Assembly: GCF_004349105.1 (NCBI RefSeq)
Contig: NZ_SMLB01000018.1
Location: 1-64,000, forward strand
Direction: 5' to 3'
Length of the DNA: 64,000 bases
Origin: Jiangella aurantiaca
GTDB taxonomy: Bacteria > Actinomycetota > Actinomycetes > Jiangellales > Jiangellaceae
In this document: piece by piece, positions 1 through 64,000 of the stretch
How the letters are laid out: the number at the start of each line of letters is the position of its first letter
How positions within the stretch are numbered: position 1 is the first letter of the stretch
Translations under genes and position numbers: made by a program
Notes under the pieces: generated by a model
Seen by the model: only the letters and a program-made list of their open reading frames with translations
Databases searched by the model: none
What the model was told of the DNA's origin: nothing

Positions 1-1
1 G

Positions 2-2626
2 CCCACCCAGGCCCCGCGGCCAGGCCCGGCGCCCGCGCCGAGTCCGCGCCCGGCAACGCCGGGCACCGGTCAGGGGCCGCGTCCCGGCCCCGGTCAGCGC
101 CCAGGCGCCGGCCAGGGTCAGCGTCCCGCCCCCGACCAGGGCCAGCGGCCCGGCGGCGGCGCCCGTCCGGGTGCCCCGAAGCCGGGTCCCGCCGCACCCC
201 GGCCGGCCGGGCCGCGACCGGGCAACAACCCGTTCGGCGGCGAGAGCACCGGTATGGGCCGGCCTCGTCCCGGCGGCGGCCCGCGGCCGGGCAACAACCC
301 GTTCTCGTCCGGTGGCTCCACCGGCATGCAGCGTCCCGGCTCGCGCCGCGACGCCGACGGCCGTGGCGCTGCCGGGCCGGGCGGCCCGCGGCCCAGCGCT
401 CCGGCGCCGCGTCCGGGCGGTGGCCCGGGTGCCGGCGGCCCGCGCCCGAACCCCGGCATGATGCCGCCGCGCCCGTCGCAGCGGCCCAGTGGCCCGGGCG
501 AGCGCGGTGGCCGTCCCGGCGGTGACCGCGGTGGCCGTCCTGGTGGCGGCGGCGGTGGCGGCCGTCCCGGCATGGGCGGTGGCCGTCCCGGTGGCGGCGG
601 CGGCTTCGGCGGCGGCCCGGGTGGCGGTGGCCGCCCGGGCGGTGGCGGCGGCTTCGGCGGCCCCGGCGGCGGTGGCCGTCCCGGTGGCGGCGGTGGCCGC
701 GGCCGCGGTGGCACGGCCGGCGCGTTCGGCCGTCCCGGCGGCAAGCCGGCGAAGAGCCGCAAGAGCAAGCGGCAGAAGCGCCAGGAATACGACAACATGC
801 AGGCGCCGAGCATCGGTGGCGTACGGCTGCCGCGCGGCAACGGCGACACCGTCCGGCTGCCTCGCGGTGCGTCGCTGGCCGACTTCGCCGAGCGCATCGA
901 CGTCGACCCCGCGCAGCTGGTCCAGGTGCTGTTCGGCCTGGGCGAGATGGTCACGGCCACCCAGTCGGTGGACGAAGACACCTTCCGGGTGCTGGGCGAG
1001 GAGCTCGGCTACGACATCCAGATGGTGTCGCCGGAGGACGAGGACCGCGAGCTGCTGGAGTCGTTCGACATCGACTTCGAGGCCGAGGACGACACCAACG
1101 CCGTCGCGCGGCCCCCGGTGGTCACCGTCATGGGCCACGTCGACCACGGTAAGACGAAGCTGCTCGACGCCATCCGCAAGGAGAACATCGTCGAGTCCGA
1201 GGCCGGCGGCATCACCCAGCACATCGGTGCCTACCAGGTCTACGTCGAGCACGAGGGCGAGCAGCGGGCCATCACCTTCATCGACACCCCGGGTCACGAG
1301 GCGTTCACCGCCATGCGTGCCCGTGGTGCGCAGGTGACCGACATCGTCATCCTCGTGGTGGCGGCCGACGACGGCGTGATGCCGCAGACCATCGAGGCGC
1401 TGAACCACGCCCAGGCGGCCGGCGTCCCGATCGTGGTCGCGGTCAACAAGATCGACGTCGAGGGCGCCAACCCCGCGAAGATCCGCCAGCAGCTCACCGA
1501 GTACAACCTGGTGGCCGAGGAGTACGGCGGCGACACCATGTTCGTCGACGTCGCGGCGAAGCCGGGCATCAACATCGACAAGCTGCTCGAGGCCGTCCTG
1601 CTGACCGCCGACGCGGCGCTGGACCTGCGGGCCAACGCCGACATGGCGGCGCGCGGCGTGGCGATCGAGGGTCACCTCGACCGCGGCCGCGGCCCGGTGG
1701 CCACCGTCCTGGTGCAGCGCGGCACGCTGCACCCGGGCGACGCCATCGTCACGGGTCAGTCCTACGGCCGCGTGCGCGCCATGCTCGACGAGTACGGCAA
1801 GCTGGTCGAGGAGGCGGGCCCGTCCCGTCCGGTCCAGGTGCTCGGTCTCACCGCGGTGCCCGGCGCCGGCGACAAGTTCCTCGTCGCCGACGACGACCGC
1901 ACCGCGCGCCAGATCGCCGAGAAGCGCGAGGCCATGGAGCGCAACGCCGCCCTGGCCAAGGCCCGCAAGCGGGTCACGCTCGAGAGCTTCATGGCCGAGA
2001 GCAAGGTCGAGACGCTGAACCTGATCCTCAAGGGCGACGTCTCGGGCTCGGTCGAGGCACTCGAGGACGCGCTGCTCAAGATCGACGTGGGCGAAGAGGT
2101 CAGCCTCAACATCATCCACCGCGGCGTCGGCGCCATCACGGCCAACGACGTCAACCTCGCCTCCATCGACCAGGGCATCATCATCGGCTTCAACGTCCGG
2201 CCGCAGAGCCGGACGGTCGAGGACCTGGCCGACCGCGAGGGTGTGGAGATCCGGTACTACTCGGTCATCTACTCGGCCATCGAGGAGATCGAGGCGGCCC
2301 TCAAGGGCATGCTCAAGCCGGAGTTCGAGGAGGTCCAGCTCGGCACCGCGGAGATCCGCGAGGTGTTCCGGTCGTCCAAGATCGGCAACATCGCCGGCTG
2401 CATGGTCACCAACGGCATCATGCGGCGCAACGCGTCGGCGCGGCTGGTCCGCGACGGCGTGGTAGTGGGCGAGGGCCTCACGGTCGTGTCGCTGCGGCGT
2501 GAGAAGGACGACGTCACGGAGGTTCGCGACGGGTTCGAGTGCGGTATCAGCCTCGGCTCGTTCAACGACATCCAGGTCGGCGACCGCATCGAGACCTACG
2601 AGATGAAGGAGAAGCCGCGCGGCTGA
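2..2626 (+). CDS. infB: translation initiation factor IF-2 (5' truncated by window)
   Basis: GTPase that brings fMet-tRNA to the 30S subunit and promotes 70S joining in the cytoplasm. The frame is open from base 2, so the true start lies upstream; 874 residues are visible. Roughly the first 250 visible residues are low-complexity Pro/Gly/Arg sequence with repeated GGRPGGGG units, the long disordered N-terminus usual in high-GC actinobacteria. An IF2-N-like segment follows ([14 protein letters not shown], then [14 protein letters not shown]). The G domain shows G1 GHVDHGKT near visible residue 378, G3 DTPGHE near 428 and G4 NKID near 482, followed by the beta-barrel and C-terminal domains. It heads the DUF503-rbfA-truB run. 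The internal ATG at 254 is not a credible start. Confidence 0.97.
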
Positions 2627-2662
2627 TCCTCCGGCACCGGATGATCACATTGAGTTGGGTCG

Positions 2663-2702
2663 CTCCCGCTTCGCCAGGCATGCCTTCCTGGTGAAGCGGG
2701 AG
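2663..2702. other. strong stem-loop between infB and the DUF503 gene
   Basis: Arms 2663-2678 and 2687-2702 form a 16-bp stem with one G-T wobble and an 8-base loop. The left arm reads CTCCCGCTTCGCCAGG. There is no T-tract after it. It may attenuate or stabilise the infB transcript, or act as an RNase-processing site; the downstream gene is co-directional, so full termination is not obvious. Confidence 0.55.
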
Positions 2703-2727
2703 AACGCCCGGTGATGGCCTCTCAGGG

Positions 2728-3033
2728 GTGCGAGTGTTCGTCGGAACCATCGTGTTCGACCTGCTGCTGGGCGACGTGCGGTCGCTGAAGCAGAAACGCG
2801 CCGTGGTCCGGCCCGTCGTGGCCGAGCTGCGGCGCCGTTTCGACGTCGCCGTCGCCGAGGTTGGCCACCAGGACCTGCACCGCCGCGCGGAGGTGGGGGT
2901 CGCCGTCGTCGCCGGCGACTCCCGGCAGTGCATCGACGTGCTCGACGCCGTCGAGCAGCACGTCGCGGACCGGCCGGAGATCGAGTTGCTCTCCACCCGG
3001 CGACGGATCCACAACGACGAAGACGAGGAGTAG
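2728..3033 (+). CDS. DUF503 (YlxP-like) protein
   Basis: A 101-residue protein starting at GTG with [20 protein letters not shown], the characteristic opening of the small DUF503 family. The conserved SLKQKR segment and C-terminal STRRRIH are also present. The family sits between infB and rbfA in Gram-positive bacteria, and the B. subtilis relative (YlxP) is linked to ribosome function; its biochemical role is not settled. It ends 2 bp before rbfA, so co-transcription with rbfA and truB is likely. Length is normal for the family. Confidence 0.9.
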
Positions 3034-3035
3034 CC

Positions 3036-3497
3036 ATGGCCGATGCAGCGCGGGCGCGCAAGCTGGCCGACCGCATCCGCGAGATCGCGGCCGAAACGCT
3101 GGAGCGCCGGGTCAAGGACCCCCGGCTGGGGTTCGTGACGGTCACCGACGCCCGCATCACCGGCGACCTTCGCGACGCCACCGTCTTCTACACCGTCCTC
3201 GGCGACGAGGAGGAGCGCACGGCCACGGCCGCCGCGCTCGAGAGCGTCAAGGGCCTGGTCCGGTCCGAGGTGGGCCGGCGCACCGGCGTCCGGTTCACCC
3301 CCACGCTGGAGTTCGTGGCCGACGCCATCCCGGAGAACGCCGCGAACATCGACGACCTGCTGCGGGCCGCCCGCGAGTCCGACGAGCGGGTCGCCCAGGC
3401 GGCCGCCGAGGCCGAGTACGCGGGCGACCCCGACCCGTACCGCAAGCCGGCGGAGGACGACGAGCCCGGGGACGAGGACGACGACGACCGTGGCTGA
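3036..3497 (+). CDS. rbfA: ribosome-binding factor A
   Basis: A 153-residue KH-fold factor for late maturation of the 30S subunit (16S rRNA 5' end). The conserved N-terminus [20 protein letters not shown], the segment [19 protein letters not shown] and the C-terminal pattern [20 protein letters not shown] match the family. The last ~35 residues are an acidic tail ([11 protein letters not shown]), common in actinobacterial RbfA. The ATG at 3036 follows the DUF503 stop by 2 bp. An upstream in-frame extension exists but lacks family homology. The 3' end overlaps truB by 8 bp. Confidence 0.95.
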
Positions 3498-4362
3498 TCC
3501 CGACGGCCTCGTCGTCGTCGACAAGCCCAGCGGCTGGACCTCGCACGACGTCGTCGCCCGGATCCGGCGGCTGGCCGGCACTCGCCGCGTCGGCCACGCC
3601 GGCACGCTCGATCCGATGGCCACCGGCGTCCTCGTCGTCGGCGTCGGCAAGGCCACCAAGCTGCTCGGCCACCTGGCGCTCACGGAGAAGGAGTACGACG
3701 CCACCATCCGGCTCGGCGCGATCACCGTCACCGACGACGCCAAGGGCGAGGTCACCGCGACGGCCGACGCGTCCGCCGTCACCGACGACGCCGTCGCGGA
3801 GGGGGTTGCCGCACTCACCGGGCCGATCCAGCAGGTGCCGAGCGCCGTCTCGGCCGTGAAGATCGACGGCGTGCGCTCGTACCACCGGGTCCGGTCCGGC
3901 GAGAACGTCGAGCTGCCCGCGCGTGACGTCGTCGTCAGCCGGTTCGATGTGCTGGCCACCCGCCGTGATGGGCCCTACGTCGACCTCGACGTCTCCGTCG
4001 CCTGCTCGTCCGGCACCTACATCCGGGCGCTGGCCCGCGACCTCGGCGCGTCGCTGGGCGTCGGCGGCCACCTGACCGCGCTGCGCCGCACCGCTGTCGG
4101 GCCGTACCGGCTGGACCGCGCCCGCACGCTGGAGGCGCTCGCCGCGGACTTCGCCGTCCTCCCGCTGGCCGAGGCCGCCGCGGCGGCGTTCCCGCGGCTG
4201 GACGTCGACGCCGGCACCGCCGGCAAGGTCGCACACGGGATGCCGCTGCCGGCCACCGGGCGCGGCCCCGGGCCGGTCGCGGTGTTCGGGCCGGACGGTA
4301 GGCTGCTGTCCCTGGTCGAGGACCGGGGATCCCGGGCGAAGCACCTGGCGGTGTTCGTATGA
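3490..4362 (+). CDS. truB: tRNA pseudouridine(55) synthase
   Basis: A 290-residue enzyme making pseudouridine 55 in the T-loop of tRNAs. It begins at GTG inside the rbfA 3' end with [16 protein letters not shown]. The catalytic-aspartate motif [19 protein letters not shown] is intact, as are the [10 protein letters not shown] and [17 protein letters not shown] segments. The C-terminal region carries a PUA-like end (GRLLSLVED). The stop overlaps the next ATG (ATGA), so it probably shares a message with the MarR gene downstream. Confidence 0.96.
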
Positions 4363-4802
4363 ACGATCGGCAGCAGGTCCACGAGCAGCTCGAGGCCGAG
4401 CTCGCCTTCCTGTGGCGCCGCGTGCGCCGGCTCTCCATCGACCTCGCCCGGCAGGTCGACGAGGGCCTCGAGGCGGCCGCGTACGGTCTGCTCGGACTAC
4501 TCGCCGACGGCGGCGACGTCCGCGCCGCCGACCTCGCCGAGCGGATGGGGCTGGACAAGTCCACCGTCAGCCGTCAAATCACCCAGATGGAGTCCATGGG
4601 CCTGATCCAGCGGGTGCCCGACCCGCAGGACGGGCGGGCCCGGCTGCTGCACATCACCGACGAGGGCCGCGCCCGCGTCCAGCAGTTGCGTGGCGCCCGC
4701 GGCCGCTGGTTCGGCGAGGCGCTGGAGGACTGGCCCGACGCCGACGTCGACGCCCTCGCCGCTCTGCTCAAACGCCTGAACGCGTCCCTGTCGCAGGAGT
4801 AG
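4359..4802 (+). CDS. MarR family transcriptional regulator (first of a tandem pair)
   Basis: A 147-residue winged-helix protein. The MarR core is clear: helix-turn-helix AADLAERMGLDKSTVSRQI (about residues 52-70), then the wing with the DPQDGRARLLHITDEGR signature. It overlaps truB by 4 bp and is followed after about 80 bp by a second MarR gene and an exporter. Its ligand is unknown. Translational coupling to truB suggests a basal level of expression with the housekeeping operon, which would suit a repressor of the downstream MarR-exporter pair (inference). Confidence 0.9.
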   Translation: MNDRQQVHEQLEAELAFLWRRVRRLSIDLARQVDEGLEAAAYGLLGLLADGGDVRAADLAERMGLDKSTVSRQITQMESMGLIQRVPDPQDGRARLLHITDEGRARVQQLRGARGRWFGEALEDWPDADVDALAALLKRLNASLSQE

Positions 4803-4816
4803 CCTCGAGAGTAAAG

Positions 4817-4860
4817 TTGGTTGCTGCAACCATTTAGCCTCTATAGTTGCAGGGGTCAAC
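4817..4860 (+). promoter_or_regulatory. promoter with MarR-type palindromes upstream of the second MarR gene
   Basis: A perfect inverted repeat GGTTGC-T-GCAACC lies at 4819-4831, and an imperfect one (GTTG, 7 bases, CAAC) at 4846-4860. A possible -10 TATAGT (4842-4847) lies between and overlaps the second repeat. Candidate -35 boxes are TTGGTT at 4817 or TTGCTG at 4821. The layout fits autorepression of the MarR-exporter unit. Confidence 0.55.
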
Positions 4861-4883
4861 CAACCGAGGCGGTGACGCGCGCC

Positions 4884-5345
4884 ATGCGCAGCGATGTCTG
4901 GAGCGAGCTGGTCGATCAGGGACGGCTCCTGGTCCGGCTGGGCAAGCTGCTCACTCACCGCCACGTCGAGATCTACGAGGGCGTGGGTCCGACGCTGGAC
5001 GGCATGCTCGCCGCGCTGAGGAAGGGCGGACCGATGCGGCTGACGGCGCTGGCCGACCAGCTGCAGGTGGACCCGTCCGTCGCCAGCCGGCAGGCGGCCG
5101 AGCTGGTCGAGCGCGGGCTGGTGGAACGCCGTCCGGACCCGGACGACGCACGCGCCGGCATCCTCGACCTCACGGCCGACGGCCACGCGGTCCTGGAGCG
5201 CGCGCGGGAGCGCAGCGGCCAGATCGTCGCCGCCGCGCTCCGCGACTGGAGCGAGGCCGAAGCCCGGCAGCTGGTCGACCTGCTCACCAAGCTCACCGGC
5301 GATCTCCGCGAGGAGCTCTGCGGAGGAAAGGAACGCGTCCGATGA
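4884..5345 (+). CDS. MarR family transcriptional regulator (second of a tandem pair)
   Basis: A 153-residue MarR protein starting MRSDVWSELVDQGRLLVRL. The helix-turn-helix is MRLTALADQLQVDPSVASRQAAELVERGL and the wing RRPDPDDARAGILDLTADGH. I chose ATG 4884; an open frame reaches back to TTG 4821, but that would place the operator palindromes inside the gene. GTG 4872 is also possible. Its stop overlaps the exporter ATG (ATGA), the standard arrangement of a local repressor with the pump it controls. Confidence 0.9.
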   Translation: MRSDVWSELVDQGRLLVRLGKLLTHRHVEIYEGVGPTLDGMLAALRKGGPMRLTALADQLQVDPSVASRQAAELVERGLVERRPDPDDARAGILDLTADGHAVLERARERSGQIVAAALRDWSEAEARQLVDLLTKLTGDLREELCGGKERVR

Positions 5346-6913
5346 CGACGACAGACGCTCTTGCGCCTGCGACGATGACCCATCGACAGGTGCTGGAGGC
5401 GATGTCCGGGCTGCTGCTCGCCATGTTCGTGGCGATGCTGTCCGGCACGATCGTCGCCAACGCGCTGCCACGCATCATCGGCGACCTCGGCGGCAACCAG
5501 GACCAGTACACGTGGGTCGTGACGGCGACCCTGCTCGCGGCGACGGCGACCACCCCGATCTGGGGCAAGCTCGCCGACCGCATGAACAAGAAGCTGCTCG
5601 TCCAGCTGTCGATCACCGTTTTCGTGATCGGCTCGGTGCTGGCCGGATTCTCCCAGACCACCGAGGCGCTGATCGGATTCCGGGTCCTCCAGGGCCTGGG
5701 CCTGGGCGGCCTGCAGGCGCTCGTGCAGATCGTCATGGCCTCGGTCGTCAGCCCGCGCGAGCGCGGCCGGTACATGGGGTACTTCGGCGCCGTCATGGCG
5801 GTGGCGACGGTCGGTGGCCCGCTGCTGGGCGGCTTCCTCGTCGACTCCGAGCTGCTCGGCTGGCGCTGGTGCTTCTGGGTCGGCGTCCCGTTCGGCGTGG
5901 CGGCGCTGGTGCTGCTGCAGCGGACGCTGAAGCTGCCGGTGCTGACGTCCGACACGAAGATCGACTTGCTGGGCGCGCTGCTCATCCCCGGCGGCATCAG
6001 CGTGCTGCTCATCTGGGTGACGCTGGCCGGCAAGAACTTCGACTGGGTGTCCTGGGCGAGCGCGGCGTTCGTCGCCGGCGGCGTCCTGCTGATCGCACTG
6101 GCCGTCGTCGTGGAGCGGCGGGTGGCGGACCCGGTCGTGCCGCCGCGTCTGATCAAGCAGCGGACCATGGTGCTGGCGATCATCGCCAGCGTCGCCATCG
6201 GCATCGCGATGTTCGGCTCTTCGGTCTTCTTCAGCCAGTACTTCCAGATCTCCCGCGGCTACTCACCGACGGCGGCCGGCCTGCTCACGCTGCCGATGAT
6301 CGTCGGCCTGCTGCTGGCGTCGACGATCACCGGTCAGCTGGTCACCCGGTTCGGGCGGTGGAAGAGGTTCCTCGTCGCCGGCACCGCGCTGATCGTCGTC
6401 GGGCTGGGACTGCTGGGCACCATCGACCACTCGACCTCGCTGGTGCTGATCGGCGTGTACATGGCCATCCTGGGTGTCGGCGTCGGGTCGAGCATGCAGA
6501 ACCTGGTGCTGGCCGCGCAGAACGGTCTCGACTACCGCGACCTCGGCGCCGGCACGTCGACGGTGACGTTCTTCCGCTCGCTGGGCGGTGCGGCCGGCGT
6601 CTCCGTCCTCGGTGCGATCCTGGCCACGCACGTCACGGACCTGATCAACGACGGGCTGGCGTCGATCCCGGGCGCCGGGGCGGCGACCCAGAGCGGCGGG
6701 TCGACGTCACTGGACCTCAGTGGGCTGCCGGAGCCGGTGCGGGTCATCGTCGAGCACGCCTACGGCGACGCGACTGCGCTGGTGTTCCTCATCGCAGGGG
6801 CGATCGCGCTGGTGGCGTTCGTCGCCGTCCTGTTCATGCGCGAGACCTCGCTGCGGACGACGGTGGGCGACGCCGAGCTGGCCGAGCTGGAAGGGGCCAC
6901 CGCGCGGGCATAA
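5342..6913 (+). CDS. MFS drug exporter, DHA2 (EmrB/QacA) type, 14 TM
   Basis: A 523-residue membrane protein beginning MTTTDALAPATMTHRQVLEA. DHA2 hallmarks are visible: LSGTIVANALPRIIGDLGG in TM1, the loop 2-3 motif WGKLADRMNKK (motif A), QGLGLGGLQALVQIVMASVV, and motif C-like GPLLGGFLVD. Its length fits 14 transmembrane helices. It most likely expels a drug or toxic metabolite using the proton gradient; the substrate is unknown. It is translationally coupled to the MarR gene upstream and probably repressed by it. An upstream open extension overlapping the MarR gene is spurious. Confidence 0.93.
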   Translation: MTTTDALAPATMTHRQVLEAMSGLLLAMFVAMLSGTIVANALPRIIGDLGGNQDQYTWVVTATLLAATATTPIWGKLADRMNKKLLVQLSITVFVIGSVLAGFSQTTEALIGFRVLQGLGLGGLQALVQIVMASVVSPRERGRYMGYFGAVMAVATVGGPLLGGFLVDSELLGWRWCFWVGVPFGVAALVLLQRTLKLPVLTSDTKIDLLGALLIPGGISVLLIWVTLAGKNFDWVSWASAAFVAGGVLLIALAVVVERRVADPVVPPRLIKQRTMVLAIIASVAIGIAMFGSSVFFSQYFQISRGYSPTAAGLLTLPMIVGLLLASTITGQLVTRFGRWKRFLVAGTALIVVGLGLLGTIDHSTSLVLIGVYMAILGVGVGSSMQNLVLAAQNGLDYRDLGAGTSTVTFFRSLGGAAGVSVLGAILATHVTDLINDGLASIPGAGAATQSGGSTSLDLSGLPEPVRVIVEHAYGDATALVFLIAGAIALVAFVAVLFMRETSLRTTVGDAELAELEGATARA

Positions 6914-6951
6914 TGTCGTAGTCAAACGCCACCGAACCCGGGAGAACACGC

Positions 6952-7911
6952 GTGCACCGCTGGACCGATCTGGACCAGGTCCCTCCCGGGTTCGGCCCGT
7001 CGGTGGTCACCATCGGCAATTTCGACGGCGTCCACCTGGGCCATAGGCAGGTGCTCACCCGCATGGTGGCCGACGCCCACGCGGCCGGCGGCGGCGCGCA
7101 AGCCGTCGCCGTCACGTTCGACCCCCACCCTCGGCAGCTGCACCGGCCCGAGGACGCGCCGCCGCTGATCACCGGCGTGCGCGACAAGCTCGAGCTGCTC
7201 GCCGAGACCGGCCTCGACGCCGTCCTCGTCCAGCCCTACACCTGGGAGTTCGCCCGGCAGTCGCCCGAGGAGTTCGTCCGCCGCTTCCTCGTCGACGGCC
7301 TGCACGCTGTCACCGTGGTCGTCGGCCACGACGTCCGGTTCGGCTGGCAGAACGCCGGCGACCTGTCGACGATGCTGGAGCTGGGAACGGAGTACGGGTT
7401 CACGGTCGAGGTGATCCCCGAGGTCACCACCCCCGACGGCGCCCGCCGCTGGTCGTCGACGTGGGTGCGCGAGCTGCTGGTCGTGGGCGACGTCTCCGGG
7501 GCGGCGGAGATCCTCGGCCGGCCGCACCGCCTGCGCGGCGTCGTCGTCGAGGGCGACAAGCGTGGTCGTGAGCTCGGCTTCCCGACGGCGAACCTGTCGG
7601 CGGACGCCGACGGCCTGGTGCCGGACGACGGCGTGTACGCGGGCTGGCTGTCGGTCGTGCGGCCCGACGCGGGGTCGCGGGAGCGGCTGCCGGCCGCGAT
7701 CTCCATCGGCACCAATCCGACGTTCGCCGGCGAGTCGCGGCGCGTGGAGGCCTACGTCATCGGCCGCACCGACCTCGACCTCTACGGTGACGAGATCATG
7801 CTGGAGTTCGCCGAGCGCCTCCGGCCCACCCTGACGTTCGACTCCGTCGACGACCTGATCGCCACCATGAACGACGACGTCGCCAAGGCCCGCGTCGTCC
7901 TCGGCATCTGA
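6952..7911 (+). CDS. ribF: bifunctional riboflavin kinase / FAD synthetase
   Basis: A 319-residue enzyme converting riboflavin to FMN and FMN to FAD. The N-terminal FAD synthetase (nucleotidyltransferase) domain shows VVTIGNFDGVHLGHRQVL and the WSSTWVRELL segment. The C-terminal riboflavin kinase domain shows GRELGFPTANLS, the Mg/ATP loop, and SIGTNPTF, then LYGDEIMLEFAERLRP. GTG start at 6952 with a GGGAGA ribosome site. Its place between truB and rpsO is the usual actinobacterial one, here interrupted by the MarR-exporter unit. Confidence 0.96.
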   Translation: MHRWTDLDQVPPGFGPSVVTIGNFDGVHLGHRQVLTRMVADAHAAGGGAQAVAVTFDPHPRQLHRPEDAPPLITGVRDKLELLAETGLDAVLVQPYTWEFARQSPEEFVRRFLVDGLHAVTVVVGHDVRFGWQNAGDLSTMLELGTEYGFTVEVIPEVTTPDGARRWSSTWVRELLVVGDVSGAAEILGRPHRLRGVVVEGDKRGRELGFPTANLSADADGLVPDDGVYAGWLSVVRPDAGSRERLPAAISIGTNPTFAGESRRVEAYVIGRTDLDLYGDEIMLEFAERLRPTLTFDSVDDLIATMNDDVAKARVVLGI

Positions 7912-7918
7912 GGCTCGT

Positions 7919-7937
7919 CGACCCGTTCAGTGGGTCG
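7919..7937 (+). terminator. short hairpin after ribF
   Basis: CGACCC (7919-7924) pairs with GGGTCG (7932-7937) over a 7-base loop just after the ribF stop. It is a weak intrinsic-type terminator without a T-tract. Confidence 0.35.
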
Positions 7938-7966
7938 GTCGCGGTCCGGTTCGCCGGGGATGCAGC

Positions 7967-8041
7967 GTTGGCCGTCCGCCTGCTGCCCGATTGTCTTGGC
8001 CGCGTACGCGGCTAAGAACGGGCAGCTATCAGGGGGACAGG
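7967..8041 (+). repeat. dispersed repeat F1, copy a (CTGCCC/GGGCAG hairpin)
   Basis: Sequence starting GTTGGCCGTCC and ending CTATCAGGGGGACAGG folds back on itself. CTGCCC, TCTT and GGCCGCG on the left pair with CGCGGC, AAGA and GGGCAG on the right over a two-base centre. The same left and right blocks recur at 31391-31525, and the left block recurs reversed near 60995-61030. The copies share TGGCCGTCC, CTGCTGCCC, and AAGAACGGGCAGCTATCAGGGG. It lies just beyond the 3' end of the reverse-strand methyltransferase. Confidence 0.8.
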
Positions 8042-8967
8042 GGAAGAGCGGGAACAGCCCGCCCCGGGGCGCGGCGTCGGCTATCGAGGCGCCGGGGTGG
8101 CCGGTGCGGTGTCCACGTGGTGAGATTTCGCCGCGATTCGCGGGTCATCATGAGGTCTTCTGGTGCGTCAACACGTTTGCAACCGTGTTGACGCACCAGG
8201 AAACATGGTGACGTACGCGTCCCGTCGTCCTGGCGGGCGCCGGCCAGTGCGTCGGCGACGTCGGCCCGGGCCGCCGGGAGGTCCGCGGGCGCGATCCGCT
8301 CGAGCGCGCCGCGATAGCCCACCGACCGCGCCCAGGACCACCACTGGTCGACGTCGCGGAACCGGACCGGCACGGCGACGTCGTCGACGACCACGTCGGT
8401 GAACCCCGCCGATCGGACCATCGCGGCCAGTGCGGCCGGATCGTCGAACACGTCCGGGGCGTCCGCACCGAGCCCCGCGCGTCGGCGCAGCCGGTGACGG
8501 GCCTCGTCGGCGTGCGGATCCGGTGGTCCGTAGGTGCTGGCGGCGAGCCGCCCTCCTGGGGCGAGGATCGAGCGGTACGTGTGCAGCGCCGCGCCGGGGT
8601 CCGGCAGCAGGAACAGCATGAAGCCGGCGAGCACGGCGTCGACGCTCTCCGGAGCGAGGTCAGGTGCGGCGGCGTCGCCGACGTGGACCGTCGCGTTCGT
8701 GACCCCGCGCCCAGCGAGGTCGGCCGCCGTCAGCTCGACCATGGCGGGGGAGAGGTCGACGCCGATGACGCGCCCAGTCTGGCCCACGGCCGCGGCGGCC
8801 GGGACCAGGACGTGGCCGCGACCGGTGCCCACGTCGAGTACGTGCTCGCCCGGCCGCAGCCCGGCGCGGGCCACCAGTTCGCGCCCGAGCGGTGCGAAGA
8901 AGTCGACGCCGGTACTCTCGTACTCGGCCGCCACGCGGTCCCAGATGCCACCGGTCACGGGTGTCAC
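8029..8967 (-). CDS. class I SAM-dependent methyltransferase with element-derived C-terminus
   Basis: A 312-codon frame. The first ~240 residues are a Rossmann methyltransferase: LRPGEHVLDVGTGRGHVLVP (motif I), VIGVDLSPAMVELTAADLAGRG, DAVLAGFMLFLLPDPGAALH and LAPGGRLAASTYG. From about residue 245 (GARQDDGTRTS...) the protein is Arg/Pro-rich, unlike the family, and exactly overlies repeat F2 (8111-8219) and the flank of F1. The natural C-terminus therefore seems to have been replaced by repeat sequence; whether the enzyme is still active is unknown. The substrate is unknown. It diverges from rpsO. Confidence 0.82.
   Translation of the reverse strand: MTPVTGGIWDRVAAEYESTGVDFFAPLGRELVARAGLRPGEHVLDVGTGRGHVLVPAAAAVGQTGRVIGVDLSPAMVELTAADLAGRGVTNATVHVGDAAAPDLAPESVDAVLAGFMLFLLPDPGAALHTYRSILAPGGRLAASTYGPPDPHADEARHRLRRRAGLGADAPDVFDDPAALAAMVRSAGFTDVVVDDVAVPVRFRDVDQWWSWARSVGYRGALERIAPADLPAARADVADALAGARQDDGTRTSPCFLVRQHGCKRVDAPEDLMMTRESRRNLTTWTPHRPPRRLDSRRRAPGRAVPALPLSP
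8111..8219 (+). repeat. dispersed repeat F2, copy a (constant flanks, variable perfect stem)
   Basis: A 109-bp unit opening GTCCACGTGGTGAGA and closing TGGTGACGTACGCG. Its centre is a perfect 16-bp stem (8160-8175 with 8184-8199) with an 8-base loop TTTGCAAC. The reverse complement of 31607-31716 aligns along its full length. The flanks, the CAACACG/CGTGTTG stem top and the loop are nearly constant, while the rest of the stem differs in both arms. It encodes the odd C-terminus of the overlapping methyltransferase frame. Confidence 0.85.
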
Positions 8968-8977
8968 CCTAGGTGGA

Positions 8978-9008
8978 TTGGGTCCTGGCTGGGCTGCGCT
9001 GGTATCCT
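8978..9008 (+). promoter_or_regulatory. putative rpsO promoter
   Basis: TTGGGT (8978-8983) and TATCCT (9003-9008) are separated by 19 bases. A leader of ~80 nt follows, starting with a small GCCGT/ACGGC hairpin (9016-9029). It may carry S15 autoregulation, but I cannot match a specific motif. Confidence 0.35.
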
Positions 9009-9095
9009 TGGCGCCGCCGTCAGAACGGCCGCGGTTTCAGAGTGCGCCGGTGGACATGCCCGGAAGCGCCGCGCAACGATTCGACAAGGAGTTCC

Positions 9096-9365
9096 GTGCC
9101 GACCGACACGAAGACCAAAGAGACGATCATCGCCGAGCACGCTCGCGGCAACGGCGACACGGGCTCGCCCGAGGTGCAGGTCGCGCTGCTCACGCACCGC
9201 ATCAACCACCTCACCGAGCACCTGAAGGTGCACAAGCACGACCACCACAGCCGCCGCGGGCTGCTGCTGCTGGTCGGCCAGCGCCGCCGGCTGCTCAAGT
9301 ACCTGCAGCGGGTCGACATCGAGCGCTACCGCGCGCTGATCGAGAAGCTCGGCCTGCGCCGATGA
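9096..9365 (+). CDS. rpsO: 30S ribosomal protein S15
   Basis: An 89-residue protein, the exact family length. It starts at GTG 9096, 4 bases after AAGGAG. Signature segments are [32 protein letters not shown] and [13 protein letters not shown]15 binds the central domain of 16S rRNA early in 30S assembly. The open frame extends 40 codons upstream, but that part is leader sequence. It lies directly before pnp, as in most bacteria, and is separated from it by a strong hairpin and a structured leader. Confidence 0.97.
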
Positions 9366-9371
9366 GCTGAC

Positions 9372-9414
9372 GCCGAGGGAGCGGACTCCCGAACCCGGGA
9401 TCCGCTCCCTCGGC
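9372..9414 (+). terminator. rpsO terminator / processing hairpin
   Basis: A perfect 14-bp inverted repeat (GCCGAGGGAGCGGA at 9372-9385 with 9401-9414) lies right after the rpsO stop. It is a very stable hairpin without a T-rich tail, the usual form in high-GC actinobacteria. Confidence 0.75.
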
Positions 9415-9475
9415 ATATCAGCCACACAATTGAACAACGCCCAACCGAACAGGGCGGCCGACTTGAACGCAGCAG

Positions 9476-9536
9476 GCCGGTCCTCGGTTGTGGCCCTCGG
9501 GAACGTCTGACCCGCGGGCTTCCATCGAAGACCGGC
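9476..9536 (+). ncRNA. structured pnp leader, Actino-pnp-like RNA
   Basis: GCCGGTCCTCG (9476-9486) pairs with CGAAGACCGGC (9526-9536) at 10 of 11 positions and encloses an inner imperfect stem (GGCCCTCGGG with the CCCGCGGGC region). It ends 53 bases before the pnp start. The Actino-pnp motif is a known cis-regulatory RNA in this place, thought to mediate RNase-dependent feedback on PNPase. The assignment rests on position and fold, not on a covariance search. Confidence 0.6.
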
Positions 9537-9589
9537 GCGTACGAGATCTCATTCGAGCGGCCTCCCGCCACGCTCCAGGAGGACGACCC

Positions 9590-11824
9590 ATGTCGGGTCC
9601 CCAGATTCACACTGCCGAAGCCGTCATCGACAACGGAAAGTTCGGCACCCACACCATTCGCTTCGAGACCGGCCAGCTCGCCCAGCAGGCCGCCGGCTCC
9701 GCCGTCATCTACCTCGACGACGAGACCATGCTCCTGTCGGCCACCACGGTCTCCAAGCAGCCGAAGGAGCACCTCGACTTCTTCCCGCTGACGGTCGACG
9801 TCGAGGAGCGCATGTACGCCGCGGGCCGCATCCCCGGCTCGTTCTTCCGCCGCGAGGGCCGGCCCAGCGAGGAGGCCATCCTCACCTGCCGGCTCACCGA
9901 CCGGCCGCTGCGGCCGTCGTTCGCGAAGGGCCTGCGCAACGAGGTCCAGGTCGTCATGACGGTCATGTCGCTGCACCCCGACCACCTGTACGACGTCGTC
10001 GCCATCAACGCCGCGTCCGCGTCCACCCAGCTCGCCGGGCTGCCGTTCGCCGGCCCCGTCGGCGCCGTCCGGGTCGCGCTGATCGAGGACCAGTGGGTCG
10101 GCTTCCCGAACCACTCGCAGCTGTCCGAGGCGGTCTTCGACATGGTCGTGGCCGGCCGGGTGCTGCCCGACGGCGACGTCGCCATCATGATGGTCGAGGC
10201 CGAGTCCACCGCCGAGACGTGGGGCCTGGTCCAGGCCGGCCGTACGGCGCCGACCGAGGATGTCGTCGCCGCTGGGCTCGAGGCATCGAAGCCGTTCATC
10301 ACCGCCCTGGCCAACGCGCAGAGGCAGCTGGCCGACGCCGCGGCGAAGGAGACGGCTGAGTTCCCGATCTTCCTCGACTACACCGACGAGATCTACGCCG
10401 CCGTCGAGGCCGCCGCCCGCGACGAGCTGGCCAAGGCGCTGACCATCGCCGCCAAGCAGGAGCGCGAGGAGCGCCTCGACGAGATCAAGGCCTCCGTCAA
10501 GGAGCGGCTGGCCGAGCAGTTCGAGGGCGCCGACAAGGACATCAGCGCCGCGTTCCGATCGCTCACCAAGTCGGTCGTGCGCGAGCGCGTCCTGCGCGAC
10601 CAGGTCCGCATCGACGGCCGTGGTCTCACCGACATCCGCACGCTGTCGGCCGAGGTCGGCCCGATCCCGCGGGCGCACGGCTCCGCGCTGTTCGAGCGCG
10701 GCGAGACGCAGATCCTGGGCGTCACCACGCTGAACATGCTGAGCATGGAGCAGAAGCTCGACACGCTCTCGCCCGAGAAGTCCAAGCGGTACATGCACAA
10801 CTACAACTTCCCGCCCTACTCGACCGGTGAGACCGGCCGGGTCGGCTCGCCCAAGCGGCGCGAGATCGGCCACGGCGCGCTCGCCGAGCGGGCGCTGCTG
10901 CCGGTTCTGCCAGCACGCGAGGAGTTCCCGTACGCCATCCGGCAGGTCTCCGAGGCGCTGGGCTCCAACGGCTCGACGTCCATGGGGTCGGTCTGCGCCT
11001 CGACGATGTCGCTGCTGAACGCCGGTGTGCCGCTGCGCGCCCCGGTCGCCGGCATCGCCATGGGCCTCATCTCCGGTGAGATAGAAAACGAGGCCGGCGA
11101 GTCCGAACGTCGATATGTCACGCTCACCGACATCCTCGGCGCCGAGGACGCCTACGGCGACATGGACTTCAAGGTCGCCGGCACCCGCGAGTTCGTCACG
11201 GCGCTGCAGCTGGACACCAAGCTCGACGGCATCCCGGCGTCGGTGCTAGGCGCCGCGCTGCAGCAGGCGCGCGACGCCCGGCTCACCATCCTCGACGTCA
11301 TGGCCGAGGCCATCGCCGAGCCGGACGAGATGAGTCCTTATGCGCCGCGGATCATCTCCATCAAGATCCCGGTCGACCAGATCGGCGCAGTGATCGGGCC
11401 CAAGGGCAAGATCATCAACCAGATCCAGGACGACACCGGCGCCGAGATCGCCATCGAGGACGACGGCACGATCTTCATCGGTGCGGTCGACGGGCCGTCC
11501 GCCGAGGCCGCGCGTACGCAGATCAACGCGATCGCCAACCCGACGATGCCCGAGGTGGGCGAGCGCTACCTCGGCACCGTCGTCAAGACGACGAGCTTCG
11601 GCGCGTTCGTCTCGCTGCTGCCGGGCAAGGACGGCCTGGTGCACATCTCCAAGCTGCGGTCCCTCGCGGGCGGCAAGCGGGTCGAGAACGTCGACGACGT
11701 CGTCTCGGTGGGGCAGAAGATCCAGGTCGAGATCACCGAGATCGACGACCGCGGCAAGCTCGCCCTGACGCCGATCGTCGAGGACGAGACTCCTCCCGCC
11801 GCCGGCGAGGCGAACGAGTCCTGA
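9590..11824 (+). CDS. pnp: polyribonucleotide nucleotidyltransferase (PNPase)
   Basis: A 744-residue phosphorolytic 3'-5' exoribonuclease of RNA decay. The ATG at 9590 follows AGGAGG (9577-9582) by 7 bases. Two RNase PH domains flank a helical linker: the first has [20 protein letters not shown], the second [14 protein letters not shown] and [17 protein letters not shown] domain follows ([16 protein letters not shown], about residue 600), then an S1 domain ([20 protein letters not shown], from about 650). Actinobacterial PNPase also makes 3' tails. Regulation through the leader at 9476-9536 is likely. It ends 7 bp before the M16 peptidase gene. Confidence 0.97.
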
Positions 11825-11831
11825 CGGCCGC

Positions 11832-13151
11832 GTGACAACCCCGTCGACGCGGACGTTGCTGGGGGAGGACGAGGGCGGGCTGGTCCGCCGCACCGTCCTC
11901 CCCGGCGGGCTGCGTATCGTCACCGAGGCCGTACCGACGGTCCGGTCGGTCGCCTTCGGCATCTGGGTGGGCGTCGGCTCCGTCGAGGAGCAGCCGGCCG
12001 AGGCCGGCGCCACGCACTACCTCGAGCACCTGCTGTTCAAGGGGACGCCGAAGCGCACGGCCCTGGACATCTCCTCGGCCATCGAGTCCGTCGGCGGTGA
12101 GATCAACGCGTTCACCGCCAAGGAGTTCACCTGCTACTACGCGCGGGTGCTCGACACCGACCTGCCGCTGGCGGTCGACGTCGTCGCCGACATGGTCACG
12201 TCGTCGCTGATCGCGCCGGTCGACGTCGAGAGCGAGCGTGAGGTCGTCCTCGAAGAGATCGCCATGCGCGACGACGACCCGTCCGACGCCGTGCACGACC
12301 TGCTGGCCGGGCACATGTGGGGCGACAGCCCGCTCGGCCGGTCCATCCTCGGCACGGTCGACAGTATCTCGGGCATGTCCCGCGACACCGTCAACGACTA
12401 CTACCGGCGGCACTACCTGGCCCGCAACATGGTCGTCGCGGTCGCCGGCAACGTTCGCCACGACGACGTCGTCGCGCTGGTCGAGAAGGCGTTCGGCGCG
12501 GCCGGCTTCCTCGACGGCGACGACGAGCCGGCGCCGGCCCGCACGGGTGGCGTCGCGCCGTCGTCCGGCCGCGGCGTCACGCTGCTGCACCGGCCCACCG
12601 AGCAGGCCAACGTCGTGCTGGCGGTCCCCGGGCTGGCCCGCAACGACGAGCGCCGGTTCGCGCTGGGCGTGCTGAACGCCGCGCTCGGCGGCGGCATGTC
12701 GTCGCGGCTGTTCCAGGAGGTCCGCGAGCGGCGCGGGCTGGCGTACTCGGTCTACTCGTACGCCTCGCAGCACGCGGCGGCGGGGCTGCTCGGTGTCTAC
12801 GTCGGCTGCCAGCCGAAGAAGGTCGACCAGGTGCTGGAGCTGTGCCGCACCGTCCTGGCCGACGTCGTCCGCGGCGGCATCACCCCCGAGGAGCTCGAGC
12901 GCGGCAAGGGCCAGGCCCGCGGCGGGCTGGTGCTCGGGCTCGAGGACACCAGCGCCCGGATGAGCCGGCTGGCGAAGGCCGAGCTGGTCTACGACGAGCT
13001 GCCCAGCGTCGACCAGCTGATCGCCCGCGTCGACGCCGTCACGATCGACCAGGTCACCGAGCTGGCCCGGACCCTGCTGCCGGCCACGCCGACGCTCGCG
13101 GTCGTCGGGCCGTTCGAGTCGGCCGGCCGGTTCGAGGCCGTGCTGGGCTGA
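11832..13151 (+). CDS. M16 family zinc metallopeptidase (PepR-like)
   Basis: A 439-residue pitrilysin-family peptidase. The inverted zinc motif HxxEH is present as HYLEH (H62, E65, H66). The C-terminal inactive-type domain has GGGMSSRLFQEVRERRGLAYS. GTG start 8 bases after the pnp stop. The pnp-M16-dapB order is conserved in actinobacteria; here the 3' neighbour has become an isoprenyl transferase. It is probably cytoplasmic, acting on small peptides, but the substrate is unknown. Length is typical of single-chain bacterial M16B proteins. Confidence 0.93.
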   Translation: MTTPSTRTLLGEDEGGLVRRTVLPGGLRIVTEAVPTVRSVAFGIWVGVGSVEEQPAEAGATHYLEHLLFKGTPKRTALDISSAIESVGGEINAFTAKEFTCYYARVLDTDLPLAVDVVADMVTSSLIAPVDVESEREVVLEEIAMRDDDPSDAVHDLLAGHMWGDSPLGRSILGTVDSISGMSRDTVNDYYRRHYLARNMVVAVAGNVRHDDVVALVEKAFGAAGFLDGDDEPAPARTGGVAPSSGRGVTLLHRPTEQANVVLAVPGLARNDERRFALGVLNAALGGGMSSRLFQEVRERRGLAYSVYSYASQHAAAGLLGVYVGCQPKKVDQVLELCRTVLADVVRGGITPEELERGKGQARGGLVLGLEDTSARMSRLAKAELVYDELPSVDQLIARVDAVTIDQVTELARTLLPATPTLAVVGPFESAGRFEAVLG

Positions 13152-13882
13152 TGATGCGGTCGCCGCGCGAGCTGCTGTATCGGTGGTACGTGCGCGGCGG
13201 CCGGCTGCCCCGCCACGTCGCCGTCGTCATGGACGGCAACCGCCGCTGGGCGCGGCAGGCCGGCTACGCCGACCCGTCGGTCGGGCACCGGTTCGGCGCC
13301 GAGCATGTCGACGACCTGCTGGGCTGGTGCGCAGGGCTCGGCATCGGCCACGTCACGGTGTACGTGGCGTCGGCGGACAACCTCCGCAAGCGCGACTCCG
13401 ACGAGGTCGACCACCTCATGCGCATGGTCGAGGAGGTCGTCTCGACCCGGCTGGCCGACCCCGCGCACCGCTGGCGCCTGCACGTCGCCGGCCGGCTCGA
13501 CCTGCTGCCCGACACCACTCGCGACGCGCTGAAGCTGGCGGTCGACGCGACGGCGACCCGGTCGACGGAGCTCGAGCTGACGGTCGCGATCGGCTACGAC
13601 GGCCGCCAGGAGATCGTCGACGCCGTGCGCGCGTACCTCGAGGACGGCGGCGACGCCGAGCGGCTGGCGCCCGACGACATCGCCCGGCACCTCTACACCC
13701 ACGGCCAGCCGGAACCCGACCTCGTCATCCGCACCAGCGGCGAGCAGCGGCTGTCCGGCTTCCTGCTGTGGCAGTCCACCCAGGCCGAGCTGTACTTCTG
13801 CGACGCCTACTGGCCCGGCTTCCGTCAGGTCGACTTCGTCCGTGCGCTGCGCACGTACGCGCGGCGCAAGGCCGGCGTCTAG
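13151..13882 (+). CDS. cis-isoprenyl diphosphate synthase (Rv1086-like short-chain Z type)
   Basis: A 243-residue UppS-fold enzyme condensing isopentenyl diphosphate units in cis. Motifs: AVVMDGNRRWARQAGYAD (catalytic Asp), GLGIGHVTVYVASADNLRK, and IRTSGEQRLSGFLLWQS near the C-terminus. Its length and the YRWYVRGGRLPRH opening resemble the mycobacterial short-chain Z-farnesyl synthase Rv1086 more than undecaprenyl synthases. The product length is therefore inferred. The start overlaps the M16 stop by one base; tail-to-tail overlap of 4 bp with the decarboxylase. Confidence 0.88.
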   Translation: MMRSPRELLYRWYVRGGRLPRHVAVVMDGNRRWARQAGYADPSVGHRFGAEHVDDLLGWCAGLGIGHVTVYVASADNLRKRDSDEVDHLMRMVEEVVSTRLADPAHRWRLHVAGRLDLLPDTTRDALKLAVDATATRSTELELTVAIGYDGRQEIVDAVRAYLEDGGDAERLAPDDIARHLYTHGQPEPDLVIRTSGEQRLSGFLLWQSTQAELYFCDAYWPGFRQVDFVRALRTYARRKAGV

Positions 13883-15360
13883 GACGTCAGCCGCTGGGCG
13901 TGCAGCTGACGGCCGTGCGCGACCACCTCGTCGACCAGCGTCTCGACGTGCTCGGCCTCGGTGCGGTAGCTGATCAGGCAGGCGCGGATCGCGTACCGGC
14001 CCTCGATGACGGCGTTCGACGGGTACACCTTGCCGGCCCGCTGGACGGCGTAGAGGATGCGCTCGTTGAGGTCGTCGAGGTAGGCCGGCTCGTGCTCGCC
14101 GGGCGGGACGTAGCGGAAGCAGACGATCGACAGCTCCGGGTCGGCCACCGCCTCCAGTTCGTCGTGCTCGCCGACCAGGTGGTGCAGCCAGCGGGCGAGC
14201 TCGACGTCGTGCCGGATGCGCCGGGCGCCGGCGTCCCAGCCCTGCGCGAGCAGCGACACCCAGACCGGCAGCGCGTCGAACGGCCGGGTGAACTGCGGCG
14301 TCCACTGGTAGCGCAGCATCATGTCGCTCTGCACCTCGGCGTCGAGCTTGGTGTAGTCGGGCTGCAGCGTGAACGCGGCGACATGCCGGGTCGGGTCGCG
14401 GAACAGGACGAGGCTGGCCGAGATCGGCATGTTCAGCCATTTGTGCGGGTCGCAGGTGATCGAGTCGGCCCGCTCGATACCGGCGAACGCCGGCCGCAGC
14501 TCCTCGACCATCGCGGCCGGTCCGCCGTATGCGGCGTCGACGTGGAACCAGCAGCCGTAGCGCTGCGCGACGTCGGCCAGCTCGTCGAGCGGGTCGATGG
14601 CGCCCAGCTCCGTCGTCCCGGCGGTGCCGACGACGGCCAGTGGCCGGACGCCGTCGGCGAGGTCGCGCTGGATGGCCGCCTCGACGCCGTCCGGGCGGAG
14701 CCGGTACCGGTCGTCCGTCGCGACGCGGCGGACCGCGGCGGTGCCGAGTCCGAGCAGATCGGCGGCCCGGTCCACCGTCTCATGCACGTCGTGGGAGCCG
14801 TAGACCGCCAGCCGGGGCCCGGCGGCGACGCCATCGCGCCGCACGTCCCAGCCGGCCAGCGCGTCGCGGGCGACGGCGAGCGCCATGAGGTTCGCGGTGG
14901 CGCCGCCGGTGACGAACGCGCCGGACGACTCCGGTGGCAGCCCGAGGCGGGCTGTGAACCAGGCCAGCACGTGGTTCTCGATCTCGGTGGCGGCCGGGCC
15001 GAGCGGCCAGCCGCCGAGGTTCTGATTGATGCCGGCGGCCAGCAGCGCCGCGGGCGCGCCGGGCACGGTGCCGGCGCCGCTGATGAACGCCATGAAGCCG
15101 CCGTGGCCGGTCTGCGCGCCGTGCTCGAACACGACGGTGCGCAGGTGCGCGAGCAGTTCGTCGTCGGTGAGCGGCTTGTCAGGCACGTCGCGGCCGTCGA
15201 GGACCGCGGCTCGGGTCTGCGCGGGCGTGTGCGGGTGCATGACCGGGAGGCCGGGCAGCCGCCGCAGGTACTCCGTCCACAGGTCCAGCGCGCTCTGGCC
15301 GAACTCGGCGGCGCGGTCCGGCGTCCAGTCCAGGTCGGGAACGGGTTCGGGTCGCTGCAT
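13879..15360 (-). CDS. PLP-dependent group II (aromatic amino acid) decarboxylase
   Basis: A 493-residue enzyme of the aromatic-L-amino-acid/tyrosine decarboxylase family. The PLP lysine is in DPHKWLN (K307), the PLP-contacting Asp in HVDAAYGG (D275), and TGGATANLMAL binds the cofactor phosphate. The conserved N-terminal HPHTPAQ and GGFMAFISGAGTVPG place it among bacterial AADC-like proteins. The substrate (tyrosine, tryptophan, DOPA or phenylalanine) cannot be read from sequence. The ATG at 15360 was chosen over a longer upstream frame that overlaps trmL in another frame. Monocistronic; no decarboxylase-linked transporter nearby. Confidence 0.88.
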   Translation of the reverse strand: MQRPEPVPDLDWTPDRAAEFGQSALDLWTEYLRRLPGLPVMHPHTPAQTRAAVLDGRDVPDKPLTDDELLAHLRTVVFEHGAQTGHGGFMAFISGAGTVPGAPAALLAAGINQNLGGWPLGPAATEIENHVLAWFTARLGLPPESSGAFVTGGATANLMALAVARDALAGWDVRRDGVAAGPRLAVYGSHDVHETVDRAADLLGLGTAAVRRVATDDRYRLRPDGVEAAIQRDLADGVRPLAVVGTAGTTELGAIDPLDELADVAQRYGCWFHVDAAYGGPAAMVEELRPAFAGIERADSITCDPHKWLNMPISASLVLFRDPTRHVAAFTLQPDYTKLDAEVQSDMMLRYQWTPQFTRPFDALPVWVSLLAQGWDAGARRIRHDVELARWLHHLVGEHDELEAVADPELSIVCFRYVPPGEHEPAYLDDLNERILYAVQRAGKVYPSNAVIEGRYAIRACLISYRTEAEHVETLVDEVVAHGRQLHAQRLTS

Positions 15361-15403
15361 GGCCCGACGGTACTCCCGCGGGCGTGTGACGGCCCGGGTG
15401 ACG

Positions 15404-15865
15404 TCAGACGCCGGCGTAGTCGTTCTGGCGCCAGGCTTCGTAGACGGCGACGGCGGCGGAGTTCGACAGGTTGAGCGAGCGCCGTCCGGCCAGCATCGGA
15501 ATGCGGACGCGGTCGGTGATCCGCGGATCGGCCAGGACCCCGAACGGAAGCCCGGTCGGCTCCGGGCCGAACAGCAGCACGTCGCCGGGTCGGTAGGCGA
15601 CGTCGCTGTGCCGGGTGGCACCGCTGGTGGCGAACGCGTAGACGCGTTCCGGAGCGAGCGCTGCCCAGGCCGCGGCGAGGTCGTCGTGCACGGTCACGTG
15701 GGCGAGGTCGTGGTAGTCCAGGCCGGCGCGGCGCAGCTTGGCGTCGTCGAGGTCGAAGCCGAGCGGACGGATCAGGTGCAGGTGGGCGCCGGTGGCCGCG
15801 ACCATGCGGATCGCGTTGCCGGTGTTCGGCGGGATGCGCGGCTCGTAGAAGACGACGTGGAACAC
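15404..15865 (-). CDS. trmL: tRNA (cytidine/uridine-2'-O)-methyltransferase, TrmL-like
   Basis: A 153-residue SPOUT methyltransferase. It opens FHVVFYEPRIPPNTGNAIRM, the TrmL hallmark. The knotted SAM-binding region has DVLLFGPEPTGLP, followed by NLSNSAAVAVYEAWRQ. It likely methylates the ribose at the wobble base (position 34) of leucine tRNAs. GTG start (15863-15865). The gene has the same orientation as the AraC-type regulator upstream, 17 bp away. A much longer open frame running upstream is a shadow of that gene. Confidence 0.9.
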   Translation of the reverse strand: MFHVVFYEPRIPPNTGNAIRMVAATGAHLHLIRPLGFDLDDAKLRRAGLDYHDLAHVTVHDDLAAAWAALAPERVYAFATSGATRHSDVAYRPGDVLLFGPEPTGLPFGVLADPRITDRVRIPMLAGRRSLNLSNSAAVAVYEAWRQNDYAGV

Positions 15866-15882
15866 GCTGCGAGGGTACGGCG

Positions 15883-16842
15883 TCAGCTGCGGAAGGTGCG
15901 GCGGTAGCCCGACGGCGACACGCCGAGGCTCGCGCGCAGGTGCTGACGCATCGAGGCCGCGGTGCCGAAGCCGCAGCGGCTCGCCACTTCGTCGACGGTG
16001 AGGTCGCTGTCCTCCAGCAGGTGGCGGGCGCGGTCGACGCGCTGCTGGGTCAGCCACTGGCCGGGGCTGACGCCGACCTCTTGGCGGAACCGGCGGGTGA
16101 ACGTGCGCACGCTCATCGCCTGCCGGGTCGCGAGGTCGTGCAGCGTCAGGGGCCGGTCGAGGTGCGCGAGTGCCCAGGTGCGGGCGTCGGCGGTGGTGGG
16201 TGCGGCCGGCTCGGGGACCGGCTGGTCGACGTACTGGGCCTGACCGCCGTCGCGCCACGGCGGGACGACGCAGCGCCGGGCGGCGCGGTTGGCGACGGCG
16301 GTGCCGAAGTCGCGGCGGACGATGTGCAGGCACAGGTCGATGCCGGCGGCGACCCCCGCGGACGTCAGGATGTCGCCATCGTCGACGAACAGCACGTCGG
16401 GGTCGAGCTTGACCTGCGGGAACAGCTCCGCGAAGCGGCCGGCGCCGCGCCAGTGCGTCGTGGCCGGGCGGCCGTCGAGCAGGCCGGCGGCGGCCAGCGC
16501 GAACGCGCCGGTGCAGATCGAGACCATGCGCGTGCCCGTTGTGATCAGGGCGAACGCCGCCGCGAGGTCCGGCGGCAGCGTGCCCTCGTGCGACACACTG
16601 GTGGTCTCGTACGACGCGGGGACGACGACGGTGTCCGCGCCGGTCAGCGCCTCGGGGCCGTGGGGGACGACGACGTCGAAGTCGGCGTCGGTGCGGACGG
16701 GGCCCGCGGCGAGGCCGCAGGTGCGCACGTCGTACAGCGCCCGGCCGTCCGCCGTCCGGGCTGCGCCGAAGATGCGCGCCGGGATGGCCAGCTCGAACGG
16801 GATGACGCCGTGCCGGGCGAGCACGACCACGCGATGGGTCAT
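15883..16842 (-). CDS. GlxA-type AraC regulator (DJ-1/PfpI domain + AraC HTH)
   Basis: A 319-residue regulator. The N-terminal ~190 residues form a DJ-1/PfpI-like domain (VLARHGVIPFELAIPARIFG; MVSICTGAFALAAAGLLDG, with the Cys nucleophile-elbow position kept; FVDDGDILTSAGVAAGIDL). The C-terminal ~100 residues are a double HTH of AraC type (MSVRTFTRRFRQEVGVSPGQ; DEVASRCGFGTAASMRQHL). The divergent MFS gene 52 bp away is the obvious target. The inducer is unknown. Confidence 0.92.
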   Translation of the reverse strand: MTHRVVVLARHGVIPFELAIPARIFGAARTADGRALYDVRTCGLAAGPVRTDADFDVVVPHGPEALTGADTVVVPASYETTSVSHEGTLPPDLAAAFALITTGTRMVSICTGAFALAAAGLLDGRPATTHWRGAGRFAELFPQVKLDPDVLFVDDGDILTSAGVAAGIDLCLHIVRRDFGTAVANRAARRCVVPPWRDGGQAQYVDQPVPEPAAPTTADARTWALAHLDRPLTLHDLATRQAMSVRTFTRRFRQEVGVSPGQWLTQQRVDRARHLLEDSDLTVDEVASRCGFGTAASMRQHLRASLGVSPSGYRRTFRS

Positions 16843-16860
16843 GGCCGGATTCTTTCACAT

Positions 16861-16878
16861 AGTGGCTGTCGGGCCACT
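16861..16878. promoter_or_regulatory. inverted repeat between AraC-type regulator and MFS gene
   Basis: AGTGGC-TGTCGG-GCCACT: a 6-bp inverted repeat with a 6-base spacer, in the 52-bp divergent gap. It is a candidate operator for the adjacent regulator. Confidence 0.4.
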
Positions 16879-16894
16879 GGTGGCGTGCGTGCCG

Positions 16895-18214
16895 ATGCCG
16901 CACGATCGTCAGGTGACGCAGACCGTGTCCGCGCCCCCTCGTCAGTCTCCCCGCGTACACCGTGCCTGGTGGGTCGCGCTCGTCGCGTTCGCAGCGCTGG
17001 TCGGGGCGGCGGCGTTCCGGGCCACGCCGAGCGTGATGATCGACCCGTTCCGCGAGGAGTTCGGCTGGTCGCACGGGACCATCTCGTTCGCGATCTCCGT
17101 CAACATCATGCTGTACGGGCTGACGTCGCCGTTCGCGGCGGCGCTGATGGAGCGGTTCGGCATGCGCCGGGTGGTGGCGGGCGCCCTGTCGCTGGTCGCC
17201 GCCGGCAGCGGCCTGACGGTGTTCATGACGGCGAGCTGGCAGCTGGTGCTGTGCTGGGGGCTGCTGGTCGGCCTGGGGACGGGGTCCATGGCGCTGGCGT
17301 TCGTCGCCACCGTCACCGATCGCTGGTTCGTCGCGCGCCGTGGGCTGGTGTCAGGGATCCTCACTGCCGGGACGGCGACCGGCCAGCTGGTCTTCCTGCC
17401 GCTGCTGGCCGTCCTGGTCGAGGACCGCGGCTGGCGCCCGGCGTCGCTGGTCGTCACCGGGGTGGCGCTGGCGGCGGTGCCGCTGGTGTGGTTCCTGCTG
17501 CGCGACCGGCCCGAGGACGTGGGGCTGCGTCCGTACGGCGCGCCGGAGTCTGACGAGCCGGTGGTGGCGCCGCCGCCAGCACCGACGGGTGCCGCGCGGC
17601 GGGCGGTCACGGCGCTCACGACGGCCGCCCGGACGAAGGCGTTCTGGCTGCTCGCCGGCACCTTCGCCATCTGCGGCGCGTCGACCAACGGCCTCGTCGG
17701 CACCCATTTCGTCCCGGCCGCCCACGACCACGGCATGCCCGTCACGACGGCGGCCGGCCTGCTCGCCGTGATCGGGATCTTCGACCTGGTCGGCACGGTG
17801 GCCTCAGGCTGGCTCACCGACCGGTTCGACCCGCGCCTGCTGCTCGGCGTGTACTACGCGCTGCGCGGGGTGTCGCTGATGGTGCTGCCGTTGCTGCTGG
17901 CCGACACGGTGCATCCGCCGATGCTGTTCTTCATCGTCTTCTACGGCCTCGACTGGGTCGCGACCGTACCGCCGACGATCGCCCTGTGCCGGGAGCACTT
18001 CGGCACGTCCGGCCCGATCGTGTTCGGCTGGGTCCTCGCGTCGCACCAGATCGGGGCCGCCCTGGTCGCGTTCGGTGCCGGCCTGACGAGGGACGCCTAC
18101 GGCAGCTACGACATGGCCTGGATCGGCGCCGGCGCCCTGTGCGCGATGGCCGCGGCGATGTCGTTGGCGATCCGCCGCCGGATGCCCGGGCCCGTCGCCG
18201 CCGGCACCGGTTAG
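16895..18214 (+). CDS. MFS transporter, 12 TM (monocarboxylate/OFA-like)
   Basis: A 439-residue transporter. The segment VMIDPFREEFGWSHGTISFA after TM1 and motif-A-like AALMERFGMRR fit the monocarboxylate/oxalate-formate antiporter-like group of MFS. A central Pro-rich cytoplasmic loop (PVVAPPPAPTG) separates the two six-helix halves. The start is uncertain: ATG 16895 is used here, GTG 16913 is equally possible. Divergent from a GlxA-type regulator that may sense its substrate, probably an organic acid or nitrogenous metabolite (inference). Confidence 0.88.
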   Translation: MPHDRQVTQTVSAPPRQSPRVHRAWWVALVAFAALVGAAAFRATPSVMIDPFREEFGWSHGTISFAISVNIMLYGLTSPFAAALMERFGMRRVVAGALSLVAAGSGLTVFMTASWQLVLCWGLLVGLGTGSMALAFVATVTDRWFVARRGLVSGILTAGTATGQLVFLPLLAVLVEDRGWRPASLVVTGVALAAVPLVWFLLRDRPEDVGLRPYGAPESDEPVVAPPPAPTGAARRAVTALTTAARTKAFWLLAGTFAICGASTNGLVGTHFVPAAHDHGMPVTTAAGLLAVIGIFDLVGTVASGWLTDRFDPRLLLGVYYALRGVSLMVLPLLLADTVHPPMLFFIVFYGLDWVATVPPTIALCREHFGTSGPIVFGWVLASHQIGAALVAFGAGLTRDAYGSYDMAWIGAGALCAMAAAMSLAIRRRMPGPVAAGTG

Positions 18215-18237
18215 CTCGTCCGCCCACCTGGGCGTCG

Positions 18238-19109
18238 TCAGCACGCCCTCGACTCGCGCAGACCTCCTTCGAAGTCGTCCGCACGCACCGCCTCGGCGAT
18301 GCGCCGGGTGGCCCGGCTGGCGCGCTGACGCGCGGCCGCCCAGCTGATGCCGCGCCGCTCGGCCGCCGCCCTCCCGCCCTCGTAGCCGGGAGCCGGCGCG
18401 TAGATGTCGGCCAGGAGGGTCGCGTCCTCCCGGCTGACCGTGCCGTTGCCCACCGCCCAGGCGAGCAGCTCGAACAGCTCGAGGTCCGGCGGGTCGGAGG
18501 CGTCGGCCGGGTCGGACGGCTCGCCGGCGCCGACGGCCGGGTGTAGCTGCTCCGGGCTGGACGGGATCTCGTGCCGCTGGTGCGCGAGCTCGGTGACGGT
18601 CAGCCGGAGCGTGTCCATGGCGATGTTCGCCGCCACCTTCACCGGCCGGCGCTCGACCGGATACCCCGCGACGACCGCCCACAACGCCGTGACGGCGGCC
18701 TGCTCCAGGCTCGCCCGCGAGTCGCGGCCCGCGTGGGTGGCGGCGATGCGGACCGCCTTGCCGAGCATGAGCTGGAACACCGACCGCAGCGCCAGCGCGT
18801 CACCGGACCGGCCGAGCCGCAGCAGCGCCAGCAACACCCCGTCGGCGTCGCGCCGGACCGCGGCCTCGAGGCCGCCCAGCGACCGGACCTCCGCCAGCCG
18901 CCAACGCGCGACGGCCGACTCGGTCGCCGGGTCGGCGCACAGCCGGACCCATTCGGCGTTCAGCCGCCCGATGAGGCTGTCGTCGCTGCGCCGCGCCGGA
19001 CCCGTCGCGCGGCCCGGGTCACTGGGCCGGCCGACCCGGCCCGGCCGTCGCCGGCGGCATAGCCATGGTGGGTCTCGGCGGGCGCGGGGGCGGTGATGGC
19101 TGCGGACAC
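18238..19109 (-). CDS. sigma-factor-like protein of unknown function, frame apparently interrupted near the 5' end
   Basis: The main frame reads from about 18990 down to 18238 (roughly 250 residues). It contains a region like sigma-70 region 2 (SLEQAAVTALWAVVAGYPVE, then RPVKVAANIAMDTLRL) and a C-terminal helix-turn-helix like sigma region 4 (AAAERRGISWAAARQRASRA). No credible start codon exists in that frame nearby. The best start, GTG at 19109 with GGAGGGAG upstream, opens another frame (SAAITAPAPAETHHGYA...) that stops near 18963. A frameshift of one base around 18965-19000 would join them. It could be a real frameshift, a sequencing error or an unrecognised start. Confidence 0.6.
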
Positions 19110-19157
19110 GGGGTGGCTCCCTCCGGGGTGGGACGCCTCCACGCTCGCGGACCGCAC

Positions 19158-19286
19158 TTGCCCGGAAACTTGCCCGAACGCTGTGTACGCAGATCAGAGC
19201 GGTTGCCCGAGTGGTTGGATCTGTTGCCCGGCCAACAACTGGCAGCGCTCGTCCACAGGCCCGGCGACTTCGCGGAGTTGTCCACA
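19158..19286. promoter_or_regulatory. four TTGCCCG repeats and two DnaA-box-like sites between divergent genes
   Basis: TTGCCCG occurs at 19158, 19170, 19203 and 19224, all in one orientation, with start-to-start spacings of 12, 33 and 21, each close to whole helical turns. TTGTCCACA, identical to the actinobacterial DnaA box consensus, lies at 19278-19286, and a one-mismatch copy TCGTCCACA at 19249-19257 on the same strand. The region separates the sigma-like gene from the 388-residue unknown gene. Confidence 0.5.
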
Positions 19287-19338
19287 TTCCGGCGGATCGC
19301 CGTTGAACCGGCCGGTCCGGCGGAGCAGTGTCGAAGCC

Positions 19339-21753
<2,415 letters not shown>

Positions 21754-21770
21754 CGGGCCCCCTGTCCGGG

Positions 21771-21829
21771 TTGATCATGGAGAAGGTCGGGTTTCCCGCG
21801 ACTCCAGAGCCGGCCTTCTCCATGATCGA
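21771..21829. repeat. dispersed hairpin F3, copy a
   Basis: A 20-bp stem beginning TTGATCATGGAGAAGG (21771-21790 with 21810-21829) has two G-T wobbles and a 19-base loop containing CCCGCGACT. It shares the stem base and loop motif with the perfect hairpin at 45557. It probably terminates the dapB transcript. The rest of the gap to 22006 shows nothing further. Confidence 0.8.
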
Positions 21830-22005
21830 GCGACCTCTGGTCGCATGCGGACCGGCCGGGCGGGTATGTCCGCGACACCCTCCTGGGAGGCCGGCCACGG
21901 CGTGCTCACCCGTTCGGCGACCCGTGGCCACCTTCCTCTTCTCACGGAGATCGAAACCGGGCAGGGTAGGGACGCACGGGGTGAGAGCGGACGGGAGATC
22001 GGGTG

Positions 22006-23907
22006 ATGGGTGTGCAGCGGAGCAGGCGGACAGCAGCAGTAGCCATCGTCGCGGCGCTTACCGCCGCCGGGGCCGGCGCGCTAGGGCCGGCTCAAGCGGC
22101 GCAGCCGGCTCAGGGAGCCGCGGCCGCACAGCCGGGCCTCTACACCGCGTCCGTGCGGCCGGCCGGTCGCCCGCCCCACACCGCCGAGCCGCCGCCCAAG
22201 CAGCCCACCGCCACCGGCTACGGCGGCGCGGTCGCGACCGTCGACGCCGACGCGACGGCGGCCGGTCTGCGGGTACTGCGCCGGGGCGGGACGGCGGTCG
22301 ACGCTGCCGTGGCGGCCGCCGCGGCGCTGGGCGTGAGCGAGCCCTTCTCGGCGGGCATCGGCGGCGGCGGGTTCTTCGTCCACTACGACGCGAAGTCCGG
22401 TGAGGTCAGCACGCTCGACGGCCGCGAGAGTGCACCCGCGAGCGCGACCGACCAGCTGTTCATCGAGGACGGGACGCCGCTGACCTTCCCGGAGGCCAGG
22501 GTCAGCGGACTGTCCGTGGGCACCCCCGGCACGCTGGCCACGTGGGCCGAGGCACTGGACCGCTGGGGCCGCTTCGACCTCACCCGCAACCTGCGCCCGG
22601 CCATCGAGCTGGCCGAGGACGGGTTCGTGGTCGACGAGACGTTCCGGACGCAGGTCGCGGCGAACGCCGCGATCTTCGCCGACTTCCCGGCGACGGCCGA
22701 GCTGTACCTACCCGGCGGCGCGCCGCCCGCGGTCGGCACCGTCCTGCCGAACCCGGACCTCGCCGACACCTACCGGCAGATCGCCCGGCACGGCATCGAC
22801 GTCTTCTATGAGGGGCCTATCGGCGCCGAGATCGCGGCCACCGTGCAGGACCCGCCGGTCCGCGACGGCGCGACGCGCAACGTCCGGCCCGGTGACATGA
22901 CGACCGACGACCTGGCCGCGTACGAGGTCATCGAGCGCGACCCGACCGTCGTCGAGTACCGCGGCCTGCAGGTGTACGGCATGGCGCCGCCGTCGTCGGG
23001 CGGGTCGACGGTCGGTGAGGCGCTGAACATCCTGGAGAACTACGACCTCGGCGCGATGGACGAGGCCCAGGCGCTGCACCACTACCTGGACGCGACGGCG
23101 CTCGCGTTCGCCGACCGCAACCGCTACGTCGGCGACCCCGACGTCATCGACGTGCCGCTGGACGAGCTGCTGTCGCAGGAGTTCGCCGACGAGCGCGCCT
23201 GCCTGCTCGACCCCGAGGCCGCCGCGCCGAAGCCCGTCGCGCCGGGGGTGCCGGACGGCGACTACGGCGACGGCTGCGCGACCGCCCCCGAGCCGGCCGC
23301 CGTCGCCGATGAAGGCTCCACCACGCACCTGACCACGGCCGACCGCTGGGGCAACGTCCTCGCATACACGCTCACCATCGAGCAGACCGGCGGCAGCGGC
23401 ATCACCGTTCCCGGCCGCGGCTTCCTGCTCAACAACGAGCTCACCGACTTCAACTTCGTCCCGACGCAGGGCGGTGCGCCGGACCCGAACCTGCCCGGCC
23501 CGGACAAGCGGCCGCGCTCCTCCATGGCGCCGACCATCGTGCTCGACGACGACGGCGAGCCGCTGCTCGCGCTCGGCAGCCCCGGCGGCGCCACCATCAT
23601 CGGCACGGTGCTGCAGACGCTGGTCAACCGCGTCGACCTCGGCATGGACCTCCCCGCGGCGGTCGCCGCGCCCCGCCTGTTCCAGCCCAACAACGTCAAC
23701 ACGTCGGCAGAACCCGCCATCGCCGACGGCCCGCTCGGCGCGATCCTGCGCGATGTGTATCGCCACACACTCGTCAGGACGGCGGAGATCGGCGCCGCCA
23801 CCGGCATCGAGTTCCTGGGCAAGCACCGCCTCCAGGCGGTCGCCGAACCGGTGCGCCGCGGCGGCGGCAGCGCGGGAGTGGTGTTCCCGCAGCGCTGGCC
23901 TCGATGA
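22006..23907 (+). CDS. ggt: gamma-glutamyltransferase (secreted or periplasm-facing)
   Basis: A 633-residue Ntn-hydrolase proenzyme that cleaves gamma-glutamyl compounds such as glutathione. The N-terminus is a signal peptide (basic SRRTAAV, hydrophobic IVAALTAAGAGAL, then an AQAAQP cleavage region). Autocleavage would occur before T439 in GSTTHLTTAD, giving large and small subunits. Other family marks: RGGTAVDAAVAAAAALGV, GGGGFFVHYD, LLNNELTDFNF, RPRSSMAPTIV and SPGGATIIGTV. ATG 22006 or GTG 22003; GGGAG at 21993. The gene overlaps the next small ORF by 4 bp. Confidence 0.93.
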   Translation: MGVQRSRRTAAVAIVAALTAAGAGALGPAQAAQPAQGAAAAQPGLYTASVRPAGRPPHTAEPPPKQPTATGYGGAVATVDADATAAGLRVLRRGGTAVDAAVAAAAALGVSEPFSAGIGGGGFFVHYDAKSGEVSTLDGRESAPASATDQLFIEDGTPLTFPEARVSGLSVGTPGTLATWAEALDRWGRFDLTRNLRPAIELAEDGFVVDETFRTQVAANAAIFADFPATAELYLPGGAPPAVGTVLPNPDLADTYRQIARHGIDVFYEGPIGAEIAATVQDPPVRDGATRNVRPGDMTTDDLAAYEVIERDPTVVEYRGLQVYGMAPPSSGGSTVGEALNILENYDLGAMDEAQALHHYLDATALAFADRNRYVGDPDVIDVPLDELLSQEFADERACLLDPEAAAPKPVAPGVPDGDYGDGCATAPEPAAVADEGSTTHLTTADRWGNVLAYTLTIEQTGGSGITVPGRGFLLNNELTDFNFVPTQGGAPDPNLPGPDKRPRSSMAPTIVLDDDGEPLLALGSPGGATIIGTVLQTLVNRVDLGMDLPAAVAAPRLFQPNNVNTSAEPAIADGPLGAILRDVYRHTLVRTAEIGAATGIEFLGKHRLQAVAEPVRRGGGSAGVVFPQRWPR

Positions 23908-24257
23908 CCGGCACGGCCCGCGGCGCGCTCGACCGGCTGCGTCGCGCGCTGCCGGTGCTGGCCGAACTGCCCGCGCCGCTCGCCGAGCGGCTGGACCTCA
24001 ACAGCCTGCTGGTGCCCGGGCCGGAGCTCGCGGCGGCCCGGCGAGAGCTGGAGGAGCGACTCGGTCACCACGTCGTCACGTATCGCGCGGGGCGGACCGA
24101 ACCGTTGACGGACGGTGCTGGGCTGCACCTGTGCCGCCTGCTGGAGCCGGCGGAGCTGACCGAGGCCGAGCTGGCCGCGCTGCGTGCCGCGGAGGCGTCA
24201 GCGCCCGGCGCCGTGCTCGTCGCCTACCTGAGGCCGATCCGCCTGCGCTCCGGCTGA
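23904..24257 (+). CDS. small hypothetical protein coupled to ggt
   Basis: A 117-residue protein whose ATG overlaps the ggt stop (ATGA). It is helical and rich in Leu, Ala and Arg (GALDRLRRALPVLAELPAPL; AARRELEERLGHHVVTYRAG), with no signal peptide, membrane helix or known motif. The coupling suggests a real gene, but I do not recognise a family. It might assist or regulate ggt (inference only). The downstream region is the promoter/operator of the next exporter. Confidence 0.6.
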   Translation: MTGTARGALDRLRRALPVLAELPAPLAERLDLNSLLVPGPELAAARRELEERLGHHVVTYRAGRTEPLTDGAGLHLCRLLEPAELTEAELAALRAAEASAPGAVLVAYLRPIRLRSG

Positions 24258-24281
24258 CCGTCAGCACGCCTGCGGCGAGCA

Positions 24282-24327
24282 TTGACGCAACCAATCGGTT
24301 GCCATAAGGTGGCAACCGATTGGTTGC
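24282..24327 (+). promoter_or_regulatory. promoter embedded in a perfect double operator for the MFS exporter
   Basis: TTGACG (24282-24287) and TAAGGT (24305-24310) are 17 bases apart, a good sigma-70-type promoter. Overlying it, the 18-bp sequence GCAACCAATCGGTTGCCA (24287-24304) is perfectly repeated in inverted form at 24310-24327 around TAAGG. Each arm is itself a dyad, GCAACC-AATC-GGTTGC. This is a classic two-dimer repressor site (TetR or MarR type) that would block RNA polymerase. No TetR gene lies next to it. Confidence 0.85.
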
Positions 24328-24345
24328 TACTCGTTGGAGGCTGTT

Positions 24346-25734
24346 GTGAGTTCTTCCGCCCTGGCCATCGACGCCGCTTCGCCGCCGCGGTTCAGCAGCA
24401 GGCAGCGGTTGATCCTGTTCGTGCTGCTCGGTGCCGGGTTCCTGCTGTCGGTCGACTTCTCGATCCTGAACGTCGCGCTACCGGAGGTCGGCGCGGGCGT
24501 CGGGCTGGGCATGGCCGGCCTTCCGTGGATCACGTCCGCGTACGCGCTGCCCGCGGCGGGCTTCACGCTGCTGTTCGGCCGGCTGGCAGACCTGTTCGGC
24601 CGCCGCCGGTTGTTCATGGGCGGCATGGTCGTGCTGATCGGGGCGTCGCTGCTCGGTGGCTTCGCGTCGACCGCCGAGACGCTGCTGGCCGCCCGGGCGC
24701 TGCAGGGCCTCGCCACCGCGATGACGATTCCCGCGGCGTTGTCGCTGCTCACCACCACGTTCACCGAGGGCGCCCTGCGCGACCGCGTCCTCGGCCTCAA
24801 CGGCGCGATGCTCTCCGGTGGCTTCACCGTGGGCGCGCTGATCGGCGGCACCCTGGTCGGCCTGCTGAGCTGGCGGGCGGCGTTCTTCATCAACGTCCCC
24901 GTCGCCGTGGTCATGCTGCTGCTCACCCCGGTGCTGATCGGTGAGAGCAGCGTGCTCGAGCGGCAGAAGCTGGACCTGCCTGGAGCCGTGACCGTGACCG
25001 GCGGTCTGCTGGCCGTGGTGTACGCGGTGATCGAGACCAACGTTGCCGTGGCCGTCGTGGGCGTGCTGCTGCTGGTCGCGTTCTGGGCGATCGAGCTGCG
25101 CTCGCCCGCCCCGCTCGCCTCGGTGCGCATCCTCAAGCGGCCCACGGTGAGGTGGGGCAACTACGCGGGGCTCGTGGTCTTCACCATGGAGCCCGCCATG
25201 ATCTTCCTCACGACGATCTACCTGCAGAACCTGCTGGGCTTCTCCCCTCTGGTGACCGGCCTGATCTTCGGCGTCCCGGGCCTGGCCGCCGTCACGGCCG
25301 GCGTGCTCGCCGGGCGCTTCATCTCCCGCTCCGGCAGCCGCAAGGTCCTCGTAGCCGGCCTGGCCGTGCAGGGACTGGCCACGCTCCCGCTGGTGTTCCT
25401 CGGCGCCGATCGCCTGGCACTGGCCATCCTGATCCCCGCACTCTTCATCGGATTCTTCGGGCATGTGACCGCGATCGTGGCCTTCATGGTCACCGGCACC
25501 TCGGGCCTGCCGGACCACGAACAGGGCCTGGCCACGGGCCTGACGTCCATGACCCAGCAGGTGGCCATCACCGTCGGCATCCCGATGCTGAGTGCCATCG
25601 CCGCCACGCAGAGCGTGCAGTTGACCGGCATCCACCTCGCGCTCGGTGTCAACGTGGCCATCACGCTCACCAGTGTGGTCCTGATCTGGTTCGGGCTTCG
25701 GCCGCGCGAGTATGAAACCGACCGGTTGCTATAG
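24346..25734 (+). CDS. MFS drug exporter, DHA2 (EmrB/QacA) type
   Basis: A 462-residue transporter. GTG 24346 follows GGAGG by 5 bases; an upstream in-frame TTG at 24334 lies inside the ribosome site. TM1 has LLSVDFSILNVALPEVG (motif D1 of DHA2). Motif A is LFGRLADLFGRRRLFMGG, and motif C is GGFTVGALIGGTLVG. Fourteen helices are expected. It is monocistronic behind a double operator, so it is strongly repressed until an inducer (its likely substrate class) is present. The substrate is unknown. Confidence 0.93.
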   Translation: MSSSALAIDAASPPRFSSRQRLILFVLLGAGFLLSVDFSILNVALPEVGAGVGLGMAGLPWITSAYALPAAGFTLLFGRLADLFGRRRLFMGGMVVLIGASLLGGFASTAETLLAARALQGLATAMTIPAALSLLTTTFTEGALRDRVLGLNGAMLSGGFTVGALIGGTLVGLLSWRAAFFINVPVAVVMLLLTPVLIGESSVLERQKLDLPGAVTVTGGLLAVVYAVIETNVAVAVVGVLLLVAFWAIELRSPAPLASVRILKRPTVRWGNYAGLVVFTMEPAMIFLTTIYLQNLLGFSPLVTGLIFGVPGLAAVTAGVLAGRFISRSGSRKVLVAGLAVQGLATLPLVFLGADRLALAILIPALFIGFFGHVTAIVAFMVTGTSGLPDHEQGLATGLTSMTQQVAITVGIPMLSAIAATQSVQLTGIHLALGVNVAITLTSVVLIWFGLRPREYETDRLL

Positions 25735-25775
25735 GCTCCGCACAGTATCCGGGTTGCCGCGCGTGGGAGGCTGGC

Positions 25776-26207
25776 ATGGGATTTCCTGACCGCATCGAGC
25801 GAACGATGGACGTCGCGCACCCGCCGGACAAGGTGTGGGCGGCGATCACGACGGCCGAGGGTCTGGGCGCATGGCTCGGCCACGAGGCGACCATCGACCC
25901 GCGGCCGGGTGGAGCGGCCCGCGTGACGTGGACCGGCGGGCACACGGTCGAGATGCGGGTGGAACGGGTCGAGGAGCCGACGGTGTTCGGCTTCACCTGG
26001 CAGATTTATGGGCTGCCCGACGACGATCCGCGCCGTACCTATGTCGAGTTCACCCTCGAGGCGGTCGGCGACGGTACCCGACTGCGGGTGGTCGAGACGG
26101 GGTTCGCCCAGCTGCCCGAGGACGCCTACCGCAAGGCGTACGAGGCGCACACCGAGGGCTGGGCGAGCGAGCTAGGCGAACTGGCCGGCTATCTCGATGA
26201 CGCATGA
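25776..26207 (+). CDS. SRPBCC / AHSA1-like protein
   Basis: A 143-residue START-fold protein with the AHSA1-type pattern: RTMDVAHPPDKVWAAITTAE at the N-terminus, VERVEEPTVFGFTWQIYG and the closing helix EGWASELGELAGYL. Such proteins bind hydrophobic ligands and are often paired with ArsR repressors. Here the ArsR gene overlaps its 3' end by 11 bp. GGGAGG precedes the ATG. A second AHSA1-ArsR pair lies at 45635-46431 in the opposite gene order. Confidence 0.88.
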   Translation: MGFPDRIERTMDVAHPPDKVWAAITTAEGLGAWLGHEATIDPRPGGAARVTWTGGHTVEMRVERVEEPTVFGFTWQIYGLPDDDPRRTYVEFTLEAVGDGTRLRVVETGFAQLPEDAYRKAYEAHTEGWASELGELAGYLDDA

Positions 26208-26574
26208 CGCCGAGGCGATCGCCGAGCGGGTCTTCGTCGCCCTGGGCGACCCGACCCGGCGGGCCGTCCTCGCCGCGCTGGCGTCGGGAGGGCCGGCCAC
26301 GGCCACGGACCTGGCCGATCGTCTGCCGATCACGCGTCAGGCGATCGCCAAGCACCTCGCCCTGTTGACCGAGGCCGGCCTGGTGACGGCGGAGCCGGGG
26401 GAGCGGCGGCGGGTACGGTACCGCCTCCGCTCCGCGCCGATGCAGGTGGCGCAGCAGTTCCTGGCCGCGCTGGCCCGGGACTGGGACGGCCCGTTCGACG
26501 CCTTGAAGGACCACCTCGACCGCGAGGCTAGGTCACCGCGCGCAGGAGCGCCGTCGTCACCGCCGCCACGATGA
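26197..26574 (+). CDS. ArsR family transcriptional regulator
   Basis: A 125-residue winged-helix protein. ALGDPTRRAVLAALASGGPA begins the fold, the recognition helix is in LPITRQAIAKHLALLTEAGL, and RRRVRYRLRSAPM forms the wing. No metal-binding CxC motif of ArsR/SmtB sensors is seen, so it belongs to the non-metal group that accompanies AHSA1 proteins. It overlaps the AHSA1 gene and runs 47 bp tail-to-tail into azlD on the other strand. Confidence 0.9.
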   Translation: MTHDAEAIAERVFVALGDPTRRAVLAALASGGPATATDLADRLPITRQAIAKHLALLTEAGLVTAEPGERRRVRYRLRSAPMQVAQQFLAALARDWDGPFDALKDHLDREARSPRAGAPSSPPPR

Positions 26575-26839
26575 TCACCACGAGGAACGACTGCCGCAGC
26601 AGCAGGGCGACGACGCCGGCGGCGACCCCGGCCAGCAGCCGGAGGTCGAGGCCGAGCGAGCCGCCACCGTCGAACAGCTCGACGGCGACCAGCCCGGCCA
26701 GCATCGCCACCGGGAGGAGCGTGGCCACCCGCTGCACGTCGTCGCGTTCGAGGATCGACGGCGGCAGCGAGACGCCGGCGAGCTTGAGCAGGTAGCAGCC
26801 GACCGAGGCGACCAGGACGGCGACCCAGATCGCGGTCAT
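26528..26839 (-). CDS. azlD: branched-chain amino acid exporter small subunit, AzlD
   Basis: A 103-residue membrane protein with about four short helices (WVAVLVASVGCYLLKLAGV; LPVAMLAGLVAVELF; VAAGVVALLL; VVIIVAAVTTALL). It is the small partner of AzlC in the LIV-E-type branched-chain amino acid exporter. ATG 26839 overlaps the azlC stop by 4 bp. Family length is normal. A much longer open frame on this strand is a shadow of azlC. Confidence 0.87.
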   Translation of the reverse strand: MTAIWVAVLVASVGCYLLKLAGVSLPPSILERDDVQRVATLLPVAMLAGLVAVELFDGGGSLGLDLRLLAGVAAGVVALLLRQSFLVVIIVAAVTTALLRAVT

Positions 26840-27528
26840 CGGGCCGCCTCCCGCCCCCGGCGCGGCAGCAGACCGGCGACGACGGCGATCGGGGCGGCCG
26901 CCAGCACCGGGACGCCGGCCGGGACCAGCGGGATCAGCGCCGTCGCCACAAGTGCGCCGCCGGCCGCCACCCAGCGGCCCTCCGCCGTGCGCAGCCGCGG
27001 CCACAGCAACGCCAGGAACGCCGCGGGCACCATCGCGTCCAGCCCCAGCGTCGCCGGGTCGCCGATCGACGACCCGGCCACCGCGCCCACCAGCGTCCCG
27101 CTGTTCCACAGCACGAACAGCAGCAGGCCGGTGACCCAGAACGCGTACCGCTGCTCCGGCCGCTCGTCCCGGCCCACCGCCATGGCCGTGGTCTCGTCGA
27201 TGACCAGCTGCGCGGTGACCAGTCGCCGCGGCCCGGTCAGGTCGCGGCGGGCGAGGATGCGGGTGAGCGGGACGCCGTAGAACGCGTTGCGCACACCCAG
27301 CAGCAGCGCCGTGGGCACGGCGGCCAGCCCGGCGCCGCCGCTGCCGATGACGCCGACCAGCGCGAACTGCGACGCGCCGCTGAACATCATCAGGCTGAGC
27401 ACCATGGTCTGCCACACACTGAGCCCGGACGCGACGGAAACGGCGCCGAAGGACGCGCCGAAGGCCGCGGCGTAGGCGGCGATGCCGGCGGCGTCGCGCC
27501 GGATCGCGGACCGCGAATCGTGACCCAT
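26836..27528 (-). CDS. azlC: branched-chain amino acid exporter large subunit, AzlC
   Basis: A 230-residue integral membrane protein from ATG 27528 (MGHDSRSAIRRDAAGI); an in-frame ATG at 27579 would add 17 non-homologous residues. AzlC signatures are FGAVSVASGLSVWQTMVLSL, MFSGASQFALVGVIGSGG, LLGVRNAFYGVPLTRIL and VIDETTAMAV. With AzlD it forms an exporter for leucine, isoleucine or valine (or analogues). No adjacent regulator is seen. Confidence 0.92.
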   Translation of the reverse strand: MGHDSRSAIRRDAAGIAAYAAAFGASFGAVSVASGLSVWQTMVLSLMMFSGASQFALVGVIGSGGAGLAAVPTALLLGVRNAFYGVPLTRILARRDLTGPRRLVTAQLVIDETTAMAVGRDERPEQRYAFWVTGLLLFVLWNSGTLVGAVAGSSIGDPATLGLDAMVPAAFLALLWPRLRTAEGRWVAAGGALVATALIPLVPAGVPVLAAAPIAVVAGLLPRRGREAAR

Positions 27529-27656
27529 GCGGCCAGACAGTACTGAACCGGACCGACAGTGATGAGTCCGATTCCGCATGGCGATACCGCTGGGTCCCTT
27601 TCCCTTGCGGGACTCGCCGCTGCCCGGGACCTCGCGGTCGGCGTGTGGCTAGGCTG

Positions 27657-28250
27657 ATGCGCGTGCTGTTCCAGAAGCGCTTCTGGGCGGGTATCGCCGA
27701 CGGGACGGTGACGCTGGCGTTCCGGCGCTGGGCCCGTCAGCAGGTGCTGCCCGGCCGCCCGTACCGCACGCCGGCCGGCCGCATCGAGGTCACCGCCGTC
27801 ACCGTCGTCGACCCGGCGGACATCACCGACGACGATGCCCGCGCCGCCGGTCACCCGGACGCGGCCGGCCTGCTGGCCGACCTTCCCGGCGACCCCGCGA
27901 ACCCGACCTACCGCATCGAGTTCCGCCCGGCGACGAACCCGGACCCGCGTGCGGAGCTGGCCGCCGGCGCCGCCCTCGACTCGGACGAGATCGCGGCCAT
28001 CACGAAGCGCCTGGACCGCCTCGACCGCGCGTCGTCCTACGGCGCGTGGACCCGCGAGACGCTCCGGCTGATCGAGCTACATCCGGAGCGCCGGGCCGGC
28101 GACCTCGCCGAGATGGTCGGCCGCGAGCGGGCGCCGTTCAAGCTCGACGTGCGCAAGCTGAAGAACCTCGGGCTGACGCAGAGCTTTCCGATCGGCTACC
28201 GCATCTCACCGCGCGGCCGCGCCTACCTCGACGCGACCGCGGACGACTGA
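27657..28250 (+). CDS. ASCH-domain protein with C-terminal winged-helix-like segment
   Basis: A 197-residue protein. The N-terminal ~85 residues have the ASCH/PUA-like pattern RVLFQKRFWAGIADGTVTLA, then RRWARQQVLPGRPYRTP and IEVTAVTVVDPADITDDDAR. This fold usually binds RNA or nucleotides. The C-terminal ~75 residues resemble a winged helix (LIELHPERRAGDLAEMVGRE, then FKLDVRKLKNLGLTQSF and YRISPRGRAYL). GTG 27645 is an alternative start. Stand-alone; the target is unknown. Confidence 0.82.
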   Translation: MRVLFQKRFWAGIADGTVTLAFRRWARQQVLPGRPYRTPAGRIEVTAVTVVDPADITDDDARAAGHPDAAGLLADLPGDPANPTYRIEFRPATNPDPRAELAAGAALDSDEIAAITKRLDRLDRASSYGAWTRETLRLIELHPERRAGDLAEMVGRERAPFKLDVRKLKNLGLTQSFPIGYRISPRGRAYLDATADD

Positions 28251-28262
28251 GGCCCGACGGCG

Positions 28263-28898
28263 TCAGCGGCGCGGCTGGTCGGACGGCCCGACGTGGTCGT
28301 CGAGCCACTGCTTCAACGGCGCCAGCTCACGCCAGGCCGTGGCGATGTGCGTCGCGGCCGCAGGCGTGTGCAGCCAGTCCGGCGCGCCGACGTCGACCCA
28401 GCCGACCAGCGCCTTCTGGCGCAGCAGCTCGATGCGCGGATGGTCGGCGTCGTAGCCGCGCGGCCGGGACTTCAGCGCGTCGCCGCCCACCACGTAGCCG
28501 GCGTCGCGCACCGACTCGACGATCTCCGCCAGCGGCTCGCCGCGGCGGGCGTCGTCGACGGCGACGCGGTAGCGGGCGATCTGGTCGGGCGCCATCTGGT
28601 AGTAGCCGACGGCGATGAACAGGCCGGGCGCGCCGACGTGCACGTAGTGGCCGCCGACCACGACACCCTGGTGGGTCTTGTACGGGCTCTTGTCGGCGGC
28701 GAACCGGACGTCGCGGTAGGGCCGGAAGAACCGGATGGTGCCGAACTCGGGCGAGAGCTCCTCGGCCAGCGCGCGCATCGGGTCGCGGACGGACTTCTCG
28801 TAGACGTGCTTGTTCGCGGTCCAGAACGACTTGCTGTTGTCGTTCTCGAGGTCCTCGTAGAAGTCCAGCGCCTCGACCGGGATGCCGGTGAAGGTCAC
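28263..28898 (-). CDS. DUF2461 family protein
   Basis: A 211-residue protein. ALDFYEDLENDNSKSFWTAN at the N-terminus, DVRFAADKSPYKTHQGVVVG, and APGLFIAVGYYQMAPDQIAR are the conserved blocks of DUF2461 (TIGR02453). The family is widespread and uncharacterised, often cytoplasmic and single-domain. It overlaps the GNAT gene upstream by 4 bp, so the two form an operon. Confidence 0.9.
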   Translation of the reverse strand: MTFTGIPVEALDFYEDLENDNSKSFWTANKHVYEKSVRDPMRALAEELSPEFGTIRFFRPYRDVRFAADKSPYKTHQGVVVGGHYVHVGAPGLFIAVGYYQMAPDQIARYRVAVDDARRGEPLAEIVESVRDAGYVVGGDALKSRPRGYDADHPRIELLRQKALVGWVDVGAPDWLHTPAAATHIATAWRELAPLKQWLDDHVGPSDQPRR

Positions 28899-29464
28899 GA
28901 CTCGGCCTCCTCATCCGAACGCAGCGACGTGTGCAGCCGCACCTGCCGCAGCGTCACCGACCCGTCGCCGGTGAGGTCGAGCGTGCGGTGCGCGGTGTCG
29001 GGCGCCCAGCCGGCCGGTTCGAGGAACCCGCGCATGGCGTCGTCGCCCACGACCAGCCACATGCGGGCGCGGGTGAAACCGTCGGCGCGCATGGTGTCGG
29101 CGACGGCGGCCAGCAGCCGGGAGCCGTGCCCCTCGCCGAGGGCGGCGGGGTCGACGTGGAACGCGACCACCTCGCCGTCGCCGGGCTGGGCGTCGGGGTC
29201 CTCCGACGGCGCGGTAGCGGCGAACCCGACCACCCGGCCGGCGTCGAGCGCGACGAGCACGCGGTGCCGGGCCGATGGGGGACGGGTGACAGCCTCGCGC
29301 CAGGCGGACGCGAACGACGTGGCGTCGACGTCGGCGAGCAGGGCCGCGGGCAGCAGGGGAGCATAGGACGCCGTCCAGGCCCGGGCCTGCACGGCACCGA
29401 TGGCGTCGGTGTCGGCGGCCCAGGCGAGACGGACGGAACGATCGGCGACGGGCTGCTCGGACAC
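28895..29464 (-). CDS. GNAT family N-acetyltransferase
   Basis: A 189-residue acetyltransferase from GTG 29464 (SEQPVADRSVRLAWAADTDA). The acetyl-CoA loop is VDPAALGEGHGSRLLAAVAD, a variant of the R/QxxGxG/A motif A, followed by the beta-strand and helix ARMWLVVGDDAMRGFLEPAGW typical of GNAT motif B. The substrate is unknown. Coupled to the DUF2461 gene. An upstream extension to 29497 has no homology. F4 element copy a lies in its promoter region. Confidence 0.87.
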   Translation of the reverse strand: MSEQPVADRSVRLAWAADTDAIGAVQARAWTASYAPLLPAALLADVDATSFASAWREAVTRPPSARHRVLVALDAGRVVGFAATAPSEDPDAQPGDGEVVAFHVDPAALGEGHGSRLLAAVADTMRADGFTRARMWLVVGDDAMRGFLEPAGWAPDTAHRTLDLTGDGSVTLRQVRLHTSLRSDEEAES

Positions 29465-29500
29465 CCGTCCTACCCTACGTGGCCGGTCGCGTCCCAAGGA

Positions 29501-29599
29501 GGGCCGGGCAGGACCGGCGGTGAGAGGGGGCCGGAGGTCCCCTCGAGATCGTCGGTGCGCCGTTCAGGACTGAGCGACCGGGAAGCGCCTGCCCGGCCC
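29501..29599. repeat. dispersed element F4, copy a (structured ~100 bp unit)
   Basis: Terminal inverted repeats GGGCCGGGCAGG (29501-29512) and CCTGCCCGGCCC (29588-29599) enclose a core AGGGGGCCGGAGGTCCCC (from 29525), identical to that at 40991. The core forms an AGGGG/CCCCT hairpin inside a CCGGCGG/TCGTCGG stem that needs two G-U pairs. The termini share nothing with copy b at 40965-41071, yet pair equally well. It lies between the nos stop and the GNAT start. Confidence 0.8.
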
Positions 29600-29612
29600 G
29601 ACGACTCCCGTG

Positions 29613-30848
29613 TCATGCGCGCGCGTGGTACGGGCACTCGGCGGGGACGTCCTCGTCGCTCGGCGGCGTCCAGCCGGGACTGGGCAGGAAGCCGGGCAGT
29701 GCCGTCGAGTCGTCGTAGTAACGGTGGTACACCGGCGAGGTCGTGCTGGACAGCGGCGGCACGACCCAGGACCACTCGGCGTGCGGGGTGCGGCCGGCCC
29801 GCTCCTCCTTCGTGACGAACTGCATGAACATCTCCGACTCGTGGTGGTGGTCGGCGATCTTCACCCCGGCGGCGTCGAACGAGTGCAGCACCGCCCGGTT
29901 GATCTCGACGAGGACGCGGTCCCTCCACAGCGACCGGTCGTCGTCGACGTCGAGGCCGAGCAGCCGGCCGACCTGCGTCATGCGGTCGTACCGGTCGGCG
30001 TCGACGAGGTTGCGCGAGCCGATCTCCGTCCCCATGTACCAGCCGTTGAACGGCGCCGTCGGGTAGGTGATGCCGCCGATGCGCAGCGGCATCGACGAGA
30101 TGGCCGGGACGGCGTGCCACTTGAGGTCCAGGTCGGCGAACCAGGGGAGCTCCGGGTGGGAGAGAGGTACCTCGAGGACGGCGTCGCCGGGGATGTCGAA
30201 CAGACGGACGCCGTCCTCGGGGGTCTCGATGGCCAGCGGGAGCACGTCGAAGTCGGTGCCCTTGCCCGACCAGCCCAGGCTCTCGACCCAGCGGGTGAAC
30301 TCGGCCTGGGCGGGGTCGCCGATGACGGAGTCCATCCCCTGGTAGCCCGCGTACCGGACCAGCTGGCTGTTGCGCAGCCGCGGCGCCGGCCGGCCCGGCT
30401 GGTCCGGCGCGAACAGCGTCAGCACCGGCCGGATACGCCCGTCGTTGGTGGCGACCCGCAGGTGTTCGACGCACTCGGCGGCCACGCCCTCGGCGGTGCG
30501 GACGGTGCGCCGGTCGCGGACGATCAGGCTGCGCCAGTACAGCCGGCCGATGCATCGGTTGGCGTTGCGCCAGGCGACCCGGGCGCCGAACTCCAGCTCC
30601 TCGGTGGTGTGGCTGAACGTGCCACGCCGGCCGAACTCGATCAGCGCCTCGCTGAACCGCTCCTCGGGATCGGGAGCGTCAGCGTTCTCAGCGGCGTGCT
30701 GCCGGAAGAACGCTTCGGCTTCGCTGAGGTCGACGGAGTGGATCGGAACGTCTGGAAGGCCCGGATGGTGGTGCGTCCCATCGGTCGTCACAGGGTCAGC
30801 TCCTCCGCTGTCGCAGGTGGCGTCTGCCGGATCTCCAGATGCGGACAT
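29613..30848 (-). CDS. nos: bacterial nitric oxide synthase (oxygenase domain only)
   Basis: A 411-residue haem-thiolate enzyme making nitric oxide and citrulline from arginine. The proximal cysteine is C99 in WRNANRCIGRLYW. The arginine-binding glutamate is E275 in FNGWYMGTEIGSRN, with W270/Y271 packing on substrate. RNSQLVRYAGYQ and HHHESEMFMQFVTKEERAGR are further signatures. There is no reductase domain, as in other bacterial NOS, so it needs an external flavodoxin/ferredoxin reductase. The first ~40 residues are a non-conserved Asp/Gly/His-rich extension. ATG 30848 chosen; TTG 30857 is possible. A TTCCGG-n8-CCGGAA inverted repeat (30849-30868) abuts the start. Confidence 0.94.
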   Translation of the reverse strand: MSASGDPADATCDSGGADPVTTDGTHHHPGLPDVPIHSVDLSEAEAFFRQHAAENADAPDPEERFSEALIEFGRRGTFSHTTEELEFGARVAWRNANRCIGRLYWRSLIVRDRRTVRTAEGVAAECVEHLRVATNDGRIRPVLTLFAPDQPGRPAPRLRNSQLVRYAGYQGMDSVIGDPAQAEFTRWVESLGWSGKGTDFDVLPLAIETPEDGVRLFDIPGDAVLEVPLSHPELPWFADLDLKWHAVPAISSMPLRIGGITYPTAPFNGWYMGTEIGSRNLVDADRYDRMTQVGRLLGLDVDDDRSLWRDRVLVEINRAVLHSFDAAGVKIADHHHESEMFMQFVTKEERAGRTPHAEWSWVVPPLSSTTSPVYHRYYDDSTALPGFLPSPGWTPPSDEDVPAECPYHARA

Positions 30849-31081
30849 TTCCGGCAAATCGACCGGAACATGATCATCGTGCCGTGAAAATGACGCACCG
30901 TCACGAATGATCTCAGAAGGCGGACGACGCCGCCCGCGGTTCGCCGGAATCGGTCCCGACTATGCCAACCCGGGCCACAACAGCCGTTACGTTGCGTGAC
31001 GATGCGGGCGCCGCAGGGCGGAGGCGGCCCGCCGGCGAAAACCGGTGGACCGCTGCCGCCGGCCACGGATAGTCATGGAGG

Positions 31082-31480
31082 ATGACGGAGAACGGATCGC
31101 GCGCGGCGCTGGGCCGCGTCGTGCGCCGGGTCGGCGGCGAGGACGTACTCGAGGCGCTGGTGGGGCTGGCGGGATCCGACCTGACCACGCTGCAGCTCGA
31201 GCTCGCCCGCCGCCGGGCCGCCGCCCTGTCGCCGGCCGCGGTGCTGGAGCGGTATCGGCGCGACCGGTTCACCGCGCCGGCGGCGGTGCCCTTTCACGCG
31301 CTGCGCCGGGTCGAGGACGTGCTGCTCGATGGTCGGCTCAGGCTTCTCGTTGGTCGGTGTGCCCGTTCGGTCCGTTCGGTGGCGTCCCAGGTTGGCCGTC
31401 CCCCTGCTGCCCATTCTCTTAGCCGCGCAACCGCGCCTCAAGCGGACCAACTGGCGCTTCGCGCGACGATGACCACTTGA
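31082..31480 (+). pseudogene. N-terminal remnant of a hypothetical protein, cut off by repeat F1
   Basis: A 132-codon frame. Residues 1 to about 85 look like a real protein (VVRRVGGEDVLEALVGLAGS; TTLQLELARRRAAAL; VLERYRRDRFTAPAAVPFHA; LRRVEDVLLDG). From about residue 100 the frame enters repeat F1 copy b (31391) and becomes low-quality Ser/Arg/Ala sequence, ending by chance at 31480. I believe the intact family is considerably longer, but this is from memory. The preceding 220 bp (30858-31081) hold only the divergent promoter region of nos. Confidence 0.6.
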
Positions 31481-31525
31481 CCCGCGGTCCCGCGGCCAAG
31501 AACGGGCAGCTATCAGGGGACGGGG
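31391..31525 (+). repeat. dispersed repeat F1, copy b
   Basis: GTTGGCCGTCCCCCTGCTG... is followed by TCTTAGCCGCG at the left. The right end has CGCGGCCAAGAACGGGCAGC and TATCAGGGGACGGGG. The arms match copy a (7967-8041) closely, but the centre is ~60 bases of unrelated sequence instead of two. The left arm lies inside the broken gene at 31082. Confidence 0.8.
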
Positions 31526-31606
31526 CAAGTCTGGGCACGACTCGAGGGTTCGCGGCCGTGGTCACGGTGCGCCGTGGGCCTGTGGACAGCGATGATCATC
31601 AACGAT

Positions 31607-31716
31607 CGTGTACGTCACCACGATTACCCGAGCCTCAACACGGTTGTAAGCGTGTTGAGGCTCGGGTAATCGTGGTGGGCGGCCCGCGAAACGCGGCGAA
31701 GTCTCACCACGTGGAC
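31607..31716 (-). repeat. dispersed repeat F2, copy b
   Basis: Read on the minus strand, this unit aligns along its whole length with 8111-8219. The stem here is 27 bp and perfect (31616-31642 with 31651-31677) over an 8-base loop. Only the CAACACG/CGTGTTG top is shared with copy a; the rest (CACGATTACCCGAGC...) differs in both arms so that pairing is kept. It lies 81 bp after F1 copy b, mirroring the F1-F2 order at 7967-8219. The remaining sequence to 31791 shows no gene. Confidence 0.85.
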
Positions 31717-31791
31717 GCCCTGCGACACCAGCGCCACACAGAAACGGGCCCGTGAGTCCGATCGGTCGTTGGCGGTCGTAGGCGGTGAGGC

Positions 31792-32664
31792 TCAGTGCTG
31801 CCGGACGGGCTCCGGCTCGGTGTCCTGGCGGGTTTGCTGCGCCAGGATCCGCAGCGCGTCGGCGGAGCTGGAGTCGTTCGGCGTGTAGATCTCGAGTCGG
31901 TGGTCGGGACTGTCGGGCTGGAGCCAGACCTGGTAGGCGACGCTCGCGGCGCCGACGGTGGGGTGCTGCAGGTGCATCGTCCCCACGGTGCAGTCGGCGA
32001 CGTCCCCCGTCGCCCACATCGTCGCGAACTCGTCGCTGCGCATCGTGAGTTCCCCGATCAGTGCCGCCAGGCGTGCGTCGGTGGGGAATCGACCCGCCGT
32101 CAGCCGCAGATACGCGACGTGGATGCGGGCGAGCTCGTCCCAGTTGCGGTGCAGGTCGCGCGTGAGTGGATCGAGGAAGAACATCCGTGGGATGGAGGGG
32201 CGGCGCGCCGGCCCTGGCAGCGCTTCGTAGGGCAGGTGCTCGGCTTTGAGCGCGTGTCCGGTGCGGTTCCACGCGAGCACGTCGCCACGCCGGCCGAGCA
32301 CGATCGCCGGCGTCGCGTCCCCCAGAGACTCCAGGAGCGCGAGGACCCGAGGGTGGGGTTCCTCGTCGCCCGGTTCGGAGAGCCCGGGATTCGCGGGTCG
32401 TCGAGCGAGGTTGTGCAGGTGGACGGTCTCGATCTCGTCCATCTGGAGCACCCGCGCGAGGGCGTCGAGAACCTGTTCGGAGGCGGTGTCGGCCTGGCCC
32501 TGCTCCAGACGCGTGTAGTACCCCGCGCTCACCCCGGCGAGCTGGGCGAGCTCTTCCCGCCGCAGTCCAGGGACCCGGCGAGCGGTGCCGTACGTGCGCA
32601 GGCCCACGTCGGCCGGGGTGACGCGATCGCGACGACTCTTCAGGAACGCTCCCAGGCTCTCCAC
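31792..32664 (-). CDS. XRE regulator with MmyB-like ligand-binding domain
   Basis: A 290-residue regulator from GTG 32664 ([20 protein letters not shown]). The N-terminal XRE domain has [20 protein letters not shown] and [20 protein letters not shown]. The rest is an MmyB-type PAS-like sensor ([56 protein letters not shown]). In actinobacteria such proteins bind fatty-acid-like ligands and control an adjacent gene. The divergent MFS exporter is the likely target. Confidence 0.9.
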
Positions 32665-32697
32665 GGCATCGAGCCTAGGCCGCCCGAGCAGGCGGGT

Positions 32698-32719
32698 GGG
32701 TGTACCTGCCGGGTGTACC
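32698..32719. promoter_or_regulatory. tandem GGGTGTACC operators
   Basis: GGGTGTACC occurs at 32698-32706 and again at 32711-32719 in the same orientation, 13 bases apart. They lie in the 104-bp gap between the MmyB-type regulator and the divergent exporter. A candidate binding site for that regulator. Confidence 0.5.
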
Positions 32720-32768
32720 CAGCGCACGGGGATGGCTGTCGAGCGCCGCGTGCCCGACCGTCGACGGC

Positions 32769-34406
32769 ATGTCTCGACAGCACACGCGCAACGACCCACC
32801 GGGCCTGCGGGCCTGGCTCGGGCTCGTCGTGATCCTCGGGCCGGTACTCCTGGTCTCCATGGACGGGTCGATCCTGTTCCTGGCGACGCCGCGGATCGGC
32901 CAGGCCCTCACGCCGACCGCCGACCAGGCCTTGTGGATCTTGGACATCTACGGCTTCGCCGTCGGCTCCCTGCTGATCGCGTTCGGCAACCTCGGCGACC
33001 GGTACGGCCGGTTGAAGTTGCTCATGGTCGGCGCGACGGTGTTCGGCCTCGGCTCGTCGGCGGCGGCGTTCGCGCCCAGTCCGGAACTGCTGATCGCCGC
33101 CCGCGCACTGATGGGGGTGGCCGGCGCGACACTGCTGCCGTCGGCACTGGCGGTGTTGAGCGAGCTGTTCGCCGACCCGCGGCGACGGGCGCAGGCCATC
33201 GGCATCTTCGCCGCCGCGTTCGCCGCCGGATTCGCCGTCGGCCCCGTTGTGGGCGGACTCCTGCTGGAACGGTTCTGGTGGGGATCGGTCTTCCTGATCA
33301 ACCTCCCCGTCATCGCGCTGTTCCTGGTCTTCGCGCCGATCCTGCTCCGCGAGGTCCGTGCGACCCGACCAGGTCGCGTCGACGTGCTCAGTGTCCTGAC
33401 CTCCGCGGCCGGTCTCCTGTTCACGATCTACGCGCTCAAGCACGCCGCGGCCGACGGTCCATCGGTGGTCTCGGTTCTCGTCGGGATCGCGGGGCTGGTG
33501 CTGCTGGCCTGGTTCGCCCGCAGGCAGCGGCACCTCGAGCACCCGTTGCTGGATTTCGCGCTCTTCCGCGACCGTGTCTTCGCGGTCGCGATCATCACCG
33601 GTCTGCTGCCGTTGGCGGCGTGGTCGGCGGCCGCGTACTTGACCGGCCTCTACCTCCAGTCCGTCCTCGACCTGCCGGTGCTGAGCTCGGCGCTGTTCGC
33701 CCTTCCGGGCGCCGCGGTGCTCACCATCACCTGCATCGTGACGCCGGCCGTGGTCGATCGCCTCGGCAAGCGCACCGTCCTCGCCATCTCCCACTTCTCC
33801 ATCGCGGCCGGCCTGCTGTTCGTGCTCCTCACGACGATCACGAGCGGGATCGGCTGGTACATCGCGTCCACGGCCGTCGCGGGCGTCGGCTACGGCATCT
33901 CCTTCGCCGTCGTCGCCGACACCGCCGTCGGCGCCGTCCCCGCGGAACGAGCCGGCTCAGCGGGGGCGATCGCGGAGACCAGCAACGAGATCGGCAACGC
34001 CCTCGGCATCGCACTCCTCGGCTCACTCGCCGCCCTGGTGTTCCGGCTCCAGGGGCCCGACCTCGCGCCCACGCTCGACGAAACACTCCAGCTCCCGGAC
34101 ATCGGGACCGCGGTGGTCGAGCAGGCGAAGACGGCCTTCGTCACCGGCCTGCACGCGGTCGCCGCGGCAGCCGGCCTCCTGCACATCGCACTCGGCATCC
34201 TCGCCCTGCGCTGGATTCCCCGATCGACGACGCGCGGAGTGTTACACGCGAACAGCACATCTGCTGGACATCTGTCACAAGCACCGCCTACTCTGGAGGC
34301 ATGGCGGGTACCGAGGAGAGGGAGGCGGCGTTCTATGCGATCGTCGACGCCGACGGGCGCATCGAGCCGCGCGACGACATGCCGGAGGCGTATCGCAAGA
34401 CGCTGA
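32769..34406 (+). CDS. MFS drug exporter, DHA2 type, with run-on C-terminus
   Basis: A 545-codon frame from ATG 32769 ([20 protein letters not shown]). DHA2 features are [19 protein letters not shown] in TM1, motif [17 protein letters not shown], and 14 expected helices ending [16 protein letters not shown] near 34225. The following ~60 codons ([16 protein letters not shown]...) are basic and unlike a transporter. They contain a TTA codon, very rare here, cross the paa promoter and overlap paaA by 106 bp in another frame. The natural stop seems to have been lost. Divergent from, and probably controlled by, the MmyB-type regulator. Confidence 0.88.
34265..34294 (+). promoter_or_regulatory. putative leaderless promoter of paaABCDE
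   Basis: TGGACA (34265-34270), 18 bases, TACTCT (34289-34294), then 6 bases to the ATG of paaA at 34301. The TANNNT box at this distance places the transcription start at or next to the ATG. The only Shine-Dalgarno-like GGAGG is one base from the ATG, too close to work. Confidence 0.55.
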
Positions 34407-35257
34407 TCCGGCAGATCGCCCAGCACGCGCACTCCGAGATCATCGGCATGCAGCCGGAGGGCAACTGGATCAGCCGCGCGCCGAGCCTGCGCCGCAAGGC
34501 GATCCTGCTGGCCAAAGTGCAGGACGAGGCCGGCCACGGGCTCTACCTCTACGCCGCGGCCGAGACCCTCGGCGTCTCGCGCGACCAGCTGCTCGAGCAG
34601 CTGCACACGCGCAAGCAGAAGTACTCGTCGATCTTCAACTACCCGACGCTGACCTGGGCCGACGTCGGCGCGATCGGCTGGCTGGTCGACGGCGCGGCGA
34701 TCACCAACCAGGTGCCGCTGACGCGCTGCTCCTACGGCCCGTACGCTCGCGCGATGGTGCGCATCTGCAAGGAGGAGTCCTTCCACCAGCGGCAGGGGTT
34801 CGAGGCGCTGCTGACGCTCACCCGCGGCACGCCGGCGCAGAAGGCGATGGCCCAGGACGCGCTGGATCGCTGGTGGTACCCGAGCCTGGCCATGTTCGGC
34901 CCGCCCGACACCGGTGAGCAGGTCTCCGGCGGCCACACCGAGCAGTCGATGCGGTGGGGGATCAAGCGGTTCAGCAACGACGAGCTGCGGCAGCGGTTCG
35001 TCGACATGACGGTGCCGCAGTCCGAGGTGCTCGGGCTCACCATCCCCGACCCCGACCTGCGCTGGAACGCCGAACGCGGCCACTACGACTTCACCCCGCC
35101 CGACTACGACGAATTGTTCCGGGTCATCAAGGGAGATGGCCCCTGCAACGCGCAGCGGCTGGCGCACCGTGTCGCCGCGCACACCGACGGCGCCTGGGTG
35201 CGCGAGGCGGCCGCCGCCTACGCGGCGAAGCGGCGCGCGGAGACGGAGGCGGCATGA
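34301..35257 (+). CDS. paaA: phenylacetyl-CoA epoxidase catalytic subunit
   Basis: A 318-residue di-iron monooxygenase subunit that, with PaaBCE, converts phenylacetyl-CoA to its ring epoxide. Ferritin-like iron ligands are visible: E45 in HSEIIGM, E76 and H79 in KVQDEAGHG, and E159 and H162 in [10 protein letters not shown]. The [20 protein letters not shown] opening and [19 protein letters not shown] are nearly invariant in the family. First gene of a tightly overlapping five-gene operon (4-bp overlap with paaB). No paaK, paaG, paaZ or paaR/paaX homologue is in the window. Confidence 0.96.
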
Positions 35258-35538
35258 CGAGCGAGTGGCCGCTGTGGGAGGTCTTCATCCGGGCACGGCG
35301 CGGGCTGTCGCACATCCACGTCGGCAGCCTGCACGCGCCCGACGCCGCCATGGCGGTCCGCAACGCCCGCGACGTCTACACCCGGCGCGGCGAGGGCGTC
35401 TCGATCTGGGTGGTGCCGTCCGACCAGATCACCGCCAGCAGCCCGGACGAGAAGGACGCGTTCTTCGACCCCGCGGGCGACAAGGTCTACCGGCACCCGA
35501 CGTTCTACGAGGTGCCGGCGGAGGCGAAGCACCTGTGA
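35254..35538 (+). CDS. paaB: phenylacetyl-CoA epoxidase subunit PaaB
   Basis: A 94-residue subunit of the epoxidase complex, the usual family length. [20 protein letters not shown] followed by [20 protein letters not shown] and [12 protein letters not shown] are diagnostic. It is thought to bridge PaaA-PaaC units in the larger assembly. It overlaps paaA and paaC by 4 bp each, so stoichiometric translation is likely. Confidence 0.95.
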
Positions 35539-36287
35539 CCACGCCGCGGGTCGCGTACGCCCTGGCACTCGGCGACGACGCCCTGGTGCTGGCGCAGCGG
35601 CTTGGGGAGTGGGTGGCCCGCGCGCCGGAGCTGGAGGAGGACGTCGCGCTGGCGAACATCGCGCTGGACCTGCTCGGCCAGGCCCGCACGCTGCTCAGGT
35701 ACGCCGGCGACCTGGAGGGCGCGGGCCGCGACGAGGACGCGCTGGCGTACTGGCGCGACGACCGCGACTTCCGCAACGCGCTGCTGGTCGAGCTGCCGAA
35801 CGGCGACTTCGCGGTGACGATGGCCCGGCAACTGGTCTTCGCCGCCTACCAGTACGAGCTGTACGACCGGCTGCGCGCCAGCAGCGACGACACGCTGGCC
35901 GCCGTCGCGGGCAAGGCGGTCAAGGAGGTCCACTACCACCGCGACCACGCCACCCAGTGGGTGCTGCGGCTGGGCGACGGGACGGACGAGAGCCGCCGCC
36001 GCATGGTCGCCGGCCTCGCGACCGTCTGGCCCTACGCCGACGAGCTGTTCCAGCCCGACGACGCCACCGCCGCGCTCGTTGCGGACGGTGTCGCCGTCGA
36101 TCCTCCGACCCTGCGCGAGCCGTGGACGTCCTACGTCGAGGGCGTGCTGGCCGAGGCCGGTCTGGAGCTTCCGGAAGCGGCCGCGCCGCGCAGCGGCGGC
36201 CGCCGCGGGCTGCACACCGAGCATCTCGGCTTCCTGCTGGCGGAGATGCAGCACCTGCACCGGTCACACCCAGGTGCGACATGGTGA
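35535..36287 (+). CDS. paaC: phenylacetyl-CoA epoxidase structural subunit PaaC
   Basis: A 250-residue ferritin-like subunit, paralogous to PaaA but lacking a full set of iron ligands. It begins at GTG 35535. YALALGDDALVLAQRLGEWV, ANIALDLLGQARTLLRYAG and KEVHYHRDHATQWVLRLGDG match the family. It forms the structural heterodimer with PaaA. Overlap of 7 bp with paaD. Confidence 0.95.
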   Translation: MTTPRVAYALALGDDALVLAQRLGEWVARAPELEEDVALANIALDLLGQARTLLRYAGDLEGAGRDEDALAYWRDDRDFRNALLVELPNGDFAVTMARQLVFAAYQYELYDRLRASSDDTLAAVAGKAVKEVHYHRDHATQWVLRLGDGTDESRRRMVAGLATVWPYADELFQPDDATAALVADGVAVDPPTLREPWTSYVEGVLAEAGLELPEAAAPRSGGRRGLHTEHLGFLLAEMQHLHRSHPGATW

Positions 36288-36796
36288 CGACGACACAGGA
36301 TCTGCGCGAGATCGTCGCGACGGTCCCGGACCCGGAGCTGCCGGTGGTCACCATCGAGCAGCTCGGCATCTTGCGCGACGTCCGGGTCGGCCCCAGCGGC
36401 CACGTCACCGTCGACATCACGCCGACGTACTCCGGCTGCCCGGCGATGGACGCGATCAGGGCGGACATCGTCGCGCGGCTGGCCGAGCATGGAATCCACA
36501 GCGTCGACGTCCGGACGGAACTCGCCCCGGCGTGGACGACCGACTGGATCACCCCGGACGGCCGGGCCGCTCTGGAGGAGCACGGCATCGCGCCACCCGG
36601 CCGAGACACGCTTCTCAGTCGAGGCCGGAAATCGCATGGCCCGGCCGCTCCGATTGATCTCACGCTCTCCGTCCGCTGCCCGCACTGCGGCTCGCCGGAC
36701 ACTCGCGAGCTCTCCCGGTTCGGCTCGACGGCGTGCAAGGCGCTGTGGGTCTGCCGGGCCTGCCAGGAGCCGTTCGACCACGTGAAGGCGCTATGA
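36281..36796 (+). CDS. paaD: PaaD, iron-sulfur/maturation protein of the epoxidase
   Basis: A 171-residue protein. The N-terminal ~100 residues are a MIP18/DUF59 domain (VPDPELPVVTIEQLGILRDV; VDITPTYSGCPAMDAIRADI). The C-terminus carries four cysteines in two CxxC pairs (CPHCGSPDTRELS; CRACQEPF). PaaD is required for epoxidase activity, probably for Fe-S assembly on PaaE. Overlaps paaE by 4 bp. Confidence 0.94.
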   Translation: MVTTTQDLREIVATVPDPELPVVTIEQLGILRDVRVGPSGHVTVDITPTYSGCPAMDAIRADIVARLAEHGIHSVDVRTELAPAWTTDWITPDGRAALEEHGIAPPGRDTLLSRGRKSHGPAAPIDLTLSVRCPHCGSPDTRELSRFGSTACKALWVCRACQEPFDHVKAL

Positions 36797-37896
36797 CGAC
36801 GACCACCGCGGCCCCGCGCACCGAGCGGCGACGGCACTCCGTCACCCACCGGCTGCGCGTCGCCGCCGTCGACCGGCTGACCGACGACGCCGTCGCCGTC
36901 ACGTTCGCCGTCCCGGCCGAGCTGGCCGCCGACTACGACTTCGCCGCCGGCCAGCACGTCAACGTCGCCCTGCCCGGAGGCGACGGTGTGCGGCGCAGCT
37001 ACTCGATCTGCTCGCCGGCCGGCTCCGGCGTGCTGCGCATCGCGGTGAAGCGGATCCCCGGCGGCGTGTTCTCGTCGCACGCGCTGACGACGCTGGCGGC
37101 CGGCGACGAGGTCGACGTCATGACGCCGGCCGGCCGGTTCACGCCGTCGTTCGACCCGGACCAGGCCAAGCACTACGCGCTGGTCGCGGCCGGGAGCGGC
37201 ATCACGCCGGTGCTGTCGATCGTCGCGACGGCGCTGGCCACCGAGCCGGGCAGCCGGGTCACGCTGCTCTACGGCAACCGGACGTCGTCGTCGGTGATGT
37301 TCCTCGACGAGCTGGCCGACCTCAAGGACCGGCACCCGGACCGGCTGCAGCTGGTGCACCTGCTGTCGCGCGAGCCCGGGTCGACGGAGCTGCTGTCGGG
37401 CCGCATCGACGGCGAGCGGCTCGGCCGCCTGCTGGACACCCTGCTGCCGCCGGAGACCGTCGACGACTGGTACCTGTGCGGGCCGTACGAGCTGATCACG
37501 ACCGCACGCGACGTCCTCTCCCGCCGCGGCGTCGAACGCGCCCACGTCCACGCCGAGCTGTACCACGTGGGCGACCCGCCGCCGGCGATCCGCGAGGAGG
37601 CCCGCCTGCAGGCCGTGACCTGCGCCGTCACCGCCTCGCTCGACGGCCGCCGCACCGAGGTCACCGTGGACGACCCGGACGAGACCGTCCTCGAGGCCGT
37701 GCTGCGGGTCCGCAACGACGCGCCGTTCGCCTGCAAGGGCGGCGTCTGCGGCACCTGCCGGGCGAAGGTCGTCGACGGCGCCGTCACCATGGAGCGCCGC
37801 TACGCCCTGGAGGACGACGAGATCGCGGCCGGCTACGTCCTCACCTGCCAGTCGCACCCCACCACGCCGACCCTCGAGGTCGACTACGACGCCTGA
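36793..37896 (+). CDS. paaE: phenylacetyl-CoA epoxidase reductase
   Basis: A 367-residue electron-transfer subunit passing electrons from NADPH to the PaaA di-iron site. In order: FAD domain (RRSYSICS), nicotinamide domain (LVAAGSGITPVLSI; WYLCGPYELI), and a plant-type [2Fe-2S] ferredoxin domain with CKGGVCGTC and the fourth Cys in YVLTCQSHP. ATG 36793 chosen. Last gene of the operon; its 3' end overlaps the response regulator on the other strand by 13 bp. Confidence 0.95.
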   Translation: MTTTTAAPRTERRRHSVTHRLRVAAVDRLTDDAVAVTFAVPAELAADYDFAAGQHVNVALPGGDGVRRSYSICSPAGSGVLRIAVKRIPGGVFSSHALTTLAAGDEVDVMTPAGRFTPSFDPDQAKHYALVAAGSGITPVLSIVATALATEPGSRVTLLYGNRTSSSVMFLDELADLKDRHPDRLQLVHLLSREPGSTELLSGRIDGERLGRLLDTLLPPETVDDWYLCGPYELITTARDVLSRRGVERAHVHAELYHVGDPPPAIREEARLQAVTCAVTASLDGRRTEVTVDDPDETVLEAVLRVRNDAPFACKGGVCGTCRAKVVDGAVTMERRYALEDDEIAAGYVLTCQSHPTTPTLEVDYDA

Positions 37897-38567
37897 CCCA
37901 CCAGGCCGTTCTCATAGGCGGCGATGACCAGCTGGGCGCGGTCGCGGGCGGCCAGCTTGGCCAGCAGATGACCGATGTGCGTCTTCACCGTCTTGATCGA
38001 GATGGTCAGCGCGGCGGCGATCTCGTCGTTGGACAGACCGGACGCCACCAGCGCCAGCACCTCGGTCTCCCGTTCGGTGAGCACGTCCAGCCGCGCGCGT
38101 GCCGCTGGACCGGCCGCGGGCCGGCCGAGGTAGTGCTCGACCAGCCGCGTCAGGATGGCCGGCGCGAACAGCGACTCGCCGCCGTGCGTGCGCCGGACCG
38201 CGTCGAGCAACTGCTCGGGCCGGGCGTCCTTGAGCAGGAACCCGCTGGCCCCGGCCCGCAGCGCGGCGTACACGTACTCGTCCAGCTCGAACATGCTGAG
38301 CACCAGCACCCGGACGGCGCCGAGCGCGGGGTCGCCGGTGATCCGCCGGGTCGCTTCGATCCCGTCGCCGCCGGGCATCCGGATGTCCATCAGCACGACG
38401 TCGGGCCGCAGCTCGCCGGCCAGCCGGACCGCCTCGCCGCCGGTCGCGGCCGTCCCCGCGACGGCCAGGTCCGGCGCGGCGTCGAGCAGCAGCGCCAGGC
38501 TGTGCCGCAGCAGCGGCTGGTCGTCGGCGATCAGGACCCGGACCGGCGACGACGCCGGCGCGGTCAC
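37884..38567 (-). CDS. NarL/LuxR family response regulator
   Basis: A 227-residue regulator from GTG 38567. Receiver domain: acidic pair DD (15-16), phospho-acceptor D61 in DVVLMDIRMPGGDG, and conserved Lys in GFLLKDA. C-terminal LuxR HTH: LTERETEVLALVASGLSNDE, then SIKTVKTHIGHLLAKL. It overlaps the kinase gene upstream by 4 bp. The divergent ABC exporter at 39515 is its likely target. Confidence 0.94.
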   Translation of the reverse strand: MTAPASSPVRVLIADDQPLLRHSLALLLDAAPDLAVAGTAATGGEAVRLAGELRPDVVLMDIRMPGGDGIEATRRITGDPALGAVRVLVLSMFELDEYVYAALRAGASGFLLKDARPEQLLDAVRRTHGGESLFAPAILTRLVEHYLGRPAAGPAARARLDVLTERETEVLALVASGLSNDEIAAALTISIKTVKTHIGHLLAKLAARDRAQLVIAAYENGLVGQAS

Positions 38568-39415
38568 GGCGCGGCTCCGTCGGGCAGCTGCCCGGTGACG
38601 GCGAACCCGGCGCCCTCGGCACGCGCGTCCAATGTGCCGCCGAGGGCCGTCACTCGTTCCCGCAGGGCGTCCAGCCCGTGCCCGGCGCCGGGCCGTGGCT
38701 CCCAGCCGTCGGCCGGTCCGTCGTCGACGGCCGTGACGACGACCGTCCCGCCGTCGCGCCGCACGCCCACCCGCACCCGGGTCGGGCCGGCGTGCCGGGC
38801 GGCGTTGCTCAGCGCCTCGCGAACCACCGCGCACACGGTGAGCTGCACGCCCGGCGAGACGCCGTCCAGGGCGGGCAGATCGAGCGTCGCGTCCAGGCCG
38901 GCGCCACGGGCGGCGGCGACGATGCCCGGCAGGTCGGCCAGCGACTCCGCCGGCCGCAGCGCCGCCGCGGCCTCGGGGGTGCGCAGGACGGTCAGCATGC
39001 GGCGCAGTTCGGTGGTGGTCTCGCGGCTGACCGCCTCGATGTCGGCGAGGGCGCTCGCCTGCTCGGCCGGCCCGTCCGGCCCGCCCAGCCGTGCGGCGAC
39101 GGCGGCCCGGACGGTAATGAGGCCGAGCCCGTGCGAGACGAGGTCGTGCAGGTCGCCGGCGATGCGCAGCCGCTCGGCCTGCGCCGCTCGCTCGCCGGCC
39201 CACGCCGCGAGCCGGTCCTCGTGCGCCCGGCGCTCCCGGCGGGTCCGCAGCACGGCCCAGGCCGACACCAGCACCGCGAGCCCGACGACGACCAGCGGCA
39301 GCATCTGTGTCGCCGGGTCCTGGTTGCCGACCGTCATGAGCCCCGACACCAGCAGGAAGAGCATCGCCCAGGCCACCGGCCAGGCCCGCGAGCTCCAGGT
39401 CGGGCGGCTCTCCAT
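38564..39415 (-). CDS. two-component histidine kinase (HisKA_3, DesK-like)
   Basis: A 283-residue kinase with two N-terminal transmembrane helices (about 12-30 and 38-56) and almost no external loop, suggesting sensing within the membrane. The dimerisation/phosphoacceptor block RIAGDLHDLVSHGLG carries H90. The ATPase domain has VREALSNAARHAGPT (N box) and GHGLDALRERV (G box). Pairs with the response regulator. Short kinases of this type next to ABC exporters often respond to membrane-active compounds (inference). Confidence 0.93.
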   Translation of the reverse strand: MESRPTWSSRAWPVAWAMLFLLVSGLMTVGNQDPATQMLPLVVVGLAVLVSAWAVLRTRRERRAHEDRLAAWAGERAAQAERLRIAGDLHDLVSHGLGLITVRAAVAARLGGPDGPAEQASALADIEAVSRETTTELRRMLTVLRTPEAAAALRPAESLADLPGIVAAARGAGLDATLDLPALDGVSPGVQLTVCAVVREALSNAARHAGPTRVRVGVRRDGGTVVVTAVDDGPADGWEPRPGAGHGLDALRERVTALGGTLDARAEGAGFAVTGQLPDGAAP

Positions 39416-39514
39416 GGTCCGAGTCTAGGGACGGCCCCGGCGCCGGGCATCGGACCACGGTCCGAGCGACCGTGGCCCGATGACAACCGGCCCGCGCTCG
39501 GCTGACATGGGCGC

Positions 39515-40216
39515 ATGCTGACCTTCGACGATGTGGTGAAACGCCGCGGCTCCCGCGACGTGCTCGCCGGCGTGACGTTCCGGGCCGAGCCCGGCCGGGT
39601 GACCGCCTTCCTCGGGCCGAACGGCGCCGGCAAGTCCTCGACGCTGCGGATCCTGCTCGGGCTGGACCGGCCGACGTCCGGCACGGCGCTGGTGGACGGC
39701 CGTCCGTACCAGGCGCTGCGGCGGCCGTTGCAGGTGATCGGCTCGGTGCTGGACGGCTCCGGCGCACACCGGTCCCGCTCCGCCCGTCAGCACCTGACCT
39801 GGCTGGCCTGCAGCAACGGCATCCCGCGCCGCCGGGTCAGTGAGGTGCTGGAGCAGGTCGGCCTGACCGACGCGGCGCGCGTCCGGGCCGGCCGGCTCTC
39901 GCTCGGCATGGGGCAGCGGCTGGGCCTGGCCGCCGCGCTGCTCGGCGAGCCGGCGGCGCTGGTGCTGGACGAGCCGGTCAACGGGCTGGACCCGGAGGGG
40001 ATCCGGTGGATCCGCCGGCTGCTGCGCTCGCACGCCGACGCAGGTGGGACGGTGCTGCTGTCCAGCCACCTCATGGCCGAGGTCGCGGAGCTGGCCGACG
40101 ACCTCGTCGTCATCGCCGCCGGACGGGTGGTGGCGGCCGGGCCGCTGGACCGGGTCACGGCCGGGCACCCGACGCTGGAGGACGCGTTCTTCGCGCTGAC
40201 CGGGGGTGCGTCGTGA
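39515..40216 (+). CDS. ABC transporter ATP-binding protein
   Basis: A 233-residue ATPase. Walker A GPNGAGKSSTLRILLG; signature LSLGMGQRLGLAAAL (Gly-rich LSxGx variant); Walker B ALVLDEPVNGLDPEGI; switch His in LSSHLMAEVAEL. It resembles bacitracin/lantibiotic-immunity and NatA-type exporters. GTG of the permease overlaps its 3' end by 4 bp. Divergent from the two-component genes (99 bp gap). Confidence 0.93.
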   Translation: MLTFDDVVKRRGSRDVLAGVTFRAEPGRVTAFLGPNGAGKSSTLRILLGLDRPTSGTALVDGRPYQALRRPLQVIGSVLDGSGAHRSRSARQHLTWLACSNGIPRRRVSEVLEQVGLTDAARVRAGRLSLGMGQRLGLAAALLGEPAALVLDEPVNGLDPEGIRWIRRLLRSHADAGGTVLLSSHLMAEVAELADDLVVIAAGRVVAAGPLDRVTAGHPTLEDAFFALTGGAS

Positions 40217-40938
40217 GCGCCGCCGACGCCGTCGCCGCCGAGCTGCGCAAGGCGCTCACCCTGCCGGCCACCCTCGCCGGGCTGGCGGTCGCCGTGCTGG
40301 GGCCGGTCGCGCTGGCCGCGCTCAACGCCTCGCAGGGCACGGCCGACTCGGCGGCTGAGGCGGCTCTGGCCGCGGAGCCGCTGATCACGATCGGCGCGAT
40401 CGTGCTCGGCGTCATCGCCGTCAGCAGCGAGTACAACGGCGGCCGGCAGATCGCCAGCACGTTCGCCGCGATGCCGCGGCGCCTGACCGTGCTGGCCGCC
40501 AAGGCAGCCGCCGTCGCCGTCCTGGTCGCGGTGGCGGCGGCCGTCGCGTTCCCGGCCTCGCTGCTGGTCGCCCGCCTGGTCGCCGGCCCCGGGCCGGGGG
40601 CGGACGACGTCCTCGGCCGGGCCATCGGGGCCGGCGTCTACGCCGTCCTCATCGGGCTGATCGCGCTGGCGATCACCGTGCTGACCCGCAGCGGGATCGT
40701 CCCGCTGATCGTCCTGATCGCGAACGGCTCGGTGGTGTCCGTGTCTTTCCTGCTGTACCTGGTCACACCGCTGGCCCGCTACCTGCCGGATCTGGCCGGC
40801 ATGCGGATGCTCGCCGGCGACGACCGGATCGCGATCGACGACGCGCTCGCGCCGCTGCCCGGCGGGCTGGTGATGGCCGCGTGGACGGCCGCGCTGCTCG
40901 CCGTCGCCGGCGCCGTGCTGGTCCGCCGCGACGCCTGA
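40213..40938 (+). CDS. ABC-2 type exporter permease
   Basis: A 241-residue membrane protein with six predicted helices and the ABC-2 pattern: an N-terminal cytoplasmic helix (AADAVAAELRKALTLPATLA), a large loop after TM2 (SEYNGGRQIASTFAAMPRRL), and a C-terminal helix before VRRDA. Partner of the ATPase at 39515. Short ABC-2 permeases with NarL-type systems commonly act in peptide antibiotic self-protection or envelope stress; the substrate is unknown. Followed by F4 element copy b. Confidence 0.88.
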   Translation: MSAADAVAAELRKALTLPATLAGLAVAVLGPVALAALNASQGTADSAAEAALAAEPLITIGAIVLGVIAVSSEYNGGRQIASTFAAMPRRLTVLAAKAAAVAVLVAVAAAVAFPASLLVARLVAGPGPGADDVLGRAIGAGVYAVLIGLIALAITVLTRSGIVPLIVLIANGSVVSVSFLLYLVTPLARYLPDLAGMRMLAGDDRIAIDDALAPLPGGLVMAAWTAALLAVAGAVLVRRDA

Positions 40939-40964
40939 GCCGACCCGATAGGGTCACATCCTGT

Positions 40965-41071
40965 GATGGGTCATGCACACCGGCGGCGACAGGGGGCCGG
41001 AGGTCCCCTCGAGCCGCCGGTCCAGGCCGCAGGACGACAGGTGGGCGTGAGGGTGTTGTGCATGACCCATC
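40965..41071. repeat. dispersed element F4, copy b
   Basis: A 107-bp unit with perfect 15-bp terminal inverted repeats GATGGGTCATGCACA (40965-40979) and 41057-41071. Inside is CCGGCGG, the conserved core from 40991 (AGGGGGCCGGAGGTCCCC), then CCGCCGG, giving a clean nested stem. The core matches copy a at 29525. It lies between the ABC permease and the HAD gene, 16 bp before the latter's start. Confidence 0.85.
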
Positions 41072-41087
41072 GCGTCAAGGGTGAATC

Positions 41088-41729
41088 GTGGTGCTGAAAG
41101 CCGAAGCGATCCTGCTCGACCTCGACGGGACGCTGGTCGACTCGACCGACTCCATCGCGCGCTGCTGGCTGCGCTGGTGCCGCGAGTACGACGTCGACCC
41201 GGCGAGCCTGGTCGGCGCACACGGCCGCACCACCGCCGACATCGTCGCCGAACTGCTGCCCGGCCGACTGGTGACGGCGGCGATCGCCCGCGTCGACGAG
41301 CTGGAGATCGAGGACGCCGGCACGGTCCGTCCGATGCCCGGCGCGGCCGAGCTGCTGGCCTCGATTCCGGCCGACCGGCGCGCCGTCGTCACGTCCGGCA
41401 ACGCCGTCCTGGCCGCCGCCCGCATGCACGCCGCCGGGCTGCCGGCGCCCGCCGTCGTCGTCACCGCCGACGACGTCCTGCGCGGCAAGCCGCACCCCGA
41501 GCCGTACCTGCTCGGCGCCCAGCGGCTCGGCGTCGACCCCGAGCGGTGCGTCGTCGTCGAGGACGCGCCCAGCGGCATCGCCGCGGCGCGGGCGGCCGGC
41601 ATGGCCGTCGTCGGCATCGTGTCCACCCACGAGGCCCGGCAGCTGGAGGCCGACCTGATCGCCGGCGCGCCGGCGCAGGTGCGCGTCGACGGAACCGGCC
41701 CGCTGCTCGTGGACGTCGTAGCCCCGTGA
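41088..41729 (+). CDS. HAD family phosphatase (subfamily IA)
   Basis: A 213-residue HAD hydrolase. Motif [13 protein letters not shown], motif II VVTSGNA, motif III Lys in [17 protein letters not shown], motif [18 protein letters not shown]. The small helical cap after motif I and KPHPEP suggest sugar-phosphate or phosphoglycolate-like substrates. GTG 41088 or 41091; AAGGGTGA precedes. Overlaps the PrsW-like gene by 4 bp. Confidence 0.92.
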
Positions 41730-42850
41730 CTACCCCACTCACCCGGCACCAGCCGTGGAGCCGGCAGCAGCGCCGCCGCGTCTTCTGGCCAGTCCTCGGG
41801 CTGGTCACGGCGGCCTGCTGCGCCGTCGTGGTGATCGGGCTCGCGGTCGGCGACCTCGCGCCGTCCACCGTCGCCACCGCGACGCTGTTCGCGTTGCTGC
41901 CGGTCGTGGTGGTCGTCGGCGCGTTCCTGTGGCTGGATCGCTGGGAGCCCGAGCCCGGACGGACGATGCTGGCGGCGTTCCTGTGGGGCGCCGGCGTCGC
42001 GACGATGGGCGCGCTGCTGGTGAACTCCGTCGTCGCCATCACCTACGGCGAGTACACGTCGTCGGTGGTGTCCGCGCCGTTCGCCGAGGAGGCGTTGAAG
42101 GGCGCGTTCCTCGTCGGCCTGCTGTTGTGGCGGCGCGACGAGATCGACGGGCTGGTCGACGGCATCGTCTACGCCGGGCTGGTGGCGGCCGGGTTCGCGT
42201 TCGTCGAGAACATCCTCTACCTGGGCCGGGCGTTCGACACCGCGTCCATCGACGGCTACACCGTGTTCGTCGTGCGCGGCGTCTTCTCGCCGTTCGCCCA
42301 CCCGCTGTTCACCGTGTTCATCGGCATCGCCGTCGGCCTCGCGGCGCATCGGCGCTCGGCCGCCGTCCGGGTCGTGCTGCCGCTCGTCGGGTACCTGCTG
42401 GCGGCCGGGCTGCACGCGCTGTGGAACGCGTCGGCGCTGTGGGACGACAAGGGACGGGGCTTCATCGCCGTCTACGTCGTCGTCATGGTGCCGCTGTTCG
42501 GCAGCATGCTCGGCCTCGCGCTGTGGCAGCGCCGCCGCGAGCAGCGGGTCGTCGCCGCCCGGCTGGGCGAGTTCGTGCAGGCCGGCTGGATCCCGTGGTA
42601 CGAGCTCGACCTGCTGTCGACCATGCGCAGCCGGCGCCGCTGGACCACTGCGATGAAGGCGCAGTACGGCCGCGACGCCGCCCGCGCGGTACGCGCCTAC
42701 CAGGTGGCCGTCACCGAGCTGGCCTTCCTCGTCACCCGGCTGCGTCACAGCCGGTCGGACGAACGGACTGACCCACGGGTCGGTGAGCTGCTCGCCGCGG
42801 TGGGCGAGACCCGCGCCCGGGCCGTCGCCCTGACCAGCGCCGGACGGTGA
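41726..42850 (+). CDS. PrsW family intramembrane metalloprotease-like protein
   Basis: A 374-residue polytopic membrane protein with about eight helices in the first 260 residues. PrsW motifs are intact: [16 protein letters not shown] (EExxK), [27 protein letters not shown] and [10 protein letters not shown]. The family performs site-1 cleavage of anti-sigma factors in some bacteria. The cytoplasmic C-terminal ~110 residues ([30 protein letters not shown]) are typical of the actinobacterial branch. GTG 41726, coupled to the HAD gene. No anti-sigma factor is nearby. Confidence 0.9.
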
Positions 42851-42892
42851 GGCGGTCGGCCCGCGGGCCCGGACCACGGTAGCCTTTCATCC

Positions 42893-43825
42893 ATGCCTGA
42901 CGAGCTCTTCACCCTCGCCGCTGCCACGTCCGGCGTGCCGGCGGCCGCACCCTTCGGCCGCGTGTCGGTCGCCATGGTCACGCCGTTCCTCGACGACGGC
43001 GGGCTCGACCTCGAGGGGACCGCCGCGCTCGCGGAGAAGCTCGTCGACGACGGCTGCGACGGCCTCGTGGTGGGCGGCACCACCGGTGAGAGCCCCACCA
43101 CCTCCGACGCCGAGAAGGATCTCGTCCTGCGGGCCGTGCTCGAGGCCGTCGGCTCGCGCGCCCGCGTCGTCGCCGGCGTCGGCACCAACGACACCCGCCA
43201 CACCAGTGAGCTGGCCCAGGCCGCGCAGAAGGCCGGCGCGCACGGCCTGCTGATCGTCACGCCCTACTACAGCAAGCCGCCGCAGGAGGCGCTGTACCAG
43301 CACTTCACCGCGGTCGCCTCGGCCACCGACCTGCCGGTCATGCTCTACGACATCCCGGCCCGCACCGGCGTGCCCATCGCCACGGAGACGCTGATCCGCC
43401 TGAGCGAGCACGACCGCATCGTCGCGGTCAAGGACGCCAAGGGCGACGTGTTCGCGTCGTCGGAGGTCATGGCCCGCACCGGGCTGGCCTACTACAGCGG
43501 CGACGACGCCCTCAACCTCGCCCTGCTCACGCACGGCGCCGTCGGCATGGTCAGCGTGGTCGGCCACGTCGCGGCCGCCGAGTACGCCCACATGATCCGC
43601 GCGCTCGACTCCGGCGATCTGCCGCGCGCGCTGGAGCTGCACCGGCGGCTCATCCCTGCCGTGCGCGGCATCATGACCCGAACCCAAGGAGCCATCATGG
43701 CCAAGGCGGCCGTCCAGCTGCGCGGCGTCATCCGGAACCGCACGGTCCGCTCGCCCCTCATCCCCGCCACCGACGAGCAGGTCGCGCTGCTGCGCGCCGA
43801 CCTCGCCGAGGCGGGGCTCGCATGA
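42893..43825 (+). CDS. dapA: 4-hydroxy-tetrahydrodipicolinate synthase
   Basis: A 310-residue TIM-barrel aldolase condensing pyruvate with aspartate semialdehyde in lysine/DAP synthesis. Schiff-base K180 in IVAVKDAKGD, Y152 in MLYDIPARTG, and GGTTGESPTT for substrate binding. The start at 42893 gives a typical ~15-residue N-terminal extension. Overlaps rnj by 4 bp, the conserved actinobacterial dapA-rnj pair. Confidence 0.96.
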   Translation: MPDELFTLAAATSGVPAAAPFGRVSVAMVTPFLDDGGLDLEGTAALAEKLVDDGCDGLVVGGTTGESPTTSDAEKDLVLRAVLEAVGSRARVVAGVGTNDTRHTSELAQAAQKAGAHGLLIVTPYYSKPPQEALYQHFTAVASATDLPVMLYDIPARTGVPIATETLIRLSEHDRIVAVKDAKGDVFASSEVMARTGLAYYSGDDALNLALLTHGAVGMVSVVGHVAAAEYAHMIRALDSGDLPRALELHRRLIPAVRGIMTRTQGAIMAKAAVQLRGVIRNRTVRSPLIPATDEQVALLRADLAEAGLA

Positions 43826-45510
43826 GTCATCCGCACCCGGAACTGTCCTCGCCACCCCCGCTCGACCCCGCCGCGCTGCGCGTCGTCCCGCTCGGCGGGC
43901 TGGGCGAGGTCGGCCGCAACATGACGGTGTTCGAGCACAGGGGCCGGCTGCTCGTCGTCGACTGCGGCGTGCTGTTCCCTGAGGACAACCAGCCCGGCGT
44001 CGACCTCATCCTGCCCGACTTCGAGTACATCCGCGACCGCCTCGACGACGTCGAAGCGATCCTGCTCACCCACGGGCACGAGGACCACATCGGCGCCGTG
44101 CCGTTCCTGTTGCGCGAGAAGCAGGACATCCCCATCGTCGGCTCCCGGCTGACCCTCGCGCTGGTCGAGGCGAAGCTCAAGGAGCACCGCATCGACGCCT
44201 ACCAGCTGCAGGTCCGCGAGGGACAGACGGAGCGGTTCGGCCCGTTCGAGGTCGAGTTCCTGGCCGTCAACCACTCCATCCCGGACGCGCTGGCGCTGGC
44301 CATCCGCACACCGGCCGGTGTCGTGCTGCACACCGGCGACTTCAAGATGGACCAGCTGCCGCTGGACGGCCGGCTCACCGACCTCAACGGCTTCGCCCGG
44401 CTCGGCGACTCCGGGGTCGACCTGTTCATGGTCGACTCCACCAACGCCGAGGTACCCGGGTTCACGCCGCATGAGCGCGACATCGCCGACGTCCTCGACG
44501 GCGTCTTCGCCCGCGCGCCGCGACGCATCGTCGTCGCCTCGTTCGCCAGCCACGTCCACCGCGTGCAGCAGGTGCTCGACATCGCCGTCGCGCACGGCCG
44601 CAAGGTCGCCTTCGTCGGGCGGTCCATGGTCCGCAACATGGGCATCGCCCGCGACCTCGGCTACCTCACCGTCCCCGGCGGCACGCTGGTCGACCTCAAG
44701 AGCATCGACGACCTCTCGCCCGACAAGGTCGTGCTGATGTCGACCGGCTCGCAGGGCGAGCCGATGGCGGCGCTGTCGCGCATCGCCAACCGCGACCACC
44801 CGGCCATCCACATCGAGCCCGGCGACGTCGTCGTGCTGGCGTCGTCGCTGATCCCCGGCAACGAGAACGCCGTGTCCCGCGTCATCAACGGCCTCACCCG
44901 CGAGGGCGCCACCGTCGTGCACAAGGGCAACGCCAAGGTGCATACGTCCGGGCACGCCGCCGCCGGTGAGCTGCTGTTCGCGTACAACCTGGTCAAGCCG
45001 CGCAACGTGATGCCGATCCACGGTGAGACCCGGCACCTGTTCGCCAACGCCGACATCGCGGTCGCCGCCGGCGTGCCGCGCGAGCGGGTGGCGCTGGCCG
45101 AGGACGGCGTCGTCGTCGACCTCGTGGACGGCGTGGCGCGCGTCGTGGGCGCGGTGCCGTGCGGCTACGTCTACGTCGACGGCTCCAACGTCGGAGGGGT
45201 GGCCGAGGCGTCGCTGAAGGACCGCCGCATCCTCGGCGAGGAGGGCTTCATCTCCGTCGTCGTGGTGGTCGACTCCGTCACCGGCAAGGTCACCGGCGGA
45301 CCGGAGATCCACGCCCGCGGGTTCGCCGAGGACGACAGCGTCTTCGACGACATCCGGCCGGAGCTGGTCAGCGCGCTGGAGAAGGCGGCCGAGGGCGGCA
45401 ACGCCGACACCTACCAGCTGCAGCAGACGGTGCGCCGCACCATCGGCCGCTGGGTCGGCGGCCGCCTGCGGCGCCGTCCGATGATCATCCCGGTGGTCGT
45501 GGAGTCGTAG
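43822..45510 (+). CDS. rnj: ribonuclease J
   Basis: A 562-residue beta-CASP metallo-beta-lactamase RNase, with 5' exonuclease and endonuclease activity in RNA processing. Metal motif HGHEDHIG (84-91), later HTGDFKMDQ and the beta-CASP segment VDSTNAEVPGFTPHE. C-terminal motif RNVMPIHGETRHL. The gene follows dapA with overlap. The F3 hairpin 46 bp after the stop probably terminates the dapA-rnj message. Confidence 0.96.
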   Translation: MSHPHPELSSPPPLDPAALRVVPLGGLGEVGRNMTVFEHRGRLLVVDCGVLFPEDNQPGVDLILPDFEYIRDRLDDVEAILLTHGHEDHIGAVPFLLREKQDIPIVGSRLTLALVEAKLKEHRIDAYQLQVREGQTERFGPFEVEFLAVNHSIPDALALAIRTPAGVVLHTGDFKMDQLPLDGRLTDLNGFARLGDSGVDLFMVDSTNAEVPGFTPHERDIADVLDGVFARAPRRIVVASFASHVHRVQQVLDIAVAHGRKVAFVGRSMVRNMGIARDLGYLTVPGGTLVDLKSIDDLSPDKVVLMSTGSQGEPMAALSRIANRDHPAIHIEPGDVVVLASSLIPGNENAVSRVINGLTREGATVVHKGNAKVHTSGHAAAGELLFAYNLVKPRNVMPIHGETRHLFANADIAVAAGVPRERVALAEDGVVVDLVDGVARVVGAVPCGYVYVDGSNVGGVAEASLKDRRILGEEGFISVVVVVDSVTGKVTGGPEIHARGFAEDDSVFDDIRPELVSALEKAAEGGNADTYQLQQTVRRTIGRWVGGRLRRRPMIIPVVVES

Positions 45511-45556
45511 CGCCGGGCAGCCGGCGCCGCTCGCGCCCGCCACACCCCCAGGCAAA

Positions 45557-45617
45557 GTTGATCATGGAGAAATGGGGGTTCCCCGCGACTGGGAACCCCC
45601 ATTTCTCCATGATCAAC
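45557..45617. repeat. dispersed hairpin F3, copy b (perfect 27-bp stem)
   Basis: Arms 45557-45583 and 45591-45617 are perfect complements around the loop CGCGACT. The stem base is GTTGATCATGGAGAAA. A run of 12 G residues (45618-45629) follows immediately. It sits between the convergent rnj and AHSA1 genes and could serve as a bidirectional terminator. Confidence 0.9.
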
Positions 45618-45634
45618 GGGGGGGGGGGGACAGG

Positions 45635-46087
45635 TCAGGCGCCGTTGCCGCCGTCGGCGGCCGCCTCGCCGAGCGCGGCGAGGATGCGCCGCCAGCCGCC
45701 GCCCATGATCGTCCGCGACAGCTGGGCGGTTGGGGAGTCGGGGTCGAAGCCGCGGTGGGCGAACAGCAGCCGGGTGCCGCGGCCCTCCGGGCGCAGCGCG
45801 AAGCTGACCACCCAGCCGCTGGGCTGGGCCGCGGCGGCGTCGTCCCAGCTGAAACTGAGCAGCTCGGGCTCGACCAGCTCGAGCACCTCGCAGGCGACGG
45901 TGCCGGAGAAGCCGACCGCCTCGATCGGCTTCGCCGCCATGGTGAACCGGGCGCCGACCCGCGGCTCGAACCCGTCCGGAGGCATCAGCCAGCGGGCCAG
46001 CAGCTCCGGTGTCGTCAACGCCCGCCACACGAGCTCCGGCGCGTGCGGGTAGAACTGGTCCAGCTCGATCGACGTGCGGTCGGTCAC
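45635..46087 (-). CDS. SRPBCC / AHSA1-like protein
   Basis: A 150-residue START-fold protein: SIELDQFYPHAPELVWRALT, then TMAAKPIEAVGFSGTVACEV, LLSFSWDDAAAA and GTRLLFAHRGFD. These are typical AHSA1-type blocks. It is the last gene of a VOC-ArsR-AHSA1 operon (4-bp overlap with ArsR). It is distantly paralogous to the protein at 25776. Ligand unknown. Confidence 0.9.
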   Translation of the reverse strand: MTDRTSIELDQFYPHAPELVWRALTTPELLARWLMPPDGFEPRVGARFTMAAKPIEAVGFSGTVACEVLELVEPELLSFSWDDAAAAQPSGWVVSFALRPEGRGTRLLFAHRGFDPDSPTAQLSRTIMGGGWRRILAALGEAAADGGNGA

Positions 46088-46431
46088 GGCTGCTCCCCGC
46101 CGGCGAGGTCGTCGAGCACCTCGCCCAGGTCGGTGAGGCGAGCCCGCCAGTACCGCTCGTACGGCGACAGCCAGTCGCGGACGCCGACCAGCGGCTCCGG
46201 ATGCACCGCGTAGTAACGGTGCCGCCCGCGCTGCTCCTCGCGGACCAGGTCGGTGTCGCGGAGCACGCGCAGGTGCTCGGAGACGCTGGGCCGGGCCATG
46301 TCGAACCGGTCGGCGATCGTCTGGACCGTCTGCTCGCCGTCGAGGAGCAGGTCGAGGATGTCGCGCCGGGTCGGATTGGCCAGCGCGCCGAAGAGCCGGT
46401 CGGTGCTGGACGTCTTGCCGCGGTGGGGCAC
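46084..46431 (-). CDS. ArsR family transcriptional regulator
   Basis: A 115-residue winged-helix repressor from GTG 46431. DRLFGALANPTRRDILDLLL opens the fold. The recognition helix is in FDMARPSVSEHLRVLRDTDL, and the wing RGRHRYYAVHPEPL. There are no metal-site cysteines. It lies 4 bp after the VOC gene and overlaps the AHSA1 gene. It probably autoregulates the operon through the inverted repeat at 46813-46828. Confidence 0.92.
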   Translation of the reverse strand: MPHRGKTSSTDRLFGALANPTRRDILDLLLDGEQTVQTIADRFDMARPSVSEHLRVLRDTDLVREEQRGRHRYYAVHPEPLVGVRDWLSPYERYWRARLTDLGEVLDDLAGGEQP

Positions 46432-46435
46432 GCCG

Positions 46436-46798
46436 TCAGCCCGCCGCGGAGAGCACGAACCCGTTGCCGTCCGGATCGGCGAACGTCGCCTGCCGGCCCC
46501 AGGGCATCTCGGTGGGTCCGTCGACGCCGACCCCGGCGGACCGCAGCCGCTCCACGTCGGCGTCCAGGTCGGACGAGGCCAGGATCGTTCCGGCGGACGT
46601 GCCGGCGGTGGCGCCGGGGAACGGCCGGTGCAGGACGATCGCCGTCGCGGCGCCCGGCGGGGCGACCTCCAGCCAGCGGTTGTCACCCATGGTGACGTCG
46701 GTGCGGACCTCGAAGCCGAGCACGTCGGCGTAGAACGAGCGGGCGCGCTCCTGGTCGTCGACGAACACGGTCACGGTCTGGATCTGTGTCAGGCTCAT
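46436..46798 (-). CDS. VOC (glyoxalase/bleomycin resistance) family protein
   Basis: A 120-residue protein made of two beta-alpha-beta-beta-beta repeats: TVTVFVDDQERARSFYADVL with GFEVRTDV, then FADPDGNGFVLS at the C-terminus, the usual VOC end. It may bind or modify a small electrophile or antibiotic. First gene of the operon, with a leaderless-type promoter directly upstream. Confidence 0.9.
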   Translation of the reverse strand: MSLTQIQTVTVFVDDQERARSFYADVLGFEVRTDVTMGDNRWLEVAPPGAATAIVLHRPFPGATAGTSAGTILASSDLDADVERLRSAGVGVDGPTEMPWGRQATFADPDGNGFVLSAAG

Positions 46799-46805
46799 GG
46801 CCGGA

Positions 46806-46835
46806 ACTATAGGTAGGGAAAATCCTACGCGTCAA
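46806..46835 (-). promoter_or_regulatory. leaderless promoter and operator of the VOC-ArsR-AHSA1 operon
   Basis: On the minus strand, TTGACG (46835-46830), 18 bases, TATAGT (46811-46806), then 7 bases to the ATG at 46798. Transcription should therefore begin at the ATG. The spacer contains GTAGG-n6-CCTAC (46813-46828), an inverted repeat well placed for the ArsR repressor. Confidence 0.75.
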
Positions 46836-46850
46836 GCCGCGCGGGCGGCC

Positions 46851-46866
46851 GGAAATGATCATTTCC
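46851..46866. promoter_or_regulatory. 16-bp perfect palindrome upstream of ftsK
   Basis: GGAAATGATCATTTCC is a perfect palindrome in the 161-bp gap between the divergent VOC operon and ftsK. It may bind a dimeric regulator of either gene. A possible ftsK -10 (TGTAGTGT, near 46945) lies downstream. Confidence 0.45.
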
Positions 46867-46959
46867 AGTTGCCGCGACCTGCGGGAACGGACATTTCACC
46901 CGACGCGCCGGGGCTCGTGTGACTGAAGATGCGCCTGTGTCGGCTGTAGTGTGATCTCC

Positions 46960-49488
46960 ATGGCGACCCGAACAGCTACCGCACGGTCGCGAAGCTCGTC
47001 GGGTACCCCGAAGCGGCGTACCCCGGCTCGCGGCCGGAAGCGTCGCGCACCTCAGCCGCCCCCGCCGCCACCACCTCCGGAGCCGAGTCTCGCCGCGCAG
47101 TTCTTCGGCGGCATCGGCCGGATGATCGTCGGCATCTGGATGGGCATCGCCCACCTGGTCGGCGGCGTCGCGCGGAGCATCGGGCGCACCGCCACCAGTC
47201 TCGAGGCCGACCAGCGCCGCGACGGCGTGGGGCTGTTCCTCATCGGCGGGGCGTTCATCGTGGCCGCGTCGGTGTGGTGGACGCTCGACGGACAGGTCTA
47301 CGACGCCGTCTACCAGGGCATCGCCGGCGCCATCGGCACCGGCGCCTACGTCGCGCCGGTGCTGCTGCTGATGGCGGCCTGGCGCACGCTGCGGCACCCC
47401 GACCGCAACGGTCCCGGCGGCCGCCAGGTCATCGGCTGGGCCTGCCTCGCGCTGGGCACGTTGGGCCTCGCGCACATCGCCGGCGGCATGCCGCGCCCGG
47501 TCGACGGGCAGGTGGCCATGGAGCGGGCCGGCGGCGCCATCGGGTACGTCTCGTCCACCATCCTCGCCGACCTGCTGACGGTGTGGGTGGCCGGCCCGCT
47601 GCTGGGCCTGCTGACGCTGTTCGGCGTGCTCGTCATCACCGGCATCCCACTGTACGAGGTCACCGCGCAGCTGCGCGCCGCCGCGCTGGTGGTCGGCGGC
47701 TGGCTGGGCTTCCGCCGTCCCGTCGCCGACGACGAGGAAGGCGGCCGACGCGACCGTCTCGCGCCCTCCGACGACGAGCCGTACGACTCACCGGTGCTGC
47801 GCGAGAAGCCCAAGCGCAGGCGTAAGAGCGACCCCGAGCCCGATTCCGACGCCGACACCGCCGAGCTGGGCGGTCTCGACGGCGAGGACGAGACACCGAC
47901 CGAGCCGGCCATCGTCGCCCGCGAGCTGCGCAAGAAGAAGAAGGCAAACGACGGCCCGGCCGAGCCGCCACCGCACACACCGATCCCGCAGCGGGTCGAG
48001 CAGCTGGCGCTGTCCGGCGACATCACCTACACGCTGCCGAACAGCGACCTGCTCCGGCAGGGCAGCCCGCACAAGGCCAAGTCGGCCGCGTCCGACCAGG
48101 TGGTCGACGCGCTCATGGGCGTGTTCGATCAGTTCAACATCGACGCCGTCGTCACCGGTTACACGCGCGGCCCGACGGTCACCCGGTACGAGGTCGAGCT
48201 CGGCACCGCGGTGAAGGTCGAGCGGGTCACCGCGCTGTCGAAGAACATCTCGTACGCGGTCGCCAGCGCCGAGGTGCGCATCCTGTCGCCCATTCCGGGC
48301 AAGTCGGCCATCGGCATCGAGATCCCGAACACCGACAAGGAGATCGTCAGCCTCGGCGACGTCATGCGCTCAGCGGTGGCCCGCAAGGACCACCACCCGA
48401 TGATCGCCGGGCTCGGCAAGGACGTCGAAGGCGGCTTCGTCGTCACCAACCTGGCGAAGATGCCGCACCTGCTGGTCGCCGGCGCCACCGGATCCGGCAA
48501 GTCCAGCTTCATCAACTCGATGATCACGTCGGTGCTCATGCGGGCCACACCCGACGAGGTCCGGCTGATCATGGTCGACCCGAAGCGGGTGGAGCTGTCG
48601 GCGTACGAGGGCATCCCGCACCTCATCACACCGATCATCACCAACCCGAAGAAGGCGGCCGAGGCGCTGCAGTGGGTCGTGCGCGAGATGGACATGCGCT
48701 ACGACGACCTCGCGAACTTCGGCTTCCGGCACGTCGACGACTTCAACAAGGCCGTCCGCGCCGGCAAGGTGAAGGCCCCCGAGGGCAGCGAGCGGGTGCT
48801 CACGCCGTACCCGTACCTGCTGGTCATCGTCGACGAGCTGGCCGACCTCATGATGGTCGCCCCCCGCGACGTCGAGGACTCCGTCGTCCGCATCACCCAG
48901 CTGGCCCGGGCGGCCGGCATCCACCTGGTGCTGGCGACGCAGCGGCCGTCGGTCGACGTCGTCACCGGCCTCATCAAGGCCAACGTGCCGTCGCGGCTGG
49001 CGTTCGCGACGTCGTCACTGGCCGACTCGCGGGTCATCCTCGACCAGCCGGGCGCTGAGAAGCTGGTCGGTCAGGGCGACGGCCTGTTCCTGCCGATGGG
49101 CGCGAGCAAGCCGATCCGCGTCCAGGGCGCCTGGGTGACGGAGAGCGAGATCGCGTCGGTCGTCGCGCACTGCAAGGAGCAGCTGGCGCCGACCTACCGC
49201 GAAGATGTGACCGCGGCCACTGGGTCGTCGAGGCGCGAGGTCGACGAGGACATCGGCGACGACCTCGACCTGCTCTGCCAGGCCGCCGAGCTGGTCGTCA
49301 ACACGCAGTTCGGTTCGACGTCGATGCTGCAGCGCAAGCTCCGGGTCGGGTTCGCCAAGGCCGGCCGGCTCATGGACCTGATGGAGAGCCGTGGCATCGT
49401 CGGCCCGTCCGAGGGGTCCAAGGCGCGCGACGTGCTGATCAAGCCCGACGACCTCGACGAGGTGCTGGACGCGCTGCGCGGTGGCTGA
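46960..49488 (+). CDS. ftsK: DNA translocase FtsK
   Basis: An 842-residue septal DNA pump for chromosome segregation. A basic N-terminus with a Pro run ([13 protein letters not shown]) leads to four membrane helices (about residues 45-240). A linker rich in charged residues follows ([20 protein letters not shown]). The motor has Walker [11 protein letters not shown] (from residue 508) and Walker [15 protein letters not shown], with [19 protein letters not shown]. The C-terminal winged-helix gamma domain ([20 protein letters not shown]) reads KOPS-like sites. GTG 46951 is an alternative start. Overlaps the hydrolase gene by 8 bp. Confidence 0.96.
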
Positions 49489-50131
49489 GCCGGCGTACGT
49501 CCTGACCGAGGACCGGCCGCGCGGCGACGTCCGCGCGGCCGTCCTGCTGCTGCACGGCGGCCGGTCGGAGAGCAGGGAGCCGGTGCGGCGGCGGCAGCCT
49601 TCGGTGGTCCGGCTGGCGCCGTTCGCCTTCGCACTGCGGCGGGCGGGTGGTCCGCTGGGGCTGACGGTGTGGCGGCTGCGCTACACGATCCGAGGGTGGA
49701 ACGGCGCCGAGGAGTCGCCGCTGGCCGACGTGCGCTCGGCGCTCGCCGCGGTGCGGTCGCGGGACCCGGACGTGCCGGTCGCGCTGGTCGGGTACTCGAT
49801 GGGCGGCCGGGCGGCGATCCGGGTGGCGGGGGAGGACGGGCGCGCGGGTGCCGGTGTCGTCGCGGTCGCCGCGCTGGCGCCGTGGCTGACGCCGTCGGAG
49901 CCGCCGGAGTTGCTGGCCGGGAAGCACGTGCTGCTCATGCACGGCAGCGCCGACACCACGACCGACCCGCGGGCGACGGCGGCGCTGGCAGCCGGGCTGG
50001 ACGGGGTCGCGGCGTCCTGCCGGTACATTCCGGTGGCCGGCGACGGGCACGCACTGCTGCGGCACCCGTCGGTCTGGCACCGCGAGGTGACCAGTTTCGT
50101 CCTGGCCCGGACCGGGCTGACGGCCGGCTGA
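49481..50131 (+). CDS. alpha/beta hydrolase (dienelactone hydrolase-like)
   Basis: A 216-residue hydrolase. Nucleophile elbow GYSMGG (Ser), oxyanion strand VLLLHGG near the N-terminus, acid in [13 protein letters not shown], and final His in [13 protein letters not shown] short cap region [18 protein letters not shown] is seen. Its GTG overlaps the ftsK 3' end by 8 bp. Substrate unknown; possibly an esterase. Confidence 0.87.
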
Positions 50132-51703
50132 TCAGGGGCGCCGACGGCGTCCAGTGCCGCCGCGCTGACCGGGGAGCGGGCCGTCGAGCGGCCGATACCC
50201 GACGTCCAGCGCGTCGAGGCGGCGCAGGTGCTCCGGCAGCCGCCGCAGCAGGCCGGCGGCGTCGCGGCGGGCCGGCGCGGTCCAGGCGACCTCGGCCAGG
50301 GCGTTCAGGCGCGGGAAGGCGGCGTACTCGACGGCGGCGGGCGTGGGCAGGTACTCGGTCCAGAGCTGGCCCTGGACGCCGAGCAGCCGGCCGGGCCCGG
50401 CACCGGCGGCCGGCTCCCAGGCCGCCACGTCCTCGACGGTGGTCAGCCCGCCGATGGCGAGCGGCTCGTCCGCGCCGTCGGATTGGTAGTGGTCGTAGTA
50501 GGTCACCTGCTGGGGGCTCATGACGACGTCGTGCCCGGCGGCCGTCGCGGCGGGTCCGCGGGCGCCGTCCTGCCAGGCCATGACGACGGTGTCCGCCGGC
50601 ATGCCGCCGTCGTCGATCACCTCGTCCCAGCCGACGACCCGCCGGCCGGCCGCTGTCACGTCCGCGTGCAGCGCGCGCAGGAACCAGCTCTGCAGCTCGT
50701 CGACGGAGCCCAGGCCGAGCTGGGCGGCGCGGGTGGCGGCGGCCGGGCTCTCGCGCCACTCTGTGCGCGGGCACTCGTCGCCGCCGAGGTGCACCCACGG
50801 GCCCGGGAAGGCGTCCAGGACCGTGCCGAGCACCTCGCGGGCGAACGCCAGCGCCTCGTCGGTGGGCGCCAGGACGTGCGGCGAGATGCCCCACGTCCGG
50901 CGGACCTCGATCGGCCGGCCCGTGTTGCCCAGCTCCGGATACGCCGCGACAACCGCCTGCACGTGGCCGGGCAGGTCGATCTCGGGGACGACGGTGATGG
51001 AGCGCTGGGCGGCGTAGGTGACGATCTCGCGGAGGTCGTCGAGCGTGTAGTAGCCGCCGTGCGGCGTGCCGTCGAAGGCGTCGGTCTCCTTGCCGACGAC
51101 GGTCTCGGTGCGCCAGGCGCCCACTTCGGTGAGCCGCGGGCGGGACGGGACCTCCAGGCGCCAGCCCTGGTCGTCGGTCAGGTGCAGGTGCACGACGTTG
51201 AGGCGGTGCAGCGCCGCGAGGTCGATGAGCTTGAGCACGAACGAGACCGGCATGAAGTGCCGCGCGACGTCGAGATGCACACCGCGCCAGTCGAACCGCG
51301 GCGCGTCCTCGATGTGACAGCACTCGATCGCCGGCGGGCCGTCGGCGACCGGTGCGCGGCGCAGGGCCGCGGGCGGCAGCAGCTGGCGGAACGTCTGGAC
51401 GGCGCGCGCCAGGGCCGGGCCGGTGCCGCCGTCGAGCACGGTCCGCTCGGGCGTTACCGTCAGCCGGTAGCCCTCGGGGTGGTCCCGGACCGGCTCGCCC
51501 ACGCGCAGGACGATCGACGCGCTGGGATCGGCGGCTGGTACGACCGGCGCGCGCACCCCTGCTCCCGCGAGCACGTCGTGCAGCACCCAGGCGGCCGGCC
51601 GGGCGTCGCCGTCCGCGCCGATCGCGGTGCCGGTGTCGACGGCGAACGTCCCGGCGCGCCGTTCGTGGACAAGGGGCAGTGGGATGAGGTCGGGGTCGGG
51701 CAT
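50132..51703 (-). CDS. beta-N-acetylhexosaminidase, GH20
   Basis: A 523-residue glycoside hydrolase using substrate-assisted catalysis. The GH20b-type N-terminal alpha/beta domain covers about 1-120. The TIM barrel has RGVHLDVARHFMPVSFVLKL, HLHLTDDQGWRLEVPSRP and the catalytic pair D309-E310 in WVHLGGDECPRTEW. W residues in VMAWQDGARG and QGQLWTEYLP line the sugar site. No signal peptide is seen, so it is probably cytoplasmic and acts on imported chitobiose or wall GlcNAc fragments. ATG 51703. The C-terminus is a short basic Gly/Arg tail. Confidence 0.93.
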   Translation of the reverse strand: MPDPDLIPLPLVHERRAGTFAVDTGTAIGADGDARPAAWVLHDVLAGAGVRAPVVPAADPSASIVLRVGEPVRDHPEGYRLTVTPERTVLDGGTGPALARAVQTFRQLLPPAALRRAPVADGPPAIECCHIEDAPRFDWRGVHLDVARHFMPVSFVLKLIDLAALHRLNVVHLHLTDDQGWRLEVPSRPRLTEVGAWRTETVVGKETDAFDGTPHGGYYTLDDLREIVTYAAQRSITVVPEIDLPGHVQAVVAAYPELGNTGRPIEVRRTWGISPHVLAPTDEALAFAREVLGTVLDAFPGPWVHLGGDECPRTEWRESPAAATRAAQLGLGSVDELQSWFLRALHADVTAAGRRVVGWDEVIDDGGMPADTVVMAWQDGARGPAATAAGHDVVMSPQQVTYYDHYQSDGADEPLAIGGLTTVEDVAAWEPAAGAGPGRLLGVQGQLWTEYLPTPAAVEYAAFPRLNALAEVAWTAPARRDAAGLLRRLPEHLRRLDALDVGYRPLDGPLPGQRGGTGRRRRP

Positions 51704-51750
51704 GCGCGACAACGTAGCGGGCTGGGCCGCCGAGTAGAGTGGCGGGCGAC

Positions 51751-53154
51751 ATGAGCAAACATTCCGTCGCGATCGTCACGCTGGGCTGCAGCCGCAACGA
51801 GGTCGACTCCGAGGAACTGGCCGGGCGCCTCGACGCCGATGGCTTCGAGCTCGTCGACGACCCCGCCGCCGCCGAAACCGTCCTGGTCAACACCTGCGGC
51901 TTCGTCGAGCAGGCGAAGAAGGACTCCGTCGACTCCCTGCTGGCCGCGGCCGACCTCAAGTCGTCCGGCGCCACCAAGGCCGTCGTCGCCGTCGGCTGCA
52001 TGGCCGAGCGGTACGGCGTCGAGCTGGCGGGCGAGCTGCCCGAGGCCGACGCCGTCCTGGGCTTCGACGACTACGCGGCCATCGGCGAGCGGCTGCGCGG
52101 CATCCTCGGCGGCACCGCGCACGTCCCGCACGTGCCACGCGACCGCCGCAAGCTGCTCCCCGTCACGCCGGTGGAGCGGCAGGCCGCCGCCTACGCGGCT
52201 CCCGACCTTCCCGCCGGCATGTCGCCCGCGTCGGGACCCCGGTCCGTGCGGCGGCGGCTCGATGGCGGCCCGATGGCGCCGCTGAAGCTGGCCAGCGGCT
52301 GCGACCGCGCCTGCACGTTCTGCGCCATCCCGATGTTCCGCGGCTCGTTCCTGTCCCGCCGTCCGTCAGATGTGCTGGCCGACGCCCGCTGGCTGGCCGG
52401 GCAGGGTGTGCGCGAGTTGTTCCTCGTCAGCGAGAACTCCACCTCGTACGGCAAGGACCTCGGCGACCTGCGGCTGCTCGAGACGCTGCTGCCGGAGCTG
52501 GCTCGTGTGGAAGGCATCGAGCGCGTGCGCGTCTCCTACCTGCAGCCGGCCGAGATGCGCCCGACGCTGGTCGACGCCATGCTGTCGACGCCCGGCGTCG
52601 TCCCGTACTTCGACCTCTCCTTCCAGCACGCCAGCACGCCGCTGCTGCGCCGGATGAAGCGGTTCGGCGGGACGGAGTCGTTCCTGGAGCTGATCTCGTC
52701 CATTCGTGACCGGGTGCCGTCGGCCGGCATTCGGTCCAACGTCATCGTCGGCTTCCCCGGCGAGACGGAGGACGACGTCGCCGAGCTGGAGTCGTTCCTC
52801 ACCCAGGCCCGGCTCGACGTCGTCGGGGTGTTCGGCTATTCCGACGAGGACGGCACCGAGGCGGCGTCGTTCGACGGCAAGCTCGACGCCGACGAGATCG
52901 ACGAGCGGGTCGCGCGGGTGGGCGACCTGGTCGAGGAACTGGTCGCCCAGCGCGCCGAGGACCGCGTCGGCGAGACGGTGTCCGTCCTGGTCGAGTCGGT
53001 GGGTGCGGACGGTGCGGTCGAGGGCCGCGCCGACCACCAGGGCCCCGAGGTCGACGGCACCACGACGGTCACAGGCACGCGGGCGGCCGTCGGTGACATC
53101 CTCACGGCGACTGTCACCGGAAGTGACGGCGCCGACCTGCTCGCGGTGCCCTAG
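51751..53154 (+). CDS. rimO: ribosomal protein S12 methylthiotransferase
   Basis: A 467-residue radical-SAM enzyme adding a methylthio group to an aspartate of S12. UPF0004 domain: [30 protein letters not shown] and GCMAERYG with its three cluster cysteines. Radical SAM cluster [11 protein letters not shown] (C184, C188, C191). C-terminal TRAM domain. ATG 51751 chosen over GTG 51739. rimO-pgsA-pncC form an operon-like run. Confidence 0.95.
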
Positions 53155-53163
53155 CCTTGGGCC

Positions 53164-53735
<572 letters not shown>

Positions 53736-53739
<4 letters not shown>

Positions 53740-54230
53740 GCGTGGAGTGGGCCGCGGGCGGCGACGGTGCCGCCGACGTCGTCCGCCGGCTGAAGGCGCG
53801 CGGGCTGACCGTCGCCGCGGCGGAGTCGTTGACGGGCGGGCTGGTCTGCGCCGCGCTGACGTCGGTGCCCGGATCCTCGGCGGTGGTCCGTGGTGGTGTC
53901 GTCGTCTACGCGACGGAGCTGAAGGCGACGCTGGCCGGGGTGCCGGAGGCCGTGCTGGCCGCCGACGGGCCGGTCGCCGCGTCCACCGCGGTGGCGATGG
54001 CCGACGGCGTCCGGCGGCGGCTGGGTGCCGACGTCGGCCTGGCGACCACCGGCGTGGCCGGCCCGGACCCGCAGGACGGTCACCCGCCCGGCACAGTGCA
54101 CGTCGCTGTCGCGACGGCCGGCGGCGCGCGGGTGCGGTCGTTCACGGGGGAGGAGGCGCTGCCCGGTGGCCGTGAGCAGGTCCGCGCTGCGACCGTCGGG
54201 GCCGTCCTGGCGCTGCTGTCCGAGGTCTGA
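53736..54230 (+). CDS. pncC: nicotinamide-nucleotide amidohydrolase (CinA C-terminal domain)
   Basis: A 164-residue stand-alone CinA-C protein that deamidates NMN in the pyridine nucleotide cycle. Signature AAAESLTGGLVCAALTSVPG with catalytic Ser, GGVVVYATELKATLAGVP, and TTGVAGPDPQDGHPPGTVHV. Lacks the N-terminal COG1058 domain of full CinA. GTG 53736, coupled to pgsA. Followed by a hairpin at 54235. Confidence 0.93.
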
Positions 54231-54234
54231 GACG

Positions 54235-54269
54235 CCGCCCCGGCAGCCGGGAATCTCCGAGCGGGGCGG
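54235..54269 (+). terminator. hairpin after pncC
   Basis: CCGCCCCG (54235-54242) pairs with CGGGGCGG (54262-54269), an 8-bp GC stem just after the pncC stop. It probably ends the rimO-pgsA-pncC message before clgR. Confidence 0.5.
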
Positions 54270-54401
54270 GACGTTTCAAAGCTCGAGATGAATTCTTCTG
54301 TGCACCCCGTCTTTCCCGGCGAGGCTGGAAACGCAAACGTACGAAACAGAAGGTACGGTGGACTCAAGCACAGTCGAGACGAATCGCGAGAGGGGTAGCC
54401 G

Positions 54402-54713
54402 ATGGTTCTCATCAGACGGCTCGTCGGCGATGTCTTGAGGCGTCGCCGGATCGAGCAGGGCCGCACCCTCCGTGAGATCTCGGCCGCGGCGCGCGTGAGT
54501 CTCGGGTACCTGTCCGAGGTCGAGCGTGGCCGCAAGGAAGCGTCGTCTGAGCTGCTCGCGGCCATCTGCGAGGCTCTCGACCTGCCGATGTCCGAGGTGC
54601 TGCGCGAGGTCAGCGACGAGATGATGCGCGTCGAGGCGGCGGCGGTGGGTGCGCTCACCGAGCTGCGTCCCCGGGAGTCCGCCCGGCCTCGCGACGTCGT
54701 CAGGGTCGGCTGA
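54402..54713 (+). CDS. clgR: XRE-family activator of Clp protease genes, ClgR/PopR
   Basis: A 103-residue single-HTH protein: [20 protein letters not shown], then [20 protein letters not shown] and [20 protein letters not shown]. This is the ClgR/PopR sequence that activates clpP/clpC in stress. It is normally itself a Clp substrate; the C-terminus here is RDVVRVG rather than the Ala-Ala degron, so turnover signals may differ. It follows pncC at the conserved place. The gap 54270-54401 holds its promoter, with no box I can assign firmly. Confidence 0.93.
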
Positions 54714-54769
54714 CGCTGCTGCCGGAGTCCACGCCGCGGTCGAAGCCTGCCCCGGAGTTCCGTGACGCC

Positions 54770-55249
54770 ATGGCCCGTCTGGCGGGCGGTGTGGCGTTGC
54801 TCACGGTGCTCGACCCGGTCGGGCGCGACTGCGGCCTCACCGTGACCGCCGTGTCGTCGGTGTCGCTGGAGCCGCCGCTGGTGCTGGCCTGCGTCAAGAA
54901 GGACGGCTTCATCCACGACGCCCTGTTCGTCGCCGACGGGTGGTCGCTGTCGTTTCTCGCCGCCGACCAGCTGGATCTGTCCGACTACGGCGCCCGCGAG
55001 CGCCACCCCGGCGCCCGCGACGACTTCTCGCCCTGGCCGACCCGGCGGGCCGCCCGCGGCGAACTGATCTTCACCGGCGCCGTCGCCGCCGTCGAGTGTG
55101 TCCCCTATGACCTGGTCGACGCCGGCGACCACACCATCGCCCTCGGCCGTGTCACGGCGGTCGCCCGGGACGCCGGCGGAGCGGTGCCCCTGGTTCATGT
55201 GGATCGGCGCTACTACGAGCCCGGCACCGAGGTCTCGTTCGACTCCTGA
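54770..55249 (+). CDS. flavin reductase-like protein (FMN-binding split barrel)
   Basis: A 159-residue frame from ATG 54770. RLAGGVALLTVLDPVGRDCG, LTVTAVSSVSLEPPLVLACV and GDHTIALGRVTAVARD are typical of NAD(P)H:flavin oxidoreductases of two-component monooxygenases. In this family the helix FRDAMARLAGGV lies inside the protein. Here the Met of that helix is the first ATG, and homologous-looking sequence (PEFRDA) extends upstream. The real start may be CTG at 54710, 54716 or 54719, overlapping or abutting the clgR stop. Confidence 0.85.
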   Translation: MARLAGGVALLTVLDPVGRDCGLTVTAVSSVSLEPPLVLACVKKDGFIHDALFVADGWSLSFLAADQLDLSDYGARERHPGARDDFSPWPTRRAARGELIFTGAVAAVECVPYDLVDAGDHTIALGRVTAVARDAGGAVPLVHVDRRYYEPGTEVSFDS

Positions 55250-55282
55250 ACCCGCCGGCCCCCTACGGCGGCCGCCCTCCCC

Positions 55283-55354
55283 GTTGATCTTGGAGTAACC
55301 GGGGAGTTGCGGGGTGATTCGTCCGATTGATTCCCCGGTTACTCCAAGATCAAC
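55283..55354. repeat. dispersed hairpin F3, copy c
   Basis: A perfect 23-bp stem (55283-55305 with 55332-55354) has base GTTGATCTTGGAGTAA and a 26-base loop. It lies between the convergent flavin reductase and GNAT genes. The GNAT stop codon (TGA) is supplied by the hairpin's outer GTTGATC. Confidence 0.9.
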
Positions 55355-55796
55355 TTTGTTGGGTGGGGCGAGGGGGCGTCTGGCGGACCATGTAGCGGTC
55401 GAGCGACTCGATGGGCCCGAAGCCGAGCGGCGCGTACACTTCGTGGGCGTCCAGCGTGGCCAGCATCCAGCGCTCGACGCCGGCGTGGTCCGGGTGCTCC
55501 AGCACGGCCTTGACCAGAACCCGAGCCAGCCCCTGTCCTCGATGCTCCGGCAACACGAACACGTCGGCCAGCCAGGCGAACGTCGTGCCGTCGCCGACCA
55601 CCCGCGCGAAGCCCGCCTGCGCACCGCCGGGCTCGTAGAGCCCGACGCCGAACGATCGGCGGACGGCGCGCTCGACCGTCTCGCGCGAACGGTGCTTGCT
55701 CCAGTAGGTCGTCAGCAGGAACCCGATGATGACATCGAGATCGAGCCGGTCCTGGTCGTCGTCGACCTCGTAGCCGGCGTGGGTCGCAAGAATCAC
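55350..55796 (-). CDS. GNAT family N-acetyltransferase
   Basis: A 148-residue acetyltransferase. IIGFLLTTYWSKHRSRETVE at the N-terminus, the acetyl-CoA loop VFVLPEHRGQGLARVLVKAV (R/Q-x-x-G-x-G/A) and the closing HEVYAPLGFGPIESLDRYMV place it in the YjgM/PhnO-like GNAT group. Substrate unknown. Its last codons and stop overlap F3 copy c. Confidence 0.92.
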   Translation of the reverse strand: MILATHAGYEVDDDQDRLDLDVIIGFLLTTYWSKHRSRETVERAVRRSFGVGLYEPGGAQAGFARVVGDGTTFAWLADVFVLPEHRGQGLARVLVKAVLEHPDHAGVERWMLATLDAHEVYAPLGFGPIESLDRYMVRQTPPRPTQQS

Positions 55797-55920
55797 CCGG
55801 CCAGGTTACGGCTCGTCGGCGGTCGGCCGTAGAGCGCGGGCCTTGGGCCGCCCACCGATCAACTCTGGCGGCGCAGAGGTGGGTGGGGATCGCCGGCGTC
55901 ACCGGCCGGCAGGCGGGTCG

Positions 55921-60516
<4,596 letters not shown>

Positions 60517-60639
60517 GGACCCATCATCGCTCGGGGCACCGACAAGGTCGGCGTGCTCTCGCGGTGCCGACCGCGAGGTCTCCGGCGACGGTGAGTCTCA
60601 CGAGGAAAGGAAACCACAGGGGTGGGGGATACTGGCGTC

Positions 60640-60834
60640 GTGCGGTTGACGGACTTCTGGGAGCGCATGGAGCGCCAGCTGGGCCCCGCGTACGCCGACT
60701 CGTGGGCGCGCGACTACGTCATCGATGGCCTCGGCGGGCGGACGGTCCACCAGGCGCTCCAGGCCGGCGAGGACACCAAGGTCGTCTGGCGGGCGGTCTG
60801 CGACGCGCTGCGCCTGCCGCCCAGCGAACGCTGA
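60640..60834 (+). CDS. DUF3046 protein
   Basis: A 64-residue protein from GTG 60640: VRLTDFWERMERQLGPAYAD, then SWARDYVIDGLGGRTVHQAL and VWRAVCDALRLPPSER, the full DUF3046 family (60-65 aa). The family is actinobacterial and usually sits just upstream of recA. Function unknown. GTG 60622 would add six non-conserved residues. Here recA does not follow. Confidence 0.9.
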   Translation: MRLTDFWERMERQLGPAYADSWARDYVIDGLGGRTVHQALQAGEDTKVVWRAVCDALRLPPSER

Positions 60835-61183
60835 GTTCGCCGGGCGGCCGTTCGCCGCGACGGTCTCGGCGTGAGCTGCTGTGACGACCAGAAAGGCTGA
60901 TGATCAAGGGACGGAGTCAACGTCTTGGTTCTGGGTAACGCTGGAGGGCTGTTTCGGGCCGGGAAGCGCTACTGAGGACCAAGAGGCGCACGGTCGCGGC
61001 AAGAGAATGGGGCAGCAGGGGGACGGCCAGCCTCAGAACCCGGCCAACGGCCGCACGCTCCAGCGCCGACCCCCGGCCACTTGACCTCCACCGCGCTTGA
61101 GGTTGCAGGCTGGGCCGCATGGAGACCCACCCGCCGGAAACTCGGATGCCGGTTGTCGGATCCGAGGGGTAGCGTCCGGAATC
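60835..61183. other. 349-bp gap after DUF3046, containing part of repeat F1
   Basis: No gene seen. It carries the F1 partial copy at 60995-61030 and an inverted repeat TCTTGGT (60923-60929)/ACCAAGA (60978-60984). The position corresponds to where recA begins in many related genomes. The ABC exporter starts at 61184. Confidence 0.6.
60995..61030 (-). repeat. dispersed repeat F1, partial copy c
   Basis: Read on the minus strand, CTGGCCGTCC, CCCTGCTGCCCC and ATTCTCTTGCCGCG match the left arm of F1 at 31391 and 7967. The right arm (AAGAACGGGCAGC) is absent, so this is a half copy. Confidence 0.7.
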
Positions 61184-62122
61184 GTGACGCCTCGACCCGA
61201 CCAGCCCATGATCAGCGCCCACCGCCTCACCAAACGGTTCGGCGAGTTCACCGCGGTCGACGCCATCGACGTCGAGGTGCGCCGGGGCGAGGCGTTCGGG
61301 TTCCTCGGGCCCAACGGCGCCGGCAAGTCGTCGACCATGCGCATGATCGGGTGCGTGTCGCCGCCGACGGACGGCAGCCTGCGCATCCTCGGGCTCGACC
61401 CGGCGACGGACGGGCCGGCCATCCGCGCGCGGCTGGGCGTGGTGCCGCAGCGCGACACGCTCGACGAAGAGCTCACCGTGCGCGAGAACATCCTCGTGTA
61501 TGGCCGCTACTTCGGGCTCTCGCGGGCGCACGTGCGTGCGAAGGCCGACGAGCTGCTCGAGTTCGCCCAGCTCACCGAGCGGGCGAACAGCGTCGTCGAG
61601 CCGTTGTCCGGCGGCATGAAGCGGCGGCTCACCATCGCCCGATCGCTGGTCAACGACCCCGAGCTGCTGCTGCTCGACGAGCCCACCACCGGGCTGGACC
61701 CACAGGCCCGGCACGTGCTGTGGGACCGCCTGTTCCGGCTGAAACGCTCCGGCGTCACGCTGGTGCTCACCACGCACTACATGGACGAGGCCGAGCAGCT
61801 GTGCGACCGCCTGGTCGTCATGGACGGCGGCCGCATCGTCGCCGAGGGGTCGCCGCGGGAGCTCATCGCGCTGCACTCCACCCGCGAGGTGCTCGAGCTG
61901 CGCTTCGCCGCCGACGACCACGCGCCGTACGCCGCCAAGGTCACCGACCTCGCCGAACGCGTCGAGGTGCTGCCCGACCGCCTGCTCCTCTACACCGACG
62001 ACGGCGACGCCACGGCCGCCGCGGTCCAGCGGCGCGGGCTGCAGCCGCTGTCGGTGCTGGCCCGCCGCTCGACGCTGGAGGACGTGTTCCTGCACCTCAC
62101 CGGCCGGACGCTGGTGGACTGA
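61184..62122 (+). CDS. DrrA/NodI-type ABC transporter ATP-binding protein
   Basis: A 312-residue ATPase from GTG 61184. Walker A GPNGAGKSSTMRMI, Q-loop VVPQRDTLDEELTVRENI, signature LSGGMKRRLTIARSL, Walker B ELLLLDEPTTGLDP, and switch His in TTHYMDEAEQL. The C-terminal ~80 residues form the DrrA-type extension. It heads a coupled ATPase-permease-permease set, typical of drug, lipid or polysaccharide export. Upstream in-frame extension to 61097 is not homologous. Confidence 0.95.
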   Translation: MTPRPDQPMISAHRLTKRFGEFTAVDAIDVEVRRGEAFGFLGPNGAGKSSTMRMIGCVSPPTDGSLRILGLDPATDGPAIRARLGVVPQRDTLDEELTVRENILVYGRYFGLSRAHVRAKADELLEFAQLTERANSVVEPLSGGMKRRLTIARSLVNDPELLLLDEPTTGLDPQARHVLWDRLFRLKRSGVTLVLTTHYMDEAEQLCDRLVVMDGGRIVAEGSPRELIALHSTREVLELRFAADDHAPYAAKVTDLAERVEVLPDRLLLYTDDGDATAAAVQRRGLQPLSVLARRSTLEDVFLHLTGRTLVD

Positions 62123-62916
62123 TGACGACGACGACGCGCGCGCAGCCGGCCGAGGGACGTATGGCGGGCCGAGCCTTCGCGTACTGGATCACCAACTACC
62201 GCCGGGTGTGGCGAGGCACGATCATCAGCGGCTTCCTCGGTCCGCTGTTCTTCCTGGTCGCCATGGGGTTCGGACTCGGCACGCTGGTCGACGACGGCGG
62301 CCTCGGCGCACCCGGGTACGTCGAGTTCATCGCGCCCGGCATCCTCGCCGCCCAGGCCATGCAGACCGCCGTCGGCGAGTCGACGTTCCCGGTCATGGGC
62401 GCGTTGAAGTGGCAGCGCCAGTACCACGCCATGCTGGCCGCGCCGCTGGGCATCGCCGACCTCGTCCTCGGGCACGTCGCGTTCGTCGCCATGCGGGTGG
62501 CCATCACCAGCGTCGCGTTCGCCGTCGTCGCCGTCGCGCTGGGCGCCATCACGTCCTGGTGGGTCGCCGCCGCGGTGTTCGCCGCCGTCCTGACGGGGCT
62601 CGCGTTCACCACGCCGGTGTTCGCGTTCGCCGCCCGGCAGGACAACGACAGCGGGTTCAACGTGCTGTTCCGGTTCATCGTCATGCCGATGTTCCTGTTC
62701 TCCGGCACGTTCTTCCCGGTCGAGCAGCTGCCCGCCGTACTCGAGGCGATCGCCAAGGTCACGCCGCTGTGGCACGGCGTCGAGCTGTGCCGGAGCCTCG
62801 TCATGGAGACGGCGACGGCGGCCGGCTCGCTCGGGCACGTCGCCTACCTCGCGGTGTGGGTCGTCGGCGGGCTGTGGCTGGCGTTCGCGAGCTTCCGGAA
62901 GCGGCTGGTCACATGA
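62122..62916 (+). CDS. ABC-2 type exporter permease (first)
   Basis: A 264-residue membrane protein with six helices, DrrB/NodJ-like: WITNYRRVWRGTIISGFLGP, EFIAPGILAAQAMQTAVGES, KWQRQYHAMLAAPLGIADLV and MPMFLFSGTFFPVEQLPAVL. ATG overlaps the ATPase stop. Coupled to the second permease by 4-bp overlap. Confidence 0.93.
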   Translation: MTTTTRAQPAEGRMAGRAFAYWITNYRRVWRGTIISGFLGPLFFLVAMGFGLGTLVDDGGLGAPGYVEFIAPGILAAQAMQTAVGESTFPVMGALKWQRQYHAMLAAPLGIADLVLGHVAFVAMRVAITSVAFAVVAVALGAITSWWVAAAVFAAVLTGLAFTTPVFAFAARQDNDSGFNVLFRFIVMPMFLFSGTFFPVEQLPAVLEAIAKVTPLWHGVELCRSLVMETATAAGSLGHVAYLAVWVVGGLWLAFASFRKRLVT

Positions 62917-63722
62917 GCGCCGTCAATGCGATCGCCCGCGCGCTGCCCATCCCGGCCGGCGCCGGGCTGGCCCGCACGCTGGTCGAACGCAACGCCCGCG
63001 CGTTCCGGCACGGCTGGGTCACGCTGGTCAGCGGCGTGTTCGAGCCGGTCTTCTACCTGTTCTCGCTCGGCGTCGGGCTGGGTGCGCTGATCGGCGACGT
63101 CGACGCCGGCGGCGGGCGCATGATCGAGTACGCCGCCTACGTCGCGCCGGCCATGATGGCGGCCGCCGCGATGAACGGCGCCGTCTTCGACTCCACGTTC
63201 AACCTGTTCTTCAAGCTCAAGTACGCCAAGCTGTACGATTCCGTGCTGGCCACGCCGCTGGGGCCACGCGACGTCGCCGTCGGCGAGATCAGCTGGGCGC
63301 TGCTGCGCGGGCTGCTGTACTCCACGACGTTCCTGGTCGTGGCCGCGGCCGCCGGCGTCGTGCACTCCTGGTGGGCGCTGCTGGCGCTGCCCGCGGCCAG
63401 CCTCATCGGCCTGGCGTTCGCCGCCATCGGCATGTCCGTCACCACGTACCTGCGCAGCTGGCAGGATTTCGACTACATCCAGCTGGCCCTGCTGCCGATG
63501 TTCCTGTTCTCGGCCACGTTCTACCCGCTGTCGACGTACGACGAGTCGGTCCGGTGGGTGGTACAGGTGACGCCGCTGTACCACGGAGTCGCGATGATGA
63601 GGGACCTCATGCTCGGCGACGTCGCGTGGGGCATCTTGGCGCACGTGGCGTACCTCGTCGTCATGGGTCTGGCGGGGCTGCTGTTCGCGGCCCGGCGCAT
63701 CGAACGGCTGTTGCTGCGGTGA
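62913..63722 (+). CDS. ABC-2 type exporter permease (second)
   Basis: A 269-residue paralogue of the preceding permease: LVERNARAFRHGWVTLVSGV, EPVFYLFSLGVGLGAL, KLKYAKLYDSVLATPLGPRD and LLPMFLFSATFYPLSTYDES. The two likely form a heterodimeric channel served by the ATPase at 61184. Overlaps the next MFS gene by 4 bp. Confidence 0.93.
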   Translation: MSAVNAIARALPIPAGAGLARTLVERNARAFRHGWVTLVSGVFEPVFYLFSLGVGLGALIGDVDAGGGRMIEYAAYVAPAMMAAAAMNGAVFDSTFNLFFKLKYAKLYDSVLATPLGPRDVAVGEISWALLRGLLYSTTFLVVAAAAGVVHSWWALLALPAASLIGLAFAAIGMSVTTYLRSWQDFDYIQLALLPMFLFSATFYPLSTYDESVRWVVQVTPLYHGVAMMRDLMLGDVAWGILAHVAYLVVMGLAGLLFAARRIERLLLR

Positions 63723-64000
63723 GCGACGTCCAAGCGGTCCAGCCCGTCCAACGGCATACGGTGCGGACGCTCGTGGCGAGCCAGGTCGCGGGCGGGCTCG
63801 GCGTGTCCGCCGCGATCGCCGTCGGCGCGGTCGTCGTCACCGAGGTGTTCGGCCGCGACGACCTCTCCGGCCTGGTGCAGAGTGCGCAGGTGCTCGGTGC
63901 GGCGCTGCTGGCCATGCCCGCCGCGTCGCTGGCGGTGTCGTACGGACGGCGCGTCGGGCTCGGCGTGACGTACGCCCTCGGCGCCGTGGGCGCGCTGATC
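63719..64000 (+). CDS. MFS transporter, N-terminal part (cut by window end)
   Basis: 94 residues are visible from GTG 63719. VRTLVASQVAGGLGVSAAIA, then VVVTEVFGRDDLSGLVQSAQ and AASLAVSYGRRVGLGVTYAL resemble helices 1-3 of an MFS carrier (motif A-like YGRRVG). Coupled to the ABC exporter, so probably part of the same export function. Its 3' end lies outside the window. Confidence 0.85.
   Translation, partial: MSDVQAVQPVQRHTVRTLVASQVAGGLGVSAAIAVGAVVVTEVFGRDDLSGLVQSAQVLGAALLAMPAASLAVSYGRRVGLGVTYALGAVGALI

Follow-up and report, generated by a model that had tools for sequence, protein, structure and literature searches.

Competence elements of other bacteria include the ComK boxes, the sigma-X (CIN) boxes and the CRP-S sites. 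Like these, the element described here is one cis element placed before scattered uptake, processing and recombination genes; it differs from them in its sequence, in the phylum that carries it and in its form, a head-to-tail pair of boxes about 18 or 29 bp apart. In actinobacteria, the PafBC/RecA-NDp damage promoters carry TTGTCRGTG, a gap of eight nucleotides (N8) and TAnnnT, with a motif that overlaps the -35. These promoters resemble the present element in controlling recA-type genes within the same phylum, but their motif overlaps the -35, whereas the box pair lies upstream and has another sequence. DnaA also acts as a transcription factor in E. coli, B. subtilis and others, through the same box, upstream of promoters and with replication and repair genes as targets (sections of the review PMC8203912), whereas the boxes described here form a pair of constrained geometry that is common to a set of competence genes, with DnaA as the candidate binder; a text search of PMC8203912 finds neither 'competence' nor 'comEA'. 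Actinomycete transformation is served by the same kinds of genes, comEA-comEC and a Flp/Tad pilus, in Micrococcus luteus (portions of PMC8467076, PMC4322843 and PMC12849477), the competence regulon of which is stated in the consulted part of a 2026 paper to be currently unknown (PMC12849477). Those portions of the three papers give no promoter motif for M. luteus comEA/EC, and text searches of the three find no DnaA. Among the titles and abstract openings listed from the open-licence PubMed Central literature, none connects competence genes of actinomycetes with DnaA boxes. An element that reads out the regulon makes the control of natural transformation in actinomycetes directly testable. The paired boxes reported here suggest that natural transformation has a common control switch that has so far gone undescribed.

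The element lies in a window of 64,000 nucleotides (the whole stretch analysed, positions 1 to 64,000 of contig NZ_SMLB01000018.1 of Jiangella aurantiaca), upstream of a gene that we refer to as the window gene. The features of the locus are as follows.

18238..19049, minus strand: sigma-like gene, divergent (conserved part 18241-18999; start codon uncertain)
19158..19230: heptamer array, four TTGCCCG at 19158, 19170, 19203 and 19224, as read on the plus strand (positions read from the sequence)
19249..19257, plus strand: DnaA-type box 1, distal, TCGTCCACA, one mismatch (sequence match, kept in relatives)
19278..19286, plus strand: DnaA-type box 2, proximal, perfect TTGTCCACA, 29 bp from box 1 and 52 nt to the ATG
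19303..19308, plus strand: -35-like hexamer TTGAAC, weak and assigned by eye, 17 bp to the -10-like hexamer
19326..19331, plus strand: -10-like hexamer CAGTGT, 39 nt past box 2 and 7 nt to the ATG
19339..20505, plus strand: window gene, 388 aa with a basic N-terminus, downstream of the box pair

The initial annotation of this DNA had drawn attention to four TTGCCCG heptamers at spacings of 12, 33 and 21, followed on the same strand by a perfect and a one-mismatch DnaA box. The heptamer positions are confirmed, all on one strand, as are the boxes at 19278-19286 and 19249-19257. Its placing of the heptamers on one face of the helix holds in part: with 10.5 bp to a turn, the cumulative offsets of 0, 12, 45 and 66 correspond to phases near 0, 51, 103 and 103 degrees. 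Conservation among close relatives, on which it had made its reading depend, is borne out, with the boxes keeping their 29-bp period and three or four of the four heptamers exact in 9/9 other orthologous loci of the genus. Chance clustering is ruled out for the heptamers: four TTGCCCG in 80 bp were reached in 0 of 300 dinucleotide shuffles of the window, in which the maximum was 2. Single DnaA-type boxes are ordinary in the window (5 matches against 4.59 expected), and the unusual feature is the paired arrangement that recurs elsewhere, rather than single boxes. A search of Rfam with 17000-22000 returned just two matches, to microRNA families and far under the gathering score.

Comparison of the region with the source genome at the DNA level gave six further partial matches, each of which overlaps both boxes. 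In this genome of 6.6 Mb, the pattern TCCACA N10-35 TGTCCACA occurs at 12 sites, 11 of them with N21 and one with N22, and the reversed pattern at none; when TTR is allowed the number rises to 13, of which 12 share one period and one is a base longer. Across 22 genomes of the family, gaps of 10 to 35 yield 250 sites, compared with 2 for the reversed pattern. Sites are present in 20 of these 22 genomes, the two that lack them being small and 75-81% complete. In G301, a genome in one contig, the gap is identical at all 18 sites. At 10 of 14 source-genome sites (the 13 plus one with one mismatch) a start codon lies 51-56 nt past box 2, where starts were partly picked by script to fit and an inner GTG was taken for L014 and L020; the starts of ssb, ssd, recQ and L010 lie elsewhere. 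An accepted start was found at 51-54 nt for 9/18 sites of G301, the other nine being without one. At L083 of this genome a start fits by number but falls inside an MMPL domain, and this fit is probably due to chance. Behind the pairs at L070, L071, L073 and L083 of G301 we could name no competence gene; at L071 (G301 C1:1093124), about 34 kb from dnaA, a third box-like sequence, TTATCCCCA, follows close behind the pair.

Scanning the phylum with the same pair pattern gave matches in 95 of 296 genomes, most prominently in G000 (12), G288 (15) and G204 (10), with gaps that are scattered where listed. Of the 13 sites that were read in G288, 12 lack a start at 51-56 nt; given the scattered gaps and these sites without starts, the bare pair count is unusable as a test far from the family. 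Some G288 sites (L284, L288, L290 and L293) form a dispersed repeat of different appearance, with TCCACA at both ends around a stretch that resembles ACGAGTG or CCAGTG, and this repeat sits away from the usual distance to gene starts.

The genes directly downstream of the pairs appear, from their domain matches, to be largely a competence set. In the source genome, HMM searches identified RecA, SSB, a DEAD-type RecQ-like helicase and AidB behind boxes, in addition to UPF0102/YraN followed by YifB/ComM and then DprA, and Ssd (L324) in the order ssd-tadA. ComEA is also found there behind boxes, represented by its SLBB part at a contig end, and an M23 peptidase stands behind the site with one mismatch. 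The corresponding HMM matches in G301 are a RecQ-type helicase, SSB and AidB, ComEA then ComEC, and Ssd then TadA, accompanied by further genes for a DUF4192 protein, two Uma2 proteins, an HTH protein and an AbiEi_4 protein. The element also reaches another family: in G204, with 10 sites, five of the seven read precede SSB, Ssd, DUF559, AbiEi-type and HTH genes, with periods of 19 bp at four sites and of 34 at the AbiEi-type one; the other two are unassigned. The sharing of the element between genes, its geometry, its conservation and its gene content are all read directly from these loci.

Genes of AbiEi/DUF559/MTES_1575 type recur under pairs in different families, namely L014, L019 and L020 (source genome), L079 (G301), L294 and L295 (G204) and L291 (G288). 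The Pfam cut-off for AbiEi_4 is passed by L014 and L019, and all matches of L020 fall below it. Some of these genes have a restriction-nuclease-like C-terminal domain, and the group represents candidate new competence-linked nucleases. The two Uma2 genes of G301 (L072 and L077), also behind paired boxes, are putative endonuclease genes.

We then turn to comEA in the wider class. The slot of 50-54 nt between the box end and the in-frame start was set after the source genome and the first 30 class loci, and 80 named comEA loci served as a test with the slot fixed beforehand, a box being accepted with at most one mismatch and in coding orientation. Such a box ends 50-54 nt before the start in 56/80 loci, in a set that may lean towards box carriers because all 13 ComEA proteins of its query alignment came from loci with a slot box and because it comprises the best 80 of 559 matches. 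Permuted 9-mers fit the slot in 0.14 loci on average and in 2 at most (145 permutations), the opposite strand in 0, and the background box rate within the same loci predicts 0.20. A second slot at 61-65 accommodates 4 more loci (Mycobacterium simulans, Gordonia tangerina and two Williamsia), leaving 20/80 without a box in either, while the core TCC[AC]CA alone fits one slot or the other in 72/80. Boxes were seen in Aeromicrobium, Nocardioides, Streptomyces, Micromonospora, Salinispora, Actinomadura, Kribbella and Ornithinimicrobium, among others, and those of Mycobacteriales drift, with TGGTCCACA in M. simulans.

The class sample consisted of the 30 best HMM matches and 60 loci chosen among the matches listed, for family spread and before they were read, and 7/90 came from the family of the source genome. 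Here the first slot is occupied in 36/90 loci, the second in 9, either in 43/90 and neither in 47/90; the 7 loci that fit the second slot alone all belong to family f4. Permuted 9-mers averaged 0.23, and a single one of them reached the maximum of 11. With the relaxed core, and with starts partly picked by script to fit, 60/83 evaluable loci and 25/31 families fit, and 23/83 and 6/31 do not. For the contig-cut loci L145, L158, L173, L189, L326 and L363 the offsets were set by hand, and in all these comparisons the counts are not independent, because the loci are related.

Two further promoters were followed in the same way. In the G301 operon that was read, ssd is followed by tadA. A coding-strand box occurs within 300 nt before the ssd HMM match in 25/30 loci, whereas permuted boxes do so in 0.55 loci on average and in 8 at most, and the opposite strand gives 0. 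For yraN, a coding-strand box is found upstream in 15/30 loci, with an average of about 0.6 and a maximum of 8 for permuted boxes and with 4 on the opposite strand. Two cores at a distance of 10-45 bp are present in 22/30 ssd and 19/30 yraN loci, compared with 0 or 1 for permuted cores and with 0 and 2 on the opposite strand. Taken together, these sequence comparisons indicate that the box element is widespread among actinomycetes, beyond the family in which it was found.

The comEA loci also allowed the geometry of the element to be described. In the 103 of 170 loci with a slot box, in which box-to-hexamer distances were measured, a TAnnnT hexamer is present in 91, at 12-14 nt before the start in 90 and at 10 in one; the distance from box end to hexamer is 37-41 in 80 loci (commonest 39) and 49-51 in 11 (commonest 50). 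Among the 123 of 170 loci that have a slot TCCACA core and enough upstream sequence, a second upstream core lies at 17-19 bp in 20 cases, at 27-30 bp in 22 and elsewhere within 60 bp in 10. For both distances, box to -10 and box to box, the two classes thus differ by about one turn of the helix, as would be expected of an activator that touches RNA polymerase. In the window, the -10-like CAGTGT stands 39 nt past box 2, which is the commonest comEA distance, and both boxes are upstream of the proposed -35 and -10, without overlap. With the -10 this close to the start codon, the transcripts would be leaderless.

In the model that we propose, gene 19339-20505 would be driven by a leaderless promoter, and the two DnaA-type boxes would be the activator element upstream of it. 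A protein recognizing TTRTCCACA, most likely DnaA, would bind head to tail on box 2 (-61 to -53 relative to the start codon) and box 1 (-90 to -82), and would touch RNA polymerase from a helical face that stays fixed. The result would be the joint activation of genes for DNA uptake (comEA-comEC and the Tad pilus), for processing and recombination (ssb, yraN-comM-dprA, recA and recQ) and for repair or nuclease-like functions; with DnaA as the binder, transformation would be tied to the amount or the nucleotide state of the replication initiator. We infer each of the functional steps, namely DnaA binding, activation, leaderless transcription and induction during competence. It seems probable that the boxes are the promoter element of an undescribed, class-wide competence regulon of actinomycetes, with the window gene as one member. 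The element would then suggest which lineages may become competent, boxes being carried by comEA of Streptomyces, Salinispora and Nocardioides, and would nominate new competence genes, the window gene among them.

As for the protein that reads the boxes, DnaA is the likeliest, a choice that we make with somewhat better than even confidence. In Streptomyces coelicolor and M. tuberculosis, TTGTCCACA is the published DnaA box of high affinity (Table 1 in the consulted part of PMC4285127), and the oriC of the source genome carries the same 9-mer. Each of the 22 family genomes has a single DnaA, and the prefixes that the boxes tolerate fit DnaA as well, with TTG, TTA, CTG, TCG or CCG in 75/123 loci chosen on TCCACA alone. 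Binding by DnaA would link horizontal gene transfer to the control of replication. A more far-reaching version, which we put forward tentatively and would not back at even chances, has DnaA as the class-wide master activator of actinomycete competence, acting through paired head-to-tail boxes about 18 or 29 bp apart that are in phase with a leaderless promoter and jointly driving uptake, processing, recombination and nuclease genes, with the AbiEi/DUF559- and Uma2-type genes as well as the window gene as uncharacterised members; DNA import and recombination would in that case follow the state of the cell's own initiator. A DnaA paralogue as dedicated regulator was considered and rejected, as DnaA domain IV is found once per genome in 22/22 family genomes. 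It is also conceivable, with a smaller yet appreciable chance, that the promoter does belong to a competence regulon but is bound by a dedicated regulator of another kind, its likeness to DnaA boxes having arisen by convergence or competition. The first three bases of comEA boxes are loose, the core is followed by G in 78% of the 123 comEA loci, and an HTH gene stands behind the element in two families (L086 and L299, which may not be orthologous), all of which would suit such a regulator. We take Rv3660c to be ssd and Rv2415c to be comEA. Neither locus tag appears in a text search of the main text of PMC7738170, and in the consulted part of that paper the genome-wide DnaA maps, made in vitro for M. 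tuberculosis and by ChIP-seq in exponential phase for M. smegmatis, comprise five strong regions, none of them named as a com or tad promoter, which again favours a binder other than DnaA; the mapped mycobacteria belong to the order with drifted comEA boxes. Against a dedicated regulator, no candidate for it emerged, the variants TTG, TTA, YYG and TCCCCA match DnaA boxes published in the consulted part of PMC4285127, and single boxes arranged head to tail would suit a monomeric binder such as DnaA.

The remaining alternatives concern what the element does. The presence of recA, recQ, ssb and aidB among its members in the source genome would fit a regulon for DNA damage or replication stress in which the uptake genes are incidental passengers, but comEA, ssd (Tad) and yraN are the members that were tested across the class and proved to be conserved there, and we consider this reading unlikely. 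Slightly less likely still is a repressor site, at which DnaA would keep the genes off until replication arrest releases them: DnaA is known both as activator and as repressor (sections of PMC8203912), but boxes that lie upstream, are turn-spaced and stand clear of the proposed -35 and -10 suit an activator better. The initial annotation had offered a DnaA-regulated promoter, a DnaA-titrating site, an iteron plus DnaA-box control region or a relic replication origin. The first of these is the one that the evidence backs, at the level of the cis element, with DnaA as a candidate binder; the other three we regard as very improbable. The repeats do adjoin DnaA boxes here, as an iteron region would have them, but heptamers and boxes are found apart elsewhere (L308; L002-L007), and in Pfam and NCBIfam the two flanking proteins have no match to any family of replication initiators. 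A datA-like titration locus would need a dense cluster of DnaA boxes, whereas the site has two, and neither titration nor a relic origin accounts for 13 copies, 12 with one period and one a base longer, the majority of which keep a constant distance to a start codon.

In contrast to the boxes, which we assign to the promoter of the window gene, the TTGCCCG array appears to be an operator-like element of the divergent sigma-like gene, separate from the DnaA-box element. Heptamer arrays are found about 25-70 nt upstream of the sigma-like relatives L301, L302, L304 and L308, the four arrays that were read, with spacings of 12/33/20, 32/33 or 12/45; in L301, for example, the array spans 2034-2105 and the gene 2168-2968. 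L308, from genome G305, has the heptamer array and the sigma-like gene in a locus that lacks the TCCACA core. The same transporter-like gene precedes it and dapB follows, marking the corresponding place in G305, a genome with no match to the window gene. Conversely, heptamers are absent near the other box pairs read (L002-L007). As each occurs without the other, we regard heptamers and boxes as two unrelated cis elements. Genus-wide, heptamer pairs number 11-18 per genome, and on their own they are noisy, given 0-9 per genome for the reversed control.

The left-hand gene had been called sigma-like from sequence, a label that gains weak support from structure comparison and none from family models: Pfam and NCBIfam contain no useful match to the family, including none to a sigma region 2/4 model. 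A single-sequence prediction of the protein, of low confidence, is all helical, and by their titles nearly all of the 50 Foldseek matches listed for it are sigma factors or RNA polymerase-sigma complexes, with E-values of 0.065 or worse. Sequence searches of the PDB for the flanking proteins returned nothing usable (best E 0.22 and 0.11). Each member of this unannotated family that was read has a TTGCCCG array just upstream, and the family is possibly self-regulating, with an operator of its own. In the source genome, at 18960-19157 on the minus strand, the best ribosome-binding site and its GTG are out of frame with the conserved part, unlike in L053, so a frameshift or another start is possible.

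The right-hand protein had been described as basic and of no recognizable kind, and this description stands: the window gene product has a basic N-terminus, and its 388 aa match no family in Pfam or NCBIfam. Its single-sequence structure model is poor (pLDDT 38). Orthologues are present in 17/22 family genomes, counting the source genome. In other genera, all 7 orthologous loci (7/7) have at least one box, in the form TTATCCACA in 4 of them, and 2/7 have exact heptamers near the boxes. From its upstream sequence, the window gene thus appears to belong to the box-pair gene set. Finally, the recA promoter, at G000 C12:64993-65027 and thus about 1 kb past the end of the window, carries the same pair of boxes.
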